A stretch of DNA of 53,563 bases from a virus. The notes under the pieces are model-generated. The model was not told where the DNA came from, made no database searches, and saw only the letters and a list, made by a program, of their open reading frames with translations. The position numbers and the translations under genes were made by a program. The number at the start of each line of letters is the position of its first letter. The first letter of the stretch is position 1. Below are positions 1-53,563 of this stretch, in pieces. Location: the IMG/VR virus record IMGVR_UViG_3300032173_000008, positions 1 to 53,563 of that record; one strand, 5' to 3'.

Positions 1-126
1 ACGAAGTCTCCAGCCTCTTCGCTCGAGATGATCCCGCGCAGCTTGTCCGGGAAGGCGTCACGCAGGGCGAACCCGCGGGCGCGCTGCTGCAGCATGCGCT
101 TCGGGTACTGCGACCACGGTCCTTGT
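1..126. repeat. Direct terminal repeat, left copy (contig circularity)
   Basis: Bases 1-126 are identical to 53419-53544, after which the two copies diverge. The repeat lies inside the recT-like gene and keeps its frame (offset 53418, divisible by three). This is what a circular or circularly permuted genome gives when assembled as a linear contig. A true 126-bp terminal repeat within a coding gene is less likely. Confidence 0.9.
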
Positions 127-575
127 TTGCCAGCGAGACCCGCCGTCTTGGCGTCCCCCATCGAAAACGTGCGCTCGATCGGCGTTCGGCCGACGCGCTT
201 CACCATGCACGTCGCGGTCATCGTCTTTTCGTCGAGGCTCTCGACGACGTCTTCGCATCGAGGATCGGACACGACGAGCGCGAGCACCGCGTCACCCCAA
301 AGCGACGGTCGTCCGTTGATCACGGCGATGTTTTGGATAGAAGATAGCGGTGACAGCCCGAGCTCGGCGCCCATCTGAATCGCGACGAGCACGGCACCGG
401 GGTTCCCCTCGTACTGTTTGGGCACCATGCCCGAGTGCGCCATGAGCTTGGCGACCTCGATCGCCTCGGTCAGATTGCTCGGGCGCAGCACGCCACCTTG
501 GCCCATCGTCACGGGGACGAGCGAACGCTTGGGTTGGTCTTTCGCTGCCACTTCGTTTTTGTTCACCTCTGCCAT
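1..575 (-). CDS. recT: RecT-like single-strand annealing protein, N-terminal part (gene split by contig ends)
   Basis: The frame opens at ATG 575 and runs without a stop to base 1. It continues in frame at 53418 and ends at TAA 53178, giving about 271 residues when the contig is closed. The middle carries the RecT-type pattern of a leucine/glycine-rich 'ELGLSPLSSIQNIAVING' stretch followed by 'GDA' and later 'YPKRML..RA...ALRDAFPD'. RecT proteins anneal homologous ssDNA in phage recombination, paired with a 5'-3' exonuclease. The upstream neighbour (585-1682) is a Cas4-like nuclease and the downstream neighbour an SMC-like ATPase, so the recombination module is coherent. The start is preceded by GGGAGA at a normal distance. 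The split is an artefact of linearisation, not a broken gene. Confidence 0.85.
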   Translation of the reverse strand, partial: MAEVNKNEVAAKDQPKRSLVPVTMGQGGVLRPSNLTEAIEVAKLMAHSGMVPKQYEGNPGAVLVAIQMGAELGLSPLSSIQNIAVINGRPSLWGDAVLALVVSDPRCEDVVESLDEKTMTATCMVKRVGRTPIERTFSMGDAKTAGLAGKQGPWSQYPKRMLQQRARGFALRDAFPDKLRGIISSEEAGDF

Positions 576-584
576 GGTGTCTCC

Positions 585-1682
585 CTAGGCGGCCTCGGCC
601 GCGTCGATGACTGTTTTGGTTTGCTTATCGACCTGCTCGATCGCGCCGGCCTCGCGCAGGGCGCCGAGCACACGCCGCATCTCGGCCGCCGCCCCGCCCT
701 TCGCGACGCGCTCTTTGACCACTCGCTCGATGCCTGCCTTGCTCACCGACAACGCCGCAGTCAGATCGGACGACGTGAGCAACGGCAGCGCTTTGTCGGC
801 TAGGATTTGGTCTTGCGACTTCGCGACGAGCGCCAGCATCTTGCCGCCTCCGATCGGCACGGGGCCCTGCTCGAGCGCGTCGTCGAGCATCGACTCGTAG
901 CTGGCAATCGCGCGCTTGAGCATCTTCGCTCGGTCGTACAGAGAGCCGAGCACCTCGCGCGTCAATGCCTGCGGCTCTCCGCCGGCCGGGACCAGCGCGA
1001 CAACGGACGCGCGCAGATACTCGTCACGAGCCACGCACGCATTGCGCCGCGGGCAGAAGTTGCAGTGACCGCCAGCGGCGTACTGTTTGCCGGCTTTCGC
1101 AATCTGGCGCTTCGCACGCTCGCGGAATCCGTCGAGCTCGGCCTCGGTCAGGTTGCGGGTGTTGGTCTCGCGGTGCTGTAGGTGCACCTCGATCGCGGTG
1201 ATGACTCCGCTCGTCGGCATGCCGAATTCTGAGCGCGCGGCGTCGGCGTACGCCATGAGCTGGTGATCGTGCTCGGCGTGTCCCCATCCCGTCTTCCAGT
1301 CGAGGATTGCGATAGACTTCGAGCCGGTGGTGTGCGATTGGTTGTCCGGGATGACCGACAGCACGTCGGCCGTACCGACCGTCACCAGGCCTTCAATCCT
1401 GACCTCGGCCTTCGGGCTCGGAAACCACTTACCCAATTCGCGCCACGCCTGCTTGCCGTACACGACTGCGCGTGAGATCTCATCGGCGTCGACCTGGTGG
1501 CGCTCGGCGATCTGGTCGATCGGTGGCTCTTCACCGCGGACGATGCATGCAAGTGCTTCGTGCTTCGCGGTACCGGCGCGGGCCTCGTCGGTGTTTTCGT
1601 TGTACGGAGTTGCGATCTCGAGCAGCGAGCCTGCGCACTCCATCGCGCAGTCGGCTCGGCTGCCTCTAATTTTCGTCAACAT
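585..1682 (-). CDS. Cas4/RecB-like PD-(D/E)XK nuclease (DUF2800 type)
   Basis: A 365-residue protein and the probable exonuclease partner of the adjacent RecT. The nuclease core reads GTADVL, then ILDWKTG (the D-x-K motif), then HDHQLMAYADAA (the Q-x3-Y motif). A C-terminal CNFCPRRNAC cluster together with early cysteines (ADCAMECAGS) suggests a 4Fe-4S cluster as in Cas4/AddB-like nucleases. The start at 1682 (MLTKIRG) is chosen over the longer frame from 1787. It has GAGG six bases upstream, and the extra N-terminus is arginine/proline shadow sequence lying over the upstream gene. It overlaps the upstream gene by 17 bases and ends 9 bases before recT, so the pair is probably co-translated. 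Expected role: resecting linear dsDNA to make ssDNA for RecT. Confidence 0.8.
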   Translation of the reverse strand: MLTKIRGSRADCAMECAGSLLEIATPYNENTDEARAGTAKHEALACIVRGEEPPIDQIAERHQVDADEISRAVVYGKQAWRELGKWFPSPKAEVRIEGLVTVGTADVLSVIPDNQSHTTGSKSIAILDWKTGWGHAEHDHQLMAYADAARSEFGMPTSGVITAIEVHLQHRETNTRNLTEAELDGFRERAKRQIAKAGKQYAAGGHCNFCPRRNACVARDEYLRASVVALVPAGGEPQALTREVLGSLYDRAKMLKRAIASYESMLDDALEQGPVPIGGGKMLALVAKSQDQILADKALPLLTSSDLTAALSVSKAGIERVVKERVAKGGAAAEMRRVLGALREAGAIEQVDKQTKTVIDAAEAA

Positions 1683-2028
1683 CGTCGTCCTCGTCTCTGG
1701 CTGATTTGCCCTGGTAGTCGAACGCGTGGTCGTCTTCGCTCCAGGGGTTGGCCGGGCCGGAGGTTTTGCGCGCCTCCGACCCGGCACTGGCCTGGTTGCC
1801 GTCGACCGGACGGCGCGGTGCCGGCGATGTGCCGGGCGATTTTGATGTCTTCTCGGAGATGGCGCGGGCGATGAGATCGAGCTTGCGATGCGCGACCGGA
1901 GTGTAGAGATAGATGCTCCCGGGACGCGGGTTTCTGTTCGATGCGTTCGAGCGAATCTCGTTGCCTCGCGACAACAGTTGCGCCACGGACAACTGGCGCA
2001 GGGATTCCATTTCGTCGGCGAAGCTCAT
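1666..2028 (-). CDS. Hypothetical protein, acidic C-terminus
   Basis: A 120-residue protein starting MSFADEMESLRQLS. The first 25 residues are predicted helical; a central basic stretch (HRKLDLIARAISEK) is followed by a proline/serine-rich linker and a strongly acidic tail (DEDDDVDEN). I recognise no family. The start shares an ATGA overlap (2025-2028) with the upstream small membrane protein, and the end overlaps the nuclease start, so it belongs to the leftward early operon. The longer frame to 2358 is arginine-rich shadow. Confidence 0.6.
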   Translation of the reverse strand: MSFADEMESLRQLSVAQLLSRGNEIRSNASNRNPRPGSIYLYTPVAHRKLDLIARAISEKTSKSPGTSPAPRRPVDGNQASAGSEARKTSGPANPWSEDDHAFDYQGKSARDEDDDVDEN

Positions 2029-2225
2029 GGCGCCACCGCCATCCAGAGCGCCGCGGTCGCTACCACGACGGCCGCGAGCAACAGAGCCACGCGCACCACC
2101 TCGCCACGGGCGCACGACCGGCGCATGCTCACGACCTCGGGCAATGGATCCGGCGCGTCGGTGAGCGAGTCGACGTAGTCGGCTAGGGCCACGTCCTCGG
2201 GGCGGATGCGCGCGAGCGGGGTCAC
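2025..2225 (-). CDS. Small single-pass membrane protein
   Basis: 66 residues. The N-terminal half is acidic and soluble; the C-terminal third is a clear hydrophobic segment (VALLLAAVVVATAALWMAV) ending right at the C-terminus, as in a tail-anchored or C-out inner-membrane peptide. It is coupled by ATGA overlaps to the receiver-domain gene upstream and the hypothetical gene downstream. Function unknown; co-expression with a stand-alone receiver domain is the only clue. Confidence 0.55.
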   Translation of the reverse strand: MTPLARIRPEDVALADYVDSLTDAPDPLPEVVSMRRSCARGEVVRVALLLAAVVVATAALWMAVAP

Positions 2226-2569
2226 AGCACCACCCCCGCGGCCGCGCTGAGAGTTGCATCAAGCTCGATGGAGTTGACCGGCTTGGCGAGGACCGCGACT
2301 CCGGCGGGCGCGCGGTCAGGTGAGCCAGTGAACACCACGACCGGCGTGCCCGCATCATGGCAAGCCGAGAGCGTCTCCGGCCCGAGCGGCTGCCAGTCAG
2401 TCAGCACCACGTCATAGCGGTTCGCGTCGGCGATGGACGGGGCGTCTACGGTGGTATCTACGTCCCACCCGGCGGCCTTGAGAACTCGAGACGTGGCGCG
2501 CAGTGACAGTGGGTCGTCGTCGACGATGAGCACGCGGGGGCGGCGGGCGAGCGCGGTTGCACTACACAT
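2222..2569 (-). CDS. Stand-alone response-regulator receiver domain (CheY-like)
   Basis: 115 residues and nothing but a receiver domain. The acidic pocket is VDDD (D17-D19), the phospho-acceptor is D58 in VVLTDWQP, the switch threonine is T81 in VVVFTGS, and the conserved lysine is K96 in LAKPVN. All four signature positions of phosphorylatable receivers are present with the right spacing. No output or HTH domain follows. The start at 2569 (MCSATALARRPRVLIVDDD) has a GAGGAGG Shine-Dalgarno about nine bases upstream and overlaps the previous gene by eight bases. Such a protein normally takes a phosphate from a histidine kinase, so a phage copy would have to listen to, or soak up phosphate from, a host kinase. 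No kinase is encoded in the window. Confidence 0.85.
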   Translation of the reverse strand: MCSATALARRPRVLIVDDDPLSLRATSRVLKAAGWDVDTTVDAPSIADANRYDVVLTDWQPLGPETLSACHDAGTPVVVFTGSPDRAPAGVAVLAKPVNSIELDATLSAAAGVVL

Positions 2570-2849
2570 TGAGCACGCCCTCCTCGTTGAAGCCTCGAGC
2601 ACCGAGTTGCGCGCGCATGATGTCGCGAGTCTCAGGGCTGCCATCCCAGAACGATGCAATCCCCGTCGATTGGAGCCAGCCGATCGCGTGCTCAACCTCG
2701 AAGGCCTTGCACGCCGCTACGACCCAAGCAGGTCCGTGCTCGGCAACTACCTCCACGAGACGGTTGAGGGCGTCTGTCTCGGAGTCGAGGTCCAGACGCG
2801 CGACTTCGGCGGTCTCTTCCGGGAGCGAGAACGGGTCGATGCGTGTCAT
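2562..2849 (-). CDS. Hypothetical early protein
   Basis: 95 residues starting MTRIDPFSLPEETAEVARLD, acidic, probably helical. It contains GPAWVVAACKAFEVEHAIGW, resembling a small alpha-helical bundle. The start is supported by an AGGGGG ribosome site just upstream; the longer frame to 2930 is not. It begins three bases after the stop of the preceding gene and overlaps the receiver gene by eight bases. No family recognised. Confidence 0.6.
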   Translation of the reverse strand: MTRIDPFSLPEETAEVARLDLDSETDALNRLVEVVAEHGPAWVVAACKAFEVEHAIGWLQSTGIASFWDGSPETRDIMRAQLGARGFNEEGVLNV

Positions 2850-2851
2850 GG

Positions 2852-3298
2852 TCAGACCCCCTTCGCGGTGCAACCGATTGAGCGGAAGGTTTCGGCAAGC
2901 CCGTCGAGAGCGGCCGCGACGTCGTTGCACTCTGTCAGGCTGCGGGCCTCCATCGCCCGGGTAGCGGCGGCCATGATCGCGTAGATGGACTGGCGCAGGA
3001 TGCGCGCGTCCTCACTGGACCCGGATAACGCCACCTGCGTCGGGTCTACCGCTAGCACCTGGCTGGTCAGTGCCTTAACCGCGGCCGACGTTGTGGCGAG
3101 CTTGCGCTGGAGCGGGCTCGCGGCGAGCGCCTCACGTGCGGCGTGGAAGTGGTCGGCGGGAGTGGTCAGGGAACCGGCGGGGGGGCGACCGGCTCCCTGA
3201 CTTTTCTCGCCGCGGAGGCAAGCCGACGGCGATTCACTGCGACCGCCCTCGGGTTGGGTTTTCGTTGCGACTCGGGCGAATGCGTTTTGCGCTGTCAT
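2852..3298 (-). CDS. Hypothetical protein, first gene of the leftward operon
   Basis: 148 residues. The first ~50 are polar and low-complexity; the rest is helical and alanine-rich (LQRKLATTSAAVKALTSQVL...RQSIYAIMAAATRAMEA). ATG 3298 has AGGAGG eight bases upstream and lies about 35 bases below the predicted start of promoter PL, so this is the first cistron of the leftward unit. No family recognised; position suggests an immediate-early function. Confidence 0.6.
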   Translation of the reverse strand: MTAQNAFARVATKTQPEGGRSESPSACLRGEKSQGAGRPPAGSLTTPADHFHAAREALAASPLQRKLATTSAAVKALTSQVLAVDPTQVALSGSSEDARILRQSIYAIMAAATRAMEARSLTECNDVAAALDGLAETFRSIGCTAKGV

Positions 3299-3339
3299 CA
3301 GGCTTGCCTCCTGATGCTCGGGGTGAGCACCTACTAAGG

Positions 3340-3368
3340 ATACTACACCGGACTGGTGTACACGTCAA
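3340..3368 (-). promoter_or_regulatory. Predicted leftward promoter PL
   Basis: On the minus strand: TTGACG (3368-3363), a 17-base spacer, then TAGTAT (3345-3340), a near-consensus sigma70 pair. The operator at 3344-3360 fills most of the spacer, so bound repressor would cover both RNA-polymerase contacts. Transcription would start near 3333 and read the 3298 gene, the receiver gene and the recombination module. Confidence 0.75.
3344..3360. promoter_or_regulatory. Repressor operator OL1
   Basis: A perfect inverted repeat TACACC-ggact-GGTGTA, 17 bp. The same half-site and five-base spacing recurs at 3374-3392 and 4615-4635, and with two mismatches in the right arm at 4587-4603. It sits inside the PL spacer. 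The likely ligand is the HTH/S24 repressor at 3971-4561. Confidence 0.8.
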
Positions 3369-3373
3369 CAATA

Positions 3374-3392
3374 AAACACCAGAAAGGTGTTT
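3374..3392. promoter_or_regulatory. Repressor operator OL2
   Basis: A perfect inverted repeat AAACACC-agaaa-GGTGTTT, 31 bp centre to centre from OL1, about three helical turns and hence on the same DNA face. It lies just upstream of the PL -35 box, and 47 bases before the start of the PH/SHOCT gene, so it could act on both. Confidence 0.75.
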
Positions 3393-3438
3393 GCGCGATC
3401 GCCGTGGATCGTGTCTGATTGCCGACGAAAGGGGCCTC

Positions 3439-3963
3439 ATGCCAACCAAAGACGAAATTTCTGCTCAGATTCGATCGATCGGCTATGTCGGAACCGTTTG
3501 GACGCGGAAGGAAATCAAGTCTCTTCCGGCTCTGCTCACGCCGGACGAGACCGTACTAGGCCTCGCGTCGGGGTGGCACGCGAACGCCACGTGGGTGGTG
3601 GTCTGCACGAATAAACGGGTTATCTTCCTCGACAAAGGTCTTCTCTACGGATTGCGACAAAAAGATGTTCCGTTGGACAAGATCAACTCGATCACGCAAG
3701 AGACCGGAATGATCTGGGGCACGGTCGGGATCTGGGACGGCGCGTCGAAGATGTCCATTGAACGGATGGACAAGCGCACCGTAGCTCCGTTCACGGCCGC
3801 TGTTCGTTCGGCGATGGAAAGACGCAAGTCTCCAGGAGCGGCCGCCCAGCCACCTCAAAATGACGTGGTCTCCCAGCTTGAACGCTTGGCCGCCTTGCGC
3901 ACGAGCGGAGTGCTAAATGATGCCGAATTCTCGGCGCAGAAAGCGAAGCTACTGGGCGCTTAG
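3439..3963 (+). CDS. PH-like domain protein with C-terminal SHOCT motif
   Basis: 174 residues starting MPTKDEISAQIRS after a GAAAGGGG ribosome site. Residues ~35-125 look like a bacterial PH domain: LTPDETVLGLASGW, TWVVVCTNKRVIFLDKG, then VPLDKINSITQETGMIWGTV. A glutamine/proline linker leads to LERLAALRTSGVLNDAEF...KLL, a typical SHOCT (short C-terminal) motif, usually an oligomerisation or protein-contact element. The gene lies alone inside the immunity region between PL and the convergent repressor gene. That is a common place for genes expressed from the prophage, such as exclusion functions. That role is inference; the domains are seen. Confidence 0.75.
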   Translation: MPTKDEISAQIRSIGYVGTVWTRKEIKSLPALLTPDETVLGLASGWHANATWVVVCTNKRVIFLDKGLLYGLRQKDVPLDKINSITQETGMIWGTVGIWDGASKMSIERMDKRTVAPFTAAVRSAMERRKSPGAAAQPPQNDVVSQLERLAALRTSGVLNDAEFSAQKAKLLGA

Positions 3964-3970
3964 AACGGTC

Positions 3971-4561
3971 TCATGCCCTCTTCACCCACTCGATCGGGGA
4001 CGCCCACACCACGGCGGCATCATTCATGACCGGATGGTTGTGGGAAACGAGACGCATCTTCCCGTTGTGCCGCTCTAGCCGCTTGACATAGACCTGCCCG
4101 GCAGCGAGCTCAACGACGCAGTCCTTTCCGATGCAGCTCTCAACGTCCCATCCGTCGTGCTGATGGATGTAGAGGAGATCTCCATTCCGGTAGACCGGCT
4201 CCATCGAAACGCCGCGGACACGCAACGCCACTACGTCAACAGCTCCTGGCGGGGCCGGCACGCGTTCGATGCCGACCCATGGTCCTTTTTCTGGGTCTGG
4301 GTAGTACAAGTCTCCTGCTCCTGCATATCCGATTAGATCAACAGTCGCCGGAATACTCGCTTTACCCAAATCTGTCGATAGATCTGTTGCCGGACATCCA
4401 AGGGCATCCGCTATTCTGGTCAGCCAGTCGACGGTGAGTCTGCGTTCACCATTCTCCAGACGCGAGACCTGCTGCTGGGTGGTGCCGATTTTCACGGCGA
4501 GCTGATCCGCAGTCAGGCCCTTCGCTTCACGCACTTCTCGAATCTTGTTCACACCAACCAT
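3971..4561 (-). CDS. CI-like repressor: XRE HTH plus S24/LexA-type peptidase
   Basis: 196 residues. Residues ~5-60 form an XRE helix-turn-helix (LTADQLAVKIGTTQQQVSRLENG). The C-terminal half is an S24 peptidase fold with catalytic serine S119 in RGVSMEPVYRNGD and lysine K160 in QVYVKRLER; an Ala-Gly pair at GYAGAGD (80-83) is a plausible self-cleavage site. This predicts RecA-stimulated autocleavage and SOS induction as for lambda CI. The start at 4561 (MVGVNKIREVREAKG) is chosen because GTGAGG lies eight bases upstream and the frame to 4690 would run through the operators. It is convergent with the PH/SHOCT gene and divergent from the Cro-like gene. Confidence 0.9.
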   Translation of the reverse strand: MVGVNKIREVREAKGLTADQLAVKIGTTQQQVSRLENGERRLTVDWLTRIADALGCPATDLSTDLGKASIPATVDLIGYAGAGDLYYPDPEKGPWVGIERVPAPPGAVDVVALRVRGVSMEPVYRNGDLLYIHQHDGWDVESCIGKDCVVELAAGQVYVKRLERHNGKMRLVSHNHPVMNDAAVVWASPIEWVKRA

Positions 4562-4586
4562 TTTGCATGCCTCACGATCGCAGTCA

Positions 4587-4603
4587 CACACCGAAACGGT
4601 ATT
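4587..4603. promoter_or_regulatory. Degenerate repressor operator OR2
   Basis: CACACC-gaaac-GGTATT keeps the half-site pattern and five-base spacing but with a weaker right arm. It is 30 bp centre to centre from the perfect operator at 4615-4635, mirroring the OL pair. It lies between the repressor start and the PR -35 box, so it could both help PR repression and control repressor expression. Confidence 0.55.
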
Positions 4604-4608
4604 TATGT

Positions 4609-4637
4609 TTGACCAATACACCTGTTTGGTGTATTCG
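4609..4637 (+). promoter_or_regulatory. Predicted rightward promoter PR
   Basis: TTGACC (4609-4614), 17-base spacer, TATTCG (4632-4637). The operator occupies the spacer in the same register as at PL. The predicted start point is at about 4644, which is the ATG of the Cro-like gene. The -10 box is weaker than that of PL. Confidence 0.6.
4615..4635. promoter_or_regulatory. Repressor operator OR1
   Basis: A perfect inverted repeat AATACACC-tgttt-GGTGTATT (21 bp), the longest of the four operators. It lies within the PR spacer, 8 bases upstream of the Cro-like start codon. Confidence 0.8.
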
Positions 4638-4643
4638 AATGTC

Positions 4644-4850
4644 ATGCAGCTCCAAACTTGGTGTGAGAAGCACGGGGTCAGAGAGGCCAAGCTGAGAAAG
4701 CTTCTGCGCGTCTCGCAGCAATCGGCATCTCGCTACCTCCTCGGTCAGCGCATCCCTCGGAAGGACGTCATGCGCCGCATCCATTCGATCACGGACGGAG
4801 AAGTCACGGCGAACGACTTTTATCCCGCACCGCGCAAACGCGTCGCCTAA
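4644..4850 (+). CDS. Cro-like helix-turn-helix regulator
   Basis: 68 residues starting MQLQTWCEKHGVREAK. The HTH is KLRKLLRVSQQSASRYLLGQRIP, followed by the RRIHSITDGEVTANDFYP tail usual in YdaS/Cro-type phage regulators. It is the first gene of the rightward unit, divergent from the repressor, so it should act as the lytic-side switch on the shared operators. No Shine-Dalgarno precedes ATG 4644 and the predicted PR start falls on or next to it, so translation may be leaderless. An upstream in-frame ATG at 4605 would place the operator inside the coding region and is rejected. Confidence 0.75.
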   Translation: MQLQTWCEKHGVREAKLRKLLRVSQQSASRYLLGQRIPRKDVMRRIHSITDGEVTANDFYPAPRKRVA

Positions 4851-4865
4851 CCACGGGGGTCTCAG

Positions 4866-5324
4866 ATGGCACCTCATGCCCGAAGTATCGCCGACGAGCC
4901 CTGCGCAACCCGCGTCAATTGTGAGGACGCACGTTGCGCGCAGGGGCAGCTCCCTCTGCGCTACAACGATCGCTACCTAGCTGGCGAGGCCACCGAAAAA
5001 CTTTACGACGCCGCCAGCGCGGTCGTCTCCAACGCCACGTTGAAGCAAGCCGCGTTCGACCTAGATCAGCCGGCCAGCACTCTGTGCAAAGCGCTCAAAC
5101 GTCAGGAACGTCACTACGGCCAACTGGACTGGCTCTTCTGGCTCGTGACGCACGACGGGTCGAACTGGATCGTCAAGCTCGTCTGCAGGTGGGCCGGTGG
5201 AGAGTTTTGCCAGAGCCACCAGATGTCAGACCGCGAGCGTGCCGACGCGCTCGAGCGTGCACTCGACAAGGTGGCCGGCGAGAAGCTGGCCTCAGTCGTG
5301 CGCCAAGAGGCGGGTCTCAAATGA
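4866..5324 (+). CDS. Putative early regulator (hypothetical)
   Basis: 152 residues. Residues ~45-80 (LYDAASAVVSNATLKQAAFDLDQPASTLCKALKRQ) look like a helical DNA-binding segment. It recalls the CII-type regulators of P2-like phages, though the match is too weak to name. The rest includes a Trp-rich stretch (LDWLFWLVTHDGSNWIVKLVCRWAGG) and a charged C-terminal helix. It follows the Cro-like gene by 15 bases and shares ATGA with the next gene. Confidence 0.6.
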   Translation: MAPHARSIADEPCATRVNCEDARCAQGQLPLRYNDRYLAGEATEKLYDAASAVVSNATLKQAAFDLDQPASTLCKALKRQERHYGQLDWLFWLVTHDGSNWIVKLVCRWAGGEFCQSHQMSDRERADALERALDKVAGEKLASVVRQEAGLK

Positions 5325-5509
5325 CGTTCGCCGACTGGCTTGAGCGCAGCCACCTGCCGGTGGGCCTTGTCGCCGATCGTCTCAAGGTCAGCGAGTTCGC
5401 CGTGCACTCGTGGCTCCTCGGCAAGGTGCCGGCCCGCAAGAACCAGATCAGCGTCGCGATCCTCACCCGCGGCATGGTCCGATGGGAAGATCGAGGCCGG
5501 GCGCCATGA
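5321..5509 (+). CDS. Small helix-turn-helix protein
   Basis: 62 residues starting MTFADWLERSHLPVGLVADRL. The pattern GLVADRLKVSEFAVHSWLLGKVPARK is a compact HTH of the YdaS/XRE kind. It starts within an ATGA overlap of the preceding gene and ends in an ATGA overlap with the next. It is probably an additional early transcription regulator; the operator target is unknown. Confidence 0.6.
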   Translation: MTFADWLERSHLPVGLVADRLKVSEFAVHSWLLGKVPARKNQISVAILTRGMVRWEDRGRAP

Positions 5510-5826
5510 GACTCGGGATGTGGCACCTGGCGACGGCGCTCGGCGCACTGCTCCTCTTGCAGACATGCGAGGAGGTTCACGCGAGGGCTGTTCTCGAACG
5601 TGAGTCCGAGACAGCGCGCACGCTCGCTCACCGATGCGAGCTGCACCTGGTCGCGGCCCGGGCGCGGGTCACTGCATTCGAAGATCTGTTCGGCGCGGTC
5701 GGCGCCAAAATCACGAGAGGGACGGACGATGTGCAAACCCTACAAGCGGGATCTCCGGGCGGAGTTGGCGGAGGAGAAGACTCGGTTCAACCAGCTGCTG
5801 CGCGAGAACGTGCAGCTGGTCGCTGA
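5506..5826 (+). CDS. Small exported or membrane-anchored protein
   Basis: 106 residues. The N-terminus MRLGMWHLATALGALLLLQT is a hydrophobic segment ending in a cysteine (LLLLQTC) that only loosely resembles a lipobox. The next part is helical and charged. The last ~35 residues are Gly/Ala/Pro-rich and overlap the next gene by 98 bases in another frame, so the C-terminus may not be under selection. No family recognised. Confidence 0.45.
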   Translation: MRLGMWHLATALGALLLLQTCEEVHARAVLERESETARTLAHRCELHLVAARARVTAFEDLFGAVGAKITRGTDDVQTLQAGSPGGVGGGEDSVQPAAARERAAGR

Positions 5827-6019
5827 CGCCAAGCGGAGGTCGGAGCTGCACGCGGAGATGATCGAGTCTCGCGACGTGAAGATCGCACAGCTCGAATCGA
5901 TGCTGCGCCCGTTGCTGTCGTCGTGCGGGTGCGACGTGGGCAAGCCGTGCGGGCGCTGCCTGGCGATTCGTCACGCGATGACGAAGAAGCCGACTGGGAA
6001 GAAAGTGCAGGCGGCGTGA
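5729..6019 (+). CDS. Coiled-coil protein with C-terminal Cys motif
   Basis: 96 residues starting MCKPYKRDLRAELAEE with GAGGGA eight bases upstream. A long charged helix (residues ~8-60) is followed by CGCDVGKPCGRC, a four-cysteine cluster that could bind zinc. Overlaps the preceding gene by 98 bases and the next by one (TGATG). Function unknown. Confidence 0.6.
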   Translation: MCKPYKRDLRAELAEEKTRFNQLLRENVQLVADAKRRSELHAEMIESRDVKIAQLESMLRPLLSSCGCDVGKPCGRCLAIRHAMTKKPTGKKVQAA

Positions 6020-6582
6020 TGGAAGACGCACGGCCAAAGATCGACCGAGCAATCGAGATTCTCGCCGAGTGCAAAACGATCCCGGAAGTGAAGAAGATCA
6101 GGGACGAATATCTGGCACTGCAAACAGCGGCAGAAGAATCAAGAAAAAGCATCGCCGTCGTAAACGGCTTCGCGGAGATTGTAATCCGCGCCGAACGCAG
6201 ACTCGGGCAGCTAATCAAGCCACTGTTGGATGAGGAAGCAAAAAGAAAATCAGAATGGATGAAAGCCGCTCGGGAGAGCTTCGCCCCGGGAAAACCGCAG
6301 TCCTGCGCCTTTTGCCGACGATTCAGATCCATCGTCCACGCCCATCACATCTGGCCGCTGGTGCAACAATTCGACGATCATCACGGCATTGATGAGCCTG
6401 ACCACCGGTCCGTATGGCTTTGCCCGAACCACCACGCCCTCATCCACGCGTTCTTCAACCGAGCCGATGACGACGCCGACAGGGGGCATCGAAGTTTTGA
6501 GGCCCTGAACGATATCGACGACGAGCACGAGCGCACGGCGTTTATACGGTGGTGCCTCAATCTCGTGGGGGTGGAGTCATGA
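6019..6582 (+). CDS. HNH-type nuclease domain protein with helical N-terminus
   Basis: 187 residues. Residues 1-90 are helical (PKIDRAIEILAECKTIPEVKKIRDEYLAL). The C-terminal part holds an HNH-like zinc site: CAFCRRF, then VHAHHIWPL, then VWLCPNHHALIHAF. Stretches of the gene are visibly A/T-richer than neighbours, which hints at separate acquisition. Flanked by one-base and ATGA overlaps, it lies in the early region upstream of the ParB-methylase fusion. Possible roles are host DNA nicking or packaging help; none can be chosen from sequence. Confidence 0.75.
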   Translation: MEDARPKIDRAIEILAECKTIPEVKKIRDEYLALQTAAEESRKSIAVVNGFAEIVIRAERRLGQLIKPLLDEEAKRKSEWMKAARESFAPGKPQSCAFCRRFRSIVHAHHIWPLVQQFDDHHGIDEPDHRSVWLCPNHHALIHAFFNRADDDADRGHRSFEALNDIDDEHERTAFIRWCLNLVGVES

Positions 6583-7658
6583 GCGAAAAACGCTTTCACG
6601 CGGCCTCCCAGATCTTCCCAATGATGGACCCAGGCGAGATCGCAAATCTCGCCGATGACATCAAAAACAACGGACTGCGCGAGCCCATCGTGCTCGATAG
6701 CCAGAAAGGGCTCATCGTCGACGGACGTAACCGATTCCTCGCGTGCCGAATAGCTGGGGTCAAGCCGCAGTACGTTGTGTGGGACGGCCGAGGATCACTC
6801 CTGTCGTACGTGGTTTCTCTAAACCTGCACCGCAGGCATCTGGATGCGAGCCAGCGGGCGATGGTGGCAGCCAAGCTCGCCACGCTGTGCGACGGTCAGC
6901 GCCAGCTCGGCAAATTTGCCGAGGTGGCGACCCAGGCAGAAGCGTCGGAAATGCTCAACGTCGGCGAACGCACCATCAGACACGCCCGCGAAGTGACTGC
7001 CCACGGCGTCCCCGAGCTCGTCGCCGCTGTCGAGCGTGGTCGCGTGAGCGTGAGCGCCGCTGCCGACCTGGCAGACGATTCTGAGGAAGAGCAGCGAAGG
7101 GTGCTCGAGCTATCCGATGACGAGGTCCTGGCGAGAGCTAAAGAAATCCGCGCAAGCCATGCGCAGGACAACGGTCGCGGCGACGAGTGGCGCACTCCGC
7201 CCGATTACATCGATCGGGCCCGCCGCGTCATGGGATCCATCGACCTCGATCCGGCGTCGACCGCGCGAGCCAACGAGATCGTCAAGGCCAAGGCGTTCTT
7301 CGACAAAGGCATCGACGGGCGCACTCGCGAGTGGCGCGGGAATGTTTGGCTCAACCCACCGTTCAGCACGCCGTTGATCGGCGAGTTCGTCAGCATGCTG
7401 GTCGACGCGACCGAAGACAAGAAGGTTCCACAGGCAACCCTGCTGACCAATAACGCTACTGAGACGGGGTGGTTTCAGCAGGCGTTACGGGCGGCCGACT
7501 TTTGTTGCTTTCCTGACCAGCGCATCGCGTTCATCGGTGCCGACGGCCGGCCGGCGCCTGGGAATCGCCAAGCGCAGGCGTTCTTTTTCTTCGGATGCGA
7601 CCTCGCCCTCGTGCAGCGCGAGTTCGGACCTGTCGGGACGTTGGTCACGACGATCTAG
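6579..7658 (+). CDS. ParB-like N-terminus fused to Dam-type DNA adenine methyltransferase
   Basis: 359 residues. Residues ~5-90 are a ParB/sulfiredoxin-like domain (FPMMDPGEIANLADDIKNNG, LIVDGRNRFLA) followed by a helical region with an HTH (ASEMLNVGERTIRHAREV). The C-terminal third matches the phage DNA N6-adenine methyltransferase family: DEWRTPPDYIDRA, SIDLDPAS and the catalytic NPPF in VWLNPPFS. The product probably methylates phage DNA, perhaps against restriction; the ParB part may give DNA contact or CTP/nuclease activity. Starts in an ATGA overlap with the HNH gene. Confidence 0.85.
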   Translation: MSEKRFHAASQIFPMMDPGEIANLADDIKNNGLREPIVLDSQKGLIVDGRNRFLACRIAGVKPQYVVWDGRGSLLSYVVSLNLHRRHLDASQRAMVAAKLATLCDGQRQLGKFAEVATQAEASEMLNVGERTIRHAREVTAHGVPELVAAVERGRVSVSAAADLADDSEEEQRRVLELSDDEVLARAKEIRASHAQDNGRGDEWRTPPDYIDRARRVMGSIDLDPASTARANEIVKAKAFFDKGIDGRTREWRGNVWLNPPFSTPLIGEFVSMLVDATEDKKVPQATLLTNNATETGWFQQALRAADFCCFPDQRIAFIGADGRPAPGNRQAQAFFFFGCDLALVQREFGPVGTLVTTI

Positions 7659-7699
7659 CGTTTACCGCCGGCATGCCGCTGGCGTAGGAGGATAGCAGA

Positions 7700-8143
7700 G
7701 TGCGAATCACCAAGACGTTTGACGCTGACGTGAAGTCCATCACACTAAAAAAAGCCAAGGACTCAGAAGAGAAGGTCGTCGTTCCGATCCTGGGCCTGAC
7801 GCTGACGTACAAGCAGCTTACCGACTTTGTTGGCCCCGAGCTCAGCAACATGGTGAGCCAGGCGTCCACCGACAACGACGGCAAGGTGCCATTCGCGCAG
7901 ATCAAGCCAGCCATCGTCTACGAATCCCACCAAGTGAAGTTTGGCGACCGCAAGCAGATCTCAACCTTCCCTGTCGCCAAGAAGATCGTTCCGCTCGGCA
8001 GCGGAGTCCGGCTCGAGCTGGCTCTACCGTTCACGTTTTGCAAACAGCACTTCGACGCCCTGGTGGCGAATTTCCCGGGCGCTATCGACGTGGAGCTCGA
8101 GCCGAGTCAGCAAGAGTTGCCACTTGCTGGTGACAAGTCGTGA
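7700..8143 (+). CDS. Hypothetical early protein
   Basis: 147 residues, GTG start at 7700 with TAGGAGGA upstream. Predicted alpha/beta with many short strands (MRITKTFDADVKSITLKKA, VVPILGLTLTYKQL). No family recognised. It sits immediately upstream of the RuvC-like gene (GTGA overlap at 8140) and so belongs to the replication/recombination block. Confidence 0.65.
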   Translation: MRITKTFDADVKSITLKKAKDSEEKVVVPILGLTLTYKQLTDFVGPELSNMVSQASTDNDGKVPFAQIKPAIVYESHQVKFGDRKQISTFPVAKKIVPLGSGVRLELALPFTFCKQHFDALVANFPGAIDVELEPSQQELPLAGDKS

Positions 8144-8676
8144 TCGTGGTGGGAATCGATCCTGGCATCACCGGCGGCATCGCCGCGGTGGGAGACGACT
8201 CGACCGCGGCCGTGATCGACATCCCTACCGTAGATGTCAAGGTCAACGGCAAATGCCGTCGGCGGGTCGACGTTGAGGCCCTAGCCTTGGAGATGCGCCG
8301 CCCGCCGGTATGTGACGCCAAGCTCGTGATCATCGAGCGGGCCCAAGCATCCACTCGCATGGGGGTATCGAGCGCGTTCGCTTACGGCGAGATATTCGGT
8401 CTCATCCGCGGAGTGGTGGCGGCCAACAAGATACCGATTCGGTTGGCGGGGGCGTCGCAGTGGAAGCGCGACCTCGGCCTCATCAAGCCTGGCTGCCGCG
8501 AGATTGGTCGCGATGACGAGCGCGAAAAAGGCTCGTCGCTCGATCTGGCTCGCAAGCTATTCCCCCGGCTCGCGGACAAGTTGGCGCGCGCTAAAGACGA
8601 CGGGAGGGCGGATGCGTTGCTGCTGGCCCATTGGGGACACGAGCAAATCGAATCGTCAAACACTGAGAGGTACTGA
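8140..8676 (+). CDS. RuvC-like Holliday-junction resolvase (RNase H fold)
   Basis: 178 residues, GTG start overlapping the previous stop. RNase H-fold acidic residues are visible: GIDPGITGGIAAV (first Asp), LVIIERAQ (Glu), and DDGRADALLLAHWG (last Asp). MGVSSAFAYGEIFGLIRGV is the typical RuvC-family helix. It should resolve branched replication or recombination intermediates before packaging, in step with RecT and the nuclease of the leftward unit. Length is normal for phage resolvases. Confidence 0.85.
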   Translation: MIVVGIDPGITGGIAAVGDDSTAAVIDIPTVDVKVNGKCRRRVDVEALALEMRRPPVCDAKLVIIERAQASTRMGVSSAFAYGEIFGLIRGVVAANKIPIRLAGASQWKRDLGLIKPGCREIGRDDEREKGSSLDLARKLFPRLADKLARAKDDGRADALLLAHWGHEQIESSNTERY

Positions 8677-8677
8677 G

Positions 8678-8956
8678 ATGGCGGACCAAGCAAAATACGA
8701 GTTCAAAAATCTGTGCGGCGTCTGGCTGAGTAAACCTCGCAAAGGGAAGGCCCGCTACATGTCGGGCACGCTCACCCGCGAGATGATCGCCGAGATCCTA
8801 TCGTGTTCGAATGAGGGCGATGGGGGCGTGCGACTCTTCATCCACAAGAACAACAAGCGGCCCGACAAGAAGGACCCCGACTACCGAATCAGTTGCGCGA
8901 AGTGCAGGCCGAAGGATGCGGCCCCCCCCCCGATCGATAACGGCGAGCCGTTCTGA
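8678..8956 (+). CDS. Hypothetical protein with SSB-like acidic PF tail
   Basis: 92 residues starting MADQAKYEFKNLCGVWLSK. A small basic/beta-rich protein ending in PPPIDNGEPF, similar in kind to the acidic Asp-Pro-Phe tip by which SSB recruits partners. A run of ten cytosines (8922-8931) lies just before the stop and encodes the prolines. It is placed between the resolvase and a nuclease, so a DNA-transaction role is plausible but unproven. Confidence 0.6.
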   Translation: MADQAKYEFKNLCGVWLSKPRKGKARYMSGTLTREMIAEILSCSNEGDGGVRLFIHKNNKRPDKKDPDYRISCAKCRPKDAAPPPIDNGEPF

Positions 8957-8988
8957 CCGGTTACAATTGGCGGTGGAGGTGACGATCG

Positions 8989-9525
8989 ATGCGTGAAGGA
9001 ATCCCAACGAAGTATGCGCACATCAATTTTCGTAGCCGTCTCGAGGCCCAATGGGCTCACTTCTTCGACGAGCTCGGGTGGCCGTGGGAATACGAGCCGT
9101 TCGACCTGAACGGATACATCCCGGACTTCGTCGTAAAGTTCCCGCACGCGCCGCTACTCGTCGAGGTCAAGCCGTGCGTCGTGATCGGCGAACTCGTGCC
9201 GTCAGCCGCCGAGAAGATCGAAAAATCTGGCTGGGTCAAAGAGGCGCTGATCGTCGGTGCGACGCTGTTTGGTGTCAGGTCATTCAAGGGCCTCGCTATC
9301 GGCATGCTTGCCGATCAGGAGTTCGGCGGCAAGTGGCAATGGGGACCTGGACTGCTTTCCAGATGCCCGACGTGCAATGAGCTATCTCTGTTTCACGAGC
9401 ACGCATCGTACCACTGCCGCCGGTGTGGAGCCGTCCGCGGCGACGGTGAGGAGCCGTACTCTGACCTCGAGCAGAGATGGGCTCGCGCCAAAAACAAAGT
9501 CCAGTGGAAAGGTGGATCGAGATGA
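8989..9525 (+). CDS. PD-(D/E)XK nuclease-like protein with zinc ribbon
   Basis: 178 residues. The N-terminal half shows the pattern of small phage nucleases: INFRSRLEAQWAHFFDELG, WEYEPFDL, then YIPDFVV and LLVEVKP (the D ... E-x-K active site). The C-terminal half has CPTCNE and CRRCG, a zinc ribbon. It is of the TnsA/VSR-like fold seen in many tailed phages, acting on DNA. Ends in an ATGA overlap with the replication initiator. Confidence 0.75.
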   Translation: MREGIPTKYAHINFRSRLEAQWAHFFDELGWPWEYEPFDLNGYIPDFVVKFPHAPLLVEVKPCVVIGELVPSAAEKIEKSGWVKEALIVGATLFGVRSFKGLAIGMLADQEFGGKWQWGPGLLSRCPTCNELSLFHEHASYHCRRCGAVRGDGEEPYSDLEQRWARAKNKVQWKGGSR

Positions 9526-10454
9526 CCTGGTTCAAGGTCGACGACGGCTTCCCCGAGCACCGAAAGCTTGAGGAGCTCGAAGCAAACGCCGACGAGTGGG
9601 CGGCATGCCTGGCGGTCTGGTTGGCTGCCGGATGTGACTGCTCGAGGCGCCTAACTGAGGGCAAAATATCGGCCGCGAGGCTGTCAAGAATCACTCCTTT
9701 TGGTCGCAAAGCGGTGGCCATCGCCGACCGTCTAGTAGGACTCAATCTGTGGGAAAAACACGGTATCGACTACACGTTCCACGACTGGCATGACTACCAG
9801 CCAGAAGCGGAAGTAGTTGAAGAGAATAGAGAAAAATCCAGAGAGCGGTGGCGCGAGTGGAAGAAGCGCAAGCGAGAGCAACGGGCCGCAAACGCGTTAG
9901 CAACCACTACCACAAACGCCGTAGCAAACGCGTTTGCAAACGTCCCTCTAACGGCGTCCCGACCCGACCCGATCCCGACCCGGATCCCGTCCCCGGATCC
10001 CGTCCCGACCCGTCCCCCTCCAGATCTAGATCAAAGCGAGAGTCCAGCGCGCGCGTCTGGCGTGTCGCTTCGCGACTTCGGGGACCAGGTCGCCAACAAC
10101 GGCTTGGCGATACAGCTCGGGCGCAGCGACCGGGAGCGGTTCTCGAAGCTGGCACCTGTTGAACAGTACGAGATTGACCACGCGCTTGCCAGGTCGAAGG
10201 GAAAGGGCGTCGGATACGCGCTGAGCGTCATCGAAGGAGAGCGCACCGATGCGCTCAAGGCCAAAGACCAACCACCATCGCAAGCCCCACCTCGCCGAAA
10301 CATGAGCCCATCCGAAGAACGAGCCCAAGAAAATGCCACACGCATCGAAGCCGAGCGCCTCGAAAGAAAACGGCTGAGGTCGCTTGGAAAGTCTGGGGAC
10401 GAAATCGAGCAGATCGAGAAACAGAACCGGCAGGCTGGGGCGGATCATGGATGA
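9522..10454 (+). CDS. Replication initiator / replisome organiser (lambda O-like)
   Basis: 310 residues. Residues 1-100 form the winged-helix pattern of phage replisome organisers (MTWFKVDDGFPEHRK, WAACLAVWLAAG, LVGLNLWEK, FHDWHDYQPEAE), followed by a very basic helix (REKSRERWREWKKRKREQ). The middle is low-complexity: an ANA/TTT-type repeat made by 12-bp DNA iterons, then Pro-Asp-Pro repeats. The C-terminus is charged and helical, and may contact the helicase. DnaB follows with an 8-base overlap, so the order mirrors lambda O then P. The internal iterons (9889-9948) make this gene a likely carrier of the replication origin. Confidence 0.75.
   Translation: MTWFKVDDGFPEHRKLEELEANADEWAACLAVWLAAGCDCSRRLTEGKISAARLSRITPFGRKAVAIADRLVGLNLWEKHGIDYTFHDWHDYQPEAEVVEENREKSRERWREWKKRKREQRAANALATTTTNAVANAFANVPLTASRPDPIPTRIPSPDPVPTRPPPDLDQSESPARASGVSLRDFGDQVANNGLAIQLGRSDRERFSKLAPVEQYEIDHALARSKGKGVGYALSVIEGERTDALKAKDQPPSQAPPRRNMSPSEERAQENATRIEAERLERKRLRSLGKSGDEIEQIEKQNRQAGADHG
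9889..9948 (+). repeat. Tandem 12-bp iterons, candidate replication origin
   Basis: Five consecutive 12-base units start at 9889, 9901, 9913, 9925 and 9937. Four begin CAAACG and the second is degenerate (CAACCA). Units 3-5 form the perfect 14-bp palindrome GCAAACGCGTTTGC at 9924-9937. Twelve bases keep the reading frame of the surrounding initiator gene. Lambda and relatives place their origin iterons inside the O gene in just this way. Confidence 0.6.
9957..10018 (+). repeat. GC-rich imperfect tandem repeat (GACCCG / GATCCCG units)
   Basis: A run of short units such as GACCCGACCC, GATCCCGACCC and GGATCCCGTCCC, encoding PDPIPTRIPSPDPVPTRPPP. It directly follows the iterons within the same gene. 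It may be a flexible linker only, or part of the origin structure; an A/T-rich unwinding stretch is not obvious here. Confidence 0.6.
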
Positions 10455-11967
10455 CGAACGCGACATCGAGAGCATGATGGCTCAGGTCGAAGAGACCGTG
10501 GCGCTGTGCGACGGTTCGGCGGATGCGATCAACACGTCCCGCGTGAAGCGCGGAGCTGCGCCCATCGACTGGCTGGGCGTCGAGAATCCCAAGCTGGACA
10601 AAAATAGCCCAGTGGCCAAAGCGCCGACCGAGGCGACAGTGCTCGGGGCGATCATGATCCTCGGGCAGAAAAAGATTCCGGCCGAAGTGCACGAGCTCGG
10701 CGTCGAATGCTTTACGCAGCAGCCCTACGCGTACGTCTGGTCGATGATCGAAGACTGCCTCGCTGAGGGACTCGATTGCGACGAGGTCACCGTGTGGGAT
10801 CGCATCGCGAAGGATGCTGACCGGCCGGCCGGGATCGAGTCCAACTTCCATTGCCTCACCGCGATATGCCCGAGCGTCGTCAACCTCGACCGCTGGGTCG
10901 CGGGTCTGGTCGCAGAAGCTGAGGGCAAGCGCCAACAGCTGCAGCTCGAGAACATCATGGGCAACAAGGACCTCGATGCAGAAACGAAAGCGGCCGAGGT
11001 ACAGCGGTTGCTGATGGGGGTCAAGCCGAAGTCTGGATCGATCCGCAGGGTGAAAGACTTGCTGCCAACGTGGCTCAACGACTTCCAGGCGGAACAAGTG
11101 GACCCTGAGCACGGCATCGTGGCGAAGACCGGGATCCCATCCATCGACCACAAGACCAAGCTCAAGGCGGGCGAGATGACTATCATCGCCGGCCGACCCG
11201 GCATGGGCAAGAGCGCGTTGGCTGGCAACATCGCCGCTTACTGCGCCGTGAGGGCCGGTGGTGACGTCGCTCTCTTCTCGCTCGAGATGACGGCGAGCGC
11301 GGTGATCACGCGGCTCGTGACCGCATCCGCGAGGATCAACCTCGGAGGGAAAATTCTCGACCACCAGTGGGGACGAATCATCGAGTCCGCAGACGGCATT
11401 TCGTCCATGTCGCTCTGGGTCGACGAGCGCTCGTCGCTGGATGTCTCCGACATGCGCTCGGCGCTGATGCGCGTGCCGAACACCAAGCTCATCGTGGTCG
11501 ACTACCTGGGCCTACTCAACGAAGACAAGCGGGCGCCGAGGCACGATCTGGCAGTCGGATGGAACGTGAAAGAGGTCAGAGCCCTCGCCAAAGACTTCGG
11601 TGCCCACGCCATCGTGTTGTGCCAGCTCAACCGAAAAGTCGAAGAACGCAAGCCGCCGATCCCGCAGCTGTCTGATCTGCGCGACTCGGGAAACATCGAG
11701 GAGCACGCGGACAACGTGTGGTTCGTCTACCGACCTGGCTACTACGACTCGAAGACTCCGGACAACGAGGCGACGATCATCGTCGACAAGCAGCGCCACG
11801 GGGAGAAGTCGCGAGTCGAAATTGGTTGGGACGGTGCCACGCAGAGGTTCTTCGACGTCGACACACAACACACGGATGAACCGCCGCAGCGCCCGCTATT
11901 CCTCGTGCCATCTGCAAAATCAGATGCCCACGATTGGAAGCAAGCGGCAGCCGGGAGAGATGACTGA
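10447..11967 (+). CDS. dnaB: Replicative DNA helicase, DnaB family
   Basis: 506 residues. The N-terminal DnaB domain (APTEATVLGAIMILGQKKIP, YAYVWSMIEDCLAEG) is followed by a RecA-type core with Walker A GRPGMGKS (about residues 249-256), ALFSLEMTASAV, Walker B LIVVDYLGLL, and motif DLRDSGNIEEHADNVWFVYRP with arginine finger region. Length is slightly above the usual 450-480 through an extra N-terminal 40 residues. ATG 10447 is chosen within the overlap with the initiator. It unwinds DNA at the phage fork; encoding its own DnaB means the phage need not recruit the host one. Confidence 0.93.
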   Translation: MDDERDIESMMAQVEETVALCDGSADAINTSRVKRGAAPIDWLGVENPKLDKNSPVAKAPTEATVLGAIMILGQKKIPAEVHELGVECFTQQPYAYVWSMIEDCLAEGLDCDEVTVWDRIAKDADRPAGIESNFHCLTAICPSVVNLDRWVAGLVAEAEGKRQQLQLENIMGNKDLDAETKAAEVQRLLMGVKPKSGSIRRVKDLLPTWLNDFQAEQVDPEHGIVAKTGIPSIDHKTKLKAGEMTIIAGRPGMGKSALAGNIAAYCAVRAGGDVALFSLEMTASAVITRLVTASARINLGGKILDHQWGRIIESADGISSMSLWVDERSSLDVSDMRSALMRVPNTKLIVVDYLGLLNEDKRAPRHDLAVGWNVKEVRALAKDFGAHAIVLCQLNRKVEERKPPIPQLSDLRDSGNIEEHADNVWFVYRPGYYDSKTPDNEATIIVDKQRHGEKSRVEIGWDGATQRFFDVDTQHTDEPPQRPLFLVPSAKSDAHDWKQAAAGRDD

Positions 11968-12155
11968 TGGGACTGTTGGCGCAGGAAGAGAAGCTGGATA
12001 GCGCGCCCGTGGCCGCGGCCAAGTTGCGAATCACCAAGATCCTCGAGGAGCAGCCATGGCTCAAAACCAAACCCAAGACCAGAGGCCGCAGGGGCTGGCA
12101 GCGGTCTTCGGCCAAAACTAAAACGCAGGCTGACGACGGCGGGAGGGCGGCGTGA
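11967..12155 (+). CDS. Small basic hypothetical protein
   Basis: 62 residues starting MGLLAQEEKLDSAPV, with a helix and a lysine/arginine-rich tail (TKPKTRGRRGWQRS). Starts in a TGATG overlap with the helicase stop and overlaps the next GTG start. No family recognised. Confidence 0.55.
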   Translation: MGLLAQEEKLDSAPVAAAKLRITKILEEQPWLKTKPKTRGRRGWQRSSAKTKTQADDGGRAA

Positions 12156-12409
12156 CCATGGCAACCGAAGAACGACCTCGTCGCTGGGCACTGGAGCACA
12201 ACGGGATCTGGCACGCGGTGATGCATGCCAATCACCACGTGGTTGGTCTCTGTCGACACGTGTTCCGGTCGGTGAGGACGCTGCCCGCCGGCGAGACACC
12301 CCCGATCGCGGAGATCTGCTGCGGGTGCCGAGGCGAGATTGAGCTGACTGCCAGGCATCGTCGCGCACCAAGCGCCGGTTCGCCGCCGGCTGCCGACGCG
12401 CAGGGGTAG
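12152..12409 (+). CDS. Small His/Cys-containing hypothetical protein
   Basis: 85 residues from GTG 12152, or 83 from ATG 12158. Contains WHAVMHANHHVVGLCRHVF and EICCGCRGEIE, possibly a metal-binding fold. Tightly packed between neighbours by GTGA overlap. No family recognised. Confidence 0.5.
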   Translation: MTMATEERPRRWALEHNGIWHAVMHANHHVVGLCRHVFRSVRTLPAGETPPIAEICCGCRGEIELTARHRRAPSAGSPPAADAQG

Positions 12410-12418
12410 TCTTTGATC

Positions 12419-12898
12419 ATGCAGAACAAACGGACACAGAGAAGAGGGAAGCGCCGAGGCGCCGCAAAGGTTGGCAGACCCCAAGCTGAGGTCAACTGGA
12501 AGGTCGTAGACGCCCTGTGCGCCGCCCAATCAACTGTCGATGGAATATGTGCTTACCTGGATATATCGCGCGTGACCATTTGGCGTGCCTGCAAACGGGA
12601 GCGCGGTTGCAATTTTGAAACCTACTTTCGTCAAAAACGAAAACGCGGCCTCGAGGGGTTGCGCGTCAAGCAGTACGAGCTGGCGATGAAGGGCGACAGG
12701 GTGATGCTCATCTGGACCGGGAAGCAATGGCTCGGCCAGAAAGAACCCCGTACGGTGCACGAGGTTAGCGGTCCCAAGGGAGGTCCTGTCACTGTCAATG
12801 TTGATGACGTGCTGGACCTGACCAAGCTGAGCGGGCCGGAGCTCGAAGCGTACGAGGTACTTCTGCGCAAGGCCGCCGGGAAGGGCGCATCGAGATGA
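12419..12898 (+). CDS. Putative terminase small subunit
   Basis: 159 residues. Basic N-terminus, then an HTH (VDGICAYLDISRVTIWRACK), then the pattern GLRVKQYELAMKGDRVMLIWTGKQWLGQKE common in small terminase-type phage proteins, and an acidic helical C-terminus (SGPELEAYEVLLRKA). Its place two genes upstream of the large terminase supports a role in DNA recognition for packaging. A TTG at 12413 with AGGGG six bases before it is an equally possible start. Confidence 0.65.
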   Translation: MQNKRTQRRGKRRGAAKVGRPQAEVNWKVVDALCAAQSTVDGICAYLDISRVTIWRACKRERGCNFETYFRQKRKRGLEGLRVKQYELAMKGDRVMLIWTGKQWLGQKEPRTVHEVSGPKGGPVTVNVDDVLDLTKLSGPELEAYEVLLRKAAGKGASR

Positions 12899-13299
12899 GT
12901 GCCGAGGGCGCGCTTAGATACGCCTACGTCGGTATGAGAAATCGGGCGATCTCGAATGGCTTGTACGCGCCCGGTTACCGTTTCTTCGAAATCGATCTCC
13001 TTGTCCGATTGCTACGCGACCTGAACGTGCTGTTCTGGGTTGCCGATCCAAACTACGGCATCTGTGGCAAGACGCCATCGCTCAACGGGGCGCCGGAAAT
13101 CGCGATTGTTACACCACCTCCAGCGAAGCCGGAGTCCAGAGGCCTGGCCATCTGGGTGTGCGGTACGAAGTGCCACCATCACGTTGCTACTCAAGACGAA
13201 AGATGGATCGATCATTTGCGCTCGTCTGGCTGGGAATGTTGCATCGCATTCCTAGCCGAGGACGTGCGCGTGGACTTGAGGCGGCTGGGCTACGAATGA
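12895..13299 (+). CDS. VRR-NUC-like protein, possibly degenerate
   Basis: 134 residues. The layout resembles the VRR-NUC nuclease family: LFWVADPNYGICGKTPSLNG, then APEIAIVTP, a strand GLAIWVCGTKC and the closing ATQDERWIDHLRSSGWECCIAF. The usual catalytic P-D is P-E here, and the usual E-L-K is replaced by a strand lacking the glutamate, so catalysis is doubtful. Lies between the terminase subunits with ATGA overlaps on both sides. Assignment is tentative. Confidence 0.45.
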   Translation: MSAEGALRYAYVGMRNRAISNGLYAPGYRFFEIDLLVRLLRDLNVLFWVADPNYGICGKTPSLNGAPEIAIVTPPPAKPESRGLAIWVCGTKCHHHVATQDERWIDHLRSSGWECCIAFLAEDVRVDLRRLGYE

Positions 13300-14825
13300 C
13301 AGCGAACCCACCCAGCAGTGATCTCTATCGCGTGGTCGGCGAGCTGTGCCGGCGCGACTTCGCGCGCTTCGTTCGCGAGGCCTGGCCGATCATCGACACG
13401 CGCGAACTCGTCTGGAGCTGGTACGTCGAGGCGATTTGCAGACATCTGCAAGCCGTCGCAGACGGTCAGATCCGTAACCTGCTGCTAAACATCCCGCCGG
13501 GGATGGGTAAAAGCACCCTGGTGTCGGTGCTGTGGCCGGCCTGGATGTGGCTGCGCCGACCGGACTACCAGCTACTGACGACGAGCCACGCCGAGCCGCT
13601 CGCGCTGCGTGACGCGGTGAAGGCGCGCGAGATCATGCGCTCGGTCTGGTACATGCAACTACGCGGCGACGCGTGGGATTTCAAAGGCGACCAGGACGTC
13701 AAGGGCTATTATGCCAACACTGCCGGCGGGCATCGTGTGTCATTCGGCCTCACCGGCCACACCGGATGGCGCGGCGATTGTCGCCTCGTCGACGACCCGC
13801 TGAATGCGAAGAAGTTCCCGACGCCCGGCGAGCTCGCCTCGGCGATCGAGGCCTGGGATTTCTCGCTGGCCACCCGCCTCAACGACCGCGACCATGCAGC
13901 GTCGATCGTTGTGATGCAGCGCCTGCACCAGGACGACCTCGCCGGACATCTCATCCGCCAGGGCGGATACGTGCACCTGCGTCTGCCGATGGAATTTGAG
14001 CCAGAGGATCGCTGCGACACCGGCATCTACCGTGACCCACGCGTCAACGCCGGCGACCTGCTCTGCCCGGAAGTGATCTCCTCGAGCGGCGTTGCCGAAA
14101 TCAAGCGTCCCCTGGGAAGCTACGGCGTGGCGAGCCAACTCCAACAGCACCCGGCGCCACCCGGCGGCTTCATCGTTAAGCGTGAGCACCTGAAGACGTA
14201 TCGCGTGCTGCCTGACAGCGCGTCTGATTTTCTCCAGTCGTGGGACTGCAACTTGAAACAGACCAAGTCCGGGTCGTTCATCGTTGGCCAGGTGTGGGCG
14301 CGCTCCGGATCTGCGCGTTACCTCGTCGACCAGGTGCGCGCTCGCGTGGGCTTTACCGAATCGATAGCCATGGTCAAGGCACTCACGGGGAAGTGGCCGC
14401 GGGCTGCGCTCAAGCTCGTCGAGGACGAAGCGAACGGGCCCGCGCTTGTCGACACCCTCAAGGGTGAGATCCCGGGCTTCAATCCGCCTGACGACAAGGA
14501 CATCTACCGGCCGAAGGACAGCAAAGAGGATCGGCTGCGCTCGCAGTTGCCGTACTTCGAGGCCGGCAACGTGTTCATACCCGACCCGTCAGCTGCGCCA
14601 TGGGTGAATGACTACGTCGAGGAAGTCGTCACGTTCCCCAGCGCACCAAGCGACGACCAGGTCGACACTACGACCCAAGCTTTGAGATGGTACCAGAAGC
14701 ATGAGCCGGCACTTTATGAATACAAAGCGACAACTGCCGACTTGGCCAAACGACAGCAAGATGATCGCCATTCCGTGCTCGCCCAAGGTGGCGGATTTCG
14801 CGGACGGCGCGGTGGAGTGATTTGA
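13296..14825 (+). CDS. terL: Terminase large subunit
   Basis: 509 residues. ATPase: Walker A NIPPGMGKST near residues 66-75, LLTTSHAEPLALRDAV, Walker B RLVDDPLNAKK; nuclease half with FLQSWDCNLK and VEDEANGPALVDTL. It is the motor that packages DNA into proheads and cuts it. The start (MTANPPSSDLYR) lies in the overlap with the previous gene. It resembles the terminase of Mu-type and related myophages; directly upstream of a gp29-like portal. Confidence 0.92.
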   Translation: MTANPPSSDLYRVVGELCRRDFARFVREAWPIIDTRELVWSWYVEAICRHLQAVADGQIRNLLLNIPPGMGKSTLVSVLWPAWMWLRRPDYQLLTTSHAEPLALRDAVKAREIMRSVWYMQLRGDAWDFKGDQDVKGYYANTAGGHRVSFGLTGHTGWRGDCRLVDDPLNAKKFPTPGELASAIEAWDFSLATRLNDRDHAASIVVMQRLHQDDLAGHLIRQGGYVHLRLPMEFEPEDRCDTGIYRDPRVNAGDLLCPEVISSSGVAEIKRPLGSYGVASQLQQHPAPPGGFIVKREHLKTYRVLPDSASDFLQSWDCNLKQTKSGSFIVGQVWARSGSARYLVDQVRARVGFTESIAMVKALTGKWPRAALKLVEDEANGPALVDTLKGEIPGFNPPDDKDIYRPKDSKEDRLRSQLPYFEAGNVFIPDPSAAPWVNDYVEEVVTFPSAPSDDQVDTTTQALRWYQKHEPALYEYKATTADLAKRQQDDRHSVLAQGGGFRGRRGGVI

Positions 14826-16516
14826 TGGCACAGATTCTTGACTATCGCGGACAGCCCGTAGAGATGAAGACACTCGCGGAGGAACTCGCGGCGCCGTCCA
14901 TGGCCGGCGTGCGCACGCCATGGTGGCCAGCGGTCTACAACCTGACCCCGGATCGACTCGGTCAGATCCTTGCGGCCGTGGATAGCAACGACATCAACGA
15001 GTACCTGACGCTCGCCGAGCAGATGGAGGAGAGCGACCTCCACTACCACTCGGTGTTGAGCACGCGCAAACTTGCCGTGGGCAGCCTGGCGCTCACTATC
15101 GAGTCAGTCACCGACGACAAGCGCGACGAAGAGATTGCCGACTTTGTCGGTGAGGTTATGCGGGACGACGCGGCCCCTGGCCTGCTGTCTGATCTACTTG
15201 ACGCGGTGGGCAAGGGATTCTCCGTCTGCGAGATCATGTGGGATCGATCTGGGAGCCAGTGGGTGCCGAGCGCCTATGAGTGGCGCGACCCGCGGTTCTT
15301 CATGTTCGACCGCGACACCGGCAGGGAGCTGCGCCTGCGCGACGAGAAGGACCTCGCGGTGGGCGTCCCGCTCGCTCCGTACAAGTTTGTCCAGCACAGG
15401 CCGAAGATTAAGACGGGCGTGCCAATCCGCGGCGGCCTCGCGCGGCTCGCGGCCATCGCCTACATGTGCAAGAACTACTCGCTCAAAGATTGGCTCGCGT
15501 TTGCCGAGGTCTTCGGCATGCCGATCCGCGTGGGCAAGTACGACTCAGGCGCGACCGACGACCAGAAGCGCGAGCTGCTGCGCGCGGTCAGCAACATCGG
15601 TACCGACGCCGCGTGCATCATCCCGAAGTCGATGCTCATCGACTTCATCAGCGCGTCGACGTCGACCGGCGGCGACAAGCTATTCATGGGCCTCGCCGAT
15701 TGGCTCGACGCCCAGGTGTCGAAGGGCGTACTCGGCCAGACGATGACGGCCGACGCCCACGCCTCCGGCATCGGCTCCGGTCAGGCGCAGGTGCACAACG
15801 AGGTCAGGCAAGACATCCGCGACGACGACGCGAACAAGTTGGCAGCGACGATCAAGCGCGACGTTGTGCGTCCGCTCGTAGACCTCAACTTTGGACCTCC
15901 GGCGAGTGGGCATTACCCGCGTGTGCGCCTCGTGCTCGAGACCGCGGACGACCTCGAATCGTTGTCAAAGTCTCTCCCGCCGTTCATCGAGCAGGGCTTG
16001 CGCGTCGAAGAGTCCGTCATCCGCGACAAGTTCAATTTACCTGCACCAGCTCCGGACGCCATGCTGCTACACCCAAGGGCGTCCTCGGCGCCGGCGCCGG
16101 TCACCCCAGCAGAGCCGGGCGTCGCTGCACCACCGACTACGCCGGCAGCGACCGCACGTCGCATCCAGGAACTGACCGCCATCGAGCTCCTGGCGCGCGT
16201 CAGGCACGGCGAGACATTGACCCCAGACCAGCGTGGGCTGCTCGCGGCGTACGTGGCGACCTGCCAGTCACATGGCACTCAGGACGAAGACGAGATCGAT
16301 CGCCTGACGAATGAGGCGTTGAGGGGGTGGCGGCAAGTGGCAGATCCGGTGCTCGCGCCAATCATCCAGGCGGCCGAACAAGCCGGCAGTGCAGACGACT
16401 TCGTGGCCGAGCTCGGCCGCATCGCCGGCACCACCAATCTGGACGAGCTGGCGCAGCAGTTGGCGACGAGGACTTTTGAGTCGAGAGCACTCGGCGATGT
16501 GAAGGACAAGCCATGA
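14825..16516 (+). CDS. Portal protein, Mu gp29-like (DUF935)
   Basis: 563 residues starting MAQILDYRGQPVEMKTLAEE. Typical family stretches: LTPDRLGQILAAVDSNDINEYLTLAEQMEE, HYHSVLSTRKLAV, then YSLKDWLAFAEVFGMPIRVG. The portal forms the dodecameric ring through which DNA enters and to which the tail connector binds. The C-terminal ~120 residues add an Ala/Pro-rich linker and a helical region, longer than the core family. ATG 14825 shares its A with the terminase stop. Confidence 0.92.
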   Translation: MAQILDYRGQPVEMKTLAEELAAPSMAGVRTPWWPAVYNLTPDRLGQILAAVDSNDINEYLTLAEQMEESDLHYHSVLSTRKLAVGSLALTIESVTDDKRDEEIADFVGEVMRDDAAPGLLSDLLDAVGKGFSVCEIMWDRSGSQWVPSAYEWRDPRFFMFDRDTGRELRLRDEKDLAVGVPLAPYKFVQHRPKIKTGVPIRGGLARLAAIAYMCKNYSLKDWLAFAEVFGMPIRVGKYDSGATDDQKRELLRAVSNIGTDAACIIPKSMLIDFISASTSTGGDKLFMGLADWLDAQVSKGVLGQTMTADAHASGIGSGQAQVHNEVRQDIRDDDANKLAATIKRDVVRPLVDLNFGPPASGHYPRVRLVLETADDLESLSKSLPPFIEQGLRVEESVIRDKFNLPAPAPDAMLLHPRASSAPAPVTPAEPGVAAPPTTPAATARRIQELTAIELLARVRHGETLTPDQRGLLAAYVATCQSHGTQDEDEIDRLTNEALRGWRQVADPVLAPIIQAAEQAGSADDFVAELGRIAGTTNLDELAQQLATRTFESRALGDVKDKP

Positions 16517-17070
16517 CAATGATTGAACGGTTCTGGTCGAAAGTGAAGAAGTCGCCAGGGTGTTGGATGTGGGATGGGTCTCCATCAAAGAGATACGGAT
16601 ACTTCCGCACCAACAGAACTCGGGTAGCTGCTCACCGCTTTTCGTGGGAGATTCACAACGGAGAAATACCGCCAGGACTGTGCGTCCTTCACCGGTGTGA
16701 TGTCGCCAAATGCGTGCGCCCTGACCACCTGTTTCTCGGCTCTCAACTAGAAAACATCGCCGACAGAGATCGCAAAGGGAGAACGGCGCGCGGCGAAAAG
16801 CTTGGCCACAATCGCGGTGACCGCAACGGGACGCATACGATGCCGGAGCGTGTTGCACGCGGAGATAGAAATTGGGCCAAGGCACATCCTGAGTTAATGC
16901 CGCGCGGAGAGCAGGTTAAAACGGCCAAGCTCACACGGGAGAGGGTTGCGGAAATTTTGTCGTCTTCCATGCGCCAAGACGATATCGCGCGAAAGTTTGG
17001 TGTCAGTCAGTCGCTGATTTCGGCGGTCCGCTTGCGTCAGATTTGGAAACACGTGGAGGTGCACTCATGA
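16513..17070 (+). CDS. HNH homing endonuclease with C-terminal HTH
   Basis: 185 residues. HNH_3-type core: CWMWDG, GYFRTNRTRVAAHRFSWEIHNG, VLHRCDVAKCVRPDHLFLGSQLEN. A charged RGDRNG linker and a C-terminal HTH (RMRQDDIARKFGVSQSLISAVRLRQIW-like) follow. This is the usual structure of phage-borne homing enzymes. It is squeezed by ATGA overlaps between portal and the next late gene, and its sequence is clearly A/T-richer than the flanking genes, both signs of a mobile, recently gained gene. Confidence 0.85.
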   Translation: MTMIERFWSKVKKSPGCWMWDGSPSKRYGYFRTNRTRVAAHRFSWEIHNGEIPPGLCVLHRCDVAKCVRPDHLFLGSQLENIADRDRKGRTARGEKLGHNRGDRNGTHTMPERVARGDRNWAKAHPELMPRGEQVKTAKLTRERVAEILSSSMRQDDIARKFGVSQSLISAVRLRQIWKHVEVHS

Positions 17071-17555
17071 AATCGGGAGAGATCCCCGGAACGACTGTCG
17101 ATATCTTCGGAAAACCGTTAGATTTTGGCACCAAGGATAACAGCAAACCCACGGGCGGAATGTGCTGCCAGTGTTTGGTGCTCTTCTGGACCAACGCCGA
17201 TCTCAAAGCCAGCTACGAGGCGGCGTCCGCGGGCGAGCACACGTTTGTCCGCCCAGAGAGCGGTGAGCGCGTGCAGACCATTGCTGACATCCTGACGATA
17301 GGCCCGATGTTGCGGCGCGTCGGTGTCTGCGACGAGAACCCGCTGACCGGCGACAAGTTCCCGGAGCCGCGCAAGGTTTATCGCTGCGCGCACCAGCGCG
17401 AAGACTACACCTGCGCAATCTACGACAAGCGACCGGCGATGTGCCGCGCCTATCCGGAGACGACGCTCGATCAGTCCAGCCACTCGTGCCAGTACCGGCA
17501 CTGCGGCAGCGTCGACTGCCCGGGCCACGTTGCGAATGAGAAGCACGATGGCTGA
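17067..17555 (+). CDS. Cysteine-rich YkgJ-type metal-cluster protein
   Basis: 162 residues. Pattern GGMCCQCLVLF ... KVYRCAHQREDYTCAIYDKRPAMCRAYP ... CQYRHCGSVDCPGH. The C-x-iY-x-RP-x-x-C-R-x-(Y/F)P signature is that of the YkgJ/UPF0153 zinc- or iron-chelating family. It is a frequent passenger in the portal-MuF interval of Mu-type phages; its function there is unknown. Starts in an ATGA overlap with the homing endonuclease. Confidence 0.7.
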   Translation: MKSGEIPGTTVDIFGKPLDFGTKDNSKPTGGMCCQCLVLFWTNADLKASYEAASAGEHTFVRPESGERVQTIADILTIGPMLRRVGVCDENPLTGDKFPEPRKVYRCAHQREDYTCAIYDKRPAMCRAYPETTLDQSSHSCQYRHCGSVDCPGHVANEKHDG

Positions 17556-17841
17556 GTCGAGGATCGTGTTGCCCGGCTTGCCTCGAAGGCCTTCTCCGGT
17601 CGAAGCGCTCGGTGCCGACATGCAGGTCATCCTGGGGATATTGGACCGTCTCCGCAGGTCTGATGATCCGGCTCCGTCCGCGACGCTCAAGCGGGTCCTC
17701 GACCAACTGTTGTCGACGACCACCGCACTCGTCTCGGTGAGCAAGGAGCTTGCCCCGTATCGGGCGTCAGACGACGAGCCTGTGCTTGATACACTTCGGC
17801 GCGTCCTCGCAGAGTGCAGCGCCACGGAGCACCATGGGTGA
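17548..17841 (+). CDS. Hypothetical helical protein
   Basis: 97 residues starting MAESRIVLPGLPRRPSPVEA. Mostly amphipathic helix (ADMQVILGILDRLRR, LKRVLDQLLSTTTALVSVSKEL). Overlaps the YkgJ-like gene by eight bases and the following gene by eight. No family recognised; position between portal and MuF suggests a head-assembly accessory. Confidence 0.55.
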   Translation: MAESRIVLPGLPRRPSPVEALGADMQVILGILDRLRRSDDPAPSATLKRVLDQLLSTTTALVSVSKELAPYRASDDEPVLDTLRRVLAECSATEHHG

Positions 17842-18049
17842 AGCGCGCGACATCGTGCTGAAGTCGATCGTCGAAGACGTCGAAAAACGTCTCGACGCAT
17901 ATCTGCACGAGGAGCGCTGCTTTGTGGACTTGGAGATCGACGGCGCCGTCGACGAGCGTCAGGACACCCTTCGCATCGTGGTGCGTGTGAGCAAGATGGC
18001 GAGCGGGCCGCAGATCTTGCCGTGGAGTGGTGAGGTGGGCAATGCATAG
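17834..18049 (+). CDS. Small hypothetical protein
   Basis: 71 residues starting MGEARDIVLKSIVEDVEKR. One long helix followed by a beta hairpin (RCFVDLEIDGAV, DTLRIVVRVSK). Overlaps MuF by eight bases. No family recognised. Confidence 0.55.
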   Translation: MGEARDIVLKSIVEDVEKRLDAYLHEERCFVDLEIDGAVDERQDTLRIVVRVSKMASGPQILPWSGEVGNA

Positions 18050-19868
18050 GGCGCGCCCCAAGCCGCCGCCCGGCCCGGTTCCGCAGGCGGCGATCGACTA
18101 CCTCGAGGCCAAGAAGCTCAAGCCGGGCTTTAGCTACCTGGACGTGTGGCGCGAGGAACATCTCACCGCATTCACTGTCGCCAAGGTGATGGAGAAAGAC
18201 GTCCTGAAAGACGTCAAGGACTCCCTGGCTGCGGCGCTGCGTGAGGGGATGACGTTTCGAGAGTGGGCGAAGGACATTAAGCCGACGCTCGATAAGTCGG
18301 GCTGGAGCAACTACGTCGGAGACAACCAGAAGCCACGCCGACTCGCGACCATCTTCGACGCTAACATGCGGACCGCCCGCGCCGTTGGTCAGTGGGGGCG
18401 AATAACCAGGGCTGAGCGCACCCACCCGTACCTCCAGTACAACCTCGGTCCGAGCAAGGTGCATCGCGAGCAGCACAAGGCGTGGGAAGGACTCATCCTT
18501 CCGGTCACCGATTCGTTCTGGCGCGTCGCCATGCCACCGAATGGCTACGGCTGCCGTTGTCACGTAAGGCAACTCACGCAAGAGGAGGCATTCAGCCTCG
18601 GAGGTCCAAGCCAATCGCCTGACCTCCAGCTCGTCAAATGGGAGAACCCCAAGACCGGCGCCAGCGTCGAAGTCCCGGAGGGCATACAACCGGGTTGGGA
18701 CTTCAATCCTGGGGCCATCTCGCGCGACGATCTCAACAGCCGCATCACCGACAGCGCGTCGGCGCCGACTAAGCCAGAGGAGCAGCACACTCCGGTGGTG
18801 CCTACCGAGCCGCCGGTCCAGCTGCCACTGCCAATCCCTGCCAACATCAAGCTCGGCGCACCGGTGGGCGACGAATACTGGAGTCGACCGACATCGCCGA
18901 CCGGGAAATTCAATCCCAAGCCATTCGGCGATGCGCTCGCACGGACGAAGCTGCGCGGCAACGACAGGCTGAGCAAAGAGGACCAGATCACCATCCGACG
19001 CGAGTTGAACAACCTGCTCGCCGAGGTGGGTATGGTCAGTGCGGATGTTCGCCGCGACCTATCTGGCGCTGGTGCGATGACCTTCGGCAAACTTCCAAAA
19101 GATTGGCGTGGCGTGCACGGATGGGATGGCGCCATCACACTGCACCGGAGTCTCGCGGTGTTGGTCCGCCAAGTCGGTCTTGCGCTGGCGTCAAGAAAGG
19201 CCGGTGAGAGACTGGCAATCGACACGGACCAGATGCAGGCTTTGCGTACGCTGATCCACGAGACGGTACATGGCCACAGTGCAATTCTGCCGGCCGTGTA
19301 CGCACGAGACGCCGGTCGTGTCGTCGAGGAGGCCACGACCGAGGTTGCAGCCCAGCGATTCGTCGAGCAGTTAACGGGAAAGAAGGCCAGGCCGAACGTC
19401 GTTCGCGAGCATGAGAAGGACGCTGACGCAACGGGGACGTACGACGAAGAAGTCACGTTGTTTGTGAACCTGATTGCACCGCGCCTGGTCGAGGCAGATC
19501 CGACGCTGCGTCCAGCGCAGACCACCAACAAGGCAACCCTCACGGCAGAGGCTTACCGCGAGCTCGGTGACGCTGCGGTAGCGATGCGAGCCGTCAACCA
19601 CACGTTCAACTCGTCCGACGACTACCTTGTGCACTTCCTGGCCAATCTGCCGCGCGTCGGCAAGCAGATCCGCGAGGCGCGCGACAAGGCGCTTGCCGAG
19701 TACGATGCTCTGCCACCGGATGCACGCCGGCGCGAATTTGTCGACCGAGAAGACCTCGCTGGCCGTGTCGCGCGCGAGGCTGCAGGCGATCTGTTCAGCA
19801 ACTTCAAGGGCAATATTGTTTTGCTTGAGGCAGACATAAAGAGCCGAAAACGAAGGAGGAGAAGATGA
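18042..19868 (+). CDS. MuF head-morphogenesis protein fused to a putative HExxH metallopeptidase
   Basis: 608 residues. Residues ~60-185 are the Mu F/SPP1 gp7-type minor head domain (FREWAKDIKPTLDKSGW, IFDANMRTARAVGQWGRI, then PPNGYGCRCHVRQLT). A Pro-rich linker (~240-275) leads to an unrelated C-terminal region. In it, TLIHETVHGHS contains HExxH (H406-H410), followed about 20 residues on by VVEEATTEVAAQRF, a plausible third-ligand glutamate helix. It ends in a polybasic RKRRRRR tail. MuF proteins enter the capsid in few copies and are known to carry exchangeable effector domains; a zinc protease delivered with the DNA is the inference here. ATG 18042 is taken within the overlap with the previous gene. 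Confidence 0.8.
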   Translation: MHRARPKPPPGPVPQAAIDYLEAKKLKPGFSYLDVWREEHLTAFTVAKVMEKDVLKDVKDSLAAALREGMTFREWAKDIKPTLDKSGWSNYVGDNQKPRRLATIFDANMRTARAVGQWGRITRAERTHPYLQYNLGPSKVHREQHKAWEGLILPVTDSFWRVAMPPNGYGCRCHVRQLTQEEAFSLGGPSQSPDLQLVKWENPKTGASVEVPEGIQPGWDFNPGAISRDDLNSRITDSASAPTKPEEQHTPVVPTEPPVQLPLPIPANIKLGAPVGDEYWSRPTSPTGKFNPKPFGDALARTKLRGNDRLSKEDQITIRRELNNLLAEVGMVSADVRRDLSGAGAMTFGKLPKDWRGVHGWDGAITLHRSLAVLVRQVGLALASRKAGERLAIDTDQMQALRTLIHETVHGHSAILPAVYARDAGRVVEEATTEVAAQRFVEQLTGKKARPNVVREHEKDADATGTYDEEVTLFVNLIAPRLVEADPTLRPAQTTNKATLTAEAYRELGDAAVAMRAVNHTFNSSDDYLVHFLANLPRVGKQIREARDKALAEYDALPPDARRREFVDREDLAGRVAREAAGDLFSNFKGNIVLLEADIKSRKRRRRR

Positions 19869-20053
19869 GCGACGCGTTGGGAAAGTTCGAGGACGTCGAT
19901 TGGACGGACCTGAAAGAGATCGCGGCTTACGTGGCGGACGCTAGGCGACTGGACGTGTGGTCCCCAGAACTCTGTGAGCAGGTCACAAAAATGGCCCTAG
20001 CCTACCACCCGCTCGATGCAGTGACGGAGGTGATCGACAAGGAGGGCACATGA
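19865..20053 (+). CDS. Small acidic protein downstream of MuF
   Basis: 62 residues starting MSDALGKFEDVDWTDLKE; acidic and helical. Shares ATGA with the MuF stop and with the next gene. It could be a partner or inhibitor of the MuF C-terminal domain, by analogy to effector-immunity order, but nothing in the sequence proves it. Confidence 0.5.
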   Translation: MSDALGKFEDVDWTDLKEIAAYVADARRLDVWSPELCEQVTKMALAYHPLDAVTEVIDKEGT

Positions 20054-20259
20054 GGGACTGGAAGGGATTCATCTGCCCGTCACAGGCAGCCGATAGAATG
20101 CACGTGTGCATCAGGACTGTCATAGCAAGGGCACACCAATCACTCGAGCGCCAAGACGGTGAAGAAGTTTGGTTCCCTGGCGTCGTCCAATTGAAATCTC
20201 GTCGGATTCTCATTCCGCTCGAAGATGTCGAGCGCCTGTTGCCCCGCAGGCGACGCTGA
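20050..20259 (+). CDS. Small MerR/excisionase-like HTH protein
   Basis: 69 residues. SQAADRMHVCIRTVIARA resembles a winged-helix recognition segment and VQLKSRRILIPLEDVERLL the following wing, as in HTH_17/AlpA proteins. It ends with a basic RRRR tail. It is the last gene before the only sizeable non-coding gap of the late region, so it may regulate the head operon beyond. Coupled by ATGA upstream. Confidence 0.55.
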   Translation: MRDWKGFICPSQAADRMHVCIRTVIARAHQSLERQDGEEVWFPGVVQLKSRRILIPLEDVERLLPRRRR

Positions 20260-20422
20260 CAAAAACTCCATACACCTCCCCACTGACCAAGCCCGGAAAC
20301 GCCAAAAATGGCACGTGGTGCCCCACGGCGAGGCCTAAAAATGGCCTCCGCGTAAAAAGCCAAGCAAACCAAGCAAACGGGTAATTCCAAAACCTGCTCA
20401 TTTCGTTCATCATCCGCGACAC
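20260..20422. promoter_or_regulatory. 163-bp non-coding spacer before the protease gene, with hairpins and repeats
   Basis: No frame is convincing here. It holds two similar A-loop hairpins: GCC-AAAAAT-GGC at 20301-20312, and GCGAGGCC-loop-GGCCTC(C)GC at 20328-20351. A perfect tandem 9-mer CAAGCAAAC follows at 20361-20378. None is followed by a T-run, so a standard terminator is not supported. It may hold a promoter or an RNA regulatory element for the capsid genes. I could not place a convincing -35/-10 pair. Confidence 0.4.
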
Positions 20423-21559
20423 ATGCCGACCCCCTTATTCTTGGAGCTTTGCCATGCACCTCCGGCGAAAACCGGAAGGAAGGGGCGGTTGGTCACGTGC
20501 TCACGCACGGGTCGGCCGTCCCTTTCTCTTTGCGAGCTAAAGCTTGGCGACCAGGGGGGGGCACCGGAATGGATCATGCTCCTCCCTGCCGGCGCCGACA
20601 TCAAAGCGCTCGACGGCCGAGTCTTTAAGAACACAAATCCGCAGGCCGTCGTCGACAAATTCCGCACGGAAGGACTCGACATTCCTATCGACATCAACCA
20701 CGCCGAGGAAAAGAAGGCGCCGAAGGGCGAGCCAGCCCCGGCAGTTGGTTGGATCAAGGACATGGAGGTCCGCGAAGGCGCCATCTGGGCGCGTGTCGAG
20801 TGGACTGATACGGGGGCCAAGATGGTGGCGTCGAAGGACTATCGCTACCTGAGCCCGTCGTTTTGGAACGACAAGAAATCTGGCGTCGTGACGGATATTT
20901 CCTCCGCGGCGCTCGTCAACAAGCCTGCCCTGGTCATGCCATCGCTGGCACACAGCCAGTTGGACTCTGAAATCAACGAAAGGACGTCCACCATGGACCC
21001 CAAGCTGTTAGCCCTTCTCGGCCTCGCTGCCGACGCCACCCCGGAACAGATTTTCGCCGCCGTACAGGCGATGAAAGACGGCGCCGCGAAGTCGTCCAAG
21101 GAGCTCGACGCAGCCAGGGGCGAGGTGGCCGCGACCCGCTCGCAGCAGCCGTCGCTCGAGAAGTTCGTCCCGCGCGCTGACTTTGAGAAGGTCGTCGCCC
21201 GCGCCGAGACGGCAGAGAGGCTTGTTGCCGACGAGAAGGCGTCGCAGTTCAAGAAAGAGGCGGACGCCGAGATCGACGCGGCACTCAAGGCTGGCAAGAT
21301 CGCCCCGATCAGCAAGGACTTCTACGTCGCAACGTGCGCGACAGAAGCTGGCCTCAAGCTGTTTCGTGACTTCGTCAAGGCGGCCCCCGTCGTCGCCCCG
21401 GATTCCGGCCTCGATGGCAAGCCGACGCCGATCCCGGCTGGCGGTGTGTCACCGACCGACGAGCAGCTCTCTTCGCTCAGGGCTGGTGGCTGCGCCATCA
21501 GCGCCGAGGACCTCAAGAAGCAATTGACCGAGATGGCAGCCGAAAGGCCGGCCGCGTAA
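20423..21559 (+). CDS. Phage prohead protease (Mu gpI-like) with scaffold domain
   Basis: 378 residues. The protease part has APEWIMLLPAGADIKALDGR, GLDIPIDINHAEE (the conserved D-H motif), APAVGWIKDMEVREGAIWARVEWT, then SKDYRYLSPSFWND, matching the Mu I family. From residue ~191 the protein becomes helical and charged, as expected for the attached scaffold. It cleaves scaffold and itself during head maturation. The N-terminal ~45 residues match nothing I know and the start at 20423 has no good ribosome site. A G8 run at 20554-20561 lies just before the recognisable fold, so start and frame there deserve care. Confidence 0.8.
   Translation: MPTPLFLELCHAPPAKTGRKGRLVTCSRTGRPSLSLCELKLGDQGGAPEWIMLLPAGADIKALDGRVFKNTNPQAVVDKFRTEGLDIPIDINHAEEKKAPKGEPAPAVGWIKDMEVREGAIWARVEWTDTGAKMVASKDYRYLSPSFWNDKKSGVVTDISSAALVNKPALVMPSLAHSQLDSEINERTSTMDPKLLALLGLAADATPEQIFAAVQAMKDGAAKSSKELDAARGEVAATRSQQPSLEKFVPRADFEKVVARAETAERLVADEKASQFKKEADAEIDAALKAGKIAPISKDFYVATCATEAGLKLFRDFVKAAPVVAPDSGLDGKPTPIPAGGVSPTDEQLSSLRAGGCAISAEDLKKQLTEMAAERPAA
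20993..21559 (+). CDS. Nested capsid scaffold protein (Mu gpZ-like internal start)
   Basis: 188 residues beginning MDPKLLALLGLAADATPEQ, in frame within the protease gene. ATG 20993 is preceded by GAAAGGA at a proper distance, which a purely internal methionine would not need. The content is helical and charged (KELDAARGEVAATR, FEKVVARAETAERLVADEKA) with no protease residues. Mu makes its scaffold Z from an internal start in gene I in the same way, as does lambda Nu3 within C. Confidence 0.65.
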   Translation: MDPKLLALLGLAADATPEQIFAAVQAMKDGAAKSSKELDAARGEVAATRSQQPSLEKFVPRADFEKVVARAETAERLVADEKASQFKKEADAEIDAALKAGKIAPISKDFYVATCATEAGLKLFRDFVKAAPVVAPDSGLDGKPTPIPAGGVSPTDEQLSSLRAGGCAISAEDLKKQLTEMAAERPAA

Positions 21560-21606
21560 CCAGGAGACGACGCGCGTAGAGAGATACGCCGCGACAGGAG
21601 ATCACG

Positions 21607-22620
21607 ATGGCACTCGCAGCAGACAAACAAGTCCCCTTCATGGCCGGTGAGGTATTTAGCTATCCGGTCGCGGCAACTACGCACATCTACGCCGGGTCCA
21701 TGGTTGTGCTCGACAGCGCAGGCAACGCCGAGCCCGCGACTCTGGCGACCGGCAAGATGTCAGTCGGTATCGCGCAAGAGGAAGTGAACAACACCGGCGC
21801 GGCCGCGGCGAAGCACGTCACTGTCAGGGTTGGCGTGCAGAAGGTCGCCAAGAACGGCGCCATGACCAAGACGTCGATCGGCGACATCGTCTACCTGTAT
21901 GACGACGAAAAGGTCCAGACGAGCGCGACGAGCGCAAGCGCTGCCGGCCGTCTTGTCCAGGTCGACGCCGATGGCGGCATGTGGGTCGACTTCTTTTCTC
22001 CCTCGAACACCGTCGGCACCGCACTGCTCGCGGCCAGCAATCTGGCAGACGTGACGAGTGCTGCCGCCGCGCGATCGAGCCTCGGGCTCGACACCGGCGA
22101 CTCGCCCACCTTCACGGGCGTCACGGCCACCGGTGCGATCAAGGGGGCGACCTTGGAATCGACCGGCTTGGCGACGCTGAACAGCGCAAGTGTGACGACC
22201 ACCTTGGCAGTCACGCAGACCGGAAAGTTCACGGGCGCTCTTTCGGGTCCTGCCTATGAGTCGATCGGCGCGATCGATGTCGCCGTCGGCACCGCGCCGA
22301 ACGTCGGCGGCGGAACCTACCAAATCAGCGCGGACGGCAAAGCTGCTACGTTGCCCGCCATCGCGGCGGGCAACAAGGGCATGAGGGTGACCGTGCAGAA
22401 CATTGGCACTGCGACGGCGACCGAGGTCACTGTCAAGGTGACTGGCTCGGACAAGCTCATTGGCTCCGTCGCAGCTGTGACGCTTACCGGCTCAGCCGGT
22501 AAGGGCGCGGTCAACACCAAGGCGACCTCGACCAAGGGCGCCTACCTCACCGTGCAGTCTGATGGCACGGACACCTGGTGGGTCGTCGGCGGTGTCGGCG
22601 TTTGGGCGGCGGAGTCATAA
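21607..22620 (+). CDS. Capsid decoration protein (DUF2190-like) with fibre-like C-terminal extension
   Basis: 337 residues. Residues 1-115 match small cement/decoration proteins: VPFMAGEVFSYPVAATTHIYAGSMVVLDSAGNA, KMSVGIAQEEV, VRVGVQKVA. From ~135 it changes to SNLADVTSAAAARSSLGL, a motif common in tail-fibre shafts. Thr/Ala-rich beta repeats (TGVTATGAIKGATLESTG) and an immunoglobulin-like end follow. The gene lies between scaffold and major capsid, the usual decoration-protein site, so the extension is probably displayed on the head surface. Confidence 0.7.
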   Translation: MALAADKQVPFMAGEVFSYPVAATTHIYAGSMVVLDSAGNAEPATLATGKMSVGIAQEEVNNTGAAAAKHVTVRVGVQKVAKNGAMTKTSIGDIVYLYDDEKVQTSATSASAAGRLVQVDADGGMWVDFFSPSNTVGTALLAASNLADVTSAAAARSSLGLDTGDSPTFTGVTATGAIKGATLESTGLATLNSASVTTTLAVTQTGKFTGALSGPAYESIGAIDVAVGTAPNVGGGTYQISADGKAATLPAIAAGNKGMRVTVQNIGTATATEVTVKVTGSDKLIGSVAAVTLTGSAGKGAVNTKATSTKGAYLTVQSDGTDTWWVVGGVGVWAAES

Positions 22621-22696
22621 TCGAGGAGTTTACCGGCGGTCCGCGTTGACCGCTTGAAAGCGAAAGTTGACGCGGCGCAGCCGCAGGAGAACGAAG

Positions 22697-23578
22697 ATGA
22701 TTATCAATTCCGCAAATCTGGCAGCCGTCGCCGCGAACTACCGCAAGGAATTCCAGAACGGTTTCGCGATGGCCAAGCCGCAATGGCAGGACATCGCGTC
22801 TTTGGTGACCGGCAACGGGAAGTCGTTCGTTTACCCGTTCCTCGACAACTTCCCCGCGCTGCGCAAGTGGCTCGGAGACCGCGTCGTCAAGGCCTTGAAG
22901 GCCAACTCGTATACCATCGTGAACGATCCCTTCGAGGCATCGGTCGAAGTCCCCGAGCAGGACATCATCGCGGACAGCTTCGGCGTGTTCAACACCAGCC
23001 TCCAGAGCATGGGCCAGGCATCAGCGATCCACCCGGATCAGCTGGTGATGGCAATCGCCGCGGCCGGTCACAGCACGCTGTGCTACGACGGCCAGTATTT
23101 CCTGGACACCGACCACCCGATGGCTGGTTCGACGAAGTCGAACTACGACGCCACCGGTGGCGGCGCTCTCTGGATTCTGCTCGATTGCTCGCGCCCCCTT
23201 AAGCCGCTCATCTTCCAGAAGCAGCGCGACTATCGGTTCACCTACGTCACCAATCCGCAGTCGGACAGCGTGTACCGCACGGGCAAGTACTCCTACGGCG
23301 TGGACGCGATGCTGGGTGCCGGTCCAGGTTTGTGGCAGCTGGCCTACGGCTCGCTGAACAGCCTGAATTCGACCAACTTCGACGCCGCGGTCACCGCGAT
23401 GATGACCTTCACCGACGACGAGAGCAAACCGCTCGGCGTGCGCCCGACGCACATTTTGTGCGGTCCGAGCAACCGGGCAGCCGCACGGTCGTTGATCAAG
23501 ACTCAAATCCTGGCCAACGGCGCAAGCAACCCGAACTTTGACGAAGTCCAAATCATCGTCAGCCCCTATCTCACCTGA
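22697..23578 (+). CDS. Major capsid protein, Mu gpT-like
   Basis: 293 residues starting MIINSANLAAVAANYRKEFQ, the characteristic Mu T family opening. Later signatures: YPFLDNFPALRKWLGDRVVK, SFGVFNTSLQSMGQA, DGQYFLDTDHP, and RPTHILCGPSN. HK97-fold coat. The start at 22697 has CAGGAGA upstream; the ten extra residues in the longer frame are Arg-rich and discarded. Confidence 0.93.
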   Translation: MIINSANLAAVAANYRKEFQNGFAMAKPQWQDIASLVTGNGKSFVYPFLDNFPALRKWLGDRVVKALKANSYTIVNDPFEASVEVPEQDIIADSFGVFNTSLQSMGQASAIHPDQLVMAIAAAGHSTLCYDGQYFLDTDHPMAGSTKSNYDATGGGALWILLDCSRPLKPLIFQKQRDYRFTYVTNPQSDSVYRTGKYSYGVDAMLGAGPGLWQLAYGSLNSLNSTNFDAAVTAMMTFTDDESKPLGVRPTHILCGPSNRAAARSLIKTQILANGASNPNFDEVQIIVSPYLT

Positions 23579-23607
23579 TCCGAAGGGACAGGTAGCAGGA
23601 GAAGGCC

Positions 23608-23970
23608 ATGTCAAAGAAATCGTATCCGGGGAAGGCTCAAACGCAGGACGAGTCGCCAGATGACTCTGGCGAGCCAACGCAGGAGGTCGAGACCTCTCCC
23701 GAGCTGCTCGCCGCTTCGCAGCCAACGCAGGAGGTCGAGGCCCAGGCGGTTGTCGACGAAGCGCCAGTTGTTGTGGTGGAGCCAGCAAAGCCGGTCGAGA
23801 AGGCTCACTTGTTCTTGCGGGTTGCCAGCAAGAGCCAGGGGGGCTTCTGGAGATGCAAGCGCCACTTCACGACGAAGCCGGAAGAAATCCCACTAGAGGA
23901 TTTGACCAAGGCGGAACTCGAAGAACTTGAGCATGAGCCCGCGCTCAATGTGGCGCTGATCGAAAAGTGA
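23608..23970 (+). CDS. Mu gp35/HI1506-like head-tail protein
   Basis: 120 residues. The first 65 are an acidic, low-complexity segment; a 20-base exact repeat (23672-23691 and 23720-23739) encodes the PTQEVE motif twice. The C-terminal half HLFLRVASKSQGGFWRCKRHFTTKPEEI, PLEDLTKAELEELEHEPALNV matches the small family found after the capsid gene in Mu-type phages. Function in head completion inferred from synteny. Confidence 0.75.
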   Translation: MSKKSYPGKAQTQDESPDDSGEPTQEVETSPELLAASQPTQEVEAQAVVDEAPVVVVEPAKPVEKAHLFLRVASKSQGGFWRCKRHFTTKPEEIPLEDLTKAELEELEHEPALNVALIEK

Positions 23971-23980
23971 GGAGGCCCGT

Positions 23981-24418
23981 GTGTTGTACGCTACGCAAGC
24001 AGACCTTGAGAGCCAATTCGGCGCTCAAGAGGTTGCGATAGCCGCAGACCGGGACCGCACTGGATCGACCGACGCTGATTCCATAGCCGCCTCTGTCCTC
24101 AAATCCCTCACCGACGCGTCCGAGGAAATCGACAGCTACCTAGCGACCCGCTACGAGCTGCCGCTCGCAACTGCTCCCGGCGTCCTCACACGCGTGTGTG
24201 GCGACATCGCGATGTACCGCATGTCTTCCGACCGCGGGGCACTCACCGATGAGAAGCGCACGCGCTACGAGGACGCCGTGAAGTGGTTGACCGCGCTGTC
24301 TGCCGGGAAAGCGACGCTCGGGCTGCAGGATGCCACCGACCAGGTCGCCGACTTGCCCCAGGCGTCATCTGACAACCCAGCGCGTATTTTCACGCGCAGC
24401 AAGATGGGGCTGCTCTAA
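23981..24418 (+). CDS. Head-tail connector, Mu gp36-like (DUF1320)
   Basis: 145 residues. ATQADLESQFGAQEVAIAADRD, ASEEIDSYLATRYELPLATAPGVLTRVCGDIAMYRM is the classical gp36 pattern. GTG 23981 is preceded by GGAGG; the adjacent TTG 23984 is also possible. Acts as an adaptor between portal and tail. Confidence 0.88.
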   Translation: MLYATQADLESQFGAQEVAIAADRDRTGSTDADSIAASVLKSLTDASEEIDSYLATRYELPLATAPGVLTRVCGDIAMYRMSSDRGALTDEKRTRYEDAVKWLTALSAGKATLGLQDATDQVADLPQASSDNPARIFTRSKMGLL

Positions 24419-24906
24419 TGGCCGGCGCCGAGCTCACGTTTGACCTGCGTGCTCTCGATGGCGTCGAGGAGCGGCTAAGGCGCCTGACGACGAAGGACCT
24501 CGTCGACCTGTTTGAAGGCATCGGCGCCGAGGTTGAATCGCAGACACGCCGGCGTATCCAGGAAGAAAAGACCGGGCCAGACGGACAGCCGTGGGCGGAG
24601 TGGAGCGAGGCGTACGCTGGAAGTCATCACGGCCGTGTCAAGAGCCACGAGCCGCATCCGGACGAACTCAAGTCGTCGCAGGGCCACACCATCCTCGAGC
24701 TGAGCGGCGATCTGCTCGACTCCATCATGCACGAGACACACCTGGACCGGTCGGTCATCGGGTCAAACATGGTGTACGCCGCCGCGCAGCAATACGGCCG
24801 GCCGGAGATCAATCTGGTCGCACGTCCATACCTGGGCCTGAGCCGCAAGAACCAGGACGACATCGAGCACTTGGTCGTCAACTTTCTCGAAGGGGCACTA
24901 CAGTGA
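24418..24906 (+). CDS. Virion morphogenesis protein, Mu gpG-like
   Basis: 162 residues. RRRIQEEKTGPDGQPWAEWS, ILELSGDLLDSI, VIGSNMVYAAAQQYGRPE, and IVARPYLGLS-like closing (LVARPYLGLSRKN) match the phage tail-completion (gpS/gpG) family. Start overlaps the gp36 stop (TAATG). Confidence 0.85.
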   Translation: MAGAELTFDLRALDGVEERLRRLTTKDLVDLFEGIGAEVESQTRRRIQEEKTGPDGQPWAEWSEAYAGSHHGRVKSHEPHPDELKSSQGHTILELSGDLLDSIMHETHLDRSVIGSNMVYAAAQQYGRPEINLVARPYLGLSRKNQDDIEHLVVNFLEGALQ

Positions 24907-25445
24907 GCCTCATCACGGTCAGGGCAGAGATAGCCAAGGCGCTGCGCAAGTCGCTCGTTGGCACCGACGTGCTCGAGCACGGTGGGACCTTCGACCTGGG
25001 CGAGCTCAAGCGCGTCGCCACCCGCATGCCGGCCGTAGTCATCGTGTGCCTCGGAGTAACCGACTTCGAGCGTCAGGCCGGTGCGGTGATAGCAAATAGC
25101 ATCTTTGCCGCCTTCGTCGTCGCCGCCAACACTCTCAAGGCACAGCGTGACGTTGCCGCACTGGCTCTCGTCGAGGAAATTGCGGTCGAGCTGCCGTTCC
25201 AAACGTGGGACCACAAGGCGGCCAAGGCTCCCACCGGAGTAGTCGCTACCAACATGTACTCGGCGGCACTCGACAAAGAGGGCGTGACGATCTGGGCGAT
25301 TCGCTGGAATCAGCAGGTCCAGCTCGAGCACCGTACCCCCGCCGAATACGACGCACTACTGAGCGTTTACACCACGATGACGGCGGCGGACGACGCGGAC
25401 AACACCCTTGCCGAAGGAAAAGTGACGCTGGCCGGACCGGCGTAG
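24903..25445 (+). CDS. Tail terminator-like protein, Mu gp37-like (DUF1834)
   Basis: 180 residues from GTG 24903 (GTGA overlap). LITVRAEIAKALRKSLV, LKRVATRMPAVVIVCLG, and WAIRWNQQVQLE fit the gp37 family. Probably caps the tail tube. The frame open back to 24591 is shadow over gpG. Confidence 0.78.
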   Translation: MSLITVRAEIAKALRKSLVGTDVLEHGGTFDLGELKRVATRMPAVVIVCLGVTDFERQAGAVIANSIFAAFVVAANTLKAQRDVAALALVEEIAVELPFQTWDHKAAKAPTGVVATNMYSAALDKEGVTIWAIRWNQQVQLEHRTPAEYDALLSVYTTMTAADDADNTLAEGKVTLAGPA

Positions 25446-25454
25446 GAGACCACC

Positions 25455-25688
25455 ATGCAACAAGCCATGTTCACCCCGTCGCTAGGCGCTCTCGTGCGCG
25501 ACCCTCTCACCCTCAAACAGGTGGATGCCGTGGGCGAATTGAAGCCGATGACCAGCTACTGGCTGCGCCGCGTGCACGACGGTAGCGGCACTTTCAGCGC
25601 CGTTGCGCCCAAAGCCGAGGCCGCTCCCGCTCCGGAGGCGCAGCTCGAATCCAAGCGCTCACGCAAGAACGAGGCCGACAAGCAATAA
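25455..25688 (+). CDS. Mu gp38-like small tail protein (DUF2635)
   Basis: 77 residues. FTPSLGALVRDPLTLKQVDAVGE, TSYWLRRVHDG is the DUF2635 signature; the rest is a charged Ala/Pro tail. Immediately upstream of the sheath gene, as in Mu. Confidence 0.78.
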   Translation: MQQAMFTPSLGALVRDPLTLKQVDAVGELKPMTSYWLRRVHDGSGTFSAVAPKAEAAPAPEAQLESKRSRKNEADKQ

Positions 25689-25712
25689 CGCCCGGACGGG
25701 CAGGAGAACCCC

Positions 25713-27182
25713 ATGATCACGTTTGCAGGCATCCCTATCACCCTCCGCACGCCGGGCCAGTTCATCGAGATGGACAACTCGCGAGCGGTCCAAGGCACTT
25801 CGGCTCGTCCGAAGGTCGCATGCATCATCGCGCCGATGACGTCCGTAGGCACAGCGACCAAGGACATCCCGGTTCGCATCGTCTCGAACGCGGCCGCGCG
25901 CACGTTGCTGGGCGTGAATTCGATCGGTGCCGCCATGGTCGCCGCATACCGTGCCATCAATCCGCAGACCGAGTTATGGGCGATCCCGGTTGACACGTTC
26001 ACGTCCGGAACTGCCAGGGTGGAACGAATCACGTTCGTCGGTACCACGACCGCGGCCGGCACGGTCCATCTGTACATTGGCGGTCGGTACATCCCGGTTG
26101 CCATCGCGGCCAGCTCCGACGTGACCGCTACCGCCCTAGCTTGCAAAAATGCCATTAACGCGGTTACGGACATCAGTTGGACGGCAGACAGCTCGTCCGG
26201 CGTCTTGTCGATGACGTGCACGCATAAGGGCGCGTTCACCAACGTAGCCGACTTCCGACTCAACTACGTCTACGGGCAGACACTTCCGGCCGGCATCAGC
26301 TCCGCGACGATAGCTCAGACGACGCCCGGCGCGACTGACGCGAGCATCGCCAACGCCGTCGCCGCCATGGGCGACGTCCAGTACGACTCCGTCGTCAACC
26401 CGTTCCGTGACGACACCAACCAGGACATCCTCGAGACCGAGCTGCTGCGCCGCTGGGGCCCGTTGGTCCAGAAGTACGGCCAGTCGTTCGTCGGCGTATC
26501 AGATACGTTGGCCAACACCAGCAGCTACGGCAACGCGCGCAACTCGTTCCTGTGCTGTGCCCTGGCTGTCGGCGCATCACCCACTCCGGAGTGGGAGTGT
26601 GCGGCGATGGTCGCGGCCCTGCGTGACGCGCAGACGCGCGCCAACATCCCTTACCAGGGTCTTGCCCTTACCGGCATGCTGGCGCCGGCGGCCGAGGACC
26701 GTTTCGACGGCAGCGAGCGCAACGTCGTGCTCTACGACGGCATGAGCACCTACACCGTCGACAGCGGCGGCGTGTGCCGACTCGAGCGCCTGATCACGAC
26801 CTACCAGACAAGTGCAGGCGTAGCCGATCCGTCGTATCTCGACCTCACGACGCCGGACACGCTCGATTACCTGCGCTACTCGGTCAACCAGCTCATCGCG
26901 CTGCGCTTCCCGCGGTTCAACCTGGCGGATGACGGCACCATCGTCGAGCCCGGCTCGAACGTGGTGACCCCGAACATGATCAAGTCGCAGATCTTGGCGC
27001 TCGCGCTCTCCGAGTGGGAGGGCATCTATTGCCAGGGCTTTGACCAATTCAAGACCGAGCTGATTGTCGAGCGCAATGTGAGCGACCCGAACCGTGTCGA
27101 CATGCAGATGGGCCCGAATCTGCTCGGCGCGTTCATGGTCTTCGCGGGGCAGATCCAATTCTTACTTGGGACGGCCGCGTAA
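25713..27182 (+). CDS. Tail sheath protein, Mu gpL-like
   Basis: 489 residues starting MITFAGIPITLRTPGQFIE. Family features: GTATKDIPVRIVSNAAARTLLG, AMVAAYRAINPQTELWAIPV, an inserted beta domain (~95-185), WGPLVQKYGQSFVG, and the C-terminal QILALALSEWEG. It forms the contractile sheath, so the particle is a myovirus. Confidence 0.93.
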   Translation: MITFAGIPITLRTPGQFIEMDNSRAVQGTSARPKVACIIAPMTSVGTATKDIPVRIVSNAAARTLLGVNSIGAAMVAAYRAINPQTELWAIPVDTFTSGTARVERITFVGTTTAAGTVHLYIGGRYIPVAIAASSDVTATALACKNAINAVTDISWTADSSSGVLSMTCTHKGAFTNVADFRLNYVYGQTLPAGISSATIAQTTPGATDASIANAVAAMGDVQYDSVVNPFRDDTNQDILETELLRRWGPLVQKYGQSFVGVSDTLANTSSYGNARNSFLCCALAVGASPTPEWECAAMVAALRDAQTRANIPYQGLALTGMLAPAAEDRFDGSERNVVLYDGMSTYTVDSGGVCRLERLITTYQTSAGVADPSYLDLTTPDTLDYLRYSVNQLIALRFPRFNLADDGTIVEPGSNVVTPNMIKSQILALALSEWEGIYCQGFDQFKTELIVERNVSDPNRVDMQMGPNLLGAFMVFAGQIQFLLGTAA

Positions 27183-27202
27183 GCGGTTGAGAGGAGACTC
27201 AA

Positions 27203-27550
27203 ATGCAGGTCACGGGAATTGCCTACGTCAGTGTCAACGGCGCCATGCTGCGGTCGAAAGAGGGAGCCAAGCTCAAGGTCGGCGGCATGGAGCGCGTTGC
27301 GGTTGTCTCCAATGGCAAGGTCATCGGCTACACCGAGAAGGCCGTGCCGGCCGAGATCGACTGCACCGTGGCGCACACGGCCGACACCGACCTCCTCGCC
27401 ATGTCCAAATTCAAGGACGCGACGGTCACCTTCGAGACTGACACCGGGAAAACCTACACCATTCCCAAAGCCTTCACGACCGAGCCGTGCGAGCTGTCGG
27501 GAGGGAGCGGCGACGTTTCGCTGAAGATGCAGGGTCAGGCCGCGATCTGA
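27203..27550 (+). CDS. Tail tube protein, Mu gpM-like
   Basis: 115 residues. GIAYVSVNGAMLRSKEGAKLKVGG, AVPAEIDCTVAHTADTD, then TVTFETDTGKTYTIPKAFTTEP is the gpM tube family. Strong ribosome site (GAGAGGAGA). Forms the inner tube enclosed by the sheath. Confidence 0.92.
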   Translation: MQVTGIAYVSVNGAMLRSKEGAKLKVGGMERVAVVSNGKVIGYTEKAVPAEIDCTVAHTADTDLLAMSKFKDATVTFETDTGKTYTIPKAFTTEPCELSGGSGDVSLKMQGQAAI

Positions 27551-27577
27551 ACCGAGTGAGGACGAGAGGAAAACATC

Positions 27578-27856
27578 ATGGCAGAGGTAACGTACAACGC
27601 CGACGGCACGGTGCTGGTTGAGTTGGTGCATCCAATCAGCCCGAAAGGCCAACCACAGATCAGCTCGGTCACCCTTCGACGTCTCACCGCCGGCGACCTC
27701 ATCGAAACCGACATGGCCACGAGTGGCCCCCGCAAGTTACAGGCGCTACTCGTCCGAATAGCGCAACTCCCGCCCTCGACTGTCGCAATGATCGATGCCG
27801 AAGACTTCGACCGCATCGACCAGGAGGTCGCCAAGCTCCTGGGAAAATCGAAGTAG
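27578..27856 (+). CDS. Tail assembly chaperone, short form (Mu gp41-like)
   Basis: 92 residues: LVELVHPISPKGQPQISSVTLRRLTAGDLIETD is the gp41-like chaperone pattern. It ends at TAG 27854-27856, nine codons past a slippery heptamer; a longer product is made by frameshift (see 27578-27987). Lies between tube and tape measure, the usual chaperone site. Confidence 0.85.
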   Translation: MAEVTYNADGTVLVELVHPISPKGQPQISSVTLRRLTAGDLIETDMATSGPRKLQALLVRIAQLPPSTVAMIDAEDFDRIDQEVAKLLGKSK

Positions 27857-27987
27857 ACTGGCGCGAGGTACTCGGACGGCTCGCGTTTGTCTTTCATTGG
27901 CCACCGTCTGAACTAAAGCAGCTCACGGTGGAGGAGATGCTGGCCTGGAGCGCACAGGCCGTGAAGTTCGGAGGCGGACATGGCTGA
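27578..27987 (+). CDS. Tail assembly chaperone, -1 frameshift fusion product
   Basis: At 27841-27847 the codons CTG GGA AAA contain the heptamer G-GGA-AAA, which allows tandem -1 slippage. Reading on in -1 gives 46 more residues to TGA 27985-27987: VDWREVLGRLAFVFHWPPSE, then LTVEEMLAWSAQAVKF, the typical second half of Mu/P2-type GpE+E' chaperones. The extension has no start codon of its own that would give this reading and ends inside the tape-measure start, so frameshifting is the natural explanation. The fusion is about 136 residues. Confidence 0.85.
27841..27847 (+). promoter_or_regulatory. Programmed -1 ribosomal frameshift site (GGGAAAA)
   Basis: X-XXY-YYZ heptamer in the correct phase of the tail chaperone gene, with the zero-frame stop nine bases later. 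The downstream region is GC-rich and could fold, though I did not identify a defined pseudoknot. Confidence 0.8.
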
Positions 27988-29761
27988 CATGAAAGTCGGG
28001 TTGGTCGTCGAGCTGGTCAACAAGACCGGCGCCGCGCTCAAAGAAATCACCAACAACTTCTCGGTGATGAGGGCCGCAGCCAAGACGGCCGAGAGATACT
28101 TCGACTGGGGCATGAAGCTCAACCAGAGCTCCGAGGCCTTCTCCAGATTCAGTGACAAAGCGCAGCACCTTATCGAGAAGCCGGTCGAGGACGCCTCGGA
28201 CCTGCAGGCCGCTCTGAGCCAGATAGGGGCCAGGTCGCAGGCCTCCGCCGGTCAGATGGCGGCGATCAGCGACGCCGCACTGCGTATTGGGACCGAGAGC
28301 GAGTTCAACGTCACCGCCGTGGCCACGGCGCTTAAGTCGCTGATGCGCCCGGGAGCAGACGTCAACAAGGTTCTCGGGGCCATGCCGCAGATCACGGCCT
28401 TCGCATCCGCCGGCGTGACGGACCTCGGCACAGCCACGTCCCTCGTATCGCACACGATGAAGGCTTACGGCCTGACACTCGACGACGTTGGTACGGTGAC
28501 GGACACGCTGACCAAGGCCGCTAGGCTTTCTGGGCAGCCAGTCGCGCAGCTCGGTGAGAGCATCGCCGAGCTCGGCCCCGTTGCACATGCGATGGGATTG
28601 GATTTCAGCCAATCGACCTCGATGATCGGCATGATGACCCGCGCCGGTCTCTCCGGAGAGCGGGCGATGGGAGCGATGCGCGCGGTTCTCTTGCGCCTGG
28701 CGGCGCCGCGCTCCGTAAAGGAATCGGCCGCCGTCCTAAGCAGCATCGGTGTCAGCGCCTATGATGCGCAGCGCAATCTCCGTTCTCTGCCAGAGCTGCT
28801 CGCCGACATCGGGGAGAAGACCGCCTCGATGGGTTCTGCTGAGCGGATCCGGGCCTTCAAGACACTCTTTGGCTCGATGGCTGGCGGAAACGTGGCCGCG
28901 ATGTTCGAGGGCCTTGGCTCCGGCGGCGTCGCCTCCTACATGACGCAGATGGCCAACGTCACCGGCGAAACCAAAATTGCCGAGAAGACCATCGAGGCCA
29001 CTGCTAAAGCGTCGAAAGAGCGACTCGAGGCATCGTACACGTCACTGAGTGCGACGATGGGGACGGCGCTCATCCCGGCGACGACCAGGTGGAACAATCT
29101 ACTCGCGTCGGTGGTAGGTGGAACCGCAAAGCTCGCATCCGCTGCCCCGATCACGACGTTTGCCCTCATGGGGACGGCGAAAGGAGCCGCGACGCTGGCC
29201 TCGGCAGGGTCTGAAACACTCAAGACGTTGTCGGCGCTGAGCGGGGCAGCGGGGTTGGTGGCTCTCGCTACAGGTGGCAAACATACGGCGGCGGAGCTAG
29301 TTGGGAAGCTCATCCCGGCCCTTAACGCGTCCAAGTTCGCCGCTCTCGGGCTCAAGGCAGGATTGATAGGCGCCGCCGCGGCATCGACGACGTGGGCTGT
29401 CGGTCAGTGGGTGGACGTTTTCAAGACTGCCCGCAGTATACGCGACAAAAAAGGCGAAATTCAGACGCAAGAAAAAATGAATCTCGAACGCCGTACGCAG
29501 GCGGTCCTCGAGGGAAGGATGCCGGCTGACTTTACTGGCGGAAACCAGACCGCTGGCGCTCTTGGCTCACCAATGACGGAGGAGGAAGTCCGGGCGCGTG
29601 TTGGATCATCAAAGAGCGCAGCTCCGGAGCAGCCCATGACGGGTACGCTCCATATCGTGGTCGAGGGAAAAGACGGAGCTCAGGCCACCGTAAAAAACAT
29701 CAAGACGGCTGCCGGCATGAATCTCGACATCAACAACGGCATCTCCGTGGGAGCCTACTGA
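27980..29761 (+). CDS. Tail tape-measure protein, Mu gp42-like
   Basis: 593 residues. Region ~75-320 is the TP901-type core: SDLQAALSQIGARS, AALRIGTESEFNVTAVATALKSLMR, and TMKAYGLTLDDVGTVTDTLTK. A hydrophobic Ala/Gly stretch at ~385-490 (including FAALGLKAGLIGAAAASTTW) may insert in membrane at infection. Modest length implies a short contractile tail. ATG 27980 overlaps the frameshifted chaperone end by eight bases. Confidence 0.9.
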   Translation: MADMKVGLVVELVNKTGAALKEITNNFSVMRAAAKTAERYFDWGMKLNQSSEAFSRFSDKAQHLIEKPVEDASDLQAALSQIGARSQASAGQMAAISDAALRIGTESEFNVTAVATALKSLMRPGADVNKVLGAMPQITAFASAGVTDLGTATSLVSHTMKAYGLTLDDVGTVTDTLTKAARLSGQPVAQLGESIAELGPVAHAMGLDFSQSTSMIGMMTRAGLSGERAMGAMRAVLLRLAAPRSVKESAAVLSSIGVSAYDAQRNLRSLPELLADIGEKTASMGSAERIRAFKTLFGSMAGGNVAAMFEGLGSGGVASYMTQMANVTGETKIAEKTIEATAKASKERLEASYTSLSATMGTALIPATTRWNNLLASVVGGTAKLASAAPITTFALMGTAKGAATLASAGSETLKTLSALSGAAGLVALATGGKHTAAELVGKLIPALNASKFAALGLKAGLIGAAAASTTWAVGQWVDVFKTARSIRDKKGEIQTQEKMNLERRTQAVLEGRMPADFTGGNQTAGALGSPMTEEEVRARVGSSKSAAPEQPMTGTLHIVVEGKDGAQATVKNIKTAAGMNLDINNGISVGAY

Positions 29762-29762
29762 C

Positions 29763-31091
29763 GTGGCTGCGGACGCCTTCGACACCAGCAAGATGCGCCC
29801 GGCCTCATTCCGCGGAGTGCAGTTCTACGTTGCATCATCGAGCCACAGTTTCGGCCGTCGCACCATCGTCAAGGAGTTTCCCGGACGATCAGAGCCATTC
29901 GTTGAGGACGTCGGGAAGCGCGCGCGACGGTACCAACTCGACGCCTTCGTGCTTGGGCCGAAATATTCCGCGCAACGGAACAAGCTCCGCGCTGCATTCG
30001 AGATTGAGGACCCCGGTACGCTCATTCACCCGTATTGGGGCACAATGTCGGTCGTCACCGACGGCGAGGTGTCGGTCAAGGAGATCGACTCCGAAATGGG
30101 ATTGGCGCGCCTGACGGTAACGCTTGTTGAGTTTGGCAAGCTGCCGGTGGTCGTGTCGATTGACACCGTTGCCGGCGTGCTTGGCGCGTGCTCCGCCGTG
30201 AAAGCGTCGCTCGTCACTGATTTTGCTCGTGCCACCACGTTCGTGTCCGCGATCGGCACTGTTTACAATGAGGGCGTCGCCATTGTCGGACAGGCGGCAT
30301 CGGCCGTGCGCGCTGCCCTCGGCAGGGTCCAGTCGGTCGTCAACACCATTGATGAAATCAGCGACCAGATACTGGCAATAGAGAATGGCGTCTCGTCGCT
30401 GCTCGCACTTCCGGGTAACCTCGTCAACTCCATCGTCGGGGTCTGGACATCGGTGTGCTCGTCTGTCTCCGGCATTGAATCTGCGTTTCTCTCTGCCGTT
30501 GGACTTGGTCCAGAGGGAGACAGCAGGGCCGACGTGCTTGCGAGACTTCCGTCGGCCGGTGGCCCGCTCTCGGACGACACACGCGCCTCCCTGCTGGGTG
30601 ACATTCTCACCAGCGGCAAGACCTTCGGTGATGACTGGACACCGATCCCGCTCACGACCACGAGCCGGCAGCAGCAGCAGGACAACCGTGACGCTTTCAT
30701 CCGAACCTCGCGAACATCAATCGCTGTCGGGGTGGCGGCCGCGGTGGTCGCCGACGGCATGACCTTCGCAGACAAGGACCAGGCGCTCTCCATGCGCGAC
30801 GCACTGGTGGACGAAATTGACGCGATCATCGCACTGGGCGGCATGGACGACGGCCTCTATGCTGCGCTGCGCGACTTGCAAGTAGCCGTTGTTGCGCACC
30901 TCAACAATGTCTCCGGATCGCTCCCGGACGTCATCGAGTTTACGCCATCGGTGACACTGCCGAGCCTCGTCGTTGCGCATCGGCTGTATGGAGACATCGG
31001 TCGCGAGGCCGAGATCATCGCGCGCAATCCACAGATCCGACACCCCGGCATGATTTGGCCGACCACGGCACTGAGAGTGCTGGCGCCATGA
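29763..31091 (+). CDS. DNA circularisation / tail protein, Mu gpN-like
   Basis: 442 residues, GTG start. RPASFRGVQFYVASSSHSFGRR, VKEFPGRSEPFVEDVGKRA, then YQLDAFVLG match the gpN N-terminal domain. The C-terminus has LPSLVVAHRLYGDIGREAEI, RNPQIRHPGMIWP. Though named for DNA circularisation, the family is a baseplate hub/distal tail component. Confidence 0.88.
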   Translation: MAADAFDTSKMRPASFRGVQFYVASSSHSFGRRTIVKEFPGRSEPFVEDVGKRARRYQLDAFVLGPKYSAQRNKLRAAFEIEDPGTLIHPYWGTMSVVTDGEVSVKEIDSEMGLARLTVTLVEFGKLPVVVSIDTVAGVLGACSAVKASLVTDFARATTFVSAIGTVYNEGVAIVGQAASAVRAALGRVQSVVNTIDEISDQILAIENGVSSLLALPGNLVNSIVGVWTSVCSSVSGIESAFLSAVGLGPEGDSRADVLARLPSAGGPLSDDTRASLLGDILTSGKTFGDDWTPIPLTTTSRQQQQDNRDAFIRTSRTSIAVGVAAAVVADGMTFADKDQALSMRDALVDEIDAIIALGGMDDGLYAALRDLQVAVVAHLNNVSGSLPDVIEFTPSVTLPSLVVAHRLYGDIGREAEIIARNPQIRHPGMIWPTTALRVLAP

Positions 31092-32134
31092 GTGAGGTCA
31101 CCCTTCACGCACGCGGCAAGACCTTCGGCGGCTGGCAGACCGTCGAAGTGAAACGCTCGATGGAAGCACTCGCCTCAGATTTCTCAGTCGGCTACGCGGA
31201 GAAGTGGGACCCCGACGCCGACCCCAGCATCATCTGTGGCGGCGACACGGTGATAGTAAAAGTCGACGGCGACGTTGTGATTAGCGGGTACGTCGACGAG
31301 GACGGCACCGACTACGACGCCACCTCGCACACGCTCAATGTCAACGGCCGATCCAAGACTGGCGACCTGGTCGATTGCAGCGTTCTGACACCACCGACGG
31401 AGTGGAACAATACCGACCTGCTGCACATCTGCCAGGCGGTCTGTAAACCGTTCGGTATTTCTGCCTCGCTGGTGACATTCGGCGGTCCGGCGTTTGAAAA
31501 ATTCGCGGTACAGCCAGGAGAAACGGCATTCGAGTGCCTGAACCGAGCCGCCCGGCAGCGCGGGAACATGCTCTTTACGACGCCGGCCGGAAACCTCCAG
31601 ATCATTCGTTCCACGGCCGCGCCGAGAATCAAGACGGTCCTCGAACTGGGTGTCAACGTCCTCCGCGGCTCTCGCCGCACAAATGTCCGCGAGCGCCATT
31701 CGCAGTATATCGCCTTCGCCCAGGTGCCAGGCACCGACCAATCCTTCGGCTCCTCGGTCAACGAACAGAAGCGGACAACCAATGACGCCGGCGTCAAACG
31801 GTACCGTCCGTTGGTCATCATGTCCGAGTCCCCGGATGCGAACGACCTCCAGCAGCGCGTGAACTGGGAACGCAACACGCGGCAGGGCCGTTGCCGGCGT
31901 CTGACATACACGGTGCAGGGTTGGCGGCATGACGCTGGCGTATGGTCGCCGAATACTGTTGCGCGCGTGAAGGACTATATAGCGCGGGTGGACTCAGATT
32001 GGCTGATCGTCACCGTTCGCCTTTTGAAAGGTGAGGAGGGCGAGACCACTGAGTTGGAGCTCGCCGGCGTCCACGCCTTCGACGTCGAGCCATGGGTCGA
32101 GAAGGCGAACCCGGCAGAGGTTTATCCGTCATGA
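31088..32134 (+). CDS. Baseplate hub protein, Mu gpP (gp44)-like
   Basis: 348 residues starting MSEVTLHARGKTFGGWQTVE. SDFSVGYAEKWDPDA, DGDVVISGYVDE, VNGRSKTGDLVDCS and QPGETAFECLNRAARQRGNML fit gpP/gpD hub proteins (T4 gp27-like fold). ATGA overlap with gpN. Confidence 0.9.
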   Translation: MSEVTLHARGKTFGGWQTVEVKRSMEALASDFSVGYAEKWDPDADPSIICGGDTVIVKVDGDVVISGYVDEDGTDYDATSHTLNVNGRSKTGDLVDCSVLTPPTEWNNTDLLHICQAVCKPFGISASLVTFGGPAFEKFAVQPGETAFECLNRAARQRGNMLFTTPAGNLQIIRSTAAPRIKTVLELGVNVLRGSRRTNVRERHSQYIAFAQVPGTDQSFGSSVNEQKRTTNDAGVKRYRPLVIMSESPDANDLQQRVNWERNTRQGRCRRLTYTVQGWRHDAGVWSPNTVARVKDYIARVDSDWLIVTVRLLKGEEGETTELELAGVHAFDVEPWVEKANPAEVYPS

Positions 32135-32694
32135 CGACGCAGGACCTCATCAACGCTGTGCGCAAGGTCGTCGCGCCGCTTGAGCGTCGTGTTCGTCTCA
32201 TGGTGGCGCGTGGCGTGATCAACCGCGTTACGGACACCACGAAGACCCAAACCGTGCAGGTCAACTTGCTGGCTGACGAGGTTCGTGACGGTGTCGAGCG
32301 CCCGCAGCAATACGGGTTCACCTCGAGGCCGTTCGCTGGTGCAGAAGCCGTGTTTCTGGCCGTTGGCGGATCACGTGACCACGGAGTTATTGTGGCGACT
32401 GATGATCGTCGGTACCGACCGCTAACGTTGGCCGAGGGCGAAGTCGCACTCTACACACATCAGGGCATTCTGGTCGTGCTCAAAGTGGGGCAGGTCGTCG
32501 AGCTCGGGCCGTCGCCGACCGACTTCGTCGCCCTCGCGCCGAACACTGAGAACCGGCTGGCTGCACTCGAATCTTTTGCTCTCCAGCACATGCACCCGAC
32601 CGCCGCGCTCGGTCCGCCATCTGTGGCGACTCCGCCGCCAGTCCTAAACACTCCACCTGCACCGGTAGCGGCGACGAAGGTGAAGGCCAAGTGA
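32131..32694 (+). CDS. Baseplate spike, Mu gp45-like
   Basis: 187 residues. Oligonucleotide-binding-like barrel (VNLLADEVRDGVERPQQYGF, AVFLAVGGSRDHGVIVATDD), then beta-helix with LQHMHPT, an H-x-H of the kind that holds an iron ion at gp45-type spike tips. The tail after it is Pro/Ala-rich, longer than in Mu. Pierces the outer membrane during contraction. Confidence 0.87.
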   Translation: MTTQDLINAVRKVVAPLERRVRLMVARGVINRVTDTTKTQTVQVNLLADEVRDGVERPQQYGFTSRPFAGAEAVFLAVGGSRDHGVIVATDDRRYRPLTLAEGEVALYTHQGILVVLKVGQVVELGPSPTDFVALAPNTENRLAALESFALQHMHPTAALGPPSVATPPPVLNTPPAPVAATKVKAK

Positions 32695-33149
32695 TTCGCC
32701 TGAACTACAACGCAACGCTGCAGCGCTGCGACCTCGTGCGCAACGGCGGCAACATCCAGACCGACCAGGGCCTTGAGACGGCTGTACTGATCTCCTGGTT
32801 GACTGACCGGCGCGCAGCAGATGACGACGAACTGCCCGGTGGGCCCAACGACGATAGACGCGGTTGGTGGGGTGACTCATTCGCCAAGACACCCGGGGAC
32901 CTGGTCGGATCTCGGCGGTGGCTAATCGAGAGGATGACGGCTACCGAAGAGAACGGAAATACGGCAGCTGATTACATGCGCGAATGCCTCCAGTGGATGC
33001 TGGACGACGGCGTCGCCAGTCAGATCGACGTGACCTTGGTCGCGTGGACGCCGGCGCTGCAGCTGCAAGTCGACATCTTTCGGCCAGACGGCACCAAGTG
33101 GTGGCGCGTCTGGGACGCCCAACTAGGTCTTACAGGAGGCGCGACGTGA
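32691..33149 (+). CDS. Baseplate wedge protein, Mu gp46-like
   Basis: 152 residues, GTG start. TAVLISWLTDRRAADDDELP, RGWWGDSFA, DLVGSRRWLIER, then AADYMRECLQWMLDDG match gp46 (gp25-like lysozyme-fold wedge component). Confidence 0.9.
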   Translation: MIRLNYNATLQRCDLVRNGGNIQTDQGLETAVLISWLTDRRAADDDELPGGPNDDRRGWWGDSFAKTPGDLVGSRRWLIERMTATEENGNTAADYMRECLQWMLDDGVASQIDVTLVAWTPALQLQVDIFRPDGTKWWRVWDAQLGLTGGAT

Positions 33150-34222
33150 GCTTCACCCGACCGACTCTCCCCGCCATCGTGGCGCGGATCCGGACCGATA
33201 TTGAAACCAAGCTCGCCGGCGCCGACGCCGACGTGCGCCGCACCTTCGAGGACATCCTCGCCGTTGCGCTTGCCGGCGGGCATCACCTCGAACACGGCCA
33301 TCTGGTGTGGCTGTCAACCCAGCTGTTTGCTGACACTGCTGACGCTGAATTTGTGCAGCGCTGGGCGTCGCTGTTTGGCCTCACGATCCGCGCGGCCGTC
33401 AAGGCGACGACCAAGACGGCCTTGACTATTACCGGCACTGTCGGCGCCGATTGCCCGTCCCACACGAAATGGCAGACCGCCGCCGGCGTCGTCTACGACC
33501 AGGACGCGCTGTCCACCATCGGGGGTGGAGGCTCGATCACCATCGCTCTGACTGCCGACGTCGCCGGCGTCGACGGGAACGCCGCGTCCGGTGTGACACT
33601 TTCGTTGGTGTCTCCGGTAACGGGGATCGACTCATCGGCCACGTTGACGGGAGACGGTATTGAAGGTGGTCTCTATCAGGAGACCACCGAGGAACTGCGC
33701 GCCCGCCTGCTCCAGCGTCTGCGAAATCCGCCGAAGGGCGGAGGTACTGGCGACTACATCAACTGGGCCCTCGAGGTCGCCGGCGTGACGCGGGCGTGGG
33801 AATACCCCAACCTATATGGCGTCGGCACGGTCGGGCTGGCATTTGTCTGCGACAGCCTGACGCCGATCATCCCTGACCCGACGAAGTTGGCTGAGGTCGC
33901 TGCCCACATCGAAACGAAGTGCCCGGTCACCATCTCTACGGACGCTGGGACGCTGTTCGTGTTCGCATTGACTCCGCTTACGTACAACGTCACCGCCTCC
34001 ATTACGCCCAACACTGGTGCGGTGCAGGCTGCGGCCGAGGCTGAGATTGCTGATCTGTTGCTGCGGGAGGCGGAGCCGAACGGAACCGTCCTGCTGTCGC
34101 ACCTCGACGAGGTCATTTCTCGGGCCAATGGCGAGACCGATCACGTTGTTACATCGCCGGTGGCTGACTTCGATCAGGCGTTCAACGAAATCGCCGTTAT
34201 GGGGACCGTCACATGGGTGTAA
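33146..34222 (+). CDS. Baseplate J-like protein, Mu gp47-like
   Basis: 358 residues from GTG 33146 with AGGAGG. FTRPTLPAIVARIRTDIETKL, HGHLVWLSTQLFADTADAEF, EGGLYQETTEELRARLLQRLRNPPKGG are diagnostic. Forms the baseplate wedge arms with gp46 and gp48. Confidence 0.92.
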   Translation: MSFTRPTLPAIVARIRTDIETKLAGADADVRRTFEDILAVALAGGHHLEHGHLVWLSTQLFADTADAEFVQRWASLFGLTIRAAVKATTKTALTITGTVGADCPSHTKWQTAAGVVYDQDALSTIGGGGSITIALTADVAGVDGNAASGVTLSLVSPVTGIDSSATLTGDGIEGGLYQETTEELRARLLQRLRNPPKGGGTGDYINWALEVAGVTRAWEYPNLYGVGTVGLAFVCDSLTPIIPDPTKLAEVAAHIETKCPVTISTDAGTLFVFALTPLTYNVTASITPNTGAVQAAAEAEIADLLLREAEPNGTVLLSHLDEVISRANGETDHVVTSPVADFDQAFNEIAVMGTVTWV

Positions 34223-35706
34223 ACGGTTCAGCTCTGGAAATGCTCCAGGGCCTGCTGCCGCCCGGGCCGGCTTGGACGCGCGATGCGGATGCGGATTTCA
34301 CTGATCTACTCGATGCCTGTGCCCAGGAGTTTGAGCGCGTCGAAGCACGAGCTGACGTGGACCTGATCAACGAGGCGGACCCGAGGACGGCATCTGAGAC
34401 CCTCGAGGATTGGGAACGCCTACTGGCTCTTCCTGATGCGTCGGCGCCGGCCGGATACGCGACCGACCGCAACGAAGCGATCACCGGTAAATACGCATTC
34501 CAAGGCGGCCAGGAGGACGGCTTCTACCGAGGCCTCGCGGCGACTGCGGGCTACTCCATTGCGCATTTTTCGCGTCCCTGGCCGGTGGCCAGCTGCGTGA
34601 GTGCGTGTGTCGCTCCTCTCTATGATTGGCATTGGCGTTCAGCGTGGCTGACGAAGGTTGTTGGGCACACGGACAACTCGGTTCTGGAGTGGCTTTTTGC
34701 GTCGAACAAGCAGCTCCACACCTGGCCGTTGTTCGCCTACCTCGGGACGAGCTGGACCGAGCGCACAAACCCGAAGAACAAACGACTCAGCGCTGTCTGT
34801 TGGGCGCCGGAGCTCGGCATCTATTGTGCAGTCGGGTCTGACGATGGATCGGACGCGTACATCTGCACGTCGCACGATGGGATCACGTGGGGTGAACAGG
34901 CCAACCCCAAGAACGTCTCACTCTCGGGGGTCTGCTGGTCGCCGGAACTGACGCTCTTTGTCGCTGTGGGCGCGGCTGATGGCGGCGACGCATATATCAT
35001 CACCTCGCCTAACGGAATCGCATGGACGGAGCAGGCGAACCCGAAAAACAAGCAACTCTACTCGGTCTGCTGGTCGCCCGAGCTGACGCTCTTCGTGGCG
35101 GTCGGTTACTTCGATGGCGTCGATGCGTATCTCATCACCTCGGCCAACGGTACGGCTTGGACCGAGCGCGCAAATCCGAAAAATAAGATCCTCAACGGAG
35201 TCTGCTGGGCGCCGGAACTCGGCCTGTTCGTGGCCGTTGGCAACGACGATGGTTCCGACGCGTATATCGTGACTTCGACCAACGGTACAGCGTGGGCTGA
35301 ACAGACCAACCCGCAGAACATACAACTCAACGCGGTGGCGTGGAGTCCGGCGCTCCATCTCTTTGTCGCGACTGGCGAATACACGAGCACGGGCGTTGTC
35401 GGACCCTACACGGTCACGTCTCCGGACGGTCAGAACTGGACGCTCCTCGCGGCTGAACCCTCCACGTTTTTCTCGGCCTACGCGGTCTCATGGGCGGCCG
35501 ACCTCGGTCTGTTCGTACTGGGCGGCACTGGCGCAGGCGCCGGCAGCTCGCTTCTCTGGACCTCTCCGGATGGTGCGACATGGACGCAGCAAACGAATCC
35601 GAAGGGATGGGCGGCGTTCGGCATCGCATGGAGCCACGAACTTTTTCAATTCGTCACGGTTGGCGCGGCCGACGGCGGCGACGCATATCTCTTGACCTCT
35701 CCATAG
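34213..35706 (+). CDS. Mu gp48-like baseplate protein fused to a seven-repeat beta-propeller
   Basis: 497 residues. Residues 1-~175 are gp48/DUF2313-like (LEMLQGLLPPGPAWTRDADA, FLDLLDACAQEFERVEARAD-like start, YRGLAATAGYSIAHF). From W181 seven units of about 45 residues follow, each with W-x-E-x-x-NPKN, V-C-W-x-PEL-x-LFVAVG and an Asp-box-like TS-x-(D/N)-G-x-x-W link. Seven units is the size of a closed beta-propeller. gp48 normally caps the wedge and joins fibres; the propeller probably faces the host surface. DNA is repetitive across 34753-35703. Confidence 0.85.
   Translation: MGVNGSALEMLQGLLPPGPAWTRDADADFTDLLDACAQEFERVEARADVDLINEADPRTASETLEDWERLLALPDASAPAGYATDRNEAITGKYAFQGGQEDGFYRGLAATAGYSIAHFSRPWPVASCVSACVAPLYDWHWRSAWLTKVVGHTDNSVLEWLFASNKQLHTWPLFAYLGTSWTERTNPKNKRLSAVCWAPELGIYCAVGSDDGSDAYICTSHDGITWGEQANPKNVSLSGVCWSPELTLFVAVGAADGGDAYIITSPNGIAWTEQANPKNKQLYSVCWSPELTLFVAVGYFDGVDAYLITSANGTAWTERANPKNKILNGVCWAPELGLFVAVGNDDGSDAYIVTSTNGTAWAEQTNPQNIQLNAVAWSPALHLFVATGEYTSTGVVGPYTVTSPDGQNWTLLAAEPSTFFSAYAVSWAADLGLFVLGGTGAGAGSSLLWTSPDGATWTQQTNPKGWAAFGIAWSHELFQFVTVGAADGGDAYLLTSP
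34753..35703 (+). repeat. Seven ~135-bp coding repeats (propeller blades)
   Basis: Units begin at each Trp codon of the W-(T/G/A)-(E/L/Q) motif. Units 1-4 are most alike; unit 5 has an insertion and 6-7 are diverged. Similarity of adjacent blades at DNA level would let blade number change by recombination. Confidence 0.75.
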
Positions 35707-35715
35707 GAGACTCAG

Positions 35716-36924
35716 ATGCACCGTATCGACAGCGCAAACGTAGACCCCAATGAGTTTGGTACCGGCAAGGCGGGATTTACCGCTGGCGACCCGGAGCACG
35801 GCATATCGCCCACCGACCTCAATCCCGACTGGCTGGACTCGGTGCAGGAGGAAATCTCCGGCGTTGTCGAGGGCGAGGGTGCGACGTTGGTCAAGGGGAC
35901 GAACACGCAACTCGCCGCAGCCATCACGCAATTCGTGCACAGGACGGCTGATGCCATCGCGCTCATGAATGCCAAGCGCTACCTCTCCAGTGTGGGCAAC
36001 GACTACCGCGGGCTGGCTAAATTCACCGGGGCTCCAGTGGTGATTGTCGGCGGTTCGGGGGGCGCAGGGTCAATCCAGACGTTTGACGGATTCACGTTGA
36101 CCTCGCACACGCCGGACAACTCCTTCGTTGGTATTTTTTACGACGTGTGTGCGTACTCTGGCGGTTTGTTTGTCGCTGTCGGATCAGCGGGGGAGATCCA
36201 AAAGTCAAACGATGGAGCGACCTGGGCACACCAAGCTGCTGATAGCGCCTACGCTGGCGCATTCCACAGCGTCGCCTGCCAGGCAGGGGTAGAGCTTTTC
36301 GTCGCAGTTGGGTCTGGCGGGGAGATTCAGACATCGACGAACGCTACTACATGGACGCACCGGACGGCGGATGCCAGCTATTCCGGCACCTTTTATCGGG
36401 TGTTCTGGTCGGTCACGCTCGGCAAGTTTGTAGCGGTCGGCACCGGCAGCGAGATCCAGACTTCATCTGACGGCACGACTTGGTCACACAAGACGAACGC
36501 CACGTTCACTGGCACATTCATGGGGGGATGCGACGCCGTAATCAATGGCGTCGCTGGCGTTGTCATCGTCGGTGCCACGGCCGGCGGTGTGAACGAGGTG
36601 CAAACCTCGACCAATGGTACGACCTGGGCTCACCGAACCTGCCCGAGCGCTGGCGCATACGGCGTCTACTGGGTCGTCCAGACGGGAGTGGCCTATGGAA
36701 GCAACTTCCTGGTGGTCGCCGGCGGTGCCGAGGTTGTCTACTCGATTGACGGTTGCGTGACGTGGCACAGCCTTGGAGCGACGGGCCTCACGTACGCGGC
36801 CATGCTCTATCCGAACACCATGGGGACAGGTAAGGCCAGGATCGCTATCGCCTCTGGCTCGGTGGCCTATCCCGTCGCGCAGGGGGTGTTCCTTCTCACC
36901 GAGGTGGTCGGAGCATGGGCATGA
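35716..36924 (+). CDS. Tail fibre-like protein with Asp-box beta-propeller repeats
   Basis: 402 residues, ribosome site TAGGAGA. N-terminus MHRIDSANVDPNEFGTGKAG, then NPDWLDSVQEEISGVVEG, the attachment motif of many phage fibres. From ~120, about six blades with FVAVGS-x-GEIQ-(T/K)S-x-(D/N)-G-x-T-W-x-H. It is built like the preceding propeller but with a different consensus, so the two are cousins rather than a recent duplicate. Likely receptor contact. Confidence 0.75.
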   Translation: MHRIDSANVDPNEFGTGKAGFTAGDPEHGISPTDLNPDWLDSVQEEISGVVEGEGATLVKGTNTQLAAAITQFVHRTADAIALMNAKRYLSSVGNDYRGLAKFTGAPVVIVGGSGGAGSIQTFDGFTLTSHTPDNSFVGIFYDVCAYSGGLFVAVGSAGEIQKSNDGATWAHQAADSAYAGAFHSVACQAGVELFVAVGSGGEIQTSTNATTWTHRTADASYSGTFYRVFWSVTLGKFVAVGTGSEIQTSSDGTTWSHKTNATFTGTFMGGCDAVINGVAGVVIVGATAGGVNEVQTSTNGTTWAHRTCPSAGAYGVYWVVQTGVAYGSNFLVVAGGAEVVYSIDGCVTWHSLGATGLTYAAMLYPNTMGTGKARIAIASGSVAYPVAQGVFLLTEVVGAWA

Positions 36925-37265
36925 CCGTCGTCCGTCTCACCTGGGACCTGCCGCTCGGCATCGCCGCGCTGACGGTGCACGACCGCGTGTTGGTGTCGTG
37001 GTCGACGTGGAGGTCTTGGACGGCCGAGGAGATGGCGGCGCTGCTCCTGCACGAGGGAAAGCACGTCGAGCAGATCGCGCGCTGGCACGCGAGGGCGTGG
37101 TGGCTCGGCGACGTCGCCTGGTGGCTCGTCTACCTGTTCTGCCTGCCGGCTGGTTGGAATCCGTGCCGACGCCGGTGGGAGACCGAGGCCTACGTCGCCG
37201 AGGGCTTCACCGCCGACGAGGCGCGCGACATCCTGAGAGGGGCGCCGCACTGGCTATGGGCGTGA
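36921..37265 (+). CDS. Small HExxH metallopeptidase-like membrane protein
   Basis: 114 residues. ALLLHEGKHVEQIARWHAR contains HExxH followed by V-x-Q; a hydrophobic segment WWLGDVAWWLVYLFCLPAG and then RRRWETEAYVAEGF supply the distal glutamate-Ala-Tyr pattern seen in small HExxH-Q proteins. ATG 36921 lies in an ATGA overlap and has GGAG seven bases before it; ATG 36915 is the alternative. Substrate unknown; a tail or envelope-remodelling protease is possible. Confidence 0.6.
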   Translation: MTVVRLTWDLPLGIAALTVHDRVLVSWSTWRSWTAEEMAALLLHEGKHVEQIARWHARAWWLGDVAWWLVYLFCLPAGWNPCRRRWETEAYVAEGFTADEARDILRGAPHWLWA

Positions 37266-37549
37266 GCTGGCTACCATACGCGGCGCTCGGGCTGGCGGCT
37301 CTGCTCTGCCTCGTCAGCCTGCTCGTGCTCTGGCGGCTCAACCGGGCGGTCAGCTACCTGACCGGCCGCGTTGGCATCGTCGAGCAGCGCGTCGAGTACC
37401 CGACCGAGCAGGTGCGCCGGCTGACGGACACGTTCTCAGACGTGGTCGTCGAGGAGCTGCAGGCGGCGGCCGACCGCATCGACGAGCGCCTCGACCCGAC
37501 GGTCGTGCGCGAGAAACCGCCTGAGATCAAGAAACGGAAGCGCGCATGA
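37256..37549 (+). CDS. Membrane-anchored coiled-coil protein
   Basis: 97 residues. N-terminal transmembrane segment (LPYAALGLAALLCLVSLLVLW) and a long charged helix (GRVGIVEQRVEYPTEQVRRL, VVEELQAAADRIDERL), with a basic end. Overlaps the preceding gene by ten bases and shares ATGA with the next. Role unknown. Confidence 0.65.
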   Translation: MGVSWLPYAALGLAALLCLVSLLVLWRLNRAVSYLTGRVGIVEQRVEYPTEQVRRLTDTFSDVVVEELQAAADRIDERLDPTVVREKPPEIKKRKRA

Positions 37550-38865
37550 TCGTCAGCGAGCACGCCACCGACGTTGTCCTGGCCGGCCGGCAGATGCGCC
37601 GGACGATCGGCAACTATCTGAATTGGCGCGACGCCAACGGCGTCCTCGCACCGACCGACCTGGCGCTGGAGCCGATCGCTTCTCCGCCCCCCGGCTGGGT
37701 CGGCCAGTTCAAGGCACTGCACGCGGTCCAGCGCGGCCCGCTCCAGATCTATCTCGGCGACTCGTCCGACGCGGTTAACACGGCGCTTGTCGCGATTCGC
37801 CGTAGCGACCGGCCGAACATCGGGCTCGCGTTCAAACCGTTGGGTGTCAACACGGTCCCGATGACGACCTATCCGGCGCAGCAGGCGGTCGGGTGGACGG
37901 GGCTCTGGGCGAAGTCCAACCTGTTCTATAGCGCCGCGCGCGGCCGGCTCGACAAGCAGATCCGGCTGATCGGTCCGGGGCACCCCGCGGCGTTTCGCTT
38001 CGCCTACAAACTCTGGCCAGGCATGACCGCGGCCATCGTCGACGGCGGCGTCGAGCTGCGCGACTCGCTCGGCGTGCTTGCGTTACGCATGCCTGCGCCC
38101 TACGGCTGGGACTCGTCGACCACGGCACTGACGCCGGACGGCACGCAGCGGATCCGGGTCACGTTGACGGCCGGCGCGCCGGTGACCTACGAGGGCGTCC
38201 AGGTGCCGACGTTCTGGCTGACGCCGAACGCGACGGATCTGACGGGCGCGACGTACCCGGTGTACCTCGACCCGACCGCGACAGTCAGCACCGGCATCGA
38301 GGACACGTTCCTCTTCGCGGGCGCGTCGTCGAACTGGGGCGGCTACTCGTCGCCGTACTATGCACCGACCTATTTTCCTCTCTACCGCTTTCCGGCTGCG
38401 TCGATCCCCGCGGGTACGATCAGCGCACTGCGGTTCTTCGGTAGAACGCCGCACACGGGCAACACGCTCAAGGCGTACTTCGTCAAGGACGCGGACACGT
38501 GGGTCGAAGGCACTGGAACGGGTTCGGCGCAGAACGGATCGTGTTGCGCAACGCACTGCAAGTACAACACGCAGACGTGGATTTCGGGCAACTTCTCGTC
38601 ATCCGACTACGACGCCGACGCGGCACCCCCAACGCTCGTCACGTCCACGGGGGCGTATGAAAATTGGGCGCTCAAGGCCTCGTGGGCGATTGCGTGGCGC
38701 GACGCCGCGCGCGCCAACAATGGCTTCGTTGTCATCGAGACCGCGGGTGGCACAGGCTACTTCTACGGCGTGGGCTCCGCTTATCCGCCCTATTTCGAAA
38801 TCGATTACGTCGCGGGCGCGTCCATGCCGCTGCTCGCCCAATATCTCAGCAGGAGGCGCCGATGA
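37546..38865 (+). CDS. Structural protein with DNRLRE-like beta domain
   Basis: 439 residues. Residues ~1-200 are beta-rich and unrecognised. From ~245 the pattern DTFLFAGASSNWGGYSSPYY, YRFPAASIPAGTISALRFFG, DADTWVEGTGTGS, WKASWAIAWRD-like end (NWALKASWAIAWRD) resembles the DNRLRE beta-sandwich often used in surface or carbohydrate-binding proteins. In the fibre region, so probably an adhesin or appendage part. Confidence 0.6.
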   Translation: MIVSEHATDVVLAGRQMRRTIGNYLNWRDANGVLAPTDLALEPIASPPPGWVGQFKALHAVQRGPLQIYLGDSSDAVNTALVAIRRSDRPNIGLAFKPLGVNTVPMTTYPAQQAVGWTGLWAKSNLFYSAARGRLDKQIRLIGPGHPAAFRFAYKLWPGMTAAIVDGGVELRDSLGVLALRMPAPYGWDSSTTALTPDGTQRIRVTLTAGAPVTYEGVQVPTFWLTPNATDLTGATYPVYLDPTATVSTGIEDTFLFAGASSNWGGYSSPYYAPTYFPLYRFPAASIPAGTISALRFFGRTPHTGNTLKAYFVKDADTWVEGTGTGSAQNGSCCATHCKYNTQTWISGNFSSSDYDADAAPPTLVTSTGAYENWALKASWAIAWRDAARANNGFVVIETAGGTGYFYGVGSAYPPYFEIDYVAGASMPLLAQYLSRRRR

Positions 38866-40655
38866 AGTTTTTACGCCAATCCACCGCCGTCACTGTTCCG
38901 GTCGGCCCCTTTTTGGACAAAGCAGACGGCCTCACGGCGTTAGCCGCACTGGCCGATCAGAGCGCCAACGGACGTCTCGTCAAAAACGGCACCGGCGGCG
39001 CCATCACCGCTGCGAGCTGGGCGCACGACGGCAACGGACACTATCTCGTCGGCCTCTCGACGGCGCATACGGATACGCTTGGTAGACTGCGCTTGGACTT
39101 CGGCCTAGCGGGCACCTACTGCCCGGTCTGGGAGGACTGGACTGTGCTCCCCGCGGCGGCGTGGGACGAGCTGTTCGGCACCGGCGTCCACGGTATCGCG
39201 GCGGCGGGTGGCGCCAGCTCGATCACGTTTGACAGCACCGGCTCGACGACCAACGACGTCTACAACGGCAACTACATCCACATCTCGTCGGGCACGGGCG
39301 CCGGTCAGACGCGGCTGGTCACGGCCTACGTTGGCTCGACCAAGGTCGCCACCGTGGCGCCGGCCTGGACCACACAGCCGAGCACGGACAGCGTCTATGA
39401 CGTTATCCCTGGCGGACAGGTGCGGGCGCTCGACGCGGCCGGCAATGCCGTCGCCACCGACGCCAAGCAGGGCACGCCTGCGGCGCTCGCGGGCGGCACG
39501 GCGACATTGGCCGGCATGCTCGCCTCGATGGCTGGCGGGTCGTTCGCGACCAACGACGACCTGCACGCGGTCAAAGCAGCGATCCCCGCGGCGGCACCCG
39601 CAGTAAGTGCGATCGCTGACGCTATATGCGACGAGGTCATCAGCACGGGACACGCCGTCGACAATTCGCTAGCCAAAATACTCTACGGCAATTTGAATGC
39701 GCCCGTTGGTAGTATTCCCACGTCGCCCGCGTTGCCTGCGGACGTGACCAATGCTGTTACAGCGGTCAACGGGCATACAGACAGCGCGACGACTGGACTT
39801 GCAACGGGTCTATCGGCCATCACGACGAACCTCGACGCTAAAGTCAGCACGCGCTCGACGTACGCAGGTGGCGCAGCAACACCAACTGACGTTACCAACG
39901 CGGTCGCGACCGTAGACGCGTATACGGGCGCTGCGGCTTCGGCGATTCTCAGTGCACTATCTCCTGTCGATACGGCGGTCGAGATTGCGGCTGCGGTGCT
40001 CGACGCGGCACGGTCGTCGCACGTCGCCTCGGGCTCGGTGGGTGAGGCTCTCAACCTTGTGGCACCGACCGGTGCGCGGCAGATCACAATCCACGTACAG
40101 GACGGCGCCGGCGCCGCGCTGGAGGGCGTCGAGGTCGACATCTACGACGCGGCGAACACGGCGCACAAGGCGCATGGGCTGACCGACAGCTCGGGCAACT
40201 GGGTCATTCACCGCGACGACGCGGTCTACAAGGTTCGGCTCGTCAAGGCGCTCTACGCGTTCTCGCTCGGCACGCTCACGGTAACGGCCGACGCGACGGC
40301 GACCTTTGTGGGTTCGGCCGTCGTGCCAATAGGAATCCCGACCTCCGGCAAGTGTCTGGTATACGGCACGACGGACGACGGCGCCGGCGAGCACGTCACT
40401 GGGGTGGTTATCGACTTCCACGCCGATGCCCCCCTGGGGGTCGGCAGCGCGGTGCTGACCACAACCAAGGTCTCGGTCACAAGCGGACCATCGACTGACC
40501 ACCCGGCGTGGACCGCTGGCTATTTCGAGGTCAACTTGCTGCGTGGCGCCAAGGTGCGCTTGTCGTCGCGTCTGCCCAAGCTGGACGGGCTGGTAATCAC
40601 TGTCCCGTCGACCAGCACGGCCGAGTTGGCGGATCTCGTCGAGGCTGCGAAGTAG
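38862..40655 (+). CDS. Tail fibre/appendage protein with Ig-like C-terminal domain
   Basis: 597 residues. The first ~100 (MKFLRQSTAVTVPVGPFLDK, ADGLTALAALAD, SANGRLVKNGTGG, DTLGRLRLDF, VWEDWTVLPAAAWDELFG) follow a family common in phage tails. The middle is Ala/Thr-rich and probably a shaft. Residues ~410-490 (ITIHVQDGAGAALEGVEVDIYD, SSGNWVIHRDD, YKVRLVKALYAF) look like a CarboxypepD_reg/Ig-like module. Starts in an ATGA overlap. Confidence 0.65.
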   Translation: MKFLRQSTAVTVPVGPFLDKADGLTALAALADQSANGRLVKNGTGGAITAASWAHDGNGHYLVGLSTAHTDTLGRLRLDFGLAGTYCPVWEDWTVLPAAAWDELFGTGVHGIAAAGGASSITFDSTGSTTNDVYNGNYIHISSGTGAGQTRLVTAYVGSTKVATVAPAWTTQPSTDSVYDVIPGGQVRALDAAGNAVATDAKQGTPAALAGGTATLAGMLASMAGGSFATNDDLHAVKAAIPAAAPAVSAIADAICDEVISTGHAVDNSLAKILYGNLNAPVGSIPTSPALPADVTNAVTAVNGHTDSATTGLATGLSAITTNLDAKVSTRSTYAGGAATPTDVTNAVATVDAYTGAAASAILSALSPVDTAVEIAAAVLDAARSSHVASGSVGEALNLVAPTGARQITIHVQDGAGAALEGVEVDIYDAANTAHKAHGLTDSSGNWVIHRDDAVYKVRLVKALYAFSLGTLTVTADATATFVGSAVVPIGIPTSGKCLVYGTTDDGAGEHVTGVVIDFHADAPLGVGSAVLTTTKVSVTSGPSTDHPAWTAGYFEVNLLRGAKVRLSSRLPKLDGLVITVPSTSTAELADLVEAAK

Positions 40656-41021
40656 ATGACTCTGGAACTGTTGCTGGGATATGGCGGCATCGTCGGCGGG
40701 ACGTTTGTGGTCCTTTATGTGGCGGTCAAGACCGTCGACAAATTCTTGGGTACGAAGTCCCGGACGGTGCCGATTTGTCCGCTGAACAACGATCCAGAGT
40801 TTCGCGCCATCCTCACACAGCAGACCGAACAGATGACTGAGCTGCTGCGCTTGTCGGCGCGGCAGATAGACGTCAGTCACGAAGGACAGAATGACAGCTC
40901 TGTCTTGCTTAACCGGCTGATCGATCTGGTCCAATCAATGCAGACGCGGACGGAGGTCGATCACCGGGGGCATGATATTCGGCTCGAAGAACTCAGGAGG
41001 GCGGTGGGCAATGGCGGCTGA
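40656..41021 (+). CDS. Small membrane protein with coiled coil
   Basis: 121 residues. N-terminal transmembrane helix (YGGIVGGTFVVLYVAVKTVD) then a polar helical region (QTEQMTELLRLSARQIDVSH). Starts directly after the fibre stop. Opens the lysis-side block; function unknown. Confidence 0.6.
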   Translation: MTLELLLGYGGIVGGTFVVLYVAVKTVDKFLGTKSRTVPICPLNNDPEFRAILTQQTEQMTELLRLSARQIDVSHEGQNDSSVLLNRLIDLVQSMQTRTEVDHRGHDIRLEELRRAVGNGG

Positions 41022-41364
41022 CCGTTTAGCAACGCGGCTGAGCGACGCGCTGCAAATCCTGCTGCGCTCCAAGGGTGAACATGCCAGGGCGGAACTCGTA
41101 CGTAAGGACACTGAGGCCTACTACGCGGACGAGGTGATTACCAACGTCCAGCTCGGGCAATACATCATCGGAAACGGGCACATCACCTATGGCGAGCTGG
41201 AGCAGGCCCTTGTGATGCAGCATTCAGAGATCGTGGCTCTGGACAAAATGTCACCGAAGGAACGAAGCGCCTACGTTGATAGGGTCCTGGCTGACGCTAG
41301 GGACGCCGTCGTCGAAGCCCGGTTCGCAATCGACAGGTCGATGCAAGCGGACAAGAAAACATGA
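41011..41364 (+). CDS. Hypothetical helical protein
   Basis: 117 residues from ATG 41011 (MAADRLATRLSDALQILLRS). Entirely helical and charged; EVITNVQLGQYIIGNGHITYGELEQAL may form a small bundle. Overlaps both neighbours. No family recognised. Confidence 0.6.
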   Translation: MAADRLATRLSDALQILLRSKGEHARAELVRKDTEAYYADEVITNVQLGQYIIGNGHITYGELEQALVMQHSEIVALDKMSPKERSAYVDRVLADARDAVVEARFAIDRSMQADKKT

Positions 41365-41573
41365 CACATACCACCTGCGCCAGACATCCGATCGTCGAGA
41401 TGGAACTCGGCCGCGCCCTCTCTCGCGCCACCGTGGCTATCAACGACACCACCTCGCTGCGTGCCGACATCAGAGCGGCGATTGAGGAGATGCGCGAGGG
41501 GCGCAAAGCCTTCTCCGAGGCGCAGACGAATTTCTACAAAACGCTCGCGCGGTGGGAGAAAAGACGCCCATGA
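41361..41573 (+). CDS. Small hypothetical protein
   Basis: 70 residues, ATGA-coupled on both sides. Helical; TSLRADIRAAIEEMREGRKAFSEA may be coiled coil. No family recognised. Confidence 0.55.
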   Translation: MTHTTCARHPIVEMELGRALSRATVAINDTTSLRADIRAAIEEMREGRKAFSEAQTNFYKTLARWEKRRP

Positions 41574-42151
41574 ACATCATCAACAACTTTACGGACCCAA
41601 GGGCGATACAGCTCCCGCTGGTCCAGCCGCTCACACACATTTTCCTCCACCACTGCTCGCTCGCCGTCGCCGGCGCCGACAATCCCAGACCGATCGCGGA
41701 CGCGGATGTCACGGGCCTGAACCTATCCCAGGAATTTGAGCGCAACCGCGAACTCGGCACGGGCTGCATTCGGCCCTACCATATCGTCATCCGGCAAGAC
41801 GGGACTGTTGACCAATGTCTTCGGCTCACGCTCCGAGGCTCGCACGGCATCATCTACAACCCGACAACGCTAGCCGTCGTCACCGCGGGTGAGAAGGGCT
41901 TGACGCCGGAGCAGCGATCCGCCATTCCGGAAGTGCTGGCGGACCTGCTCCTGTACTCCGAAGGCGTCCCGGTCGTAGGGCACACCTCGATGCCGGCGGC
42001 GACGAAGCCCGGCCATCCCGTATGCCCGCATCCGACGACAGACGTCGCCGGCCTCGCGGCGGAAGCCGCGGCGCTCCTGACCGTCGCCCAATGCTCCTTA
42101 ACCCCTGCCCAGCGGGCGGACGCCATGCGCGCCCGCGGCTGGACCGTCTGA
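41570..42151 (+). CDS. Endolysin: N-acetylmuramoyl-L-alanine amidase (Amidase_2/PGRP type)
   Basis: 193 residues. Zinc-site pattern: IFLHHCSLA near residue 25-33, GCIRPYHIVIRQDGTVDQ (the conserved YH-V-I-x-x-DG), GSHGIIYNPTTLAVV, GHTSMPAATKPGHPVCPH. This fits T7-lysozyme-like amidases that cut the amide bond between muramic acid and peptide. No signal peptide, so it should depend on the following holin-like gene. Start MNIINNF lies in an ATGA overlap. Confidence 0.82.
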   Translation: MNIINNFTDPRAIQLPLVQPLTHIFLHHCSLAVAGADNPRPIADADVTGLNLSQEFERNRELGTGCIRPYHIVIRQDGTVDQCLRLTLRGSHGIIYNPTTLAVVTAGEKGLTPEQRSAIPEVLADLLLYSEGVPVVGHTSMPAATKPGHPVCPHPTTDVAGLAAEAAALLTVAQCSLTPAQRADAMRARGWTV

Positions 42152-42162
42152 AGTAGGTTCCC

Positions 42163-42486
42163 GTGGACTTGATTACCCCGTTCCTGACCGTCACCAACCT
42201 CGGCATCATCTTCGCCTCAGCTGGCATTCTCGCAGCAATTCGCCAGTACATGCCCGCCGTCGACGAGCACCGGATCTGGGCGCGAGTCCAGCCGGTTGCG
42301 CCGCTCGTTGTCTGCACCGCGCTGGTCTTCTTGCCGAGCGCCACTGTCGCCGGGAAGTGGGGCGACAAGATCGTCCTCGGCATCGCGCTGGGCGCTCTCT
42401 CGACGCTGGTTTACAAGGTCGCGGTACAAACGATCCTCGGCCGAGACAAACGCATCCAGCCCGCGACGCCGTCGGTGCAGCCATGA
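42163..42486 (+). CDS. Holin-like membrane protein
   Basis: 107 residues, GTG start. Three hydrophobic stretches: TNLGIIFASAGILAAI, VAPLVVCTALVFLPSATVAG and IVLGIALGALSTLVYKVAV, then a short basic tail. Size, topology and position just after the amidase support a holin role. Confidence 0.68.
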   Translation: MDLITPFLTVTNLGIIFASAGILAAIRQYMPAVDEHRIWARVQPVAPLVVCTALVFLPSATVAGKWGDKIVLGIALGALSTLVYKVAVQTILGRDKRIQPATPSVQP

Positions 42487-42749
42487 CCACGCTTCGCAAG
42501 GCCTGGAGTTTTGTGGTCGCCACTGTGGCCATTGTCGCTCTAGTCGTGATCGCGCTGCTCGGCCGTGGAGGGTCCATCGGCGGGCGCCTGGCTGCATACC
42601 TCAAGCGCCGAGAGTCTGCCGAGGCAAAGGCCAGGGCGGCCGCGGATGCCGAACTCGCCAAGATCAACGGCGATGTCGCCAAAGCCAACGAGGAAATTCG
42701 CCATGACGCTGATTCTCCTGCTCGCACTATCAACGGCTCCGGGCGCTGA
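42483..42749 (+). CDS. Inner-membrane spanin-like protein
   Basis: 88 residues starting MTTLRKAWSFVVATVAIVAL: one N-terminal anchor, then a charged periplasmic coil (YLKRRESAEAKARAAADAEL). This is the i-spanin (Rz) arrangement. It overlaps the next gene by 47 bases in another frame, also typical of Rz/Rz1 pairs. Confidence 0.6.
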   Translation: MTTLRKAWSFVVATVAIVALVVIALLGRGGSIGGRLAAYLKRRESAEAKARAAADAELAKINGDVAKANEEIRHDADSPARTINGSGR

Positions 42750-43098
42750 TTTCCCGGACCTGATTATTCCGCCCGCGCGCGTGGGGGTCGTACCAATACT
42801 GTCGCCGGCGCCGAGCGGGTTGCCGCCGGCAGTCGAACAACCAGGCGGCAGCATGCTGGTTCCGCCGTTGCGTGCGCGCTATGTGGCCGCCCAGGTGTCG
42901 GCGCTCTACCGGCTGCCTGGACTCTCTCAAAAAGCGCTAGATATCGCCGTCGACGCGGAGCGAGATGCGTGTGACATCCGGGTGTTGGATGCCCGTGCCG
43001 AGATGCCAACATGGACCGATCGACTGCGATCGGGCGTGCTCTGGGCGATCGGTGGCGCGGTGTTGGGCGGGGCGCTCGTCGCGTACCTGACGAGATAA
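42703..43098 (+). CDS. Exported protein overlapping the spanin-like gene
   Basis: 131 residues. N-terminal signal-like MTLILLLALSTAPGADF, a proline-rich middle, and a C-terminal transmembrane segment (VLWAIGGAVLGGALVAYLTR). Position suggests the o-spanin partner, but there is no lipobox cysteine and the C-terminal anchor is unlike Rz1. It might be a variant spanin or unrelated. Confidence 0.5.
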   Translation: MTLILLLALSTAPGADFPDLIIPPARVGVVPILSPAPSGLPPAVEQPGGSMLVPPLRARYVAAQVSALYRLPGLSQKALDIAVDAERDACDIRVLDARAEMPTWTDRLRSGVLWAIGGAVLGGALVAYLTR

Positions 43099-43102
43099 CA
43101 CG

Positions 43103-43693
43103 ATGGCCAAAACGCTGATTGCTCCGACATCGATGGCTGACCTCAAGCCGGCCCCATATAACCCGCGCAAGATTTCACCCAAGGCCGCCAGCGCACTGCA
43201 GCGGTCACTCGGGGAGTTCGGTGACTTGTCGGGCATCACCTGGAATTCGCGTACCGGACACGTCGTGGCCGGTCACCAGCGTCTCGCCGAGCTGCGCAAG
43301 ATGGGGGCCAACCTCGTCGACGGTTGCGTTGTCGCCACAGGCGAGCGCTATCAGGTCCGGGTTGTCGACTGGCCAGAAGGCAAAGAGAAGGCGGCCAACG
43401 TCGTTGCCAACAGCCCCTCGATCGCGGGCGAGTTCACCGATGGACTGCAAGACGTCCTCGTCGACGTCGGCGCCGAACTCGACCACGAGCTATTCGCTGA
43501 CCTGTTACTGTCCGACCTGGAGGAAGAGGAGCGCGAAGGGGCGACCGAGTTGAAAGAGTGGGACGCTTCAGATGTGTCGGCTGACGGTCTCTTCATTTTC
43601 CACGCGCCTATTGAGTTGCAAGGCAAGGTCCGCGCGGTGCTCGAGCGCGAGTTCCCTGGCGTGAGCTTTGATGAGGAGATCGTTTTTGGGTGA
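43103..43693 (+). CDS. ParB/sulfiredoxin-like domain protein
   Basis: 196 residues. LKPAPYNPRKISPKAASALQ and HVVAGHQRLAELRKMG are the ParB N-terminal motifs, without a partition-type HTH. The C-terminus is acidic (LSDLEEEEREGATEL) with a beta end. Such proteins sit next to methylases in many phages; here the next gene is a disrupted methyltransferase whose start overlaps this stop. Confidence 0.75.
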   Translation: MAKTLIAPTSMADLKPAPYNPRKISPKAASALQRSLGEFGDLSGITWNSRTGHVVAGHQRLAELRKMGANLVDGCVVATGERYQVRVVDWPEGKEKAANVVANSPSIAGEFTDGLQDVLVDVGAELDHELFADLLLSDLEEEEREGATELKEWDASDVSADGLFIFHAPIELQGKVRAVLEREFPGVSFDEEIVFG

Positions 43694-44233
43694 CAAGGTC
43701 CACAACTCGGCTCCGGCACGCAAGGCGGAGTTGCGTCTCTGCCTGGTCGAGTCCCTTGGGGGGGGGAGAACGTCCGGGTAATCGAGACGCATGCGGGCCC
43801 GGGGAAGATGCATGAGCTCGCTTATGCGGACTGCGCCGACTGGCTTGGGGTAGACAAGGACATCCGGTCTCCTGGCTCAGTGCACTGCGATAGCCGCCTG
43901 GTGCTTCGGGCGATTGACATCCAACCATTCAACCTCTTCGACATCGACGCGTTCGGCGCTCCGTGGGAGCACGTCTGGATCGTGGCGCAGCGGCGCAAAC
44001 TCAAACGTGGCGAGTCGATTGCGCTGGCGATTACGTCCGGGGCCAACGCCGCGTGCGCAGCTCGTCAGCCAAATCTTCGCGCGGCCGGCTGGTCGTCCCA
44101 AATGCAGGCGGTCATTGGAGCCGACGTGGTCGTTGGTCACAAATGGTTCTGCCGCGAGGACGGGGCACGCCCGGTTAGCCTATGGAGAGACACCGGTCTC
44201 GATGAAGCAGGAACTCCTGGCAGCTTAGGCTGA
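43686..44233 (+). pseudogene. SAM-dependent methyltransferase-like gene, frame broken at a G9 tract, 3' end replaced
   Basis: From TTG 43686 (GAGGAG seven bases upstream) the frame reads GDKVHNSAPARKAELRLCLV and ESLGGG. At nine guanines (43758-43766) the reading must move by -1 (or need G10 or G7) to continue as ENVRVIETHAGPGKMHELAY, SPGSVHCDSR, NLFDIDAFGAPWEHVWIVAQ. ETHAGPG resembles SAM-binding motif I and FDIDAFGAPW the Trm1-like motif IV. The last ~27 residues (from CREDGARPV) no longer look like this fold but like a TnpB tail. The downstream piece alone has an ATG at 43808. Causes could be a real mutation, an error in the homopolymer, phase variation, or -1 frameshifting on G-GGG-GGG. 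Confidence 0.6.
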
Positions 44234-44272
44234 ACCAGGAATCTCCGGCGTTTACGCCGGGGAGGATGTCAA
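44151..44272 (+). ncRNA. Omega-RNA / IS200-IS605 right-end-like remnant
   Basis: The segment includes GATGAAGCAGGAACTCC, then a hairpin CCTGG-CAGC-TTAG-GCTG-AA-CCAGG (44216-44239). A second hairpin with stem CCGGCG-TTTA-CGCCGG extended to nine pairs (44242-44263) follows, then GGAGGATGTCAA. This order of two stems ending in GGGGAGGATGTCAA is what I know from right ends and omega-RNAs of TnpB-type IS605/IS1341 elements. No tnpB body is present; only its apparent C-terminal codons (C-x-E-D-x-x-RPV) remain upstream. The guide position would be 44273 onwards. Assignment rests on recalled motifs, not on a covariance search. Confidence 0.5.
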
Positions 44273-44283
44273 TGCCGATCGGG

Positions 44284-44526
44284 CTAGATCTTCACGGACG
44301 TCTCAATAGTAGTAGATTCCGAACGCGGCAATAGAGATTCCGAACGCCCGTAGACGGGTTTGTGTGCCGACACAATGCAATGCCGCACACAGTCGTCGTG
44401 CAGAGTCGCCAGGCCGATTCCGTATTTTTTCGCAGTGGCGCGAATGCTGGCGCCGGCGCGGATTTCGTCGAGCGCCTGCGGCGGGATTGTTCGGCGAGGT
44501 CTGCCGCCCTGGTGCCTACCCCGCAT
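44284..44526 (-). CDS. Small helix-turn-helix protein
   Basis: 80 residues starting MRGRHQGGRPRRTIPPQALD. IRAGASIRATAKKYGIGLATLHDDC is a resolvase-type HTH. The C-terminal 20 residues come from a 13-base direct repeat (44314-44326 and 44335-44347) and may be non-functional. It overlaps the upstream HTH gene by 11 bases and is the last gene of the leftward unit, convergent with the methyltransferase remnant. Confidence 0.5.
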   Translation of the reverse strand: MRGRHQGGRPRRTIPPQALDEIRAGASIRATAKKYGIGLATLHDDCVRHCIVSAHKPVYGRSESLLPRSESTTIETSVKI

Positions 44527-44737
44527 TGGCGCACCGTTTGCGCACGATTCCGCTCACGGTCGTGGCCTTTAGGTCGTAGTCCAGAGCCAGTTCCCGTTGC
44601 GGAACTCCGGCCAGATACCGGCGGCGGATTTCAGCGTTGCGGTCTACTATCGATGGGCGGTGCATGCCATCCAGCATAGCCTCGGCTCGCCGACGCATCG
44701 CGGTTGATTTGGGGCGGGTGGTGCAGGGGCCGATCAT
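44516..44737 (-). CDS. Small helix-turn-helix protein
   Basis: 73 residues from ATG 44737. RPSIVDRNAEIRRRYLAGVPQRELALDYDLKATTVSGIVRK is a compact HTH of the kind that picks binding sites in small phage regulators. ATGA-coupled to the preceding gene. Confidence 0.5.
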   Translation of the reverse strand: MIGPCTTRPKSTAMRRRAEAMLDGMHRPSIVDRNAEIRRRYLAGVPQRELALDYDLKATTVSGIVRKRCANAG

Positions 44738-44997
44738 GGTGTCGGACCTCGGCCGGCAAGAATGGCATCCAATATTATCGCGCGTTGCTCCGCGGCCGCC
44801 CCCGCCACTGTAGGATCGTCCATGTACGCGCGCCACGCCTTCGCTGCGGCCCTGATGGCGCGCAGCTCGGCAAGCTCTTTCGCCTGCGCCTCGATGATGT
44901 CGAGGGCAGACCTCAGGGCATCAGCGCCGAGGCTGTTATCCTGTTGGCGTGTGTATTTTGCGCGGCACTCGGCCACAAAATTCGTCACGTCATCCAT
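44734..44997 (-). CDS. Hypothetical helical protein
   Basis: 87 residues starting MDDVTNFVAECRAKYTRQQD with AAGGAG upstream. Mostly helical, alanine-rich; ALRSALDIIEAQAKELAELRAIRAAAKAWRAYMDD resembles small phage proteins of unknown role. The longer frame to 45048 is not supported by a ribosome site. Confidence 0.6.
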   Translation of the reverse strand: MDDVTNFVAECRAKYTRQQDNSLGADALRSALDIIEAQAKELAELRAIRAAAKAWRAYMDDPTVAGAAAEQRAIILDAILAGRGPTP

Positions 44998-45097
44998 GGC
45001 GGTCTCCTTTCGTCGCGAGGCGGGCGATGGCGGCGCGGAGTTGGTCAACTGTTGCGCGCAAATCTTCGCTGGCCTGGGTGGCTTCTGGCGTCCTCAT
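44990..45097 (-). CDS. Very small ORF (35 residues)
   Basis: Begins MRTPEATQASEDLRATVDQL and ends across the next start. ATG 45097 has a strong AAGGAG about eight bases upstream, the best reason to accept it. One amphipathic helix. It may encode a peptide or serve translational coupling. Confidence 0.45.
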   Translation of the reverse strand: MRTPEATQASEDLRATVDQLRAAIARLATKGDRHG

Positions 45098-45288
45098 TTT
45101 TCCGTCTCCTTTTTGGCGGCACGAATCTCGCGGGCGCAGTGGAGGGCGGCATCATAGCGCGCCTCGCTCCAGTCCTGAGCGGCGGATATGCAAATCGTCG
45201 CCGCGGCTTCGAGCGCGGCGTTGCGGTCGACGAGTTGCGCCACAACTGGACCTGGCGGCGGCAACACGGGCTCGTCATCATCCCGCAT
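45094..45288 (-). CDS. Small hypothetical protein
   Basis: 64 residues from ATG 45288 (MRDDDEPVLPPPGPVV). Helical end CISAAQDWSEARYDAALHCA. It overlaps the methylase stop by 11 bases. ATG 45318 would lengthen it by ten residues. No family recognised. Confidence 0.5.
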   Translation of the reverse strand: MRDDDEPVLPPPGPVVAQLVDRNAALEAAATICISAAQDWSEARYDAALHCAREIRAAKKETEK

Positions 45289-46519
45289 CGACCCTATCGC
45301 AGCAGATTGCGGGTGCAAGGATGTCGTCGTTAAGTCGTTTCGACTCGCGCTCGATCGCAGCCGATCGCTGCTCGGCCCAATGCCGCGGGGCGGCGCGAAC
45401 CTCGCGCTCGCATCGCTCGATGACCTCGGCCGGTATCTCGGTTATCCCGAGGCGCTCCATCTGTTGCCGTTTATCGCGCAGCCGCGCCACTTCTTCGAGA
45501 GCGCAGCCGTGGATGGCCTCGGGAGTCATCGGCTTCAACATCCCGCGGTTCATCTCGCGCCACACGCGGTCCATCCACAGCCAATGCGGCACCGTGTGAT
45601 GCTGACACCCGCAGTCGTTGAGAATCAGTAGCTCGTGGACAACCGCGTGGTGGTTGCTCTTCATCGGGACGGGCACCACGCGGAATCCGTGGAGCTTCGC
45701 AAGATCCCGGACCTCAGGGGCATCGTCATAGGTGAGCATGACGGATCCGCGCACGGCGGCCATCGTGGAGAAGAGGCGGTCGTGATCGACCTCGTTGTGT
45801 CGGTAGAGCCGAGTGCCAGCGCTCTTCCCTCCTGCTGTGTATGGCGGGTCCACGAAATAGAAGGCGTGCGCATCCTTGGCGAACCGCTTGATCACATCGA
45901 AGGCGTCACCGTGCTCGAAGGTGATGCGATCCCGAAGCGTCCTTAGCTCCTTGATTCGTTCGACGATGGTTGCGGGATACCACCGTGAGGATAGCCCCCG
46001 CCCCGCCTCACCGTCCTTCATCAAGCCAGCGCCAGCCGACATGATTCCACCGCGCTGCATCCGGTTCTTGACGATAGTTCGGAAGGCTTGGTGTCGGACG
46101 CTCGCGCAGGTGCCGTCAAGTATCTGTCTCACGTTTGCCAGCGTGACATCGAAACCACGGATGCGCTCGCACAGCCATCGGGCGTCGGACTCGCTCCCCT
46201 GAAAAATCAATGACCAGACGGCGGCCACGTCGTCATCCAGTTCACAAAGGTAGACTTCCCGCGCAAGGCGTTCGTGCGCGACGGATAGCCCGGCCATCGC
46301 CCCGCCAGCAAACGGCTCGACAAACACCGATGCAGCATGACTTGAAGCGGTCAGCCACTTTCGCACCTCTGGTACGAGCCAGGTCTTTCCTCCCGGATAC
46401 CGGAAGGGGCTTAGGTGTCGAATCTCCGCAATGTTAGTCGGGGCCTCCTTGCTCTTGATCTGGTAGATGATCGCAGCAATGGGATCGCCTCGGACCCGCT
46501 GAAAGGCAAGCTGTGTCAC
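45278..46519 (-). CDS. dam: D12-class DNA N6-adenine methyltransferase (Dam type)
   Basis: 413 residues. LSPFRYPGGKTWLVP (motif X/I region), VFVEPFAGGAMAGL (SAM-binding FxGG), HAFYFVDPPYTAGG (catalytic DPPY). The C-terminal ~130 residues (CQHHTVPHWLWMDRVWREMN onward) extend beyond the methylase core with a charged helix and match nothing I know. Probably protects phage DNA from host restriction or helps regulation. Starts in an overlap with the short ORF upstream. Confidence 0.88.
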   Translation of the reverse strand: MTQLAFQRVRGDPIAAIIYQIKSKEAPTNIAEIRHLSPFRYPGGKTWLVPEVRKWLTASSHAASVFVEPFAGGAMAGLSVAHERLAREVYLCELDDDVAAVWSLIFQGSESDARWLCERIRGFDVTLANVRQILDGTCASVRHQAFRTIVKNRMQRGGIMSAGAGLMKDGEAGRGLSSRWYPATIVERIKELRTLRDRITFEHGDAFDVIKRFAKDAHAFYFVDPPYTAGGKSAGTRLYRHNEVDHDRLFSTMAAVRGSVMLTYDDAPEVRDLAKLHGFRVVPVPMKSNHHAVVHELLILNDCGCQHHTVPHWLWMDRVWREMNRGMLKPMTPEAIHGCALEEVARLRDKRQQMERLGITEIPAEVIERCEREVRAAPRHWAEQRSAAIERESKRLNDDILAPAICCDRVDAG

Positions 46520-46686
46520 GCCTCCCTCGCCTTCTTCTGCTTCTTCGTGCGCTTCTTTCCCTCCACGCTGAGCGTCATGCTTCCCTCCGGTCTGTGTCTG
46601 TTCCTTTTTGCCTTCACTGAGTCAAGGCGCGGGTTGAAGGGGGACTCGGCGATCTGCTCGAGCGGAAGACTGGTTGTTGCTGCCAT
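46516..46686 (-). CDS. Short ORF with ParB N-terminal motif (probable fragment)
   Basis: 56 residues: MAATTSLPLEQIAESPFNPR is the opening of ParB-type proteins, but the expected continuation is lost and a lysine-rich tail (GKKRTKKQKKAREA) follows. AAGGAG precedes ATG 46686. An in-frame ATG at ~46578 with GGAGGG could make a separate 20-residue peptide. Most likely a decayed ParB N-terminus linked to the adjacent methylase. Confidence 0.45.
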   Translation of the reverse strand: MAATTSLPLEQIAESPFNPRLDSVKAKRNRHRPEGSMTLSVEGKKRTKKQKKAREA

Positions 46687-46744
46687 GCTGACTGCTCTCC
46701 TTGCCCGTCCGAGGACGGCGCCGTTTGTGTTGATTCGGTGATGT

Positions 46745-47125
46745 TCATGCCGCCCCGCGGCGGGCTCGCCACGCGCGGACGTGAGCGCGCTGGGCCCCAC
46801 GGCACTCGTCGCACCGGCACCCGATCTCGTACATGGTCCGCGTCCCATGCCTGCGCGCCGCAATCCATTCGTATCGTGTCTTCTTTTTGTGACAGTCGAC
46901 GCAAAGCAGCTGGCACTTCGCGATTTCTTCCGTCCGACGTGCCGCGCTCCATGTCCAAATGCGATGGCTCACCTTCATCCTGCGGTCGATATGGTCGAGC
47001 TCAAGTTTTTCGATTGATCCACAGCCCACGCATGCACCGCCCATTGCCGCGTACGCCTCGCGTTTGCGCTGCTGAATCCAGCGGAGGTTGTAGATTCGCC
47101 GCGCCTGCCTATCGAGGATTGGCAT
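46745..47125 (-). CDS. HNH endonuclease
   Basis: 126 residues. CVGCGSIEKLELDHIDRRMK ... CQLLCVDCHKKKT is a clean HNH with zinc-binding cysteines; a further YEIGCRCDECRGAQRA motif follows. Adjacent to the attP region and next to a methylase. Could be a homing enzyme or packaging nickase. Confidence 0.82.
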   Translation of the reverse strand: MPILDRQARRIYNLRWIQQRKREAYAAMGGACVGCGSIEKLELDHIDRRMKVSHRIWTWSAARRTEEIAKCQLLCVDCHKKKTRYEWIAARRHGTRTMYEIGCRCDECRGAQRAHVRAWRARRGAA

Positions 47126-47316
47126 TGTACCGACCTTCTGTGCCGACCACGGATGAAAAATCCGTGACCATGCGTGCTGAATGTTGCCAGGAAAAACTGT
47201 GACGTGTGAGGGGAGACGCGGCCGGAACAGGCTTGTAAGGCCAGTGCTCTACCCCTGAGCTATCCGCCTGCCATGCGGGTTTGCTCACCCGCTGTACCGA
47301 CCCTACTGTACCGGCT
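47126..47316. other. Candidate attP region with paired arm-type repeats
   Basis: TGTACCGACC at 47126-47135 with TGTGCCGACC at 47139-47148 on one side. TGTACCGACC at 47293-47302 with TGTACCGGCT at 47307-47316 on the other. Spacings within pairs are 13 and 14 bases and all four have the same orientation. They flank a tRNA-like core (47225-47268) and adjoin the integrase stop codon, as arm-type sites flank the core in lambda-family attP. Confidence 0.65.
47225..47268 (-). tRNA. Partial tRNA-Val(UAC)-like sequence (5' half; probable att core)
   Basis: On the minus strand: GGCGGATAGCTCAGGGG, TAGAGCACTGGCC, TTACAAGCCTGTTC. D-arm and anticodon arm are recognisable with loop CTTACAA, anticodon UAC. 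No T-arm (GGTTCGA) or matching 3' acceptor follows, so it is not a working tRNA. It is best read as the segment shared with a host tRNA-Val at which integration occurs. Confidence 0.6.
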
Positions 47317-48349
47317 TCGACCCTGTTTTCTGCATCGCGATCCAGTCGGACACAGCGGTCCCGGCCGCAATCGTTCGCTGGGCATCGGCGTGCAGGTAGA
47401 GACCAGTCGTCGCGACGTTGGCATGTCCGCCAAGCCGCTGCGCTGCAATCGGGTCCCCTGAAAGTCTCGCCGCATGAGTGAGATAGAAATGCCGCAAATC
47501 GCGCGGCGTGACAACCCCCAAGATCTTGGCCTTGGAACTGGCCCACGCGAGCGACTTGTTCGGCTTTAGGCGCCGGAACGGGGCGCGGCGCGCAATGATC
47601 CCATCGGCCTCGGCGCAGAGCGGAATCTCGCGAGGGTGACCCCACTTCGCACCCTCGGCAGGAACCTGCAGGATTGCCTGGCCGCCGATCGACTTGACGA
47701 CCCACGACGGTTGCAGCCGGTGCAATTCCTCGATGCGAAGTCCGGTCAGCATAATCAGACGGCACCGGTCGCGATGCCCAGCGCTCACGGCTTTGGGATG
47801 CATCCTGGACAACACAAGATCGATCTGTGCGAGGTCCCAGAGCTTGCCCTGTTGGCTCCTGTTGGGGGCGTCGCTTCGGATCTTTGGAATGTCGTCGGGG
47901 TCGAACGGGAGAGCGAAAATCGCCCGGTCCCGCTTGGCGATCCGAAGTCCTCGAACAAAGGCCTGCACCTCGCGTCTGATCGTCTGCCCCTTGACGCCCT
48001 CCCCTCGCCTCTTTCCTATGTACTGGTGCACGATCCCCACCGTTGACGACATCACATCGAAGCGCTCGCCGAGGATGCGGATCAGCGGCGCCCATAGCCA
48101 TTCTATCGTCTGGACACGTACTCTGCCCAGTCCGTCCGCCTCCGCTCGCGCAATGTCCATGGCTTCGAGGGTGCATAGGTCTACGCCTCGTCGCCGTCCA
48201 GGTGGACCTTCTCGTGATTCGACTTCAACGCGGATCGCGCGCGCTCTTTTCTCCGCTGTTCGGCGATCTCTCTCACCCGTGGTGAAACGGTACTCGGTGC
48301 CGCAATGCTGAAATTTGGTCCACCAGATAGAGCCGCGACGGAAGAGCAT
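47303..48349 (-). CDS. int: Tyrosine-type site-specific integrase
   Basis: 348 residues. N-terminal SAM-like start (RRGSIWWTKFQHCGTEYRFT), catalytic Arg in LTGLRIEELHRL, Lys in GAKWGHPREIPL, then TPRDLRHFYLTHAARL, LGGHANVATTGLYLH with the nucleophile Tyr. The usual H-x-x-R reads R-D-L-R here, a substitution of the first His. ATG 48349 (after GAGG) is preferred to GTG 48364. Ends against attP. Overlaps the xis-like gene by 169 bases. Confidence 0.9.
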   Translation of the reverse strand: MLFRRGSIWWTKFQHCGTEYRFTTGERDRRTAEKRARAIRVEVESREGPPGRRRGVDLCTLEAMDIARAEADGLGRVRVQTIEWLWAPLIRILGERFDVMSSTVGIVHQYIGKRRGEGVKGQTIRREVQAFVRGLRIAKRDRAIFALPFDPDDIPKIRSDAPNRSQQGKLWDLAQIDLVLSRMHPKAVSAGHRDRCRLIMLTGLRIEELHRLQPSWVVKSIGGQAILQVPAEGAKWGHPREIPLCAEADGIIARRAPFRRLKPNKSLAWASSKAKILGVVTPRDLRHFYLTHAARLSGDPIAAQRLGGHANVATTGLYLHADAQRTIAAGTAVSDWIAMQKTGSKPVQ

Positions 48350-48549
48350 GAGCCGGCCTCGCACGCATCAAGGTATTCGTCGAGAGCGCAGGGGCGATAT
48401 CGCACAACGCTCCCGATCACGCAAACTGCTGGCCCGCGGCCTTCGCGAGCCAGTCTGCGCAATAGTGACGAGCTCACTCCCAAGTAGTGCGCCGCGTCGT
48501 CAACCGACATCGTTGCCGGTTCGATTTTGCGTGCTGCATCGGCGCTCAT
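48181..48549 (-). CDS. xis: Excisionase-like protein (HTH_17/AlpA type) overlapping int
   Basis: 122 residues. MSVDDAAHYLGVSSSLLRRLAREGRGP, VVRYRPCALDEYLDAC is the winged-helix pattern of recombination directionality factors. The last ~55 residues overlap the integrase start in another frame. ATG 48549 shares ATGA with the upstream gene. Expected to control excision at attP. Confidence 0.75.
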   Translation of the reverse strand: MSADAARKIEPATMSVDDAAHYLGVSSSLLRRLAREGRGPAVCVIGSVVRYRPCALDEYLDACEAGSCSSVAALSGGPNFSIAAPSTVSPRVREIAEQRRKERARSALKSNHEKVHLDGDEA

Positions 48550-48821
48550 AGTTTTGGCGGCTCCCTCCACGGCAACTCCGGCGCGGTCATCCTCGCGTGC
48601 GCCGGGCAGAAGTCGCGGTTATGGCCGACGTGCTTGGCGCACCTCCGGCAGATGGGCTTGTCGCAGGTCTTGCCATTTTTCTCGCCGTGCAGCGGGTAGT
48701 CGCAGAGCAGATCGGACGGACGCCCGCATCCGACACAGGGCTTACTCGCCTGACGGCCACGAGAGCATACCCAGCCGACGGCGTGACCGCTGCTGTCGGT
48801 GATGACTCGGCACGGGCTCAT
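48546..48821 (-). CDS. Cys-rich zinc-finger-like protein
   Basis: 91 residues from ATG 48821, which has AAGGAG upstream (ATG 48848 lacks one). CVGCGRPSDLLCDYP, GKTCDKPICRRCAKHVG, DFCPAHARM hold at least eight cysteines and several histidines, enough for two zinc sites. No named family. ATGA-coupled on both sides. Confidence 0.65.
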   Translation of the reverse strand: MSPCRVITDSSGHAVGWVCSRGRQASKPCVGCGRPSDLLCDYPLHGEKNGKTCDKPICRRCAKHVGHNRDFCPAHARMTAPELPWREPPKL

Positions 48822-49102
48822 ACGCACATCTCCTTGGCTCCAGTCCATATGCCGCCCCTGATCGATCTCTCAGATGCATCTCGGCGCAGAGCCTCGATCC
48901 GCACATGCCTGACCAGATGATTTTCAACGTCGGACTGCGGCCACGCGATGTCAGTGTCGCGCATACTGGCGACTTCGGACGCGGTGAAAAGCCCGGCGTC
49001 GTCAAGGTCGGTGGTGTAGCCCATGCCCTCGTTGCGCCACCACAGGATGCAATTGCCAACGTAATACCGCGCGTCCTGGACGTAGTAGAGCTGTTCGGTC
49101 AC
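48818..49102 (-). CDS. Hypothetical phage protein
   Basis: 94 residues, GTG start in a GTGA overlap. LYYVQDARYYVGNCILWWRNE, GYTTDLDDAGLFTASEVASM recalls a family of small phage proteins seen near recombination genes, with no known activity. Confidence 0.65.
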   Translation of the reverse strand: MTEQLYYVQDARYYVGNCILWWRNEGMGYTTDLDDAGLFTASEVASMRDTDIAWPQSDVENHLVRHVRIEALRRDASERSIRGGIWTGAKEMCV

Positions 49103-49650
49103 GTCCGCACCTCGTCATGGCACGGACACGCGCCCTCGCAAGAACACCCGCGGTAGTCGCTGTCAGGATCGTCGATGTTGTGGCATCCCTGCGTGCAGAC
49201 GAGTTGCCTCATCACCTCAGTCTCGACATCATCCGGCAAGGTCCACAGTCCTTGCGCGCCCCGGCACGGCACCGGGCACGACAGGGCAACGACGTCGGCG
49301 AGCACCCATCCTACAGGTCCACCAAACCACGGCGAGTCGATAGCCTCACAGATTTCTTGCTGGGTGAGCAGACCGTTGCCACGACCGCAAAAGTTTTTGA
49401 GGGCAATGCACCCGCGCAGTGTCGCCACGCACTCAATCGCGCCGTGAACAAACTCCTCTTTTGTGGGCACTTGTGCGGATGTCTCCTCACGAATCCAGAC
49501 AAGTGCGCGGTCGTCGAATTTCTTCCCCGCGTGGATGGCAACCCGCTGGCCGAACAATGAGTCCGGCGGCTGCCATTCACGGTTTTCGACTCGCTTGCCG
49601 GCATGGGCAATAGCCCAGGCCCAGGGCTGAATGAGGGTGAGGGCGCGCAT
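49099..49650 (-). CDS. ASCH-domain protein
   Basis: 183 residues. LTLIQPWAWAIAHAGKRVENREW, GQRVAIHAGKKFD, GPVGWVLADVVAL are typical ASCH. ASCH domains bind RNA or modified nucleosides. The cysteine-rich C-terminus (CTQGCHNIDD, CSCEGACPCH) is an addition of unknown use. Confidence 0.78.
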   Translation of the reverse strand: MRALTLIQPWAWAIAHAGKRVENREWQPPDSLFGQRVAIHAGKKFDDRALVWIREETSAQVPTKEEFVHGAIECVATLRGCIALKNFCGRGNGLLTQQEICEAIDSPWFGGPVGWVLADVVALSCPVPCRGAQGLWTLPDDVETEVMRQLVCTQGCHNIDDPDSDYRGCSCEGACPCHDEVRT

Positions 49651-50078
49651 CAGAACGGCCTCCCTCCGCTGTCATCGTCGACGCCGTTGTTCCCAAGGTC
49701 CTCGTCGTCATCGCCGGTCAGAGACGACAGGTCGTAAACCCCCGAACCGTGGGCCTCTCCGTCGTGCATGTCTCCACCGCAGAAGGTGCACGGAGGCGCG
49801 ACCAGTGCCGGCCGCTGTGGCATGTCCCACGCGTTGATGGGCGCTGGCATGCAGCGCGCTGCGATTGCTCGGCCTACTTCCTCTGTGCACGGCGTCTCTC
49901 GGTAGAGCGAGGCGCCGCCGAAAAACTGCGTCTTGAATCCGGCGCCGTCGGGGATGTCGATGCGGACGCACTTGGCGCCGTAGCGCTCGACCTCGGAGAC
50001 CTTACCCGCCATGCGGACGTAACCCATCAGCTCGACGACTGCCCAATATTCTTGCTCGTCTTTAATCATCGTTGCCAT
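49650..50078 (-). CDS. Hypothetical phage protein with acidic PF tail
   Basis: 142 residues from ATG 50078, preceded by [63 protein letters not shown] belongs to a recurrent phage family of unknown function. CTFCGG may bind metal. The acidic tail ends GRPF, reminiscent of SSB tips. Confidence 0.65.
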
Positions 50079-50379
50079 CAACTATTTCCTTTGCGAGGTG
50101 CTTGAAGCACCCGAGGTCGATCGCTCTGGGGTCGCTGGCGACGAAGCTGAAGCGCCCCTCCTGTTCGATCCAGGGCTGCACCTCGATGCGGTCGTCGGCG
50201 GTGATGCCGCCAGCGCGCGCCACGTCTTCCTCATCGCGGAGGTAGGTGCCGTCCTTGTCCGGGTCGTGGTCGGGCGAGGCCGCGCCCTTCATCACCGCAA
50301 CGATGCGGACCTTGTGGCCGCGGAGGTACGCGTGCTCGCTGCCGTGGTAGGTGGTGACGGTGCCGATGGTCTTCTTCAT
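50062..50379 (-). CDS. Hypothetical beta-rich protein
   Basis: 105 residues starting [20 protein letters not shown]. Contains [30 protein letters not shown] and [10 protein letters not shown]; probably a small beta barrel. Overlaps the next gene by 17 bases. No family recognised. Confidence 0.6.
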
Positions 50380-50391
50380 GGTCGTCCTCCT

Positions 50392-50661
50392 TCAGCGGCG
50401 AGCCGCGTCCCACGCGGCCTTGCTGCCGTAGCGAAGCTGCTGGCCTTCGACGATGAAGACGTCGTTCCGCGCCGTGCCCTTTTCGAACCGGGGTTCCTCG
50501 CGATCTTCGTCATCGAGGTCTTCGTCGTCCTCGACGAGGTCCTCACGGACCGCGACCCCGGCGATCCCGTTCTCGAAGGGCCAGCTCTGCTGGCTCATGA
50601 GCAGGACCTCCGCTTCGGGGTCCAGGTCCTCCAGGATCTCGATCAGCTGTTTCACGTTCAT
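50392..50661 (-). CDS. Hypothetical acidic protein
   Basis: 89 residues from ATG 50661 (MNVKQLIEILEDLDPEAEVL) with GGAGG seven bases upstream. The opening is that of a common small phage family; the middle is very acidic (EDDEDLDDEDREEP). The frame is open upstream to 50805, but that part is a separate relic. Confidence 0.6.
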   Translation of the reverse strand: MNVKQLIEILEDLDPEAEVLLMSQQSWPFENGIAGVAVREDLVEDDEDLDDEDREEPRFEKGTARNDVFIVEGQQLRYGSKAAWDAARR

Positions 50662-50805
50662 GGTCGTTTCCTCCGCGCCCGGGATGTCCAAGCGTCGAGC
50701 ACATACAGGCGTCGCTTTCCACGACACGGACACGCCGAGATACTGCGCCGCGGCGTGGCGGTTGAGGCGTCCGTCTTCTAGCTTGCGTGCGGCGTCGGCG
50801 CTCAT
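50662..50805 (-). pseudogene. Decayed Xis/AlpA-like HTH fragment
   Basis: From ATG 50805: MSADAARKLEDGRLNRHAA, AQYLGVSVSW, the same opening as the xis-like gene at 48549 (MSADAARKIE ... YLGVSSS). After SW a frame change would give KRRLYVLDAWTSRARRK, which is how such HTH proteins end. So this looks like a shortened, frameshifted cousin. It shares ATGA with the upstream MmcB-like gene. Confidence 0.45.
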
Positions 50806-51569
50806 GCGGCCTTTCCTTTTTTCTGCGCATCGACGGCGCGGCGCATCTGGCCAACGACTCGCTCGATGTTTGCCAGGTCTCGGTCGAGCGTGACGAGCCC
50901 GCCGGACACCAGATCGCCAAGATCGCGGCGGAACGCATCGACGGCCCAATGGTCGTCGGGATTGATTCCGCGCGCCGTCAGCTCAGAGCGGAGCGACTCA
51001 TACGATGCGACCTTCGTCTCGGCCGCAGAGACTCTTGTTGACGCGCCCAGGACCATCTCGCGAATACGCCGCGAGACTCTGCGGCCGAGGTCCGCGCGGT
51101 CGTTTTTATCCTCGAGCCATCGCCACCAATATTCGCGGTCGCCCGACGTCTCCTCAACGCGCTCCCTGGTGATCTTTGTACGACACATCAACACGTAGAC
51201 GAGCAGCGCGGCGGGCAACTCGATCTCGCGTCTCGCTGCCTTGCGCTTGGTATGCAGACGCTCACCCTCGCCCGACCAGAGCAGGCCTACGCCCTCGCCG
51301 AGTTCCTCCGGCTGAATGAGGCCGCGCGGGCAGACGAAATAGAGCTGGTGGCACAGCGGCAGATACGCCGGCCATTTGTCGTCGCGCAGGAAGTCCGACC
51401 GCGACTCTTTGATTTCGTACCCGATCATCGTGATCGGAGACCAACTTCGTCGCATTGCCCACGCATCGAGGCGGTGGTGCGATCCGGACTGCGTCGGCCC
51501 GTCCTTGCATTCGGAGACGAAGACGTCGGCGGCGTGCTTGGAGCGGAGCTTTTCGAGGATGTCGGTCAT
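50802..51569 (-). CDS. MmcB-like PD-(D/E)XK DNA-repair protein
   Basis: 255 residues. ITMIGYEIKESRSDFLRDDKW, YLPLCHQLYFVCP is the MmcB/DUF394 core, where E-I-K and the following aspartates form the nuclease site. The N-terminus LRSKHAADVFVSECKDGPT fits too. The C-terminal ~110 residues form a long helix not in the core family. Operon mate of RecT and the SMC-like ATPase, so probably part of recombination. Confidence 0.75.
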   Translation of the reverse strand: MTDILEKLRSKHAADVFVSECKDGPTQSGSHHRLDAWAMRRSWSPITMIGYEIKESRSDFLRDDKWPAYLPLCHQLYFVCPRGLIQPEELGEGVGLLWSGEGERLHTKRKAARREIELPAALLVYVLMCRTKITRERVEETSGDREYWWRWLEDKNDRADLGRRVSRRIREMVLGASTRVSAAETKVASYESLRSELTARGINPDDHWAVDAFRRDLGDLVSGGLVTLDRDLANIERVVGQMRRAVDAQKKGKAA

Positions 51570-51871
51570 GTTCTGGCCCTCGTCTCCGCATGATGCTCTC
51601 GGTCGTAGCGCAAATGACAGCGCTGACAGAGCGCCCGCAGGTTCGACGGGCTGCAGTGCTCCGGCATGTGGTCAAGGTGCGCGACTGTCAGCACGATTTT
51701 ACCTCTCGCCCACGTCGCAGGCGTGCGGTTGCGCTCCTCGCATCGCCGGCCGTGGTGCAGGCCGCACTCGCCGGTGCACTCGCAGCGGTCGCCGGCCCGT
51801 CCTCGAATTGACCGCGAGATAGCCGGCCAGTTGTGCGGGTAGCGGGACTTGTTTTCGGGGCTGATTGGCAC
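51566..51871 (-). CDS. HNH endonuclease-like protein
   Basis: 101 residues from GTG 51871 (PISPENKSRYPHNWP) with GGAGGGG upstream. DRCECTGECGLHHGRRC, VLTVAHLDHMPEHCSPSNLRALCQRCHLRYD is a standard HNH. ATG 51922 lies inside the preceding gene and is not used. Confidence 0.8.
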   Translation of the reverse strand: MPISPENKSRYPHNWPAISRSIRGRAGDRCECTGECGLHHGRRCEERNRTPATWARGKIVLTVAHLDHMPEHCSPSNLRALCQRCHLRYDREHHAETRART

Positions 51872-51875
51872 GACG

Positions 51876-53177
51876 TCACCCCTCCGCGCCCGGCTCGCGC
51901 ATCGGCAACGCGGCCTGTACACGCGCCGGCTTGGCGTCTGAGACTACATGCCCGTCCTCGATTACGACCGTGCACTCGTCGCCCTTGCCTACGCGTTCGA
52001 CCCACACCTGCGCCTCGGCCAAGGACGCCATCTCCGCGACCATCGCGAGGCTCTGCTCGTCGAGCAGCGACCCGTCTCGCACGAGCAACACCTTGAGCTT
52101 CGGGTGCATCGCGAGGCCGATCGCCACGCTCGCGCGCAATTGCTCGGCGCTCGATGCCTGGGCCAGCGGGAGTCCGGCGAGCGTGACGCCCGACTCGTCG
52201 AAGGCGAGGCCGTCGATCGGCATCTTGCAGGCCTCGAGCTTCTCGCGCTTGTGGTCCTCGGCCGCAGAAATCTCGTCGGTCAGCGCGTCCGACTTCGCAG
52301 TCTGCTCGGCCAGTTCGGCGGCGAGCTTCCTCCGCTCGATGGCATGGCGCGCCGCCGCGTTGATGTTCTGCACATCCTCGATCTGTTTGAGCACTTCGGC
52401 CTCATTCGCCTCAGACGTCGCGGCGAGTTCGGCAGACAGAGATCTACCAGTCGCCGTGACATGATCGAGTTCATGTCGCACCATCTCTAGATCGCTCTCG
52501 AATTTTGCGATCTTCTCCTTGTAAGACACCGCCGACTTGCGCAGTTGCTCAAGCCCGCTCGCCATCGTCGCTCTCTTGGCGTTGTGCTGTCGCCTCGTCG
52601 ACAGCTCGGCGGACAGGTCATGGATCGATACCTCGGCCGTCGGGGCGCCTTCGACCGAAGGTGGCAGCTTCGCGAGCGCGCCCTCGATGCGTTTGGCCTC
52701 GCGGTTGATGTCCGTGCGTTTATCGTACGCGGCTTGGCGCTTCGCCTCGATCGCGGATAGGTCGAGCCCGACGAGTTCGCGCACCGTCTCGGCCTGGGCC
52801 TTGGGGTCCATGCGAGAAAATGCGAGCGGGTCGAACGACAGCTTGCCGACGAGCCCGTCGAGCATCTTCTGTGGCGATCCGTATTTCGCTCCGTCCTTGT
52901 TGGTCACGGCGAGGGTACCCCCGCCGGCAGGCGTGAACGTGCGCTTGATGACCGTGCCGTCGTCGAGCGTCACGCAGACCTCGCCCTTGCTCGCACCGCG
53001 GCGCAGAGGCTCGGCCGGAACGAGGTCTTTTCCTCCTAGAGCCATGGCGATCGAGTCCAGCAGCGACGTTTTTCCCTGACCGTTGCGACCGCCCACGACG
53101 ACGAGCGATCCGTCGGGTTTCACACTCACGGCGACCAGACGCTTGACGTTCTCGGCTCTCAATTCGGTGATGTGCAT
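51876..53177 (-). CDS. SMC/RecF-like AAA ATPase
   Basis: 433 residues. N-terminal strand-loop MHITELRAENVKRLVAV, Walker A GGRNGQGKTSLLDS, a coiled middle (residues ~150-310), then a signature-like QASSAEQLRASVAIGLA and Walker B LKVLLVRDGSLLDE. It is a short RecF/SbcC-type DNA repair ATPase. ATG 53177 follows directly on the recT stop codon, so the two are translated together. Confidence 0.85.
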   Translation of the reverse strand: MHITELRAENVKRLVAVSVKPDGSLVVVGGRNGQGKTSLLDSIAMALGGKDLVPAEPLRRGASKGEVCVTLDDGTVIKRTFTPAGGGTLAVTNKDGAKYGSPQKMLDGLVGKLSFDPLAFSRMDPKAQAETVRELVGLDLSAIEAKRQAAYDKRTDINREAKRIEGALAKLPPSVEGAPTAEVSIHDLSAELSTRRQHNAKRATMASGLEQLRKSAVSYKEKIAKFESDLEMVRHELDHVTATGRSLSAELAATSEANEAEVLKQIEDVQNINAAARHAIERRKLAAELAEQTAKSDALTDEISAAEDHKREKLEACKMPIDGLAFDESGVTLAGLPLAQASSAEQLRASVAIGLAMHPKLKVLLVRDGSLLDEQSLAMVAEMASLAEAQVWVERVGKGDECTVVIEDGHVVSDAKPARVQAALPMREPGAEG

Positions 53178-53544
53178 TTAGAACCCCGCTTCTTTCGTGT
53201 TCATGAGTGCCGAGCGCTCTCGCATCACTTCCTCGGCGGTCATCTGTTTTGGTGAGGCTGGCTCCTCGGGCTTCGTTGTCTCCACGATCTCGCCAGTCTT
53301 GGGGTCGTACGTCTCGGTCTCGGCCGGCGACGCGGCCTTCTTGCCGAACGTGCTGCGCCCCTCGGGCGGACGGCTCGGCTCTTGCTCGGTCACGTCGAGA
53401 GGTTCGGCTGCGATGTGCACGAAGTCTCCAGCCTCTTCGCTCGAGATGATCCCGCGCAGCTTGTCCGGGAAGGCGTCACGCAGGGCGAACCCGCGGGCGC
53501 GCTGCTGCAGCATGCGCTTCGGGTACTGCGACCACGGTCCTTGT
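53178..53544 (-). CDS. recT: RecT-like protein, C-terminal part (continuation of 1-575)
   Basis: Continues the frame from base 1. YPKRMLQQRARGFALRDAFPD is the conserved RecT stretch, then a charged Pro/Glu-rich tail (PLDVTEQEPSRPPEG, ETYDPKTGEI) to TAA 53178. Bases 53419-53544 duplicate 1-126. The ATG at 53513 within this segment is only an internal methionine. Confidence 0.85.
53419..53544. repeat. Direct terminal repeat, right copy
   Basis: Identical to 1-126. Defines the closing point of the circular molecule at about 53,418 bp. Confidence 0.9.
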
Positions 53545-53563
53545 ACCCGAAGCGCATGCTGCA
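53506..53563. repeat. Terminal fold-back (inverted repeat), likely artefact
   Basis: 53506-53526 and 53543-53563 are perfect reverse complements (21 bases) around a 16-base loop, ending exactly at the contig end. The left copy of the terminal repeat goes on differently (127 onward), so the final 19 bases are not in the other copy. This looks like a chimeric read end rather than phage sequence. Confidence 0.7.

Follow-up and report, generated by a model that had tools for sequence, protein, structure and literature searches.

How did a sequence resembling the guide RNA of a TnpB nuclease come to lie at the end of the late genes of a virus, and is it the scar of a lost transposon or an RNA still in use? 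We analysed the whole virus record IMGVR_UViG_3300032173_000008 (53,563 bases, hereafter the window), which encodes a Mu-like tail sheath and a TerL-type terminase. The site in question lies where the late genes of the + strand end and adjoin a convergent operon on the − strand. Searches of isolated phages for DNA similar to the window and of plasmids for the flank to the right of the element returned no match, and no terminase was found in neighbour records.

Identity and architecture of the RNA

We built a covariance model from seven relatives, excluding the window; a full tnpB accompanies most of these, and in two (L060 and L071) tnpB is partial or the sequence breaks off at the edge of the contig. 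The model matches the 53.6-kb window once, at 44179–44272 over model positions 1–119 (54.6 bits, E 8.5e-12). An earlier note, made from the sequence alone, had proposed an orphan TnpB omega-RNA-like scaffold at the end of the late operon and had named a covariance search as a check; this single match bears the proposal out. Positions 44158–44272 of the + strand are a complete TnpB omega-RNA scaffold together with the transposon right end, composed of the following elements:

44158–44172, + strand: stem 0, GGACG / loop GGGCA / CGCCC with one A.C mismatch, from covariation
44179–44211, + strand: stem A (CCTAT/GCAGG, one A.C mismatch), loop GGA/GATGAA and stem B, a RAGATH-18-like module
44215–44240, + strand: stem C, TCCTGGCAGC-TTAG-GCTGaaCCAGGA, 10 pairs and a 2-nt bulge, from folding
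44242–44263, + strand: stem D, TCTCCGGCG-TTTA-CGCCGGGGA, 9 pairs, from folding and the model
44264–44272, + strand: right-end terminus GGATGTCAA, scaffold and transposon end, common to TnpB-linked right ends

The stretch matched by the model, 44179–44272, reads CCTAT-GGA-GAGAC-ACCG-GTCTC-GATGAA-GCAGG-AAC-[TCCTGGCAGC-TTAG-GCTGAACCAGGA]-A-[TCTCCGGCG-TTTA-CGCCGGGGA]-GGATGTCAA, in which the internal loop GGA/GATGAA between stems A and B is kink-turn-like and stem B (GAGAC/GTCTC) is free of mismatches. Two stacked hairpins followed by GGGGAGGATGTCAA had been described before; their coordinates (44215–44240 and 44242–44263) and the end at 44272 hold, and the number of helices rises from two to five. 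Stems B, C and D are perfect, stems 0 and A carry one A.C mismatch each, and folding of the feature region gives z = −2.6. Because the hairpin of stem 0 is present at 44158–44172, the scaffold is 115 nt long; the span of 44151–44292 given in the earlier note was correct in location, with the start of the scaffold moved to about 44158.

Stem 0 is a 5-bp hairpin that relatives keep directly 5′ of stem A, with a loop close to GGRCA and with position and loop nearly constant. All five of its pairs show covariation among 17 distinct sequences, with 98.8% of cells paired, a figure that is biased upward since the hairpins were picked by a script demanding complementarity. The sole unpaired cell is that of the window; the remaining 16 distinct sequences, among them the solo copy L055, have no mismatch in stem 0. 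GGCA in the loop is able to pair with UGUC at 44267–44270, forming a candidate pseudoknot. Both sides of this pseudoknot are altered together in L170 (loop GACG, end CGUC), and they do not change together in the first copy of L156 and in L162.

The link to TnpB elements extends beyond the model. A scan of IMG/VR for CGGGGAGGATGTCAA returned 120 stretches, in many of which a TnpB frame ends 17–150 nt upstream and the interval contains GGAATC and the stem D hairpin. Over 36 nt, the right end shares 94% identity with the termini of genes annotated as transposases on Methylophaga plasmids. In Rfam, the feature has subthreshold matches to RAGATH-18 (29.9 bits; gathering score of RF03064, 44.9) and HgcC (25.1 bits; gathering score of RF00062, 50), and TnpB-linked RNAs score similarly below threshold for these families (26.9–31.5 bits). 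HgcC is also found below threshold on the TnpB-linked omega-RNAs L083, L129, L131, L171 and L031, and L083 additionally matches RAGATH-18 and sot0042, likewise below threshold. These matches suggest that the Rfam families HgcC, RAGATH-18 and sot0042 belong to one RNA class. We assign the element to the IS200/IS605 type rather than to IS607 on the basis of the tnpA annotated beside the related complete element L129, of Methylophaga pinxianii, and of the overlap between RNA and tnpB. Gapped DNA patterns for near-identical RNAs gave no match in IMG/VR or in genomes, so the parent transposon was not found. The contig has no Cas12f1-like_TNB match and, by local profile, no TnpB open reading frame, in agreement with the earlier statement that no tnpB is present.

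Left junction, upstream gene and would-be guide

We considered the scaffold together with its flanks, which comprise the following features:

43103–43693, + strand: ParB-like gene, from PHROG 620/498 matches
43690–44233, + strand: possible methyltransferase gene running into the tnpB remnant, from open reading frames and one tblastn homologue
44151–44157, no strand assigned: left junction, where tnpB homology begins, from comparison with L083, L129 and L131
44157–44228, + strand: tnpB 3′ coding remnant, RTGHARLAYGETPVSMKQELLAA and stop, matching the GHAxLACGE..SMKQE tails of intact TnpB
44273–44292, + strand: flanking phage DNA, would-be guide TGCCGATCGGGCTAGATCTT, by analogy with the ISDra2 reRNA (PMC8612924)
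44284–44526, − strand: small open reading frame of the convergent operon with weak HTH similarity, from the list of open reading frames

The remnant holds the last ~23 codons of tnpB up to the stop codon at 44226–44228 and matches tails of the form GHARLACGE..SMKQE, so that the scaffold overlaps the 3′ end of the tnpB coding sequence, a feature of TnpB omega-RNAs of the IS200/IS605 type. The methylase-like frame crosses this DNA in another phase, with GLDEAGTPGSLG as its last residues. It had been noted that the methylase ends in residues like a TnpB tail; the TnpB tail codons are indeed there, in a frame other than that of GLDEAGTPGSLG.

A single homologue of the methylase-like protein, of 190 aa in Dulem virus 36, was detectable by tblastn, and its gene directly follows a ParB gene, the same order as in the window. 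The label of methyltransferase is weak, and would derive from a Pfam TRM match below cut-off (E 0.003) on the Dulem homologue only; family and solved-structure searches gave no confident identity for the protein, and in IMG/VR no close relatives were found of the protein encoded at 43808–44233 or of the homologue from Dulem virus 36. Similarity between the two is local and covers the first ~105 residues, and the C-terminus of the homologue has no counterpart in the window, where the native 3′ end of the gene is apparently missing. This agrees with the suggestion that a scar truncated the methylase: a homologue ending in the same residues would have spoken against it, and the only one detectable ends differently. 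We looked by eye for the methylase 3′ end just beyond the transposon right end and did not see it. The reading frame of the gene also changes across a run of nine G (43766–43774), so the gene is probably broken, although an assembly error in the run instead of a true mutation is possible.

At the other side of the scaffold, the hairpins and the subsequent GGGGAGGATGTCAA end at 44272, and a guide would therefore begin at 44273; the stop codon of the small − strand frame falls within this would-be guide. A search of genomes for the guide sequence had been proposed as a further check, and here the outcome was negative: the exact 20-nt sequence has no match in 84,980 species genomes, and near matches within the window are no more frequent than expected by chance. 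A promoter scan revealed no recognisable promoter for the RNA, and a terminator scan gave nothing at the feature and one + strand match, at 44403.

Relic or retained RNA

The locus is most plausibly a left-truncated relic of an IS200/IS605-type TnpB element, in which the last tnpB codons, the whole scaffold and the right end are joined to the 3′ part of the methylase-like gene between convergent operons. An element of this type would once have inserted at the site, and a deletion or recombination would then have taken the methylase tail, the left end of the element and all but the last part of tnpB. Phage transcripts may carry the RNA at their 3′ end, and it might still adopt its fold and associate with a related TnpB from another source, taking the phage DNA from 44273 onward as its guide. 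Direct observations in favour of such a relic are the homology in sequence and structure, the missing tnpB, the absence of any visible left end, and a methylase tail unlike that of the homologue; the frame break upstream and the lack of a guide target point the same way. The window omega-RNA is probably not under selection. Mismatches in two otherwise conserved stems suggest decay, of which little is visible, given that the other three stems are perfect and the pseudoknot can still form. Against the relic stand this limited decay and the position of the cut, which practically coincides with the 5′ border of the scaffold; several other solo copies begin near this border too.

Other phages also carry omega-RNAs that are solo or truncated (L099/L157, L055, L145, L137 and Aeromonas phage AP1). 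The model gave 95 hits, 77 of them with enough upstream DNA; a full tnpB is lacking in 22 of these 77, and 15 of the 22 keep at most 172 nt of detectable tnpB. The 77 copies were collected by right-end or scaffold patterns and include MITEs and one event counted twice, and we treat this mixed, pattern-collected sample as a lead rather than a test. That left junctions cluster close to the border of the scaffold was not relied on as evidence of selection for the same reasons, namely pattern-based gathering, admixed MITEs and shared events. Among copies that are TnpB-linked or at a contig edge, 2 of 36 have a broken stem A; among solo copies, counting the window, the figure is 3 of 10, and these numbers are small. 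Two further cases favour the relic: (i) L099 and L157, viral contigs that are 92–94% identical, carry the same solo omega-RNA after the same gene, and the L157 copy has mutations in the GGAATC and GTCAA motifs of the conserved RNA end; (ii) Aeromonas phage AP1 (L172, MT713136), an isolated phage, contains at 238144–238256 an unannotated truncated tnpB tail of ~80 aa together with a complete omega-RNA that scores 98 bits.

Shorter sequences of related appearance were also seen. A stretch of ~40 nt resembling TnpB right ends occurs in HK97, HK106, Stx phages and Gifsy-1; that of HK97 (L173, NC_002167, 20865–20905) is right-end-like with an R1 score of 29.2 bits, and no tnpB was detected within the surrounding 4 kb. 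About 20 IMG/VR loci have a similar motif, GCCGTAAAACCCCG..GGGGAGGATGTCAA, and lack tnpB.

We consider it unlikely that the RNA is a domesticated solitary omega-RNA, acting as a decoy for a host TnpB or as a guide that directs TnpB or a nuclease-dead relative to a match of 44273–44292. Of the element, little survives besides the complete scaffold, whose place at the 3′ terminus of a + strand operon is also that of native omega-RNAs, and copies without a full tnpB, most of them with little tnpB left, recur in viral contigs. Solitary CRISPR repeats of phages (PMC10651486) and, for TldR, prophage TldR and a tldR locus that apparently supplies guide RNA alone (PMC13418256) are precedents, from which it follows that solo guide RNAs can matter. 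These points are countered by the two stem mismatches, the failed search for an exact guide match, the empty promoter scan and the decay of an orthologous solo RNA in L157; moreover, the 15 copies with short tnpB include MITE-like elements, two copies of one event and some that are too short for a full scaffold. The broader proposition, by analogy, that phages repeatedly keep scaffold-trimmed solitary omega-RNAs as decoys or trans-acting guides that work against host TnpB nucleases or in their favour appears distinctly unlikely. If true, solitary omega-RNAs would be the TnpB counterpart of RNA anti-CRISPRs. The locus offers a clear, testable case of a phage-borne guide-RNA scaffold without its nuclease, and such solo copies recur in viral contigs: should any of them be used, they would form a new class of RNAs that interfere with TnpB or hijack it, and should they be unused, they call for caution in annotating phage guide RNAs by covariance search alone.

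It is quite improbable that the hairpins now persist solely as an mRNA 3′-end structure or terminator between the convergent operons. They are strong, lie between convergent genes, and RNA 3′ ends commonly retain such structures, but stem D is not followed by a T-run and the terminator scan is empty at the feature. A non-autonomous element (MITE) consisting of left end, omega-RNA and right end and moved by a host TnpA is very improbable at this site. Such elements do occur in viral contigs: two near-identical, MITE-like elements of 118 bp, in which a left-end hairpin is fused to an omega-RNA end, lie ~700 bp apart in L020 (8963–9058 and 9664–9759), and L037 and L091 have left-end-like sequence about 200–260 nt upstream. 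Unlike in these three, no left-end hairpin is found in the window within about 300 nt upstream of the RNA, and this stretch reads as methylase-like coding sequence. Chance hairpins unrelated to TnpB elements retain almost no probability: G+C-rich sequence folds readily, but the model match at E 8.5e-12, the shared tnpB-tail codons and the right-end terminus already contradict this origin.

Comparison with known systems

The reRNA of ISDra2 derives from the tnpB 3′ end and the right end, takes its guide from flanking DNA (PMC8612924, PMC10097598), and has an ordered scaffold of 116 nt with a pseudoknot between −5..−3 and −105..−103 (PMC10097598). The window RNA is alike in its origin from the tnpB 3′ end and right end, in its would-be guide from flanking DNA, in its stems, in the candidate pseudoknot between its 3′ end and a stretch about 105 nt upstream, and in length (115 versus 116 nt), and differs in lacking tnpB and a visible left end and in having two mismatched stems. 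RAGATH-18 is a published guide-RNA module of IS607 TnpB (RF03064; PMC11061315). The module of stem A, GGA-GAUGAA internal loop and stem B is found in both, whereas the window scores 29.9 bits against a gathering score of 44.9, and its relative L129 has an IS200/IS605 tnpA and an omega-RNA overlapping tnpB. HgcC (RF00062) matches the window over the whole model, including GGGGAGGA.GUCA; the 25.1 bits lie below the gathering score of 50, and TnpB-linked RNAs likewise reach only 27–32 bits.

Aeromonas phage AP1 shares with the window a left-truncated tnpB tail and a full omega-RNA in a phage, although its tnpB tail is longer (about 80 aa) and its right terminus is mutated. Solitary CRISPR repeat units of phages act as RNA anti-CRISPRs, Racr (PMC10651486), and prophage TldR and a tldR locus that apparently provides guide RNA alone are described as well (PMC13418256). 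RNA anti-CRISPRs and the window RNA are both phage-borne, solitary guide-RNA scaffolds without a nuclease; the former are CRISPR repeats, and the latter is a TnpB omega-RNA.
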